A stretch of DNA of 32,682 nt from contig CAIYJV010000108.1 of NCBI GenBank assembly GCA_903926605.1, forward strand, positions 1-32,682, written 5' to 3'. A program made the translations under genes and the position numbers. Shown here in pieces: positions 1 through 32,682 of the stretch. The first letter of the stretch is position 1. Every line of letters starts with the position of its first letter. This DNA comes from an uncultured Bacteroidota bacterium. Lineage in GTDB: Bacteria; Bacteroidota; Bacteroidia; Chitinophagales; Chitinophagaceae. Under the pieces are notes generated by a model that saw nothing but the letters and a program-made list of their open reading frames with translations, was not told the DNA's origin and searched no databases.

Positions 1-4
1 ATTT

Positions 5-289
5 ATGATTCAAAATTTCAAGCATAAGGGATTACAGTTATTATGGGAACAATCTAACGGTAGCAAGCTTCGGCTGGCCAAATAACCAGAATAGAGATTA
101 TGCTCGACGTCATTGACAGCGCAATTTAAAGTTCCACAAGACTTTGAAGCTTTTAAGAACTGACATTTGCACAGGCTTTCCGGTGAGTTGAGAGAATTCT
201 GGAGTATAAAAGTGAACAAGAATTTCAGACTGATTTTTAGATTTGAAGGCCAAAATGCGTTTGATCTTGACTATATCGATTGCCGTTAA
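5..289 (+). pseudogene. higB: Decayed HigB-type toxin (RelE superfamily mRNA interferase)
   Basis: Reading from the ATG at position 5 gives a 94-codon frame that looks like HigB from end to end. It opens with MIQNFKHKGLQ, and its second half has HRLSGELREFWSIKVNKNFR followed by LIFRFEGQNAFDLDYID, matching the usual HPLKG-FWSV-NWRITFRFEG-AYDVDY pattern. The frame is interrupted by three in-frame stops: TAA at 83-85, TAG at 92-94 and TGA at 161-163. The middle third is also poorly conserved. HigB toxins are about 92 aa, so length is nearly preserved and decay is mainly by point changes. Intact HigB cleaves mRNA at the ribosome; this copy cannot make a full toxin. The intact antitoxin gene starts 12 nt downstream, the normal higBA order. 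The window begins 4 nt before the start codon, so its promoter is not visible. Confidence 0.8.
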
Positions 290-301
290 AACACAATTGA
301 G

Positions 302-604
302 ATGCTGAACAAGAAAATGAGAAATATTCATCCCGGCGAAATATTGAAAGAAGAGGTTATTAATGAGAATGAGCTTACGGTGTCGGCTGCATCTAAACTT
401 TTGGGCGTTACACGTACCACATTATCCAATATCATCAATTGTAAGTCGGACATCAGTCCCGAAATGTGCTACCGAATAGCAGCGGTATTTGGAGGAACAC
501 CCGATATTTGGGCAAATTTGCAAATGAAGTACAATCTGAGGAAAATAGCCGACAAGGTAAAGACATTTAATCTTGCTCCTTACCACCCGAACGTTGCCGT
601 ATAG
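302..604 (+). CDS. higA: HigA-family antitoxin, XRE-type DNA-binding protein
   Basis: This 100-residue protein carries the HigA signature (R)NIHPGEILKEE near its start. A helix-turn-helix of the XRE family follows at about residues 27-60 (SAASKLLGVTRTTLSNIINC), and then the typical GGTPDIWANLQMKYNLRK segment. HigA normally binds and neutralises HigB and represses the higBA promoter. Two starts are possible: ATG 302 and ATG 317. The second gives the family-typical beginning MRNIHPGE and may be the true start. The reading frame is intact although the toxin gene just upstream is riddled with stops. It is therefore now an orphan antitoxin, either a relic or a DNA-binding regulator that could still act in trans on other higBA loci. 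Confidence 0.88.
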   Translation: MLNKKMRNIHPGEILKEEVINENELTVSAASKLLGVTRTTLSNIINCKSDISPEMCYRIAAVFGGTPDIWANLQMKYNLRKIADKVKTFNLAPYHPNVAV

Positions 605-770
605 CGTCGGCTCATTTTCTCTCGTTGCCCGGTCAAAGTATTCAGTGACTTCATGAACTGTTTTTATTTTTTCAGAGGTTGCGAATCCTCGGGATCGATG
701 ACAATTTAATCCAATGAGCGTCTCTAGTTCCGCTCTGTTAATTCACTACTTTTACACCAAAATTCCAATA

Positions 771-2570
771 ATGACTCTTGCCCACCAGATAAAACATGTA
801 GCCAGGGAAGCCTTCGTACACCTGTATCCGGATACGGAGTTCGACCTCAGCATGATCAACGTAAATGTGACCAAGCCCGAATTCAACGGCGACTACACGG
901 TTGTTTTGTTCCCGTTTGTAAAACTTCTAAGACAAAAACCAGATGTGCTGGGCAAGCAAGTGGGCGAGTACCTTGTGGCTCAGTCGGGACTATTCAGCGC
1001 GTACGATATCGTGGCAGGGTTTCTCAACCTTACGGTTCGTGAAGATTGGTGGTTGCATTTTCTGCTCAATAATTTTAATAATTCCCATTACGGCGAGTTA
1101 GCAAAAACGCCCCGCCGGGTGATGGTGGAGTACTCTTCTCCCAATACCAACAAGCCACTTCATTTTGGCCATCTCCGAAATAATTTTCTGGGTGCGTCTG
1201 TAGCCGAGATACTGAAGGCTGCCGGAAACCAGGTCATCAAGGCCAATCTCATAAACGATCGAGGCATACATATTTGTAAGTCAATGATCGCCTGGCAGCG
1301 GTTTGGAAAGGGAAAGACCCCGGCAACCGCACATATTAAGGGAGACCACTTTGTGGGGGACTATTATGTTTTGTTCAATGAAGTGTACAAGGCAGAAGTA
1401 GCTCAATTGGTTGCCGGCGGACTGGAAGAGAAGATCGCGGAAAAGGAAGCGCCTATAATGGCTGAAGCTCAGGAAATGCTGCGTCTTTGGGAAGAAGGTG
1501 ACAAAAGCGTGCGTGAGCTTTGGTCTGCAATGAATGGCTGGGTATATGAAGGATTTGACGATACATACAACCGTCTGGGTATAACGTTTGACAAAGTATA
1601 CCACGAAAGCGACACTTACCTGCTGGGAAAAAAGATAGTACAGGAAGGGCTGGAAAAGGGTGTTTTGTTTAAAAAAGAAAACGGATCGATCTGGATAGAC
1701 CTGACCGCCGACGGGTATGATGAGAAACTTTTGCTTCGCGCCGACGGTACATCGGTATATATTACCCAGGACCTCGGTACTGCACGTCTGAAATATGACG
1801 AATACCATACCGACCAGTCTGTATATGTTATTGCCGACGAGCAGAACTACCACATCAGCATCTTGAAACTTATCATGGCCAAACTGGGTGAGCCATGCGC
1901 TGCGGGTATTTTCCACCTTTCCTATGGTATGGTGGAATTGCCTTCGGGTAGGATGAAGAGCCGCGAAGGTACCGTAGTGGATGCCGACGATATGGTTGAC
2001 GAAATGATCCGTATGTCGCGCGAGCAAACGGAGGAGTCGGGCAAGACCGAAGGATTTACACAAGAGGAATTGGCTCGTCTATACGAAACTATAGGTCTTG
2101 GGGCATTAAAATTCTATTTGCTCAGGGTAGACCCCAAAAAGAAGATGATCTTCAATCCAAAAGAGTCCATAGACCTTCACGGATTTACTGCAACTTTTAT
2201 TCAATATGCACATGCGCGGATCTGCTCCATATTGCGAAAGGAAAACATGCCAATGGTTCCCGACAATTTAGCATTTCAGTCTTTCCGGCTCACGCAGGGC
2301 TTTACGCCCATGGAGCAACGCATGGTCTCTTTGCTGGAGCAGTATGCCAACGTACTTCAGGATGCGGCGAATGAATTTAACCCGTCTGCAATTTGCAATT
2401 ATGCTTTTTCGCTGGCGCAGTTGTTCAATTCATTCTACGATGCCCATAGTATATCCAAAGCAGAGAACGACGAGAAAAAACAACTCAGGCTCATGGTCGT
2501 GATCATGACCGCCTCAGTGTTGCGCCACGGCATGCAACTGCTAGGCATAAGGCTGCCGGAGAAAATGTAG
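771..2570 (+). CDS. argS: Arginyl-tRNA synthetase
   Basis: This class I aminoacyl-tRNA synthetase charges tRNA-Arg with arginine in the cytosol. From ATG 771 it is 599 aa, the normal length. The frame is open back to 714, but the extra 19 residues do not resemble the family, whereas MTLAHQIKHVAREAF is a typical ArgRS start. The N-terminal Add-1 domain covers about residues 1-95. The HIGH motif appears as HFGH (about 131-134) within SSPNTNKPLHFGHLRNN. The KMSKS equivalent is the family's variant MKSREG, in GMVELPSGRMKSREG. The C-terminal half is the DALR anticodon-binding domain, ending in the usual RHGMQLLGIRLPEKM. A near-consensus -7 box (TACTTTTA, 747-754) lies just upstream. It converges with ilvE, leaving 27 nt between them and no clear terminator. 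Confidence 0.97.
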   Translation: MTLAHQIKHVAREAFVHLYPDTEFDLSMINVNVTKPEFNGDYTVVLFPFVKLLRQKPDVLGKQVGEYLVAQSGLFSAYDIVAGFLNLTVREDWWLHFLLNNFNNSHYGELAKTPRRVMVEYSSPNTNKPLHFGHLRNNFLGASVAEILKAAGNQVIKANLINDRGIHICKSMIAWQRFGKGKTPATAHIKGDHFVGDYYVLFNEVYKAEVAQLVAGGLEEKIAEKEAPIMAEAQEMLRLWEEGDKSVRELWSAMNGWVYEGFDDTYNRLGITFDKVYHESDTYLLGKKIVQEGLEKGVLFKKENGSIWIDLTADGYDEKLLLRADGTSVYITQDLGTARLKYDEYHTDQSVYVIADEQNYHISILKLIMAKLGEPCAAGIFHLSYGMVELPSGRMKSREGTVVDADDMVDEMIRMSREQTEESGKTEGFTQEELARLYETIGLGALKFYLLRVDPKKKMIFNPKESIDLHGFTATFIQYAHARICSILRKENMPMVPDNLAFQSFRLTQGFTPMEQRMVSLLEQYANVLQDAANEFNPSAICNYAFSLAQLFNSFYDAHSISKAENDEKKQLRLMVVIMTASVLRHGMQLLGIRLPEKM

Positions 2571-2597
2571 GTAGTTGGTGAAGCCGCTGTTGCGAAA

Positions 2598-3668
2598 TCA
2601 GGCCTTTTCTGTCCAATGGTGCCTGTCGGCTACCTTTCCGTAGCGTATGTCTGCCAGTGTCTTTTTGAGCCAGTTGGTGTGTTCCCACTGTTCAAGCGGT
2701 GGCAGTTCCATTTTGGTATCGTGGTAAGTCAGTGCGCAGATCGGGGCTATTGATGCGGCGGTGCCGGTACCGAAAGCTTCTTTAAGCTGACCGTTTTTGT
2801 GGGCTACTGCAATTTCATCAATGCTCAGTGCGCGTTCCTCTACTTTTACGCCTTTTTCGCGGAGTAGTGTCAGTACGCTGTCGCGGGTCACGCCGGCAAG
2901 TATGGTGTCGGCATTCAGGTCCGGTGTGATCACGGTATCCCCGATCACGAAAAATACATTCATCGTGCCAATTTCCTGTACGTATTTGTGGTCAAATCCG
3001 TCGGTCCAGAGAATCTGGTCGTAACCCATTTTTTTAATTTCCTGGGTGGGGTACATACTCATGCCGTAGTTGCCAGCAGCCTTGGTAAAACCAATACCGC
3101 CGGGGAATGCCCGTACATACTGGTCCTGAACATAAATAGAAACGGGATGATTATAATAAGGTCCAGCCGGGCTGGTAATGATCATAAACATGAATTTTTC
3201 AGCCGGGCGCACACCGATAAACTCGTCGATGGCCAGCAGGAACGGACGGATATACAAGGATGTGTCATCTCCCTGCGGCACCCAGTCGCGGTCCAGAGAG
3301 ATGAGGGTTTTCATGCCACCTACAAACAGTTCTTCGGGCACGTCGGGCATCGCCATACGATTTGCGGAACGGTTCATACGCTTCCAGTTGTCGTGGGGCC
3401 GGAAGATGATGGGTTCGCCTTGTGGGTTTTTATAAGCTTTTACGCCTTCAAAAATGGCCTGTCCATAATGAAAAAATGTGGTGGCAGGACTAAAGTTAAG
3501 GTTGGTGAATGGTACTATTTCGGGTTCTTTCCATGCGCCGTTCTCATAGTAGGCGATCAACATGTGGTCTGAATAGTTTTTGCCGAATTGTATGTTGGCG
3601 GGGTCTATTTCACCAATTCTGCTGTTGGCGATCTTATTTATTTTGATGTTAGTGCCGGTAGAAATCAT
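2598..3668 (-). CDS. ilvE: Branched-chain amino acid aminotransferase
   Basis: This PLP enzyme interconverts valine, leucine and isoleucine with their 2-oxo acids using glutamate/2-oxoglutarate, in the cytosol. The 356-aa length and sequence fit the long BCAT type II family also found in eukaryotes. Visible signatures are FFHYGQAIFEGVKAY (about 66-80), and TKAAGNYG, whose lysine (about 196) is the expected Schiff-base residue. Then come QILWTDG, EIGTMNVFF (about 232-240) and the phosphate-binding GTGTAASI near residue 300. The ATG at 3666-3668 gives a family-like start. It converges with argS. No convincing -7/-33 pair is visible upstream. There is no neighbouring ilv operon, so it is probably transcribed alone. 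Confidence 0.96.
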   Translation of the reverse strand: MISTGTNIKINKIANSRIGEIDPANIQFGKNYSDHMLIAYYENGAWKEPEIVPFTNLNFSPATTFFHYGQAIFEGVKAYKNPQGEPIIFRPHDNWKRMNRSANRMAMPDVPEELFVGGMKTLISLDRDWVPQGDDTSLYIRPFLLAIDEFIGVRPAEKFMFMIITSPAGPYYNHPVSIYVQDQYVRAFPGGIGFTKAAGNYGMSMYPTQEIKKMGYDQILWTDGFDHKYVQEIGTMNVFFVIGDTVITPDLNADTILAGVTRDSVLTLLREKGVKVEERALSIDEIAVAHKNGQLKEAFGTGTAASIAPICALTYHDTKMELPPLEQWEHTNWLKKTLADIRYGKVADRHHWTEKA

Positions 3669-3837
3669 AGCTTCAGAGTGATTAAAAAAAATTAGTACAC
3701 GATTGTTTGTTCAATTCCGGGTGGAAATCGTCTATAAAATGGCAAATACCATGCGTGCAGACCTTTTTCCTCCCCCGGCCCGTTTTTGGAGAAATAATTT
3801 CTTTTTAAAAGGAAACTACTTATTTGGCTACGGGCGC

Positions 3838-3845
3838 TAAATTTG
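3838..3845 (+). promoter_or_regulatory. Possible -7 box for the 3897 gene-recQ pair
   Basis: TAAATTTG matches the Bacteroidota -7 consensus TAnnTTTG and lies 51 nt upstream of the start at 3897. No well-spaced TTTG -33 element is present. The divergent spacer 3669-3896 between ilvE and this gene pair holds nothing else recognisable. Confidence 0.35.
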
Positions 3846-3896
3846 TGCAAAGAAACAATATTTTTCGATTACTAATATACGGTAAAAATCACCCTG

Positions 3897-4361
3897 ATGG
3901 ATAATTCTGCTCCTGTTCTGAAAACCAAAATTGTACCTGCCACATTAGACAGGTACTGGTCTGGTCCCGGTGTTGAATGGACCGGGTTAGGGTTGCGTAA
4001 AGTATTGTTGGTAGTGACTGAGCCCGTTGTCGCACCAATGTTGTCTAAAATGATGGAGGTTGGATGCGGCATTATTCCGTCTGATTATTTCATACTTCCC
4101 GTAACACCGGGTAATGTGCCAGCCTGGCATCAAGTGCAGGAGGCGTTTCATCCGAAGGTCGTGATACTGCTTGGTGTGGTGCCAGCGGACATGGGTGTCT
4201 CGGCATTGTTTCAGTACCAGTCGCCCAATCATTTTGGTGGCGCACTTTGGTTGCCTGGTCCTCCTGCCGCTGAAATTGAAAAAGATCAGGAAGTGAAACG
4301 ACAATTTTGGAAAGGCGCACTTGAACCGGTGTTCCGCACTGACCAATATGGCAAAATCTGA
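3897..4361 (+). CDS. Hypothetical protein, possibly HolD (psi)-like
   Basis: This is a 154-aa cytosolic protein with no signal peptide. I do not recognise it with certainty. Its layout recalls the uracil-DNA-glycosylase-like fold of the DNA polymerase III psi subunit (HolD). A hydrophobic beta strand comes first (KVLLVVTEPV, about 35-44). A second follows (VVILLGVVPADMG, about 88-100). The C-terminal stretch LPGPPAAEIEKDQEVKRQFW parallels the 'LP.L..L..NP..K..LW' ending of HolD. That assignment is inference from pattern only. The gene ends 5 nt before recQ and is very probably co-transcribed with it, which fits a DNA-metabolism role but does not prove it. The alternative is a Bacteroidota-specific protein of unknown function. 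Confidence 0.8.
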   Translation: MDNSAPVLKTKIVPATLDRYWSGPGVEWTGLGLRKVLLVVTEPVVAPMLSKMMEVGCGIIPSDYFILPVTPGNVPAWHQVQEAFHPKVVILLGVVPADMGVSALFQYQSPNHFGGALWLPGPPAAEIEKDQEVKRQFWKGALEPVFRTDQYGKI

Positions 4362-4366
4362 TCGCT

Positions 4367-6271
4367 GTGCGCACGCCCGAAGACATATTATCCGAATACT
4401 GGGGCTACGCGGCGTTCCGTCCGTTTCAGCGGGAGATCATACAAAGTATATTGGATGGCAAGGATACGCTGGCACTGCTGCCTACAGGGGGCGGCAAGTC
4501 TGTTTGTTATCAGGTGCCGGCGATGATACTGCCCGGGATGTGCCTGGTTATTTCTCCGCTTATCGCCTTGATGACTGACCAGGTGAACCGCCTCACAGAA
4601 ATCGGCATCCCCGCAGCTACATTGCACAGTGGGATGTTTTACCACGAGGTGAAAACATGCCTTGAAAATGCGGTGAACGGTGAATACCGGCTCCTCTATG
4701 TTTCCCCCGAGCGCCTGCAGACCGGTTTGTTCAGAGACTATCTGGAAAATATGCCTGTTAGCCTTATTGCGGTGGATGAAGCGCATTGCATTTCGCAATG
4801 GGGACACGATTTCCGACCCACCTATCTCCGGATATCCACCGTACGTGATTTTTTCCCAGACGCACCCATATTAGCGCTTACAGCCACGGCTACCCCGGTG
4901 GTTCAGGAAGACGTGGTTGCGCAACTGAAACTGAAAGATGCTGCGGTATTTAAACAGAGTTTTTCCAGAGATAATATAGCAGTTACCGTACAATATACAG
5001 AAAACAAGCAAGCCGTGGCGCTGGAGCAGACTACCGGCGAATGCGCAATAATTTACTGTCGCAGTCGCCGGCAGACCGAGGTGCTGGATCGCTACCTCAG
5101 CCAATCCGGTAGGGCCAGTACCGCCTACCATGCCGGCATGCTGAAAGAACAGCGCGACGAGGCTCAGGAAGCGTGGATGAAGGATGAGAAAAATGTAATG
5201 GTGGCCACCACGGCCTTCGGTATGGGTATAGACAAGGCTGGAGTGCGCATGGTGTTGCATTATGACGCCCCTGAAAACCTGGAGTCTTATTATCAGGAGG
5301 CTGGTCGTGCGGGCAGGGACGGCATGCCTGCCAGAGCCATCACACTGTTCAATAGCACAGACATTGTCAGGCTTGTGGAGAGTGTGAACCTTCAGTTTCC
5401 GCCCGAACGCTATCTGCGTAGTGTTTACCAATCGGTGGCAGAATACCTGCAGATTCCCATTGGAGGCGAGCCCGATCGTTATTTTTCTTTCGACCTCACG
5501 GATTTTTGTGGCAAGTTCGATCTAAAGCCCAATGAGGCTGTTCATGCGCTTCGGCTATTGGAGCGGGAGGACTTGTGGACGCTCTCAGAATCTGTCTACA
5601 ACCCGGCCACTATTCGTTTTGTGGCAGACCGCTACACCGTAGACGACCTGGGCAAGTATGACCGTAACCTCGCTTTTGTAGCAACCGGTTTGCTGCGTAT
5701 GTACAGCACTGTGTTTTTCTTTGCCACCCCCATACGGGAGACGGCTATCTGCCGGCAGCTCAAGATGAGCCGCGACGAACTGGAGAAAATACTCGCCCGT
5801 CTGCACAAGATGCAGATCATAGAATATACCCGGCCGGTAGATGGGCCCAAATTGTTCTTTCACCATTACCGGGTAGACAGTCAGCACCTCATCATTAATA
5901 CGAAAAGGATCAATCTTCTGCGCCGCCGCCATATAGAGCGTACACGGGCTATGATACAATACCTGGAACAGGATGCGCGCTGCCGCACACAGGTCATTCT
6001 CCATTACTTTGGCGAGCAGTCTGAAAAGCAATGCGGGCACTGCGATATATGCCGTAATAAGATAAGTAATGGTGAAAACAAGGGCTACCTCCGGGGAGAA
6101 ATACTGGCCGCGCTATTTGAAAAACATGAAGTGCCCCTACGGCAAATGCTAAAAAATTACAGTAGTTTAGATCAGGACAGATTGTTGGATATAATTCGCG
6201 AACTGGTAGACGACCAGATCATATTTGTTACCGAGGACGATGTGCTTTATTTAAAGTCGTCGGGTGGTTAG
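4367..6271 (+). CDS. recQ: ATP-dependent DNA helicase RecQ
   Basis: This 3'-5' superfamily 2 helicase acts in recombination and replication-fork repair. The GTG at 4367 gives MRTPEDILSEYWGYAAFRPF, exactly where RecQ proteins normally begin. Helicase motifs seen are Walker A LPTGGGKS (about 38-45), DEAH box VDEAHCISQWGHDFRP (about 136-151), motif III ALTATATP (about 170-177) and motif VI YYQEAGRAGRDG. The RQC region has the zinc-binding cysteines in DARCRTQVILHYFGE and CGHCDIC, followed by a winged-helix segment. The 634-aa length is near that of E. coli RecQ, but the C-terminus looks too divergent to call an HRDC domain. It is coupled to the preceding gene with a 5-nt gap. No hairpin terminator is obvious after the stop. 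Confidence 0.95.
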   Translation: MRTPEDILSEYWGYAAFRPFQREIIQSILDGKDTLALLPTGGGKSVCYQVPAMILPGMCLVISPLIALMTDQVNRLTEIGIPAATLHSGMFYHEVKTCLENAVNGEYRLLYVSPERLQTGLFRDYLENMPVSLIAVDEAHCISQWGHDFRPTYLRISTVRDFFPDAPILALTATATPVVQEDVVAQLKLKDAAVFKQSFSRDNIAVTVQYTENKQAVALEQTTGECAIIYCRSRRQTEVLDRYLSQSGRASTAYHAGMLKEQRDEAQEAWMKDEKNVMVATTAFGMGIDKAGVRMVLHYDAPENLESYYQEAGRAGRDGMPARAITLFNSTDIVRLVESVNLQFPPERYLRSVYQSVAEYLQIPIGGEPDRYFSFDLTDFCGKFDLKPNEAVHALRLLEREDLWTLSESVYNPATIRFVADRYTVDDLGKYDRNLAFVATGLLRMYSTVFFFATPIRETAICRQLKMSRDELEKILARLHKMQIIEYTRPVDGPKLFFHHYRVDSQHLIINTKRINLLRRRHIERTRAMIQYLEQDARCRTQVILHYFGEQSEKQCGHCDICRNKISNGENKGYLRGEILAALFEKHEVPLRQMLKNYSSLDQDRLLDIIRELVDDQIIFVTEDDVLYLKSSGG

Positions 6272-6337
6272 GTGATTTCTGCCAGCCGGGGAGTTTTTTC
6301 TTTCGGTAAAATAGTCTGTAGTCTTGCAAATCCCATA

Positions 6338-6416
6338 GCACCGGCAACTCCCCGCCTGCAAAGGAGGGGCAGTTGAAATTCGCACCCGAAGCGGTGAATT
6401 TCAACGGGGGTGGTAG
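6338..6416 (-). repeat. Single hairpin-repeat copy, inverted relative to the 6905-7343 array
   Basis: Read on the minus strand, this stretch aligns with the repeats at 6905-7343. It has ACCACCCCCG, then a stem-loop, then GCCCCTCCTT-GCAGGCGGGGAGTT, then CCGGTG. The stem-loop arms (6372-6381 and 6396-6405, GTTGAAATTC/GAATTTCAAC) are a perfect 10-bp inverted repeat. Their sequence is quite unlike the stem of the downstream copies, yet they carry the same GCTTCG loop. This copy and the downstream array lie in opposite orientation on either side of the DUF559 gene. The rest of the recQ-DUF559 spacer (6272-6475) shows nothing else firm. Confidence 0.8.
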
Positions 6417-6475
6417 AACTGCTGCAGGGTGCACAACACTTTCTGTTTTTTCAAAATCTTTGTATGTAATTTCAA

Positions 6476-6504
6476 TTTAGAATACAATTATTTTGCATTC
6501 TAAA
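6476..6504. promoter_or_regulatory. 12-bp inverted repeat at the DUF559 gene start
   Basis: TTTAGAATACAA (6476-6487) pairs with TTGCATTCTAAA (6493-6504), with one mismatch in 12 and a 5-nt spacer. The right arm overlaps the TTG at 6493 and a TAnnTTG-like box, so it could be an operator or an RNA hairpin controlling the nuclease gene. Confidence 0.45.
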
Positions 6505-6897
6505 ATAAATAGACTTGTGGGCAAGCATAGAACTCACGACCTCGGCTACCTCAAAGATATTCGACGTGAGCTTCGTAGCAATATGACTACTGCAGAAGCA
6601 ACACTTTGGAAGGTACTTAAAAACGGAAGTCTTCAAAACAGGAAGTTCCGGAGGCAGCATAGTATAGGCAAGTACATAGTTGATTTCTATTGTCCCGCAG
6701 AACAACTTATAATAGAATTGGACGGAGAAGTGCACAATGACCCCATGCGATCCAGCGCAGACGCAGAGCGCGACCAAAATTTGCAAAAACTAGGTTTTAA
6801 AATACTGCGTTTCGAAAACAGGTTCATTTTTGATGACCTGCCTGGCGTTATTCATTCTATAGTTTCCAATTTTACACCTTTCAAAACAGGTGGATAA
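6493..6897 (+). CDS. DUF559 / Vsr-like endonuclease-fold protein
   Basis: This protein belongs to the DUF559 family, of the PD-(D/E)XK superfamily and related in fold to the Vsr mismatch endonuclease. The signature MTTAEATLWKVLKN is at about 31-44. KFRRQHSIGKYIVDFYCPAE follows at about 51-70, then LIIELDGEVH (about 72-81). The likely metal-binding residues are D64, E75 and D77. The segment AERDQNLQKLGFKILRFEN (91-109) is also characteristic. The whole family domain is present. The start is unsure: TTG 6493 sits inside an inverted repeat, and GTG 6517 is the next candidate. Hairpin repeats flank it, one inverted copy upstream and nearly three tandem copies starting 7 nt after its stop. Function is unknown; a nuclease acting on the repeats is an inference. 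Confidence 0.9.
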   Translation: MHSKINRLVGKHRTHDLGYLKDIRRELRSNMTTAEATLWKVLKNGSLQNRKFRRQHSIGKYIVDFYCPAEQLIIELDGEVHNDPMRSSADAERDQNLQKLGFKILRFENRFIFDDLPGVIHSIVSNFTPFKTGG

Positions 6898-6904
6898 AAC
6901 GTAA

Positions 6905-7343
6905 CAACCACCCACTACGAAACAAAAGCTTCGCGCTTTGTTCCGTCGGTACCTCTTTGGCAGGTGGGGAGGTTCCGGTGGTTTGTGAGTGATTGGGGAG
7001 TTTCCGGTGATTTGTATTTGAGTGGGGTGCTTGGGTCAGGTTTTGGGAGCATATTTCGACATCAACCACCCACGATGTAACAAAGGCTTCGCGCTTTGTT
7101 ACATCGGCCCCTCCTTGGCAGGCGGGGAGTTTTCGGTGGTTTGTGTGTGAGTGGGGAGGTTCCGGTGGTTTGTGTGTGAGTGGGGTGCTTGGGTCAGGTT
7201 TTGGGAGCATATTTCGACATCGACCACCCCCGATGTAACAAAGGCTTCGCGCTTTGTTCCGTCGGCCCCTCCTTGGCAGGCGGGGAGTTTTCCGGAGGTT
7301 TGTGTGTGAGTGGGGAGTTTTCCGGTGGTTTGCCCTTTTCATT
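6905..7343 (+). repeat. Nested tandem hairpin repeat, 158-bp period, about 2.8 copies
   Basis: Three units begin at 6905, 7063 and 7221, exactly 158 bp apart; the third is truncated after about 120 bp. Each unit holds ACCACCC, then a stem-loop around the loop GCTTCGCG. In copy 2 the arms are a perfect 12 bp, GATGTAACAAAG/CTTTGTTACATC. A GC-rich hairpin follows (CCCCTCC-ttggca-GGCGGGG), then two sub-repeats of about 30 bp containing CCGGTGGTTTGTGTGTGAG. Units 1 and 2 end with a shared tail from GTGCTTGGGTCAGG to ATTTCGACAT. Outer ACCACC and GGTGGT could pair and close a three-way junction. No coding signal is credible here; the long minus-strand frame is an artefact of repeat composition. Confidence 0.9.
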
Positions 7344-7366
7344 AATTTGCGGTGCGGTGACAACGC

Positions 7367-7398
7367 AAAAAAACTCCCGGACGTGCCGGGAGTTTTTT
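7367..7398. terminator. Intrinsic terminator, probably bidirectional
   Basis: AAAAAACTCCCGG and CCGGGAGTTTTTT form a perfect 13-bp stem around the loop ACGTG. It lies 37 nt past the thiolase stop on the minus strand, where it is best placed to end that transcript. It would also stop reading from the repeat side. Confidence 0.85.
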
Positions 7399-7434
7399 AT
7401 AAATCAGGATATTGTCAATTACATTCCTTCGCAA

Positions 7435-8613
7435 TTACATTCTTTCAATTACTACTGCGCTTGCACCACCGCCGCCATTGCAAATGGCTGCGGCACCATA
7501 CTTACCATTGTTCTGGTGCAGTACGTTTACCAGTGTAGCTACGATACGTGCACCGCTGCATCCCAGAGGATGTCCCAGCGATACGGCACCACCGTTCACA
7601 TTTATTTTGTCGGCGCTTAGGTTCAGTTTCTTTGCATTTACCAGACCTACCACGCTGAAGGCTTCATTGAACTCGAAGAAGTCTATGTCCGATACGCTGA
7701 TACCGGCTTTTGCTGCAGCTTTTGGTACGGCCAGCGATGGGGTAGTGGTAAACCACTCAGGAGCTTGTTCCGCATCTCCATATCCTATCAGTTTGGCCAG
7801 TGGCTTAATGCCCAGTGCTTCTGCTTTTTCCTTGCTCATAAGTACTACAGCGGCGGCACCGTCGTTCATGGTGCTAGCGTTGGCGGCAGTTACCGTGCCA
7901 TCCTTGCTGAATGCGGCGCGCAGGCCTGCGATCTTGTCGAATTTCACATTCCAGGGCTCTTCATCCTTGGATACCACCACTGGTTCACCCTTTTTAGATG
8001 GGATTTCAACGGGAACAATCTCGTTCACGAACTTTCCGGCAGTAGAGGCAGCCTGACTGCGTTTGTAACTTTCTATAGCAAATGCATCCTGCTCTTCGCG
8101 GGAGATATTGTATTCTTTGGCGCAAAGGTCGGCGGCGTTGCCCATGGCGTAATTGTGGTACACATCGGTAAGGCCATCCTTAGCGAGACCGTCTATCAGG
8201 GTAACGTTTCCGTACTTGCTGCCCCAGCGCAGGTTTTCGTTGTAGAAGGGAACGTTGCTCATGCTCTCCATGCCACCAGCCACTACCACGTCGCTGTCGC
8301 CCAGCATGATGGATTGCGCACCGAGCATAATAGCCTTCATGCCACTTGCACACACCTTGTTGATGGTGGTACAGGGAACGTTGTCGGGAACTCCGGCAAA
8401 CCGTGCAGCCTGACGTGCAGGAGCCTGGCCCAGGTTGGCCTGCAATACGCTGCCCATATATACTTCGTTCACTTCAGCCGGATTAAGGCCGCATTTTTCC
8501 AGTGCACCCTTGATGGCTATCGAGCCCAGGCGGGTAGCAGAAACGTCTTTCAAAGCGCCGCCCCACGAACCGATCGGTGTGCGGACTGCGGAGACTACAT
8601 ATACTTCTTTCAT
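7435..8613 (-). CDS. Acetyl-CoA C-acyltransferase (thiolase)
   Basis: This 392-aa thiolase either condenses two acetyl-CoA to acetoacetyl-CoA or cleaves 3-ketoacyl-CoA. The catalytic triad is in place: nucleophile Cys88 in NKVCASGMKA, His348 in GHPLGCSG and Cys378 in CNGGGGAS. The start VYVVSAVRTPIGSWGGAL and the full length are standard. It most resembles the acetyl-CoA acetyltransferase (AtoB/PhaA/ThlA) subgroup, but a FadA-like role cannot be excluded without a partner gene, and none is adjacent. A strong terminator follows it. A -7 box (TAATTTTG on the minus strand, 8659-8666) lies 45 nt upstream. It appears to be a monocistronic gene. Confidence 0.95.
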   Translation of the reverse strand: MKEVYVVSAVRTPIGSWGGALKDVSATRLGSIAIKGALEKCGLNPAEVNEVYMGSVLQANLGQAPARQAARFAGVPDNVPCTTINKVCASGMKAIMLGAQSIMLGDSDVVVAGGMESMSNVPFYNENLRWGSKYGNVTLIDGLAKDGLTDVYHNYAMGNAADLCAKEYNISREEQDAFAIESYKRSQAASTAGKFVNEIVPVEIPSKKGEPVVVSKDEEPWNVKFDKIAGLRAAFSKDGTVTAANASTMNDGAAAVVLMSKEKAEALGIKPLAKLIGYGDAEQAPEWFTTTPSLAVPKAAAKAGISVSDIDFFEFNEAFSVVGLVNAKKLNLSADKINVNGGAVSLGHPLGCSGARIVATLVNVLHQNNGKYGAAAICNGGGGASAVVIERM

Positions 8614-8658
8614 GAGATTATTTTTCTGTTCAGGATAAGCCCCGAACTATTTGCGCCG

Positions 8659-8666
8659 CAAAATTA
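8659..8666 (-). promoter_or_regulatory. Probable -7 box of the thiolase gene
   Basis: On the minus strand this reads TAATTTTG, a full match to TAnnTTTG. A TTG (8688-8690) lies 21 nt further upstream, slightly beyond the usual -33 spacing. The predicted leader is about 40 nt. The remaining spacer to 8839 shows nothing recognisable. Confidence 0.45.
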
Positions 8667-8839
8667 AGCAAAAGGTCCATGTTGTGTCAAGTATTGTTAT
8701 TTTTTAGTTGGGTTGTGGGCAAAAAATTAGGACAAATTCACGCTTTCGTCCGGATTTATAGGTTTATTAGGTTGGGCTCATTGAATTATTTGCTCGTTAC
8801 TCACGTTCTAAATTGGTAAAACAAGAATGTAGGGACGGT

Positions 8840-9175
8840 TTAATAGTTTTCAGGTAAAAACTTCAATAAATCCCTAATTTCTTTAGGAGTAAGAGATTCC
8901 TCTTCCGATTTATCAAAAATAGACAGCAGGTAAACCAATTCTGCCACGAATTGAACATGAATAATTACCCGGGCACTTCCCGATTTCCCCTTGTTTTTGG
9001 AGGCAATTGCCAGTCGAATCTTATAGCAGTGGTTTCCGATAGACACACCCCTGACGGGTTGTACTTCGAGGCTGCCAACCAAATCTGAAAGTTCTGATTT
9101 CAGAGATGGATATTTTTTTAATAGGCGCTTTACCTGTTTTTTAAAATTTGTTGTTATTTCAACCCTAAAGCTCAT
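8840..9175 (-). CDS. RelE/ParE-family toxin
   Basis: This 111-aa basic protein has the layout of a RelE-superfamily toxin. It begins with an N-terminal strand and a lysine-rich helix (VEITTNFKKQVKRLLKKYPS, about 5-24). SIGNHCYKIRLAIASKNKGKSG sits in the middle. The frequent RelE-type ending follows: VYLLSIFDKSEEESLTPKEI (about 81-100). Members of the family cleave mRNA on the ribosome; the exact cleavage residues cannot be assigned by eye. Its start overlaps the end of the upstream gene by 11 nt, the translational coupling expected of an antitoxin-toxin pair. The frame is intact, unlike the HigB toxin at the left edge of the window. Confidence 0.85.
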   Translation of the reverse strand: MSFRVEITTNFKKQVKRLLKKYPSLKSELSDLVGSLEVQPVRGVSIGNHCYKIRLAIASKNKGKSGSARVIIHVQFVAELVYLLSIFDKSEEESLTPKEIRDLLKFLPENY

Positions 9176-9371
9176 CGAGAAAAGAACGGGCGGATTGAAG
9201 TTTTACCTTTCCTTCTCTGGCCAGAATTACTTCATCTACCGAACCTTTTATTTCTTCGAGTAATTGCGCTTTCGACGGAGTGAGCGGCTTGGTTTTTACA
9301 AAAGAAAAATTCTGAAGCAATTCTACAATAAAGGCTGCCTTACTGTCTTTTACGTCGAGAAGAAATTGCAT
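9165..9371 (-). CDS. Antitoxin partner of the RelE-like toxin
   Basis: This 68-aa protein begins MQFLLDVKDSKAAFIVELLQ and ends LQSARSFLDEL. It is short, rich in charged residues and helix-forming, as is typical of Bacteroidota antitoxins encoded just before RelE-like toxins. ATG 9371 is preferred over the TTG three codons upstream. No clear ribbon-helix-helix or helix-turn-helix motif can be named, so the assignment rests mainly on size, order and the 11-nt overlap with the toxin gene. A -7 box lies 20 nt upstream (9391-9398), and the pair is probably one autoregulated transcript. Confidence 0.8.
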   Translation of the reverse strand: MQFLLDVKDSKAAFIVELLQNFSFVKTKPLTPSKAQLLEEIKGSVDEVILAREGKVKLQSARSFLDEL

Positions 9372-9390
9372 CGTAATCAATTTTATAAAT

Positions 9391-9398
9391 CAAAATTA
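9391..9398 (-). promoter_or_regulatory. Probable -7 box of the toxin-antitoxin operon
   Basis: Minus-strand TAATTTTG is a full match to TAnnTTTG. It sits 20 nt before the antitoxin ATG, predicting a leader of about 15 nt. No good -33 element is seen. Confidence 0.4.
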
Positions 9399-9624
9399 AA
9401 GCTTTTTTGTGAGTGCATGCCGAGACAACCGCAAAATTTGTATGCACAGGTAACCGTATTGTAATAAGATTGAAATTCGAAAGAGGCAGCGTATAGGAAG
9501 GGGCAACGATCCGTCGGGAGAAGGCGTATATGTATATTTTTGAAATTTGTACAGTTTGTTTTTTTTGAGCATTCAAAGCCAACGCAGATATTTCATTCGG
9601 TTATTTTTTCCTAATTTTATCTCA

Positions 9625-9840
9625 GTGAAAAAATTTACTTTATTATTTGTTTGCACCCTTTTTGTGGTGTGCAGGGCATTGGCACAAGGTTGCGCTGTAT
9701 GCTCAAACAATGCCGCAGCACTGGATGAAAAGGGCGCCCGGGGGTTGAACGGTGGTATCATATACCTTGCGTTTCTACCATTGACTATTATGCTTACGTT
9801 GGGATATATCTGGTGGCGTTCTAACAAGTCGGCTTCTTAA
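9625..9840 (+). CDS. Small signal-peptide/CxxC membrane protein
   Basis: From GTG 9625 this is a 71-aa protein. A signal segment ends in RALAQ (about residue 20), then comes a GCAVCSNN motif (CxxC, about 22-25). A glycine-rich stretch (GARGLNGGIIYL) follows, then one transmembrane helix (about 46-63), ending in WWRSNKSAS. The frame is open upstream to 9547, but the upstream residues lack a signal-peptide character and GTG-MKKFTLLFVCTLF is a classic start. Small Bacteroidota proteins of this layout (signal, CxxC, GxNxGIxYL, TM helix) recur, but I know of no assigned function. The cysteine pair could be redox-active or bind metal. It leads a tight cassette with the GIN protein 12 nt downstream. 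Confidence 0.75.
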   Translation: MKKFTLLFVCTLFVVCRALAQGCAVCSNNAAALDEKGARGLNGGIIYLAFLPLTIMLTLGYIWWRSNKSAS

Positions 9841-9851
9841 AAATTTGGATT

Positions 9852-10592
9852 ATGAGGGTTAACTGTTTTCGGTTGGTTTTACTTGTGCTGTCGCTGGCAG
9901 TGTTCTGCTCCTGCCGGGTGCGGGTTTTGCATGGGTCGGGCGCAAAGGGAGTCCTGAACGCTCCGGCGGGTGCCTTTTCAGGCCTGGATGTTGACGTGCC
10001 AGCCAGAGTCACCGTTAATCTTCAGCCCGGTGTAACCCCGTCGGCGAAAATATCGGGCTACGAAAACGTGCTGGCCCATATTAAGCCTGTGCTTAACGGC
10101 AATGTGCTGCAAATAGGCAGGGACGATGAAGCAGGAATAATTCTGGATAAGGAAGAAGACCTGCAAATAGAGGTCTGGGTGCCGTCGCTGCAGTCGCTGG
10201 CCATTTCGGGTACTGCAAATGCATATATCCACGGAGCTCTGAGTGGTGCCCAGTTTAAAATGGATTTATCTGGCGCATCTGAAGTTGTTATTGATAGTAT
10301 GCTGGTGGACGATTTCTCGACAGAGGCATCCGGTGCCAGTAAAATTCAGGTAAAAGGTGGCGCTGTAAAGCAGGCAGATTATTCTATAAGCGGCGCGGGT
10401 AAGATACTGGCATTTCCCTTACAGGCGGCTTCCGTTTCCATTGCGATATCGGGAGCGGGGAAGGGTGAAGTGACCGCGATAGAAAAACTAACTGCATCAA
10501 TTAGTGGTGCAGGTACGGTAAAGTACATGGGTCACCCTGCGGTGACACAGGATATTTCTGGCGCAGGATCTGTGTCGGAAGTACAGCAATAA
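9852..10592 (+). CDS. GIN-domain (DUF2807) lipoprotein
   Basis: This 246-aa protein has a lipoprotein-type signal (LVLLVLSLAVFCSC, Cys about 20). It is followed by a putative auto-transporter adhesin 'head GIN' domain, DUF2807. The domain shows as repeated beta-helix turns with the recurrent ISGAG/LSGAS motif: LSGASEVVI, ASGASKIQV, ISGAGKILA, ISGAGKGEV, ISGAGTVKY and ISGAGSVSE. That is about six turns at 15-25 residue spacing in the C-terminal half. Such proteins are lipid-anchored in the envelope and their role is unknown; the adhesin label is a family name rather than a demonstrated activity. It is 11 nt after the CxxC gene and 30 nt before DUF2147, probably one operon. Confidence 0.92.
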   Translation: MRVNCFRLVLLVLSLAVFCSCRVRVLHGSGAKGVLNAPAGAFSGLDVDVPARVTVNLQPGVTPSAKISGYENVLAHIKPVLNGNVLQIGRDDEAGIILDKEEDLQIEVWVPSLQSLAISGTANAYIHGALSGAQFKMDLSGASEVVIDSMLVDDFSTEASGASKIQVKGGAVKQADYSISGAGKILAFPLQAASVSIAISGAGKGEVTAIEKLTASISGAGTVKYMGHPAVTQDISGAGSVSEVQQ

Positions 10593-10622
10593 ATAGTCGC
10601 TTAACTCTAAAAAAAATCCTAC

Positions 10623-11063
10623 ATGGCAAGTGCAAAGAAAATGCTCCTGGTCGTGCTCTTCTCTATCGCCAGGCTGGCTGGATTTGGTCAGACTGACCCG
10701 ATAGAACGTGTTTGGTATAATGAAGAAAAGACAGCCAAGATCCGTGTGTATAAAACGGAGAGCGGAAAATTTTGTGGCAAGATCATCTGGCTCAAAGTTC
10801 CAGAAAAGGATGGCCACCCCAAAGTGGATCAACACAATCCTGACAAGGCTAAACACAACGATCCGATCCTCGGTTTACTGATTCTGAAGGGCTTTACACG
10901 TAAGGACGAGAAAACCTATGAAGGTGGCACTATTTACGATCCGAAAAACGGCAAAACCTACAGTTGCACTGTTACCCATAAGGGCGACAAGCTGGATGTG
11001 CGCGGATATATTGGCTTCTCCTTTATAGGCAGAACCACTGTGTGGACAATGGCGGAGGAATAA
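10623..11063 (+). CDS. DUF2147 secreted protein
   Basis: This 146-aa protein has a signal peptide ending near AGFGQ (about 23). It is followed by a DUF2147 domain: IERVWYNEEKTAKIRVYK, GKFCGKIIWLK, GGTIYDPKNGKTYSCTVT and LDVRGYIGFSFIGRTTVW. This beta-rich domain is widespread in secreted proteins of Bacteroidota and Proteobacteria; its biochemical role is unknown. The last residues (TMAEE) differ slightly from the usual WTRV ending but the domain is complete. It is probably co-transcribed with the GIN lipoprotein 30 nt upstream. It converges with hemD with only 34 nt between stops and no visible terminator. Confidence 0.92.
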   Translation: MASAKKMLLVVLFSIARLAGFGQTDPIERVWYNEEKTAKIRVYKTESGKFCGKIIWLKVPEKDGHPKVDQHNPDKAKHNDPILGLLILKGFTRKDEKTYEGGTIYDPKNGKTYSCTVTHKGDKLDVRGYIGFSFIGRTTVWTMAEE

Positions 11064-11097
11064 CCATCACCGAATATGTCAAAAAGATAAAGGGGGA

Positions 11098-11919
11098 TCA
11101 GGCTTTTTTCGCCGCTTTCTTTGGCTTGCTGCGTTCGGCAAAAAATATTTCCATTGCAGCGACCATTGAGGGCGCATTGGGAGCTGGTGCCTTTACGTCC
11201 AGCCGTAATCCGCTTTCTTCTACGGCCTTGGTAGTAGTCGGGCCAAAAGCGCCGATGATTTTTTCGGACTGATCAAAACCGGGATTGTGCTCGAACAATG
11301 TCTGCAAGCTGTTGGGGCTGAAAAACACGATCATGTCATGATCATGTTTCATCACACCGCTAATGTCGTTAGAAACCATCCTGTATAGTGTGGCTTCGGC
11401 AAACTTTACATTGTGTTTAATGAGATATTGGGCTATTTCGTTTTTGGCACTATCTGTGATAGGAAGTATGAACTTTTCGTTGTTCTTGTGCTTGCCGATC
11501 ACTTCCAGCAGACCTGCTGTGCTACCGTCGGCAGAAAAGAAAACTTTCCGCTTGCGGTACAGAATGAATTTTTGGAGGTATAGTGCCACAGCCTCGGTAA
11601 TGCAGAAATACTTCATTTCCTGCGATACCTTTATTTTCATTTCCTCGCAGATCCTGAAAAAGTGGTCTACTGCGTTGCGGCTGGTGAAAATAATGGCAGT
11701 ATATTCAGTTATTTCTATTTTCTGTTTCCTGAATTCCTTGGCATTGAGCCCTTCGACCCGGATAAAGGCGTGAAAATCAAGTTTAAGATCGTATTTCTTC
11801 GCAAGGTCGAAGTAAGGAGACTTTTCAGAGTCCGGGCGTGGTTGGGTAATGAGCACACTACTCACCTTTTTTTCCTTAATATCTGCAACCTTCTTTTGCG
11901 ATCTTACAGCTTTTGCCAT
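11098..11919 (-). CDS. hemD: Uroporphyrinogen-III synthase
   Basis: HemD closes hydroxymethylbilane into uroporphyrinogen III with inversion of ring D, in the haem pathway. The 273-aa protein has the family's weak but recognisable pattern. VSSVLITQPRPDSEKSPYFD lies near the N-terminus, then ITEYTAIIFTSRNAVDHFF. GLLEVIGKHK and FILPITDSAKNEIAQYL follow, then MIVFFSPNSLQTLFE and IIGAFGPTTTKAVEESGL. The start is ATG 11919; an in-frame TTG two codons earlier is less likely. The C-terminus ends in a lysine-rich tail (ERSKPKKAAKKA). The gene follows DUF4271 on the minus strand, an arrangement I recall as common in Bacteroidota. The haem link is notable because a seven-haem cytochrome is encoded at 18596-20530, though not in the same operon. 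Confidence 0.9.
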   Translation of the reverse strand: MAKAVRSQKKVADIKEKKVSSVLITQPRPDSEKSPYFDLAKKYDLKLDFHAFIRVEGLNAKEFRKQKIEITEYTAIIFTSRNAVDHFFRICEEMKIKVSQEMKYFCITEAVALYLQKFILYRKRKVFFSADGSTAGLLEVIGKHKNNEKFILPITDSAKNEIAQYLIKHNVKFAEATLYRMVSNDISGVMKHDHDMIVFFSPNSLQTLFEHNPGFDQSEKIIGAFGPTTTKAVEESGLRLDVKAPAPNAPSMVAAMEIFFAERSKPKKAAKKA

Positions 11920-12016
11920 ATTCAAGGATTATGGGAAACATTTTAAACCGTCAAAATCAATAAAACCTACAGGAGGTTGCAAATTCAGAAATATTATCTT
12001 ATGTTTGCTACAAGCC

Positions 12017-12889
12017 CTAGTAAAGGCTAAAACCTCTTAGTAGTAATTTTATTAATACAGAAACAGGTAATATTTCCGAGGCGCAAAGGTAAAGAAAAAA
12101 ATGGAATTTGCTAAATTGCAGAAACGATCCGAATACCTGCCATGACCTGACATACCTTGCCAGCAATAAAATTCCACCCATAATAAACGATACCATTATT
12201 ACCGGCTGGCCCCATGCTTTTGCACCAAAACCCAACAGTAGAATAAAAGGTAGCAAAAGCACCGCGAATACCTTGTTAATAAGAAATACGTTGAACAGGT
12301 ATTGTTCTGTGATAGACTCCACATTGAACGCCCAGCCGCTGAATTTTACGGCCACATATTTTACCGCATAGAGCACGGCTATGCTTATAATAAGGAATGC
12401 GATCAACGCAGAGGATGGTATCAATACCGAGTTGCCAGGCCTATAAAAGCGTATGATGTAAAATAAATAGGCTCCGGCAGAGCAGGTGAAAAAAAGATTC
12501 ATGAGGAGGTTCTGCAATCCTGAACTATCCAGCAGGTCCCGTATCTGGCTGTTGCCCATAGTAGTATTTGCCAGTGCTTTCCACAAACTTGCGAAGTATT
12601 TTACATCTACATACCGGATGGCACCCAGCAAGATGATCATGACCAACAGGAGGTAAAAATCGGCAGTTTGCCAACCGGCGTCATGCGGCACTTCAAAGTC
12701 TTCTACCACTTTCAAGACTCCTGTATAGGCCTGCGCAGATACGGCACTATCGGCAAACCTAACGCCCGAACCGGTCCATTTCACACTGTCGCCTGCAGCC
12801 ATAGCAACGCCATAGGAAGGCAGGTTTACCCGCGCTCCGGCCTGGACGAAAAGACACAAACACAATAATAAAGAGGTGACAAACCGCAT
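12017..12889 (-). CDS. DUF4271 integral membrane protein
   Basis: This 290-aa protein has a signal-like N-terminus (LLLCLCLFVQAGA), a periplasmic linker of about 50 residues, and then about six to seven hydrophobic helices. Examples are DFYLLLVMIILLGAI, FLIISIAVLYAVKYV and VFAVLLLPFILLLGFG. The family signature includes FSGWAF (in VKFSGWAFNVESITEQYLFN) and the C-terminal FHFFLYLCASEILPVSVLIK. DUF4271 is a Bacteroidota inner-membrane family of unknown function. The hemD gene lies 97 nt downstream on the same strand, so the two may be co-transcribed. No firm promoter is seen in the 12890-13100 spacer. Confidence 0.9.
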   Translation of the reverse strand: MRFVTSLLLCLCLFVQAGARVNLPSYGVAMAAGDSVKWTGSGVRFADSAVSAQAYTGVLKVVEDFEVPHDAGWQTADFYLLLVMIILLGAIRYVDVKYFASLWKALANTTMGNSQIRDLLDSSGLQNLLMNLFFTCSAGAYLFYIIRFYRPGNSVLIPSSALIAFLIISIAVLYAVKYVAVKFSGWAFNVESITEQYLFNVFLINKVFAVLLLPFILLLGFGAKAWGQPVIMVSFIMGGILLLARYVRSWQVFGSFLQFSKFHFFLYLCASEILPVSVLIKLLLRGFSLY

Positions 12890-13100
12890 GTTCCAGCTGC
12901 GAAATTAATCCATCGGGGGCAAAATTTTTTAAATTACTCCCAGGCTGGTCATTGGCATTGCACCGCAAATGTTTTTCCCGGGTTGCTGCCTGCTGAAAAA
13001 AGCACGGTATTGCGGGAGGCAGATATCTGATGTCACTTATACGGTACCACCGGTCTGAAGCAAGGGAAAGATAAAAGTAGCGGTCTGGTCCAAAAAAAAT

Positions 13101-13108
13101 TACTTTTG
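13101..13108 (+). promoter_or_regulatory. Possible -7 box of the gamma carbonic anhydrase gene
   Basis: TACTTTTG is a full match to TAnnTTTG and lies 16 nt before the ATG at 13125, predicting a very short leader. A short direct repeat GGTCCAAAAAA occurs on both sides of it (from 13087 and 13108). No -33 element is evident. Confidence 0.4.
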
Positions 13109-13124
13109 GTCCAAAAAAGAATAC

Positions 13125-13637
13125 ATGCAGTTGATATTGCCGGTAAAAGGGGTTTATCCTCAAATTCCATCCAGTTGTTTTGTTGCGCCCAACGCTACCA
13201 TCGTGGGCGATGTGGTGATGGGAGAAGATTGCAGTGTGTGGTTTAACGCTGTGGTACGTGGAGATGTGAACAGCATACGGATGGGCAACAAAGTAAATAT
13301 TCAGGATGGAGCCTGTGTACATTGTACCTACGAAAAAACGGTAACCGTATTGGGTGACAATGTCTCGGTGGGGCACAATGCGATAGTACATGGGTGCGAG
13401 ATCGCCGACAATGTTTTGGTAGGTATGGGTGCCATAGTAATGGACAATTGCAAGATTGGTGCCAATAGCATAATAGCAGCGGGGGCAGTAGTGCTGGAGG
13501 GTACCGTAGTGCCGCCGGGGAGTATCTTTGCAGGTGTACCCGCAAAAAAAATAAAAGACATTAGCCCTGAACTACAGAAGGGAGAAATAGAGCGGATCTC
13601 CAACAATTACCTTATGTACAGCAATTGGTTTCGCTAA
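13125..13637 (+). CDS. Gamma-class carbonic anhydrase family protein
   Basis: This 170-aa left-handed beta-helix protein has a run of hexapeptide repeats (for example ATIVGD VVMGED, VTVLGD NVSVGH, NVLVGM GAIVMD). The gamma-CA metal ligands are present: His66 (CVHC), His84 and His89 (GHNAIVHG). The conserved Arg45/Asp47 (VVRGDV) and Gln60 (NIQDG) are also there. The family forms trimers with zinc or iron between subunits. Some members hydrate CO2 and others (YrdA/PaaY-type) have different or weak activities, so the activity is not certain. The C-terminal helix FAGVPAKKIKDISPE is standard. It stands alone, with a stem-loop 5 nt after the stop. Confidence 0.94.
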   Translation: MQLILPVKGVYPQIPSSCFVAPNATIVGDVVMGEDCSVWFNAVVRGDVNSIRMGNKVNIQDGACVHCTYEKTVTVLGDNVSVGHNAIVHGCEIADNVLVGMGAIVMDNCKIGANSIIAAGAVVLEGTVVPPGSIFAGVPAKKIKDISPELQKGEIERISNNYLMYSNWFR

Positions 13638-13641
13638 CTTA

Positions 13642-13670
13642 TTGCAGGCTATAGTAGCTGTAACCTGCAA
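13642..13670 (+). terminator. Stem-loop after the carbonic anhydrase gene, weak terminator candidate
   Basis: TTGCAGG and CCTGCAA pair around an inner TATAG/CTGTA helix, giving an almost continuous stem. The T-run (TTTTTTT) comes only about 18 nt later, so this is not a textbook intrinsic terminator. Confidence 0.4.
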
Positions 13671-13735
13671 GGAGACAATTTGTAGCGATTTTTTTATAAT
13701 TTAATAATCTGTTGCACTTTTATTTTTCAAAGTTA

Positions 13736-13764
13736 TTGTTTTTTAAAAAACCCGATTATATTTG
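13736..13764 (+). promoter_or_regulatory. Bacteroidota-type promoter for the tandem paralogue cluster
   Basis: A TTG (13736-13738) is followed after 18 nt by TATATTTG (13757-13764), a full match to TAnnTTTG with close to normal spacing. The first gene starts 27 nt later, so the leader is about 20 nt. The surrounding DNA is very AT-rich. Confidence 0.7.
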
Positions 13765-13790
13765 CATGACTAAATTTAAACCAAGCTGAT

Positions 13791-14507
13791 ATGAAAAAAC
13801 TGATCCTCGCCTTTTTGACAGTAGGAACAATCGCAACAGCAAATGCTCAGGAACCAAGAAGCTGGCTTCTTTATGGTGACCTTAACCTGAATACAGTTAG
13901 AGATTCGGGCCTTAACAAATCAACCGTATGGGATGCTACCATTGGTCTGGGTTACCAGTTCAGTGCGCATTGGACTGCTGGTGGCAATGTAAGCTGGGGT
14001 CAGAACGCAACTAAGGATGGCATTACTGCAGTAAAATCTACTTTCAATACTTATAAAGTCGGTCCTTTTGTACGTTACTCACATTATCTGTGCGGAAGCG
14101 AGATTTTCTTCTTTTACGGACAATGGGATTTCCTGTATGAAGGTGGTTACCATACCAGTATGGGTGATCCCGCTACTGCGAAGCATACCGGAATCTACAC
14201 GGATGTGTACCCAGCGATTGGCGTTAACGTGTGCAGGGGCCTTTGCCTCAATTTCAGTGCCGGCGGCCTGAACTACAGTACTGACAAATATTCTACTGCT
14301 TCAAACAGCGCTAATTCTTTCAATTTCACACTGGGTCACGAAGTAAACGTAGGCATCAGCAAGAACTTTAATGCAGGGCACAGAATGCATTCCAGCCACG
14401 AGCCAGGAGAAGAAATCCAGCGCCGTCGTATGGAGAAAATGGAAGATGAAGATGATGCTGCTCCAAAGCCAAAGAGGAAAGAAAGGAACAGGGACGAAGA
14501 CGAATAA
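13791..14507 (+). CDS. Outer-membrane-like protein with charged tail, paralogue 1 of 3
   Basis: This 238-aa protein has a signal peptide (MKKLILAFLTVGTIATANAQ, cleavage about 20). It is followed by alternating aromatic/polar strands consistent with an eight-stranded beta-barrel: WLLYGDLNL, TIGLGYQF, YKVGPFVRYSHYL, IFFFYGQWDFLYEGGY, LCLNFSAGGLNY and NFTLGHEVNVGISKNFN. After the last strand comes a tail of about 40 residues. It is dense in acidic and basic residues (RRRMEKMEDEDD, then KPKRKERNRDEDE) instead of ending at the usual terminal aromatic. The exact family is not recognised; it belongs to the loose Bacteroidota OMP beta-barrel group. It is first of three tandem paralogues behind a strong promoter. 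Confidence 0.88.
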   Translation: MKKLILAFLTVGTIATANAQEPRSWLLYGDLNLNTVRDSGLNKSTVWDATIGLGYQFSAHWTAGGNVSWGQNATKDGITAVKSTFNTYKVGPFVRYSHYLCGSEIFFFYGQWDFLYEGGYHTSMGDPATAKHTGIYTDVYPAIGVNVCRGLCLNFSAGGLNYSTDKYSTASNSANSFNFTLGHEVNVGISKNFNAGHRMHSSHEPGEEIQRRRMEKMEDEDDAAPKPKRKERNRDEDE

Positions 14508-14623
14508 TCTGTCCGTTCATCCACAAAGCGATTATTTTTCGCTAATGGCCGAACCCACGTGGTAGGTCGAAACGAATAGTTACCGGCAATGCCGGGAAAA
14601 CAAAAAAAATAAAAACACTCTGT

Positions 14624-15343
14624 ATGAAAAAACTGATCCTTGCTTTATTAATGGCAGGAACTATAACCACGGTGAACGCACAGGAACCAAAGAGTTTGTT
14701 GGTATACGGTGACGTGAGTCTGCTGGACGGAACAGATGCCAACCTGTTCAAAACCATAAACTGGGATGCCAATTTTGGAATTGGTTATCAATTTAACCAG
14801 TCGTGGACACTGGGCGCTACTGTTTGCTGGGGCCAAAACGCAGGCCGCGATAGCGCTTCAAACAGAAATACCGAGAATTATTACAGGGTCGGACCATTCG
14901 CCCGTTATTCTCATTATCTGAATAACAGCAACATTTTCTTCTGGTATGGTCAGTTCGATCTACAGTACGAAGGTGGCTACCACACCAATAGTTTCGGTGA
15001 CCCCGCGTACAACAAGCACACCGGGATATACGCAGGTTTTTACCCTGCGCTGGGTATGAATCTTTGCCACGGCATTTGTCTCAATTTCGCGATTGGCGGA
15101 ATCAGCTATGCCACGGACAAGTCTCAGAATAGCGGAGCTGCAAACCCAACCAATACGTTCAACTTTACTTTCGGTCACATGATGAACGTTGGAATAAGCA
15201 AGAACTTTAACGTGGGCCACAAAATGCATGTCAACCATGTTCCGGGCGACGAGGTTCGTCATCTTGAAAACGCATCCGGTAGCGACGACGATGACGATGC
15301 TCCAAGACACAGAAGGGCAAAGAACACAGGTGACGACGAATAG
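14624..15343 (+). CDS. Outer-membrane-like protein with charged tail, paralogue 2 of 3
   Basis: This 239-aa protein is clearly homologous to its upstream neighbour along the whole barrel. The shared blocks include MKKLILA...NAQEP, GYQF, VGPF.RYSHYL, YEGGYHT, KHTGIY, C.G.CLNF and MNVGISKNFN.GH.MH. Differences lie mostly in predicted loops, as expected for a duplicated surface protein. The tail again turns strongly acidic then basic (SGSDDDDDAPRHRRAKNTGDDE). The 116-nt gap from paralogue 1 contains a short palindrome (CCGGCAATGCCGG, 14583-14595) but no T-run and no clear promoter, so read-through from 13736 is likely. Function is unknown. Confidence 0.88.
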   Translation: MKKLILALLMAGTITTVNAQEPKSLLVYGDVSLLDGTDANLFKTINWDANFGIGYQFNQSWTLGATVCWGQNAGRDSASNRNTENYYRVGPFARYSHYLNNSNIFFWYGQFDLQYEGGYHTNSFGDPAYNKHTGIYAGFYPALGMNLCHGICLNFAIGGISYATDKSQNSGAANPTNTFNFTFGHMMNVGISKNFNVGHKMHVNHVPGDEVRHLENASGSDDDDDAPRHRRAKNTGDDE

Positions 15344-15403
15344 TTTTTCGTATCCTGTAGAAATAGTCGGTAATTCAAAATTGGTAATCAAAAAAAGAAA
15401 TAC

Positions 15404-16219
15404 ATGAAGAAAGTCCTTTTAGCAATGATGATAGCAGGTGGGTTTACCGCGGCAAATGCACAGCAACCACCAATTGACATGCAATCTGGCATGTCTGATT
15501 GCAAACATTGGTTGGTTTATGGCGATTTCGGGTACAATACACAGACGAATGACAACACCGGAAACTCAACCAAATTGGTAAATACTAATTGGTCTGTAAA
15601 TCCGGGGCTTGGCTACAAGCTGAGCGAACATTTTACGGTTGGTGTTCAGGGTGGTATCGCTTTTTCTCATTCTAAAGTAAGCTATACCGGTTTTTCGAGC
15701 TATTACGAAAACAAAACCGATTCCTGGACTTTGGGTGGTTTTATTCGTCACAATTGCTGTGATCTTGGAAAAACTTTTTATTGCTTCAGCCAGTTGAATG
15801 CTTCTTATGTTGGACTTGATGCCTATCCAAACCTTAACTACCTGGCAAGCAGCTTTAATACCACTACTTCTGATCAGATCACAAATGGTTACGGTTTTCA
15901 GGCTAGCTGGATACCTTCGCTCGGTATAAGGCTGCCACACGATTATTCGCTCGAACTAAATCTGGGTGGTATCGGTTATTCCTATATTACACAGGATCAT
16001 GGCAACGGAACATCCAGCAACATGAATGTTACCTTTGGTCAGGATATCAGGATCGGTGTAGCAAAAGACTTTAATTTCCGTCGTGCGTCCGATGCACGTG
16101 CTTTCCGTGAGCCAGATATGGAACTGCACAATCGCAGTATTGAAAACATGGGTGGTGATGATGAAGACGGCGGAAGTCGCAAGGGTGGCCGCAAGAACCA
16201 TGATATGGACGATGAGTGA
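15404..16219 (+). CDS. Outer-membrane-like protein with charged tail, paralogue 3 of 3
   Basis: This 271-aa protein is more divergent than the first two but has the same plan. A signal peptide comes first (MKKVLLAMMIAGGFTAANAQ), then the WLVYGDFGYNT opening strand. GLGYKLSEHFTVGVQGG, WTLGGFIRHNCCDLG and YSLELNLGGIGYSYI follow, then the last strand DIRIGVAKDFNF. The tail of about 45 residues ends GGDDEDGGSRKGGRKNHDMDDE. The paired Cys-Cys (HNCCDLG) is unusual for an outer-membrane barrel. It lies 60 nt after paralogue 2 and is followed by a good terminator, so it probably ends the transcript. Function is unknown. Confidence 0.87.
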   Translation: MKKVLLAMMIAGGFTAANAQQPPIDMQSGMSDCKHWLVYGDFGYNTQTNDNTGNSTKLVNTNWSVNPGLGYKLSEHFTVGVQGGIAFSHSKVSYTGFSSYYENKTDSWTLGGFIRHNCCDLGKTFYCFSQLNASYVGLDAYPNLNYLASSFNTTTSDQITNGYGFQASWIPSLGIRLPHDYSLELNLGGIGYSYITQDHGNGTSSNMNVTFGQDIRIGVAKDFNFRRASDARAFREPDMELHNRSIENMGGDDEDGGSRKGGRKNHDMDDE

Positions 16220-16244
16220 TTACTTATCCAAACGAAAAATAGTC

Positions 16245-16276
16245 AACTGCCTCCGATTCGGGGGCAGTTTCGTTTT
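16245..16276 (+). terminator. Intrinsic terminator after the paralogue cluster
   Basis: AACTGCCTCC and GGGGGCAGTT form a 10-bp stem (one G-T pair) around GATTC, followed by TTTCGTTTT. Flanking CCAAACGA and TCGTTTTGG can extend the stem. Confidence 0.8.
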
Positions 16277-16300
16277 GGGCCAAACCCATTTCCGTCAAGC

Positions 16301-16443
16301 AATACCAATTAAACTTCAAAAAACGACATTTCGATCCAGCCGTCTGTTTCGGCTAAAGCCCGAAAAACAAGGGCTTATGACCACGATCTAACGATCGTGG
16401 CAACTACTTTTCGTGGCTATTTTTGTTGTCTAGATGGTATAAC
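16301..16443 (+). mobile_element. MITE-like repeat, copy 1 (143 bp)
   Basis: This is a 143-bp element, about 90% identical to the one at 16705-16847. Its ends are imperfect terminal inverted repeats: ATACCAATTAAAC at the left, and ATACCATCTAGAC read inward from the right (10 of 13 match). Inside are three hairpins in a row: AGCCG/CGGCT, AAGCCC/GGGCTT and CCACGATC/GATCGTGG with loop TAAC. It encodes nothing. I infer a non-autonomous mobile element or a structured interspersed repeat. No target-site duplication could be defined. Confidence 0.75.
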
Positions 16444-16704
16444 AAATTGCTGCGCGTCTGCTGATTCTCTAATTGAGTGATACTCCGTTTCACTTCGTTA
16501 CTAGTGGAGGTGTGGCAGAATATGCGTAAATACAATGCCGCCAGTAGTTTCAGGTAGGCGAATGTGGACCAGGTAAACTGTGGCGTGTTTAATTCGAAAT
16601 TATAAGTTGGACGTGCTGTTGATTCATTCTACTTGCGTTTACCTAGTCACGGAGGAGTAGAGCCCGTGTTGGCGTACACACTTTTTCGGTCTCAGCAATA
16701 AAGT
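16444..16704. other. Spacer between the two MITE-like copies, no gene seen
   Basis: These 261 bp lie between the two direct repeat copies. No open frame of useful length, RNA gene, hairpin terminator or recognisable promoter is visible. It may be old intergenic DNA or a decayed insert. Confidence 0.6.
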
Positions 16705-16847
16705 AATACCAATTAAACTTCAAAAAACGACATTTCGACCCAGCCGTCTGTTTCGGCTAAAGCCCTAAAGACAATGGCTTTTGACCACGATCTAAAGATC
16801 GTGGCAACTACTTTTCATGCCAATTTTTGTTGTCTAAATGGTATAAC
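16705..16847 (+). mobile_element. MITE-like repeat, copy 2 (143 bp)
   Basis: Same length, orientation and termini as copy 1. The second hairpin is AAAGCC/GGCTTT here rather than AAGCCC/GGGCTT, so pairing is retained although the bases have changed. The third hairpin is identical apart from its loop (TAAA). It ends 33 nt from the minus-strand gene 16881-17171 and so lies just downstream of that gene's stop. Confidence 0.75.
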
Positions 16848-16880
16848 TGAGATTCCGCCGAGGTGATCTTACCCGGTGTT

Positions 16881-17171
16881 TTACTTAGGCTTTTTGTAGA
16901 TGAAAAGTTGGTGACCGGAGATTTCACCTGTGTTTTGGTCAATGTAAAAATTATCTACTGTATCGCCTGGTTGAACCTTGGTTGTGCTGTCTCGTTTCAC
17001 CCATTTGCGCTCGAGTATTTTTCCGGTTTCTTTATCCATAACGATCACGCTGTCGTAGGTTGGCGTGGGTGACATACCCTTTTTGCCGGTAACTTTGCCG
17101 TCACCCATACTATGGGTCGGCATGATTGCAGCTAATGCAACACTAATAGAAACTAATTTCAGGATTTTCAT
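16881..17171 (-). CDS. Small secreted protein of unknown function
   Basis: This is a 96-aa protein with an N-terminal signal (MKILKLVSISVALAAIMPTHS, cleavage near 20-22). A short polar domain follows, rich in Lys, Asp and Thr: VTGKKGMSPTPTYDSVIVMD, then KETGKILERKWVKRDSTTK, then DNFYIDQNTGEISGHQLFIY. The two 'D-TGxI' turns (DKETGKILE and DQNTGEISG) look like a repeated beta-hairpin. No family is recognised. It stands alone on the minus strand, next to a MITE-like repeat and separated from other minus-strand genes, so its expression is unpredictable. Confidence 0.7.
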   Translation of the reverse strand: MKILKLVSISVALAAIMPTHSMGDGKVTGKKGMSPTPTYDSVIVMDKETGKILERKWVKRDSTTKVQPGDTVDNFYIDQNTGEISGHQLFIYKKPK

Positions 17172-17348
17172 AGTTTGAAATTTTGGAGCAAAGAAAATGC
17201 GTTTTTTATTTTGTCTGTATGATTTTTGTCATGTAAATATTGAAGCCTTTCAATGTCTGAAACACCCGTTAGTATAGCAACCGCAGACTCTGGACGCCGC
17301 AAACGCTTATGCCCGCCGCCGATGCTATTTCGCCATTGCTATAAGTTG

Positions 17349-17356
17349 TAATTTTG
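17349..17356 (+). promoter_or_regulatory. -7 box very close to the start codon
   Basis: TAATTTTG matches TAnnTTTG in full and ends only 7 nt before ATG 17364. If used, the transcript would be leaderless or nearly so. No TTTG at -33 is present. Confidence 0.4.
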
Positions 17357-17363
17357 ACTGATT

Positions 17364-17882
17364 ATGAAATTCAAATACAAGCAGGTCTTTAAAGTTTTTG
17401 TTTTGTGCCTGCTCCCGGCGTGTTTGCGCGCACAAGAGTCTGATTTTAACGATGCGGTAACGGCCATTATGCGCGATGCGCCGAGCGACTTCAGGGATGT
17501 AAAAGGAAAGCAAAAGAACAACAGCATTTTTGCCATTGTTTGGGATTGCAGTATACGCGTACCCGGCACTATTGCATCCAGGTTTGTGTATTCGAAGGGA
17601 CTGTATTACGAAGGCGCATTGGCTCAGACAACGGACACCGCGCAAATTAGAAAAGTATACACGGAGTATGCTGCGAAACTGGATTCACTACTGGTGCCGC
17701 AACGATATCAACGGAACGACTTTGAGAATTTTTATCCCGGTTTGGAGCATTTTCCGAAAGCCACCTGGTTGCCGGAACGACCCAAAAATCCCTTGGAAGC
17801 GCTCCCACATCTGGCACTTGAAGTGATGTATAGTAAAGAATTGAAGTCCTTTACGGCTGTGATGTTTATTTACGAACACTAA
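17364..17882 (+). CDS. Secreted hypothetical protein
   Basis: This is a 172-aa protein with a signal peptide (VFVLCLLPACLRAQ, cleavage about 23). The mature part has no recognised family. It shows an N-terminal helix (DFNDAVTAIMRDAPSDFRDV), a compact middle with IVWDCSIRVPGT, then YAAKLDSLLVPQRY and a C-terminal strand pair (LALEVMYSKEL and FTAVMFIYEH). The general plan, a small secreted alpha/beta domain, is like uncharacterised Bacteroidota periplasmic proteins. The stop is only 5 nt from that of the convergent beta-barrel gene at 17888. Confidence 0.8.
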   Translation: MKFKYKQVFKVFVLCLLPACLRAQESDFNDAVTAIMRDAPSDFRDVKGKQKNNSIFAIVWDCSIRVPGTIASRFVYSKGLYYEGALAQTTDTAQIRKVYTEYAAKLDSLLVPQRYQRNDFENFYPGLEHFPKATWLPERPKNPLEALPHLALEVMYSKELKSFTAVMFIYEH

Positions 17883-17887
17883 ATGAA

Positions 17888-18517
17888 TCAGTGGTGCAGA
17901 CCAAAAAGGAAGCCTATGCCCAGCATTGGGCCGCCAGGTTTGCGCAGATCCATACCGCGCTTCGACTTGTCTGCGAGTGCGGGACCGTTATAATCCATGT
18001 GGTAAATTGGTTCCGTGAAGGGCATACTCCAGCCACCGGTAACGAAAAAACGGTTCGGCCCTTTCGCAAACCGCATATAATAGGACGCACCCAGATAAGC
18101 ACCACCCACAGCGTCCATATTGATAGTTACGTCTTCGCGAACATTGTTCATAGTATGCATACGGCCCCGGAAGTTGTAAACGCCCGAATTGAAGAATAAT
18201 CCTGCCGTCAAGGCCCACCCCAGCTGCTTCCGCTTTACAAAATACTTGCAGTCCAGATGAGATTTGTTGCCCCACCAGCTAAAGCCGAGACCTGTACCGA
18301 TGACAATATATTTTTTTACGGGGAACTCGAAGTCAACGCCGAGTACTCCACTTGGATTCCCGATACCAGAACTAAGGCCGACCAGTGCGAAAGGTGCCCG
18401 ATGTTTTTTTACAGGACCAGCCGTTTTTTTAGCAGAGGAGTCCAGACTACCTGCAACCTGTCCGGACACAAACGCGCTAGAGGCGCAAAAGACCAAAAAC
18501 AAAATTATTTTTTTCAC
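17888..18517 (-). CDS. Probable outer-membrane beta-barrel protein
   Basis: This is a 209-aa protein with a signal peptide (MKKIILFLVFCASSAFVSGQ). A lysine-rich linker follows (SSAKKTAGPVKKHRAPF). The rest is a series of amphipathic strands: ALVGLSSGIGNPSGVLGVDFEFP, YIVIGTGLGFSWWG, LGWALTAGLFFNSGVYNFRG and AVGGAYLGASYYMRFA. It ends in FFVTGGWSMPF and GPMLGIGFLFGLHH. This fits a small Bacteroidota outer-membrane barrel; the specific family is unknown. It is transcribed towards the 17364 gene with overlapping 3' regions likely, since only 5 nt separate the stops. Upstream (18518-18595) lies the end of the cytochrome gene on the same strand, so an operon with it is possible. Confidence 0.82.
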   Translation of the reverse strand: MKKIILFLVFCASSAFVSGQVAGSLDSSAKKTAGPVKKHRAPFALVGLSSGIGNPSGVLGVDFEFPVKKYIVIGTGLGFSWWGNKSHLDCKYFVKRKQLGWALTAGLFFNSGVYNFRGRMHTMNNVREDVTINMDAVGGAYLGASYYMRFAKGPNRFFVTGGWSMPFTEPIYHMDYNGPALADKSKRGMDLRKPGGPMLGIGFLFGLHH

Positions 18518-18595
18518 GTTGCGGTTGTTACTGTTGTTACCGCATAAAGTTATGAAGAAGCAAAGGATTTCAGCTGCTTACAGAGATTAAATTTT

Positions 18596-20530
18596 TCATT
18601 TGTGATTCATGTCCTGCCACATGGCTTTGGCTTGCTGGTTGTCGGGGTGTTTGATCAGCAAGTGACTGAGGCATTTTTTTAAGTCGGCATCTCTGTTTGT
18701 TTTGTGAAAATACACTGCGAGGTTTATCAGGGTCATCGCATTGTCGGGATCCAGACACCGAGCTTTTTCGAAATAATAAAAGGCAGAGTCATTTTCTTCC
18801 CGGCGCATGAGCAGATATCCCAGGTTGGTGTTGGCATTCACATAATTTGGGTTTTCGTGGAGTATGAGCCGGAACACTCTTTCTGCATCTTCGGTTCCAC
18901 CTACCGATATCAGGCAAATCCCGAATTTATATTCAAAGTCCAGCGCGTATTTGCGCAGTTGCACCGTACGGGCATACCAGCTTACGGCCTTTTCCGGTTG
19001 CAATTGTTTGTAGTAAGATTCGCCAACACGGTAAGTGGTCCAAGGATCAGAATATGCTACCGGACCAATAGAATCCGCACAGTTGGTCACCCTTTTATAT
19101 TCACCCTTCCAGAACCAGGCCCGGATCAGATCTCTGTTTTGTGCGGTAGTTCGCTCGGCATCACCCGCTTTTTCGAGGTAGTATAATGCAGAGTCCAGCA
19201 ATCCGGGCGACTGAATATATCTTTCGTAGAACTCCAGAAATCCGCGTGCGCGGGATATTGCTCCGGGATCATCATTGTTGATGCACTGCATGCCGAGGAA
19301 AGCAGTGATTTGCTTTTCGGCAGAGTCTGCCGCAGGGCGTTTTCTGATAAAATGGTCTGTTACGGCCACGTGGGGAATATCAATACTGCTGTTGTGCGGC
19401 ATGTGGCACAGTACGCAGTCGTTTTGGCTGGCGTTGCGAATCTCTTTCTTTTCCGAGCATTGTTTTCCGCCGGTATGGCACCCAATACAGGCGTTCAGGT
19501 ATGTTTTTCGATCCGTGTATTTTACGCTAACGTGAGGGTTATGGCAGGTAATACAGCTCAGCTTGCCCGACTCGGTGAAGCATCTGCTTTTCTTCATCCG
19601 TTCCACATGCGATGCCATGATCATTTTATCCTGGGCGCCTTTGTAACCCGGCATGTACACATTTTCCATCTCAGATAATTTCATGCCCGGTCTGAAGTCG
19701 AAAAATGACTTGCCGTCCTGGAGCGAGGCGATGCCTTGCAAGTGGCAGCGCTGGCATACATTGTTCTGAAGTTCGGTGGGCAGTCTGCGTGGGTTGACGA
19801 TAGAGTAGTCAGGTCCTTTTGATGTGTCGACAAACTTGCCGGCCATTTTTTCTTTTACGTGTATGCTTCCGGGACCATGGCAGCGTTCGCAGTCAATACC
19901 GGTTTTAACGGATACAAATTTGTTGTCGCTTTGGTTGTCAAATACCGGGTATCCGTTGTGGCAGGTCATACATTCAGCCTCTATCATGCGCTGAAATCGG
20001 GTGTTGGCACCCTTCTCGAATCCCGGAGCCAGGTCCCACCGGTGTTTCTGCGTATAAAAAGTAATAGGTGCCTGATACAGATAGCCATTGATGCTGAAGA
20101 GATGTGAGTTGGTATGTTGCCCTGAACCAATGATGTAGTCTATTTTCTGAATCCTTTTGTGTACAGTATCGTTACCCGCCAGCCGGAACTCCATGATGTA
20201 CAGTGAATCTCCGTTCCAGAATGGCTTATAATAGTAGTCGAGTGCTGAGTCGTAGACCAGCGCTATTTTCGGGTCGAAATCTCCCGCAGACTTTTGCTTC
20301 GTGGCATAGTCGAACGACTGACCCATGCCTGTTTTAATAAAGGTCTGATATATGGGCTCGTGGCAGTTTCTGCAAGCTTGCATACCCACGTAATGCGCAC
20401 TTGTGTCGTAGACGTTGCGCCATTCCGAAGTCCCACTCTCTTTGCGGGAAGTACAATAAAATCCCTGGGTCGCTAAAAGCGATACCAAAACTGAAAGAAT
20501 AATAAATTTTACGGTCCGCGCTTTCATCAT
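18596..20530 (-). CDS. Seven-haem c-type cytochrome with C-terminal TPR domain
   Basis: From ATG 20530 this is a 644-aa exported protein with a hydrophobic N-terminal segment (about 8-22). Seven CxxCH haem c sites are visible in order: CRNCH (about 53-57), CMTCH, CERCH, CQRCH, CITCH, CIGCH and CVLCH. They lie in the first two thirds, with scattered extra histidines as possible distal ligands. The last 230 residues hold TPR-like helix pairs (for example DPWTTYRVGESYYKQLQPEKAV, NANTNLGYLLMRREENDSAF). The architecture recalls cytochrome c554-like multihaem proteins, which carry periplasmic electrons; the redox partner is unknown. The open frame extends to 20569 but overlaps the -7 box at 20567-20574. 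The later start is therefore preferred; ATG 20527 is the alternative. Confidence 0.92.
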   Translation of the reverse strand: MMKARTVKFIILSVLVSLLATQGFYCTSRKESGTSEWRNVYDTSAHYVGMQACRNCHEPIYQTFIKTGMGQSFDYATKQKSAGDFDPKIALVYDSALDYYYKPFWNGDSLYIMEFRLAGNDTVHKRIQKIDYIIGSGQHTNSHLFSINGYLYQAPITFYTQKHRWDLAPGFEKGANTRFQRMIEAECMTCHNGYPVFDNQSDNKFVSVKTGIDCERCHGPGSIHVKEKMAGKFVDTSKGPDYSIVNPRRLPTELQNNVCQRCHLQGIASLQDGKSFFDFRPGMKLSEMENVYMPGYKGAQDKMIMASHVERMKKSRCFTESGKLSCITCHNPHVSVKYTDRKTYLNACIGCHTGGKQCSEKKEIRNASQNDCVLCHMPHNSSIDIPHVAVTDHFIRKRPAADSAEKQITAFLGMQCINNDDPGAISRARGFLEFYERYIQSPGLLDSALYYLEKAGDAERTTAQNRDLIRAWFWKGEYKRVTNCADSIGPVAYSDPWTTYRVGESYYKQLQPEKAVSWYARTVQLRKYALDFEYKFGICLISVGGTEDAERVFRLILHENPNYVNANTNLGYLLMRREENDSAFYYFEKARCLDPDNAMTLINLAVYFHKTNRDADLKKCLSHLLIKHPDNQQAKAMWQDMNHK

Positions 20531-20566
20531 TGTGCTTGACTGGATGCACTCCGGCACCCGCGTCGC

Positions 20567-20574
20567 CAAAATTA
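20567..20574 (-). promoter_or_regulatory. Probable -7 box of the multihaem cytochrome gene
   Basis: Minus-strand TAATTTTG fully matches TAnnTTTG. It lies 36 nt before ATG 20530 and decides between start codons, because the longer frame would begin inside the promoter. A -33 element is not clear. Confidence 0.45.
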
Positions 20575-20773
20575 AGCAAATAGTTTCCCATACCTAATGC
20601 GGTCAAAACGCCATGGCATATTGTGTACATCATGATATCGGTTTAATTTTTGTGAATGATTATCAAAAAACAAAAAATAGTGATACATTTATCTTGCTTT
20701 TGGGTGTTGCATTTCGGTCAGCCCTGGCAAAGTGAATGAATTTCGTATTCCAGGTTTACAAAAATTTCAGTTT

Positions 20774-21343
20774 ATGATACTAAATTTTAAATCTCTCGGT
20801 TTTTTGTTAGTGGCCCTTATTTCGCTCGCGTTTCGGGCAACTGCTCAGGACTTTTGTAAGCAAATAAAAACGGAGGTTACTGACAAGACCACTTTCTCGT
20901 ATACTGCACCGAATGACAGTACCCGAATTTGTCCACTCAAAATATCCAGGAACTACAGTACGAATCCGGAAATAGAATTTGACAATTTTTCGGTAACCTT
21001 TTTCGTTACCGGCGACTTGCAGGAGTTTTTTAAGAAGAATCCGGATGGTGACGGTGCCAACGACAGCCGCAAACTGATCGTTGAGTTTGATGACAATACC
21101 CGGTACGTAGATGATTCGGTAACAATTTCTTACGAACATCTAAATGATATTCAACTCATTGTGAAAAGCGTATTTGTAGGTATTGAAAAGAAAAACGTGT
21201 CTAATTTTTCGGATAAAAAGATTGCGAAGTTTTCATTCGGGGGGCTGCAGCGAACCATAACACCCGACTCTGCACTTGCCTACAAAAGCTATATTCAATG
21301 TATTAAAAACGTGAAACAACTGACCGACCCACCACAGGAATAA
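20774..21343 (+). CDS. Secreted hypothetical protein
   Basis: From ATG 20774 the product has 189 aa, with a signal peptide (LGFLLVALISLAFRATAQ, cleavage about 25). The frame is open back to a GTG at 20732, but that extension would bury the signal peptide. The mature protein is small and rich in beta strands and Asp/Asn: TTFSYTAPNDSTRICPLKIS, FDNFSVTFFVTGDL, KLIVEFDDNTRYVDDSVTIS and QLIVKSVFVGIEKK. Two cysteines early in the domain and one near the end (YIQCIKN) may form disulphides. No family is recognised. It precedes the S46 peptidase gene by 44 nt, but a separate -7 box in that gap suggests independent transcription. Confidence 0.78.
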   Translation: MILNFKSLGFLLVALISLAFRATAQDFCKQIKTEVTDKTTFSYTAPNDSTRICPLKISRNYSTNPEIEFDNFSVTFFVTGDLQEFFKKNPDGDGANDSRKLIVEFDDNTRYVDDSVTISYEHLNDIQLIVKSVFVGIEKKNVSNFSDKKIAKFSFGGLQRTITPDSALAYKSYIQCIKNVKQLTDPPQE

Positions 21344-21362
21344 GAATTACGGTCTGGTTTTA

Positions 21363-21370
21363 TACATTTG
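21363..21370 (+). promoter_or_regulatory. Probable -7 box of the S46 peptidase gene
   Basis: TACATTTG fully matches TAnnTTTG and lies 17 nt before ATG 21388. No clear -33 TTTG accompanies it. Confidence 0.45.
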
Positions 21371-21387
21371 CAGCCTAATTGCACAAC

Positions 21388-23568
21388 ATGAAAAAAATAA
21401 TTTTGTTATTGGCCATTTTCTCGTCGTTTGGAGTGGCTAAAGCCGATGAAGGCATGTGGATACCAATGCTCATTGGCAAGAACTATGACGAAATGGTTCG
21501 TCTGGGTCTGAAACTTACGAAAGACGACCTGTACGCCATCAATAATAGCAGCCTCAAGGATGCTATTCTCCAGTTTGGCGGGGGGTGTACAGCAGAGATG
21601 GTTTCTTCCAACGGATTGCTTATTACCAACCACCATTGCGGATACGATGCGATCGCCAACCTCAGTACGGTAGACCGTAACCTGCTGGACAACGGTTTCT
21701 GGGCACACAATATGAAGGAAGAATTGCCCGCCAAGGGCGTGACTGCTTTGTTTCTTCAGAGTATGGAAGATATTACTGACCAGGTAAAGGCAGCCACTGC
21801 CGGCACGACGGGTGAAGCATATAACCACAAGTACGACAGCCTGAAGAAGAAAATTGAAGATGCGCGCGGCGAAAAAGGAAAATTCGTGGCCAATGTGAAA
21901 GATTATTTCAACGGCAATCAGACATTGTTGCTCATCTACCGTCGCTATACCGATGTGCGTCTGGTCGGCACGCCACCACGGTCGCTGGGCAAATTTGGCG
22001 GCGATACCGACAACTGGATGTGGCCAAGGCATACCGCAGATTTTTCTATGTTCCGTATATACGCCGACAGCAATAATCTGCCCAAGCCATACAGCGCCAC
22101 CAATGTGCCTTACCATCCCGGCAAGTCACTGCCTGTATCAATCAAGGGCGTGCAGGAGCATGACTTCGCGATGATTTTTGGATATCCCGGACGTACCAAC
22201 CGTTATGAGGTTTCCTATGGTGTGGATCTTGCGGTAAATGATGTGAATCCGACCATCGTGACTATCCGAGATCTGCGGCTTAGTATCATGAAGAAGCACA
22301 TGAACCTTAACAAAGCTATTTACCTCCAGCTTACCAGTTCTTATTCCAGCATTGCCAATTACTGGAAGTACTACATTGGACAGACAGAGCAATTGAAAAG
22401 GCTTTATGTGGTAGATCAGAAACAGGCATCTGAAACAGCATTTACGAATTGGGTGAAGACGGCCAAGCCTGAAGACGCGGAGCTGATGAAAAAGTTTGCG
22501 ACGCTTTACACTGACTACAAGCCTTATGCAAAGCAACCGTATTACTACGGCGAGTGTTTTCGTGCACCTGCGCTGACACGTATGGCGCTGGGGTTGAAAC
22601 CTATGTACGACTGGATGCAGCGCAGAGCAGCAGCTGGTATGAAGGCTAAGATCACGGGTACAGAAACCGACAGCTTGAAGAAATATGCCGATATGGCAAA
22701 GTCTGCACGCAGGGCCGCACAAAAAGATTTTGAAGCAGCCACCGATCAGGAAATGATGACAGAGATGCTGAAGTTGTACGCCAACGGAGTTCCTTCGAGC
22801 CAGTTGCCTCCCGTCTTTACAGAAAAAATCTTCAAGAAGAACAAAAAGGATCCTTCTGTCGCTGTCGCAGATTTTGTCGCTAAACTTTATGCGGGTACGA
22901 AACTTACAGATAGTAACGCCTATAACGCTCTTTGCGACAACCCGTCGCTGGATGCATTCTCAGCAGATCCCTGTGTTGATTTCGCAATTGCAGTAGCAGA
23001 CAATTACGACAAGAACTACAAGCCCAAAGTAGATGCCTTTACCGCTAAAAAAGCCGAATTGGCAAAGGAGTATGTGAAGGACCTGATGGAGTGGAAAAAA
23101 GACCAGAACTTCTATCCTGATGCCAATTCCACCATGCGCATCACTTACGGCGAAGTGCTGGGTTATGACCCCAAAGACGGAGAACATTTTAATTTCTTCA
23201 CAACCCTCGACGGACTTTGCGCCAAGTACAAAGCCGGAGACGACGAGTTTGACGCACCAAAAGAAATTATCAGCCTCAATAAATCGCGCGATTTTGGTCC
23301 CTATGCTGATAAAGATGGTACGCTGCATACCTCTTTTATCACTACCAACGATATCACCGGCGGCAACTCCGGAAGTCCCGTAATGAATGCCAACGGGGAG
23401 TACATTGGTGCTGCCTTCGACGGAAACTGGGAGGCCATGAGTGGCGACATAGCGTTTGACAAGGCCTACAAACGGACCATAGTTTGTGATGCCCGCTATA
23501 TTCTATTTATAATTGACAAGCTGGGCCATGCCGACAACCTGATAAAGGAAATGGACGTAAGGAAATAA
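21388..23568 (+). CDS. S46-family dipeptidyl-peptidase, DPP7-like
   Basis: This 726-aa periplasmic serine exopeptidase removes dipeptides from peptide N-termini. Its length matches the roughly 700-720 aa of DPP7 and DPP11. A signal peptide precedes ADEGMWIPMLI, the usual mature start of the family. The chymotrypsin-like halves show the catalytic histidine in LLITNHHCGYDAI (about 78-90) and the serine in TGGNSGSPV (Ser about 661). A helical domain lies between them. In AAFDGNWEAMSGD the residue after Phe-Asp is Gly (about 679). DPP7 has Gly there and prefers hydrophobic P1, while DPP11 has Arg and takes Asp/Glu. ATG 21388 is chosen over a TTG three codons upstream. A terminator follows. Confidence 0.95.
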   Translation: MKKIILLLAIFSSFGVAKADEGMWIPMLIGKNYDEMVRLGLKLTKDDLYAINNSSLKDAILQFGGGCTAEMVSSNGLLITNHHCGYDAIANLSTVDRNLLDNGFWAHNMKEELPAKGVTALFLQSMEDITDQVKAATAGTTGEAYNHKYDSLKKKIEDARGEKGKFVANVKDYFNGNQTLLLIYRRYTDVRLVGTPPRSLGKFGGDTDNWMWPRHTADFSMFRIYADSNNLPKPYSATNVPYHPGKSLPVSIKGVQEHDFAMIFGYPGRTNRYEVSYGVDLAVNDVNPTIVTIRDLRLSIMKKHMNLNKAIYLQLTSSYSSIANYWKYYIGQTEQLKRLYVVDQKQASETAFTNWVKTAKPEDAELMKKFATLYTDYKPYAKQPYYYGECFRAPALTRMALGLKPMYDWMQRRAAAGMKAKITGTETDSLKKYADMAKSARRAAQKDFEAATDQEMMTEMLKLYANGVPSSQLPPVFTEKIFKKNKKDPSVAVADFVAKLYAGTKLTDSNAYNALCDNPSLDAFSADPCVDFAIAVADNYDKNYKPKVDAFTAKKAELAKEYVKDLMEWKKDQNFYPDANSTMRITYGEVLGYDPKDGEHFNFFTTLDGLCAKYKAGDDEFDAPKEIISLNKSRDFGPYADKDGTLHTSFITTNDITGGNSGSPVMNANGEYIGAAFDGNWEAMSGDIAFDKAYKRTIVCDARYILFIIDKLGHADNLIKEMDVRK

Positions 23569-23587
23569 GTGATGATAAGCACAATGG

Positions 23588-23625
23588 AGCGGGGATGGAC
23601 AATGTTCGTCCCCGCTTTTATTTTA
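23588..23625 (+). terminator. Intrinsic terminator after the S46 peptidase gene
   Basis: AGCGGGGA and TCCCCGCT form a perfect 8-bp GC-rich stem around a 13-nt loop, followed by TTTTATTTT. Confidence 0.85.
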
Positions 23626-23736
23626 GGTCAAAAGCCTTGCGGTTCTTTATTTCAGAATTGGTCAATACCTTTTTTTGCTTATGGGTGCAATAATTTTTCT
23701 GCCGCTACGTTTTTAATGTGTACTAAATAATTCCTG

Positions 23737-23928
23737 ATGGAAAAAACTATACACAAGCTAAAATCACATACCGAGCTTCGCAACAAATCCCGCAACCGGG
23801 CTCAGGCCGAGCGTCATTTACACAGCGGTTGGACGGACGAAAGAATTTTGCAGCGTGCATCTGTACAACTGTTACAGCCCGATTCGCGTCTGGTTGCCGA
23901 CATTTTGCTCGCAGCCCGCCAAATATAG
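23737..23928 (+). CDS. Small basic hypothetical protein
   Basis: This 63-residue frame starts at ATG 23737 and has no signal peptide. It is rich in Arg, Lys and His (KLKSHTELRNKSRNRAQAER) and ends with a plausible helix (SVQLLQPDSRLVADILLAARQI). It lies between the S46 terminator and the His/Cys-rich gene, in a region otherwise without coding signal. The mixed composition and lack of stops make it plausible, but it could be a chance frame. No family is recognised. Confidence 0.4.
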   Translation: MEKTIHKLKSHTELRNKSRNRAQAERHLHSGWTDERILQRASVQLLQPDSRLVADILLAARQI

Positions 23929-24019
23929 AATCGGCTTCAAAGAAGTTGTTTTTTTACCGGCAAGCCGGAAAATAATACTATGGACAAAAAATGTGATAAA
24001 TTTTTATGTTTCGTCTCTA

Positions 24020-24049
24020 TTGTTTTCTGAAAAAACCTTTCTAATTTTA
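24020..24049 (+). promoter_or_regulatory. Promoter of the His/Cys-rich secreted protein gene
   Basis: TTG (24020-24022), a 19-nt spacer and TAATTTTA (24042-24049) agree with the Bacteroidota -33/-7 arrangement apart from the last base. The start codon is 20 nt further on. Confidence 0.55.
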
Positions 24050-24069
24050 TTCCAAAATATTTATTCTTT

Positions 24070-24603
24070 ATGAAATTGACTTCAGGAGTATTGACCTTGT
24101 TCACCGCGGTAGCACTTACTGTGGGCGCAGGTTTCGGGAATGCGTCGTTCGCCCAGTCTAAATCTACCTATGTAGGAACCAACGGGACCGTGTATTCCAA
24201 CTACAAGGGCGCAGGCGAAGTAGCTGCAAAAGAAGAAGCAGATGAACCAGACGTATATTGCTACCAGTGCCGTGCGTTCCATGTGCACACCGACCATGCG
24301 TATTACAACAACCGCGAGAACTGTCATGAACTCGGTCATGGTCATTGTGCAAAACCCGAAGCGGAGCACCATAGTGGAAAAGACTGCCATGATTGCAAGG
24401 ATTACTCACACGAGATTTACGATATGGATCATGAGTATGACAACTGCGGTGGCGACTACCTCGTAAAATACCATGGCAACAAAGTAAAGGTTAAGTGCGC
24501 TGGTTGTGCTGCCAAATGGAAATACTACTATAATGATTATCATTCTAACCACCACTATGTGTATGACAAGGACGATCGCGTGATCGTGTCTTATCAGGAC
24601 TAA
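24070..24603 (+). CDS. His/Cys-rich secreted protein, putative metal binder
   Basis: This is a 177-aa protein with a signal peptide ending near ASFAQ (about 29). The mature region is loaded with His, Cys, Tyr and Asp. Three CxxC pairs are visible (CYQC about 64-67, CHDC about 106-109, CAGC about 142-145), plus single Cys residues in ENCHELGHGHC and DNCGGDY. His clusters are HVHTDHAYY, HELGHGH, AEHHSG and NDYHSNHHYVYD. The first two CxxC pairs sit in a zinc-ribbon-like setting. Binding of a transition metal in the periplasm or outside the cell is an inference from composition. There is no CxxCH, so it is not a c-type cytochrome. It has its own promoter and a very strong terminator. No family is recognised. 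Confidence 0.85.
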   Translation: MKLTSGVLTLFTAVALTVGAGFGNASFAQSKSTYVGTNGTVYSNYKGAGEVAAKEEADEPDVYCYQCRAFHVHTDHAYYNNRENCHELGHGHCAKPEAEHHSGKDCHDCKDYSHEIYDMDHEYDNCGGDYLVKYHGNKVKVKCAGCAAKWKYYYNDYHSNHHYVYDKDDRVIVSYQD

Positions 24604-24611
24604 TATGAATT

Positions 24612-24666
24612 CTAATAAAAAGAGATCGGGCTGAGTGATTCACTCAGCCCGATCTCTTTTTATTAG
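24612..24666. terminator. Bidirectional terminator with a 26-bp perfect stem
   Basis: Arms 24612-24637 and 24641-24666 are perfectly complementary over 26 bp with a 3-nt loop. The A-rich start and T-rich end (TCTTTTTATTAG) let it work for both convergent genes, 24070-24603 and punA. Confidence 0.93.
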
Positions 24667-24680
24667 GTTTGAAAAACTGA

Positions 24681-25499
24681 TTACATATACGCTACCAGCG
24701 CTTCCACGATGGCTGCCATTTTTGGCGCTGCATGATTTGCAGCTTCCAGTACTTCTTCGTGGGTAATGGTCACCGGTTCGTCGCTGATGCCAATATCGGT
24801 GATCACACTCATTGCGAATACCTTCATGCCGCCGTGGCGTGCGACGATCACTTCGGGTACGGTACTCATACCAACCGCATCGCCGCCGATAATATGCAGC
24901 CAGCGGTATTCGGCCGGTGTTTCGAACGTTGGACCTTGTAAACCTATGTATACGCCCTGCTGGACCGGATATCCCAATTTTGCAGCAATATCCTTTGCCT
25001 TTGCAATCAGTTCATGGTCGTATGGCTGGCCCATGTCTGGGAAACGGGTGCCAAGCCGCTCGTCGTTTTTACCCCGCAGCGGATGTTCGGGGAACTGATT
25101 CACATGGTCGGTTATGATCATCAGGTCTCCAATTTTGAATTGCTTATTCATTCCGCCTGCAGCGTTTGAGACCACCAGGTTTTCTACCCCCAGTGCCTTC
25201 ATTACACGCACCGGAAACGTAAGTTCCTGCATAGAATATCCTTCGTAGTAATGGAAACGGCCCGCCATTAGAACTACCTGGCGACCGTTCATTTTTCCAA
25301 ATACCAGTGCACCGGCATGTCCCTGCACGGTAGATACCGGGAAATTCGGAATTTCAGAATAAGGAATGGAAATCTCTTTTTCGATGCAATCTATAAGGCC
25401 ACCCAAACCGCTGCCAAGAATGATCCCTATTTCCGGCTTGTGTTTTATTTTATCTGAGATGAAATTTGCCGTTGCTTGTATTTTTTCGAATAAACTCAT
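24681..25499 (-). CDS. punA: Purine nucleoside phosphorylase (trimeric, PNP/MTAP family)
   Basis: This enzyme splits purine nucleosides with phosphate to the base and ribose-1-phosphate, for purine salvage in the cytosol. The 272-aa length fits the trimeric family. Motifs include phosphate-binding GSGLGG (29-34), VQGHAG (58-63) and GRFHYYEGY (80-88). SNAAGGMN (111-118) follows, then GPTFETPAEY with the base-contacting Glu193. AVGMSTVPEVIVARHGGMKV aligns without gaps to human PNP. The human base-recognition Asn243 position is Asp235 here (SVITDIG), as in methylthioadenosine phosphorylase. Specificity may therefore include 6-aminopurines. It shares a terminator with the convergent His/Cys-rich gene. 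Confidence 0.95.
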   Translation of the reverse strand: MSLFEKIQATANFISDKIKHKPEIGIILGSGLGGLIDCIEKEISIPYSEIPNFPVSTVQGHAGALVFGKMNGRQVVLMAGRFHYYEGYSMQELTFPVRVMKALGVENLVVSNAAGGMNKQFKIGDLMIITDHVNQFPEHPLRGKNDERLGTRFPDMGQPYDHELIAKAKDIAAKLGYPVQQGVYIGLQGPTFETPAEYRWLHIIGGDAVGMSTVPEVIVARHGGMKVFAMSVITDIGISDEPVTITHEEVLEAANHAAPKMAAIVEALVAYM

Positions 25500-25514
25500 G
25501 TTTCATATTTTTCG

Positions 25515-25522
25515 CAAAAATA
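25515..25522 (-). promoter_or_regulatory. Probable -7 box of punA
   Basis: Minus-strand TATTTTTG fully matches TAnnTTTG and lies 15 nt upstream of the punA ATG, predicting a very short leader. The -33 region is unclear. Confidence 0.4.
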
Positions 25523-25689
25523 ACAGCCTTTGTCAGATTAGGCGCAATCTGGTGAATTCGGGTCGTATTATTTTTACATTTCCCGAAGTTTTCCTACCTA
25601 AATGCCACTATGTCCCGGTGGTCGAAAAGCGGGTTGAACTAAGCGCGAAATGGCAGTGCAGATTGCGATCAAGTGATATATTTGTGAAT

Positions 25690-25758
25690 ATGAATGAATT
25701 TCGGGTTAGAATACCCAAGAAAATCGCACCGATACTTTGTTTATTCGCAATGTTGTAA
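25690..25758 (+). CDS. Candidate small ORF (22 aa) upstream of susC
   Basis: A 22-codon frame (MNEFRVRIPKKIAPILCLFAML) follows a full -7 match, TATATTTG at 25677-25684, by 5 nt. It has a basic front and a hydrophobic end, like a small membrane or leader peptide. It ends 99 nt before susC. There is no -33 box at proper distance, so it may be chance. The rest of the 358-nt punA-susC spacer (25500-25857) shows no other gene, and no convincing susC promoter is visible. Confidence 0.25.
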   Translation: MNEFRVRIPKKIAPILCLFAML

Positions 25759-25857
25759 TAAATTCACCCCAAATTCGGCGGTTTGTGCCTTTAAGGGCGC
25801 AGTCTGCCTGTGTATTTAGTAAGTATACTGAGCTAATCATAAAGTAAAACAAAGAGT

Positions 25858-28800
25858 ATGAAAAGAGTTCTGTTGCAATGTGCATTACTATTCCTGACAG
25901 GAATTAGTGCTATTGCCCAAACCCACACGGTAACCGGGAAAGTAATGGACGACCACGGTCAGGCATTACCCAGAACGGATGTCTCGGTAATGGGGGCGAA
26001 TGTGGGTACTACTTCAGATGAAAACGGAGACTGGCTGCTTGAAGTTCCGGATGGGAAAATAGTGTTTTTCGTAGAGGCGCTTGGATTCAATTCGCGTACT
26101 ATTGAAGACTCATCTCAGTTCATTCTCATCCAGATGCAGACTGCATCTAAGGAGCAGGAAGGAGAGCTGACCACTGCTTTCGGCTTATCGCGTGATAAGC
26201 GCGAAGTGGGCTACACCACTGTTTCGTTGAGCAACGGAGATCTCACCTCGGGTGGTAATGTAAGCGCAGTTGCCGGGCTTGCCGGGAAAGTGGTTGACGC
26301 CAACATCAGCACCAACGGTGGTTACGGAGCTTCTACCAATATGATTCTCCGCGGCGCGAAGTCATTTATCCAGAGCAACAATCCGATTTTCGTGGTAGAC
26401 GGTATGATAACCAACAATTTTCAACGTACTGCATCTTCTCAGGGCATTGCCAACATTTACAATCAGGTTGACTTTGGTAATAGCATTAACGATATTAATC
26501 CAGACGATATTGCTTCTGTATCCATACTGGAAGGTTCGGTTGCCGCAACGCTGTATGGATCGGCAGGTGCAAACGGAGCAGTGATAATCAATACAAAGAC
26601 AGGACAGGGAAAGAATCATAAAATGGAAGTGTCTTACAAAATGGACGTTTCTCAGTTTCAGGTAGCAAGCGTACCCGACGTACAGCATAAATACGGACAG
26701 GGCGATGTTTACGCAGGTCTTACGGATTACCGTGCTACCAATTACAGTTGGGGTCTGCCACTCGATAATGAACTTCGTCCATGGGGCCAGATCATAAACG
26801 GAAAGCAACTGGTAAAGCCTTATTCCGACCAGTCTTCCAACGTAAAAGACTTCTTTAACCACGCTAATTCGCTCAGTAATTATGTGTCGGTAAAGGGTGG
26901 TGGAGAGCGTACCACTTATTTCTTGTCACTCAATGCTATTAACAGCGACGGAGTAGTACCAAACAACTTCTACAACCGTTACAATGCACGTTTCAATGGT
27001 ACCATAGACCTGAATAACCATTTTTATGCAGCTGTAAATTTTAACTACATGAGCAGCTACTCCCGCTCGGAATATGAGGGAGACGGTGGCGCCACCGGGA
27101 ATGCGGGCATTATGAAAAATGTCCTCAATACACCAAGGGATATTCCACTATGGGAACTGAGCGATCTGAGCAACAAGTTTTATTCAATGAACTATATAGA
27201 TTCTACCGGTACACACCGTTATGGTAACTATAGTTCTAAATATGCCAATCCTTATTGGTCGGCTAGCAGTTATGACAATCGCAACAAAAGCGACCGGTTG
27301 ACCGGAAGCGCGAAAATAGGTTACAAACAAGGTGAAATAGATGTATTTAACAGGCTGGGGGTAGACTATAACTCAGACATGAACAGCTACAAAACACCCT
27401 GGTATGTGGTTTCTGCCGCAGATCAATACAAATATTTCCCCGGTACCGCTTATGTAGGTACTGGCTTTACTTCAAATGGTGGTTACGCACAGGCGCAATA
27501 TACCGGTACAAGGTTTTATGACGATCTGATCGGCAACTATCACCATGAAGTAACCAGAGATTGGGGTATGAACATTATGGGAGGAGCCAGCATTGCGATG
27601 ATGCGCGATGCCGTACTGAACACAGCTATCAACCCCATAACAAGTGGACTTACAGTGCCTGATTTTTATAATTTCTCCAATAATTCCGGTGCGATCACCT
27701 CTGCGAATACGGTAACGGAGCACAGGACTTTCGGCATTTTTGCAGACGTCAGGTTCAACTATCAGAGAGAATTCTATTTCGAAATCACAGGCCGTACGGA
27801 TTGGTCTTCAGCATTCAACTATTCAGAACCTCACTATTATCCGGGCTCTAATGTGGCATGGGTATTTACTGAGCGCATGAAGGGCTGGATAAAGGACAAA
27901 GTCCTGAGTTATGGTAAGCTGAGATTTGGTGCTGCGGGTGCTGGCAATGATGCCGTTCCTTATGCCAACAACAATGCCGGATATGCACAATTGCCGGTAG
28001 CTAGTGCAAATGGTTCAATCAGTACACCATTCAACACTTTACCTGCTTATCAGGTACAAAACACCTTCGGCGATCAGAATCTGAAACCAGAACTCACCCG
28101 TGAATATGAAACCGGTGTAGATCTGTCGTTCCTGAAAGACCGTGTTTCTTTTGGATTTACTTATTATAATGACTATTCGTATAACCTGATTGCTGCAATG
28201 CCCATAGCGCCTTCTACTGGTTTTGCTTACAACTACCAGAATGTAGGCGATGTTACAAACCGTGGTGAAACCTACACGCTCAGGGTTACACCTATCAGGA
28301 CCAAATACGGTCTGCGCTGGGACCTGTTCGGCAACTTTAACCACAACGTGAACAATGTGGTTAGCGTAGCCAATTCTAAAGAGAATATTGTAATGGGCTC
28401 TGCCGATGGCATCGAAGTTGTGGCTGCAAAAGACCATCCACTCGGTACTTTTTATGGTGCAGACATTACTTATTGGCAGGATCCGAAAACCGGAATCTAT
28501 CATCCTGTGGTAGATGCAGCAACTGGCCTACCGGTTCCTACAACCAAGCCAGTCTATCTGGGTTCTTATCAACCTAAGTTTATGGCTTCCTGGGGTACAG
28601 ACCTCAGCTGGGAAGGTGTGAAACTTCATGTGTTGTTCACTACCAAACAAGGCGGCGTATTCTACAGTCACGACAAGGAAGTGATGGACGTAAATGGTAC
28701 CGCTCAGGAAACTACGGTAAACGACCGCAAGCCTCTGGTATGGTTCCCGAATGCAGTTAATCAGATCGGCAATACCAATAATTATGTAGCCAATACTACT

Positions 28801-29124
28801 AAATACCTTCCCTACAACTATTATGTAGGCATGATAGGTGCAAATATGCTGCCGGGTCAGAATCTGGTAGATGCCAGCTACATACGCCTCCAGGAAGTTT
28901 CGCTTTCTTACAGGATTCCGCAGAAGTATTATGCCCGTAGCCCATTTGGTGCACTCGAGGCCGGACTTTATGGCAATAACCTGTTGTTGTGGACTCCTAA
29001 GAGCAATCATTACGGCGACCCCGAAGTGGCAATGGCCAATCTTGTAGGCAATAATACCGGCATCAATTATAGTGAGCGGCCATCCCTCAGGAGTTTCGGT
29101 TTATTTATTAAAGTGACATTCTAA
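25858..29124 (+). CDS. SusC/RagA-family TonB-linked outer membrane transporter
   Basis: This 1088-aa TonB-dependent transporter works with a SusD-type lid lipoprotein to import large nutrients across the outer membrane. A signal peptide (to about 21, ending IAQ) precedes the carboxypeptidase-regulatory-like beta domain (about 22-95; TVTGKVMDDHGQALPRTDVS). The plug domain (about 130-265) has the SusC signature NPIFVVDGMI and the plug-end motif VSILEGSVAATLYGSAGANG AVIINTK. The remainder is a 22-strand barrel ending in the C-terminal Phe of SLRSFGLFIKVTF. No N-terminal STN domain is present, so sigma/anti-sigma signalling is unlikely. The substrate is not evident: no glycoside hydrolase, sulfatase or HTCS regulator is nearby. 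The susD-like gene starts 21 nt downstream. Confidence 0.97.
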   Translation: MKRVLLQCALLFLTGISAIAQTHTVTGKVMDDHGQALPRTDVSVMGANVGTTSDENGDWLLEVPDGKIVFFVEALGFNSRTIEDSSQFILIQMQTASKEQEGELTTAFGLSRDKREVGYTTVSLSNGDLTSGGNVSAVAGLAGKVVDANISTNGGYGASTNMILRGAKSFIQSNNPIFVVDGMITNNFQRTASSQGIANIYNQVDFGNSINDINPDDIASVSILEGSVAATLYGSAGANGAVIINTKTGQGKNHKMEVSYKMDVSQFQVASVPDVQHKYGQGDVYAGLTDYRATNYSWGLPLDNELRPWGQIINGKQLVKPYSDQSSNVKDFFNHANSLSNYVSVKGGGERTTYFLSLNAINSDGVVPNNFYNRYNARFNGTIDLNNHFYAAVNFNYMSSYSRSEYEGDGGATGNAGIMKNVLNTPRDIPLWELSDLSNKFYSMNYIDSTGTHRYGNYSSKYANPYWSASSYDNRNKSDRLTGSAKIGYKQGEIDVFNRLGVDYNSDMNSYKTPWYVVSAADQYKYFPGTAYVGTGFTSNGGYAQAQYTGTRFYDDLIGNYHHEVTRDWGMNIMGGASIAMMRDAVLNTAINPITSGLTVPDFYNFSNNSGAITSANTVTEHRTFGIFADVRFNYQREFYFEITGRTDWSSAFNYSEPHYYPGSNVAWVFTERMKGWIKDKVLSYGKLRFGAAGAGNDAVPYANNNAGYAQLPVASANGSISTPFNTLPAYQVQNTFGDQNLKPELTREYETGVDLSFLKDRVSFGFTYYNDYSYNLIAAMPIAPSTGFAYNYQNVGDVTNRGETYTLRVTPIRTKYGLRWDLFGNFNHNVNNVVSVANSKENIVMGSADGIEVVAAKDHPLGTFYGADITYWQDPKTGIYHPVVDAATGLPVPTTKPVYLGSYQPKFMASWGTDLSWEGVKLHVLFTTKQGGVFYSHDKEVMDVNGTAQETTVNDRKPLVWFPNAVNQIGNTNNYVANTTKYLPYNYYVGMIGANMLPGQNLVDASYIRLQEVSLSYRIPQKYYARSPFGALEAGLYGNNLLLWTPKSNHYGDPEVAMANLVGNNTGINYSERPSLRSFGLFIKVTF

Positions 29125-29145
29125 GACTTTTGTAATAATAAGAGT

Positions 29146-30645
29146 ATGTTCAGAAATAAAATTATTGTTTTAGCCGTCCTCACCGGGCTGTCGTTCGGAT
29201 CCTGTAAAAAGTTTCTGGATGTAAATAGGAATCCGAATGTGTCTACCGCAGCAACGGTGAAGACACTTTTGCCCGCAGCAGAACTTTACCTGGCTTCGGG
29301 TGTGGGTGTGGATCTGCAGGTAGCTGGTGCTTTCTGGTCGCAATACTGGACCCAGAATCCGGCCTATTCTCATTATCGTATGCTGGATCAGTACGCGCCT
29401 ACTCAGGATTATTTCACCAATGCGTGGACCAATCTTTATGCGGCAAACGAAAACTTCTACCAGTTGGAAAATCTTGCCGACTCGCAGAGCGCTGGCCAAT
29501 ATGCTGCTATCGCGTTGCTGATGCAGGCTTATACGTTTCAGGTCATTACAGACGGTTGGGGCGATGTACCGTTCCGCACTTCGCTGAAAGGACAGTACCT
29601 CAACGGGCACAAGGTGAATCCGGTTTATGATACGCAAAAGGTCGTTTACAAAGGGATCCTTACGTACATAGACTCGGCGCTTAAAATGATAAATTCATCT
29701 GCTGCAACTACCCCCGGTGTAGACGACCTGATTTATGGTGGTGATATGAGCAAGTGGCGCAAATTTGGCCTTACGCTTAAACTTAAAACCATCATGCGCA
29801 TGGCGCTGGTTGATCCGGTTACGGCACAGGCAGATCTCGTAACTCTATACAACACTCCCGGCCTCCAGTTTATTGGTGCCGGCGACGATGCTGCAATAAA
29901 GTTTACTTCGGGTGGATCCAACGCCAATCCGTTGTATGCTGAAGAAATGGGTATTGGTGCTCAGAATTATGTAGCGAGTGCTACTGTTGTGGATTCTATG
30001 GTAAATAACAAGGACACAGCCCGCCTGAAACTGTTTTTTGCAGCAGGTAGCGGTGGTGCCTACAGCGGTAATAACCAGGGCAACTACTACACAACTGCTA
30101 CTTCCTTTGCGGTTCCAAGTGCTTATGTAGCCGGCGATGTGAGCAATACCAACTCTGGTAATGCACCTGTAAACCTGCTGACAAGCTATGAGAGTCTGTT
30201 CCTGCAGGCTGAAGTTGTGGCTCGTGGCTGGATAGCTCCCGGCCCATCCGATGCTACCTTATTTTATTCCGGTGTTCAGGCAAACTTTAACTATTACAAT
30301 AGCCAGATCATTGCTTCGAGCGGTATCTCTGGTACAATGGCTTATAACAACTATGTAAGTAGTGGCGCACCAGCTGTGAATTATCCACTTGGCGGAACCG
30401 TAAGTCAGAAAGTACGTTGCATTACGTTGCAAAAATGGTATGCGATGTGTGGTAACCAAAGTTTTGAAGCCTGGACCGAGTTGCGCAGGACCGGTTTGGA
30501 TTCTATCCTTACACCATCTGTGAATTCTTCGGTAGGGGGCATGTTACCCAAGCGTTTTGTTTACCCGACCCCCGAAGTGGACTATAATGCCAATTTCCCC
30601 GGCCTGCAGGCTGTAACAACCAAAGTTTGGTGGGACTTGTTTTAA
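29146..30645 (+). CDS. SusD/RagB-family nutrient-binding outer membrane lipoprotein
   Basis: This 499-aa surface lipoprotein caps the SusC pore and captures substrate. The lipobox is LSFGSC with Cys about 20, followed by KKFLDVNRNPN, a classic SusD mature start. Further family features are QVAGAFWSQYWTQNPAYSHY, YAAIALLMQAYTFQVITDGW GDVPF (the conserved TPR-like helix and loop) and GDMSKWRKFGLTLKLKTIMRMA. A C-terminal part has QKWYAMCGNQSFEAWTELRR and YPTPEVDYN. It belongs to the SusD-like_2 branch rather than the starch-type SusD. It follows the SusC gene by 21 nt and precedes a lipoprotein gene by 25 nt, so the three are one operon. Confidence 0.96.
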   Translation: MFRNKIIVLAVLTGLSFGSCKKFLDVNRNPNVSTAATVKTLLPAAELYLASGVGVDLQVAGAFWSQYWTQNPAYSHYRMLDQYAPTQDYFTNAWTNLYAANENFYQLENLADSQSAGQYAAIALLMQAYTFQVITDGWGDVPFRTSLKGQYLNGHKVNPVYDTQKVVYKGILTYIDSALKMINSSAATTPGVDDLIYGGDMSKWRKFGLTLKLKTIMRMALVDPVTAQADLVTLYNTPGLQFIGAGDDAAIKFTSGGSNANPLYAEEMGIGAQNYVASATVVDSMVNNKDTARLKLFFAAGSGGAYSGNNQGNYYTTATSFAVPSAYVAGDVSNTNSGNAPVNLLTSYESLFLQAEVVARGWIAPGPSDATLFYSGVQANFNYYNSQIIASSGISGTMAYNNYVSSGAPAVNYPLGGTVSQKVRCITLQKWYAMCGNQSFEAWTELRRTGLDSILTPSVNSSVGGMLPKRFVYPTPEVDYNANFPGLQAVTTKVWWDLF

Positions 30646-30670
30646 ACTGAAAAAATAAATTGAGATAACA

Positions 30671-31357
30671 ATGAGAGTAATTTCTGCTTTGGCGATAATG
30701 GTGATTCTGGGTTTCGCATCCTGCCGCAAGGACGACAACAAAGTTTCTTTGGCATATACGCCGTCGTTCCCTGTAGTTAAGATCACCAGCGATACGTTTT
30801 TTACCATACAGGTGGGTGCCGCTTTGCCTGGTTCGGTTGCTGCGACTGCATACGATACTTTTTACAAAAAGTCACTGGATTCGTTTGTGGTTATAGACTA
30901 CAGTGCGGTAGACATTACCACACCAGGACTATACAAGGTTACTGCATCGGCCAGAAATCAAACAGGCTATGTTGGCTATGCTTATGCGTATGTAAACGTG
31001 GTATCTAGTGTTTCCGGATTGTTCAATTTTTCAGGCCGCTATATGCAGATGACTAACGGAGACACCGTATTTGTGACCAGCAAGCTTAACCACAGTGGCG
31101 TGGCTATCCCCGGATTCTACACTGTAAATAATGTAGCGGGTGTACACTCCAGCTACGACAGTGTAAACTATATAGTTCCTGCTTTTTTTGTGCAGCAGAG
31201 CAATACACAAATCGCTGTTCCTTCGCAGTATAGTACACTGGGAACACTTTACGGCGCCAGCGCTTCGTGCATAGTTGCATCTGCCGATACCGCGTTCCAG
31301 TATCAGGTAATGAACAAAAACTTCGGCGCATCGCTGAGGGTGTTCAAGCGCTTCTGA
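30671..31357 (+). CDS. Lipoprotein with DUF5011/Ig-like domain, third gene of the sus operon
   Basis: This 228-aa lipoprotein has the lipobox VILGFASC (Cys about 18) followed by RKDDN. An N-terminal Ig-like domain resembling DUF5011 covers about 35-112: TFFTIQVGAALPGSVAATAY, then DITTPGLYKVTASARNQTGYVGYAYAYVNVV. The C-terminal half is beta-rich and unassigned (SGRYMQMTNGDTVFVTSKLN, then FFVQQSNTQIAVPSQYSTLG, ending NFGASLRVFKRF). Proteins in this third position of SusCD operons are often surface lipoproteins that help bind substrate, which is inferred here from position only. No catalytic motif is seen. Confidence 0.88.
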   Translation: MRVISALAIMVILGFASCRKDDNKVSLAYTPSFPVVKITSDTFFTIQVGAALPGSVAATAYDTFYKKSLDSFVVIDYSAVDITTPGLYKVTASARNQTGYVGYAYAYVNVVSSVSGLFNFSGRYMQMTNGDTVFVTSKLNHSGVAIPGFYTVNNVAGVHSSYDSVNYIVPAFFVQQSNTQIAVPSQYSTLGTLYGASASCIVASADTAFQYQVMNKNFGASLRVFKRF

Positions 31358-31381
31358 TCGCCTGGAAAATAACATACTTGT

Positions 31382-31428
31382 CAGTTCCATACCCTAAGCT
31401 TTTTAACAAAACCACAGGTATGGAACTG
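31382..31428. promoter_or_regulatory. 12-bp perfect inverted repeat abutting a -7 box
   Basis: CAGTTCCATACC (31382-31393) and GGTATGGAACTG (31417-31428) are perfect inverted repeats separated by 23 nt. The right arm ends one base before TATATTTG. It could be an operator for the 31455 gene or an RNA stem-loop ending the sus operon. The loop contains TTTTT but the right arm is not followed by a T-run, so an operator-like role is favoured. Confidence 0.5.
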
Positions 31429-31429
31429 T

Positions 31430-31437
31430 TATATTTG
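31430..31437 (+). promoter_or_regulatory. Probable -7 box of the 31455 gene
   Basis: TATATTTG is a full match to TAnnTTTG and lies 17 nt before ATG 31455. The place of a -33 element is occupied by the inverted-repeat loop and right arm. Confidence 0.55.
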
Positions 31438-31454
31438 CACACTAATATTGATTT

Positions 31455-32216
31455 ATGTTCCGAATCCTGGTCTTACCGGCACTGTTTCTGGTTCTGATAA
31501 ACCCACAGATTTTTGCACAGAAAGGTGCCAAAAATCTCGAGAAAAGCAAGCTGCAGAATGATAGTACAAGAGCCGAATTGTTTTCTTACAAGGCTCCCCC
31601 TCCAATCATAAAGCCGGCCAGAGATTTGCTCATGTTGTCTTTTAATTACAACAATTGGGTACAAAAACCAGATTCGGTTAAGACCAAACCTTTTGGCTAT
31701 TCCTTCAACGGATTTTTGTGCTACGATTTTCCGATCAAGAATTCGAACTTTAGTTTCGCCACTGGCGTTGGTGTTAATGTCTCAGTTGTTTACCTTAACC
31801 AGCTACAGATAGATTTGAAAGATACGGTCTCCGGCGCGGTAGCTAAATTTTTTCCAGATACCTCGCATTTTACCCGGTACAAATTTGTTTCAACCTATCT
31901 ATCCGCACCTTTTGAGATTCGTTATTTCGCTAACAACCAAAACCGCAACAAAGGATTTAAGGCTGCGCTTGGTTTGCAGGTGGGTACATTACTTGGTGCC
32001 CATACAAAGGGTGTAACAAGTGCATCAGGAACCCTGGTAAAGGAGAAAGTGGATACGAAGAGATTCATCAGCCCGTGGAATTTCGCGGCGACAGCCAGGA
32101 TCGGCTATGGTAATTTCTCGCTCTTTTGCAGTTATAACCTCACCAACGTCTTTAAGGAGAATGAGGGGCCGGTTATCACTCCTGCGTCGATCGGGTTTTG
32201 CCTAACGGGTTTGTAA
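31455..32216 (+). CDS. Outer-membrane beta-barrel protein
   Basis: This is a 253-aa protein with a signal peptide (VLPALFLVLINPQIFAQ, cleavage about 21). The mature N-terminus is polar (KGAKNLEKSKLQNDSTRAEL). Strands typical of the Bacteroidota OMP_b-brl_2 (PorT-like) group follow: LLMLSFNYNNWVQKP, FSFATGVGVNVSVVYL, FVSTYLSAPFEIRYFAN, FKAALGLQVGTLLGAHTKG and FAATARIGYGNFSLFCSYNL. It ends PASIGFCLTGL. The phrase 'YLSAPFEIRYF' is characteristic of this group. The function is unknown. It has its own -7 box and palindrome, so it is probably expressed separately from the sus operon and from the acyltransferase 43 nt downstream. Confidence 0.88.
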   Translation: MFRILVLPALFLVLINPQIFAQKGAKNLEKSKLQNDSTRAELFSYKAPPPIIKPARDLLMLSFNYNNWVQKPDSVKTKPFGYSFNGFLCYDFPIKNSNFSFATGVGVNVSVVYLNQLQIDLKDTVSGAVAKFFPDTSHFTRYKFVSTYLSAPFEIRYFANNQNRNKGFKAALGLQVGTLLGAHTKGVTSASGTLVKEKVDTKRFISPWNFAATARIGYGNFSLFCSYNLTNVFKENEGPVITPASIGFCLTGL

Positions 32217-32259
32217 TGGCGATTCCTGCCCAGCCGGGTAAGTTGGTCGAAGGTTCTGC

Positions 32260-32682
32260 ATGTATAAAAACAGTATGATGGCAGCACTGGTATATTATTT
32301 AGCCATACCGTTCATTTACCTGGTTTCTTTGTTACCATTCCCGGTTCTTTACCTGGTTTCAGACTTATTTTTTTTCGTCTTTTTTCATGTCATCGGCTAC
32401 CGAAAAAATGTAGTTCTTGAGAATTTGCGAAATTCTTTTCCCGAACGGGCTGAGGCGGACCTTATCCGGATCAGAAGAGATTTCTACCGTTATTTCTGCG
32501 ACCTGTTGCTGGAGACATTCAAGACACTTACCATCAGCAAAAAAGAAATGCTGCGCCGAGCAAGATTCAATCCTGAAGCGCTTGCACTCTTCAACGATTT
32601 GGCAGCCCGCAACCAAAGCAGTATCATGGTATTGGGCCATTTTGGAAATTGGGAATGGGGCGGTAATACCTTCAGTTTGCTG
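32260..32682 (+). CDS. LpxL/HtrB-type lysophospholipid acyltransferase (partial, 3' end missing)
   Basis: The frame from ATG 32260 runs off the window after 141 codons. It has an N-terminal membrane segment (ALVYYLAIPFIYLVSLLPFP), then VIGYRKNVVLENLRNSFPER, a hallmark of the lipid A biosynthesis acyltransferase family. The catalytic HX4E motif follows in VLGHFGNWEWG (His about 127). The family transfers an acyl chain from acyl-ACP to Kdo2-lipid IV-A or to another lipid such as an aminolipid at the inner membrane. Full-length relatives are about 290-310 aa, so about half is present. The acceptor lipid is undetermined. Confidence 0.92.
   Translation, partial: MYKNSMMAALVYYLAIPFIYLVSLLPFPVLYLVSDLFFFVFFHVIGYRKNVVLENLRNSFPERAEADLIRIRRDFYRYFCDLLLETFKTLTISKKEMLRRARFNPEALALFNDLAARNQSSIMVLGHFGNWEWGGNTFSLL

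Follow-up and report, generated by a model that had tools for sequence, protein, structure and literature searches.

A DUF559 nuclease gene and the palindromic repeats that surround it probably constitute one very small mobile element, a reading to which we give a probability of roughly 0.6. It is drawn from comparisons of sequences centred on a window of 32,682 nucleotides (contig CAIYJV010000108.1, from an uncultured member of the Chitinophagaceae, Bacteroidota). In this window, a DUF559 open reading frame (6493-6897, 134 aa), flanked by a RecQ-like helicase gene and a thiolase gene, has one inverted copy of an 81-nt structured repeat on its left and three tandem copies on its right. Counterparts of this arrangement, with ends of other sequences, are found around DUF559 genes of many genomes, and in some of these the nuclease lies in frame within an essential gene.

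The locus and its repeat

The features of the locus, in window coordinates, are:

6336-6417, minus strand: repeat copy to the left of the DUF559 gene, inverted relative to the other three (covariance model R1, E 2.4e-13; inverted repeats I1-I3)
6493-6897, plus strand: DUF559 (PF04480) nuclease gene, 134 aa from TTG (Pfam E 9.6e-33)
6595-6762, plus strand: stretch from codon E35 to codon D90, with the invariant E35, D64, E75, H81 and D90 (55 aligned proteins)
6904-6983, plus strand: tandem array, repeat copy 1 (R1 E 5.7e-17)
7062-7142, plus strand: tandem array, repeat copy 2, with a perfect 13-bp stem (R1 E 4.8e-24; single-stranded DNA fold z -5.4)
7220-7300, plus strand: tandem array, repeat copy 3 (R1 E 2.8e-24)
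6905-7343, plus strand: tandem array with a 158-nt period and G-rich sub-repeats 29-30 nt apart (direct repeats D1-D4)

The gene, the repeat copies and their opposite orientations lie where the original prediction had placed them, as located by repeat search, Pfam and the covariance model; R1 itself was built from copies of the window genome, those of the window included. The start codon of the gene is uncertain, and the TTG at 6493 gives the longest frame.

The 81-nt unit reads as a three-way junction, in which an ACCACC/GGTGGT stem would close the structure, a 13-bp stem with a short GC-rich loop would form the long arm and a GC-rich hairpin would form the other. The claim that each stem pairs perfectly holds for the copy at 7062-7142 (13 bp) and for a 10-bp inner stretch of the left copy (GTTGAAATTC/GAATTTCAAC), but not for the copies starting at 6904 and 7220, which have stem mismatches. 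Only the 7062-7142 copy folds far better than its shuffles as single-stranded DNA (z -5.4); the z-scores are -2.1 for the left copy, -1.5 for the 6904 copy and -0.9 for the 7220 copy. Across 24 repeat copies of the window genome, pairing is found in 92% of cells, and two-sided changes are present at 6 of the 26 pairs, with a shuffled mean of 1.5 and none of 500 shuffles as high. The covariation read from the window alone is thus real within this genome, but its strength is modest, since it comes from eight two-sided cells, three contributed by the left copy and five by five other copies.

A known RNA family was rejected as the identity of the repeat because no Rfam family reaches its gathering score between 6000 and 7600 of the window, the best match being asX2 with 27.3 bits against a gathering score of 70. 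Between the array and the thiolase gene, at 7368-7398, lies a perfect 13-bp inverted repeat, AAAAAACTCCCGG/CCGGGAGTTTTTT, which is terminator-like. A 111-aa frame at 8840-9175 on the minus strand has a RelE-like match of 28.6 bits, barely above the cut-off of 27.

The DUF559 nuclease

The window protein belongs to DUF559, matching PF04480 with 112.8 bits where the cut-off is 20.6. Residues E35, D64, E75, G78, H81, D90 and R93, numbered from the TTG, are among those invariant in 55 aligned DUF559 proteins; E35, D64, E75, H81 and D90 we take to be the catalytic set of an EDxHD active site. The AlphaFold2 model of the protein has a pLDDT of 87.6, and its fold matches are 3hrl, I-Bth0305I (3r3p, TM-score by target 0.77) and, more weakly, Vsr (1vsr, 0.40). 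A profile search finds I-Bth0305I at E 1.2e-6. By profile and predicted fold, the DUF559 nuclease is a member of the EDxHD/Vsr-like group and is related to the EDxHD homing endonuclease I-Bth0305I.

Judged from its substitutions, the nuclease is under purifying selection. The dN/dS ratio is 0.04-0.21 in the five of 12 pairs whose dS is unsaturated, one of the five being in-gene, and among the other seven pairs nonsynonymous changes are much less frequent than synonymous changes. Relatives of the window protein are few in phage records (3 of 50,697). The available text of PMC12907096 reports that the Caulobacter DUF559 protein VsrA is needed for a DNA damage response in cells without a cytosine methyltransferase, which makes it plausible that DUF559 proteins act on DNA in cells.

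Inverted ends around DUF559 genes

The Bacteroidota sample holds 96 distinct DUF559 copies from a set of 59 related genomes and a draw of 395 genomes of the phylum. For each locus, the 250 nt on the left were aligned with the 250 nt on the right in reverse complement, and a score of at least 14 was taken as positive, with no stem length set; nine of the 96 copies have flanks too short for this test. Of the 87 copies whose flanks are both long enough, 48 have inverted ends (18 of the 37 in-gene copies and 30 of the 50 others). The controls give 0 of 81 for flank pairs taken 700 nt farther out, 2 of 280 for random placements and 0 of 29 for RNase P genes. The denominator of 87 is a corrected one, since the overlapping loci L027 and L051 count two copies twice in the set of 89 rows. 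The matching ends are mostly palindromes, GACCTCACCCCCAACCCCTCTCCAAAGGAGAGGG being an example. A strict hairpin scan (stem of at least 9, GC of at least 60%) finds hairpins on both sides in 11 of the 89 rows and on one side in 26, the corresponding numbers among 220 control placements being 0 and 7.

The ends differ between genomes and match within a locus. With L051 and loci containing runs of N dropped, 85 rows were permuted: a locus has its own right end as the best of 85 in 22 cases and within the top three in 40, and the mean self score of 17.7 exceeds the highest mean of 2000 permutations (11.2), so that the ends are locus-specific.

The inverted-end test was also applied beyond the phylum. 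Scanning named genomes with the window protein gives 197 relatives, of which 80 were retained; by their titles, these come from Bacteroidota, Patescibacteria, Clostridia, several proteobacterial groups and others. Inverted ends are found in 48 of 75 of these multi-phylum copies, five loci with short flanks being dropped; the distal control is 0 of 68. Some rows, among them L260/L261 and L267/L268/L271, are near relatives, so that not all are independent. Chance or base composition, that is, GC-rich hairpins being common in these genomes, would account for a few GC-rich hairpin repeats seen in distal flanks and random places, but in view of the random, RNase P and distal counts of inverted ends it is hardly credible as the explanation.

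The original prediction had guessed at a partnership of repeat and DUF559 gene, and had made the idea depend on repeats and genes being associated. The association is present in both samples, and with the association across genomes described below it strongly supports, at the level of sequence, a partnership that would be general across Bacteroidota and many phyla. By this test, 39 of the 87 Bacteroidota copies and 27 of the 75 multi-phylum copies are without clear inverted ends, and three loci of the plasmid collection (E. coli chromosome, Synechocystis, Sinorhizobium) have scores of 9 to 9.5, under the threshold. A universal GGGGTG tag by the hairpin was rejected, as it is absent from most loci: it is found on any side in only 25 of 85 and 25 of 73, the controls being 4/81 and 3/68 for distal flanks, 1/220 for random placements and 0/29 for RNase P genes.

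Several individual loci have features of their own. In a Rickettsiales MAG (L286), DUF559 is in frame near the middle of an open frame of 1333 codons, with an inverted-end score of 15.5. On the Synechocystis plasmid CP101716.1 (L340), a DUF559 gene with CCTCACC-type ends (score 9.5) adjoins and apparently interrupts a BREX PglX-like gene. Some 150 nt separate E. coli ycjD (L339:1501-1854) from a copy (L339:2000-2065) of a dispersed GC-rich repeat, presumably Box C. Of 5426 genomes, 5375 contain this repeat, at a median of 16 places per genome; the ycjD region is matched over at least 80% of the query in 3359 genomes, and four genomes examined that are without ycjD have an efflux operon at the site. 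ycjD was rejected as a model, since its inverted-end test is negative (9.0), the dispersed repeat is on one side and there is no clean empty site.

Dispersed repeats

A search of Bacteroidota genomes with a covariance model, which the original prediction had proposed as a check, shows that the window repeat is more than chance: R1 has 27 matches on 13 contigs of the window genome, including the four at the DUF559 gene, and no match in 58 related genomes, three of the same genus among them, under stricter filters that may lose weak matches. None of these three has a strong DUF559 match; one has no match and two have weak ones only. No empty site for the window element was found in them, the RecQ identity being about 58% and the available adjoining stretch having no thiolase match. 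Within the window genome, 23 of the 27 copies are not beside a DUF559 gene, and none of the 18 copies checked outside the window lies in a frame longer than 231 codons, so that, by frame length only, there is no sign of a host gene. In some arrays of this genome (L014 and L017), copies of the window repeat and of a second palindrome, CCCCCTTGCCCCCTTCGAAGGGGGAATT, follow each other in turn. A second DUF559 match of the genome (C89) was rejected as an element because it looks, by eye, like the nuclease domain at the C-terminal end of a helicase-like protein.

Association across genomes is seen with a half-repeat, defined by the pattern CCTCACCCN{2,5}CCCTCTCC, which covers some repeat types only; the window repeat is of another sequence type and is not counted. 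Of 395 genomes, 93 have the half-repeat, and its 771 matches compare with 6 for a reversed control pattern. It is present in 71 of 161 DUF559 genomes versus 22 of 233 others, the window's own genome excluded, an odds ratio of 7.6 that becomes 5.4 when the largest family is left out; apart from this omission, the statistics ignore kinship. The 90 DUF559 genomes without the half-repeat and the 22 carriers without DUF559, seven of them with at least five copies, indicate that the pattern covers some repeat types and that repeats can outlive the gene or do without it. The seven, which have no DUF559 match at E 1e-15, are G421, G059, G078, G158, G335, G340 and G415. In G421, the ten half-repeat places listed are arranged as inverted pairs, of which four have a spacing of about 120 nt and one a smaller spacing.

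Those 22 DUF559-negative carriers are also what would be expected if another enzyme, a RAYT/Y1 or other transposase, moved the repeats and DUF559 were a passenger caught between two copies. There are four Y1_Tnp matches in the window genome (contigs C82, C422, C110 and C292), and at least one in 19 of 21 DUF559 genomes tested. The window-type repeat is absent from these four contigs, whereas four of its 27 copies bracket the DUF559 gene; this weakens RAYT as its partner, although the contigs are short and, in an assembly of 426 contigs, absence from one contig is weak evidence. The two DUF559 genomes with no Y1_Tnp match are G026, whose copy is inside MetRS, and G160, which carries the half-repeat. 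Since a mere passenger would hardly be expected to have locus-matched inverted ends in many phyla, or to be under purifying selection, this explanation is unlikely.

In-frame insertions in host genes

The most striking part of the system, insertion in frame in essential genes of other genomes, could not be seen by a reader of the window alone, whose DUF559 copy is intergenic; it is a property of the relatives. In the Bacteroidota set, 37 of 96 DUF559 copies are in frame, with more than 80 codons of one open frame on each side. The hosts include LeuRS, MetRS, methionine synthase, chorismate synthase and restriction enzymes. Pfam was used to scan 26 host frames, three of which (L056, L104 and L105) have no host domain. 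Domains matched on both sides of DUF559 include those of chorismate synthase and methylmalonyl-CoA mutase, the catalytic domain of MetRS, the activation domain of methionine synthase, the specificity domain of a Type ISP enzyme and a helicase domain of UvrD type, while in LeuRS, methionine synthase, HsdR and more the insert is between domains. The peptides at many insert junctions read like translated repeat ends.

LeuRS has two insertion sites, each of which is uninterrupted in some of eight aligned proteins, and the LeuRS of G015 (L027/L051, G015:C90) has two DUF559 insertions in one frame. In one genus, methionine synthase is matched in 28 of 31 genomes, and among 16 aligned proteins three are filled and 13 uninterrupted. 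The unit is not simply added but occupies the place of the short linker of the others. In the best pair, G374 and G448, the flanks are 98% and 95% identical. No clean target-site duplication is seen at methionine synthase, the one site with aligned empty alleles.

These positions bear on the possibility that the hairpins are terminators or mRNA stabilisers insulating a horizontally moved nuclease gene that serves in defence or repair. Hairpins on both sides could indeed stop transcription, and VsrA is tied to the DNA damage response in the accessible part of PMC12907096. Terminators, on the other hand, are not expected in frame in coding regions, matched within a locus or dispersed away from the gene. 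The PADLOC defence models give only weak matches, the best being DpdF at E 9e-5 across 47 residues, on which ground a known defence system was rejected. Insulating hairpins are thus a very improbable explanation.

Other small genes have similar surroundings. GIY-YIG domains lie in frame inside restriction-type proteins at L152 (G042:C2:345473) and L091 (G316:C27), and in L152 the peptide at the junction, AEPVEAFGE, resembles the translation of a CTGAGCCTGTCGAAG repeat. In the relatives, GIY-YIG genes have inverted ends in 8 of 28 loci versus 2 of 24 distal pairs, a possible sister system. Genes of the 23S intervening-sequence protein (PF05635, L174-L203), with up to 16 matches per genome, have inverted ends in 20 of 29 loci versus 0 of 28 distal pairs, and these ends are mostly low-complexity. 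The GIY-YIG nucleases and the 23S intervening-sequence protein, which are unrelated small genes, may have built parallel elements with repeats of their own.

Signs of movement

In G132, two units of about 490 nt that are 85.5% alike stand at different loci. The same stretch as one of them holds a gene-less unit with like ends, beside an apparent remnant of the 3' end of the gene. L268 and L271 share their surroundings, while the L267 unit is about 90% identical and its surroundings match theirs in short pieces only. On a tree of 93 nuclease domains, which has few columns and many open forks, at least six changes of the LeuRS label are required on well-supported branches, and one supported clade mixes insertions in methionine synthase, M23 peptidase and mutase. 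Neither cleavage nor an excision product nor a new insertion is observed in the data analysed.

Movement of this kind could also be that of a homing endonuclease which cleaves uninterrupted alleles and enters them through repair, with the palindromes serving only as tolerated linkers or targets. The nearest solved relatives of the nuclease, 3hrl and I-Bth0305I, favour this, as do the recurring sites, two in LeuRS and one in the methionine synthase linker, and presence and absence of the latter within one genus is compatible with homing. Hosts and intergenic sites, however, are many and unrelated, the ends are palindromic and matched, gene-less copies are dispersed, and the label changes on the nuclease tree exceed what one fixed site would lead one to expect. 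Homing as the whole explanation is therefore quite unlikely, and it may be one arm of the element's own mechanism and not a true rival.

Comparison with known systems

The partnership of DUF559 with repeats is not described in the open-access literature searched by title, start of abstract and passages, a body of text with most subscription papers and preprints outside it. The closest likeness is to REP/REPIN-RAYT systems, in which a nuclease gene is flanked by palindromic repeats and gene-less inverted doublets are dispersed. REPINs, in the part of PMC3116915 available, form dispersed inverted doublets and tandem clusters beside the enzyme gene. The window element similarly has a single gene between inverted palindromes, dispersed gene-less copies and a tandem cluster by the gene. 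The enzyme differs, being PF04480 of the Vsr/EDxHD fold where RAYTs are Y1 transposases, and Y1 enzymes have the HUH fold. With an enzyme of another fold, the DUF559 element is not a RAYT system, and DUF559 units are, in addition, found in frame inside essential genes.

In this last respect they resemble the Rickettsia palindromic elements, small palindromic units that are inserted in frame in protein genes, according to the portions consulted of PMC3733652 and PMC10969869; these elements are about 150 nt long, and no nuclease gene is mentioned in those portions. DUF559 units carry a whole nuclease domain, and the likeness is one of insertion mode. I-Bth0305I belongs to the same nuclease family by profile and fold, is a 'mobile intron protein' by its PDB title, and has a target of nearly 60 bp in the excerpt seen of PMC3943268. 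Homing enzymes spread by cutting DNA, but no intron was noticed at DUF559 loci, and the ends there are palindromes common to dispersed copies. VsrA has the same Pfam domain and is thought to act on DNA in cells; it is discussed as a mismatch-repair partner of the methyltransferase, with neither repeats nor mobility mentioned in the available text of PMC12907096. MITEs are likewise short, non-autonomous units with inverted ends, but they depend on the transposases of autonomous transposons, as far as the accessible text of PMC3116915 goes, whereas here the gene between the ends is that of the DUF559 nuclease.

The proposed element and its meaning

In the mobile element proposed here, the EDxHD-type endonuclease would recognise its own ends, probably in the form of folded single strands or of extruded hairpins, and would nick or cut them, whereupon repair or replication would copy the unit, or a gene-less derivative, to new sites. 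Ends without stop codons in the frame used would let the element settle in protein loops, and the host gene would then survive as a fusion with an extra nuclease domain. The gene-less copies would be REPIN-like derivatives. A wider reading, that DUF559 represents a new class of minimal transposable elements spanning phyla, each an endonuclease of about 110 residues with palindromic ends, which drive REPIN-like repeats and live in frame in essential enzymes, we hold at even odds.

DUF559 is a widespread family filed as function unknown, and many bacterial palindromic repeats have, to our knowledge, no known partner. If the nuclease moves its own repeat, both would be explained, and a second enzyme fold would be found in the role ascribed to RAYTs. 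A compact nuclease with specificity for a folded repeat could also make a useful tool. For annotation, caution would be needed, since an additional nuclease domain in a LeuRS, MetRS or methionine synthase may mean that the gene holds a parasite. If the in-frame domains are read correctly, loss of the parasite would require exact editing of the host gene, and the element would survive in genomes by being lodged in frame in indispensable genes.
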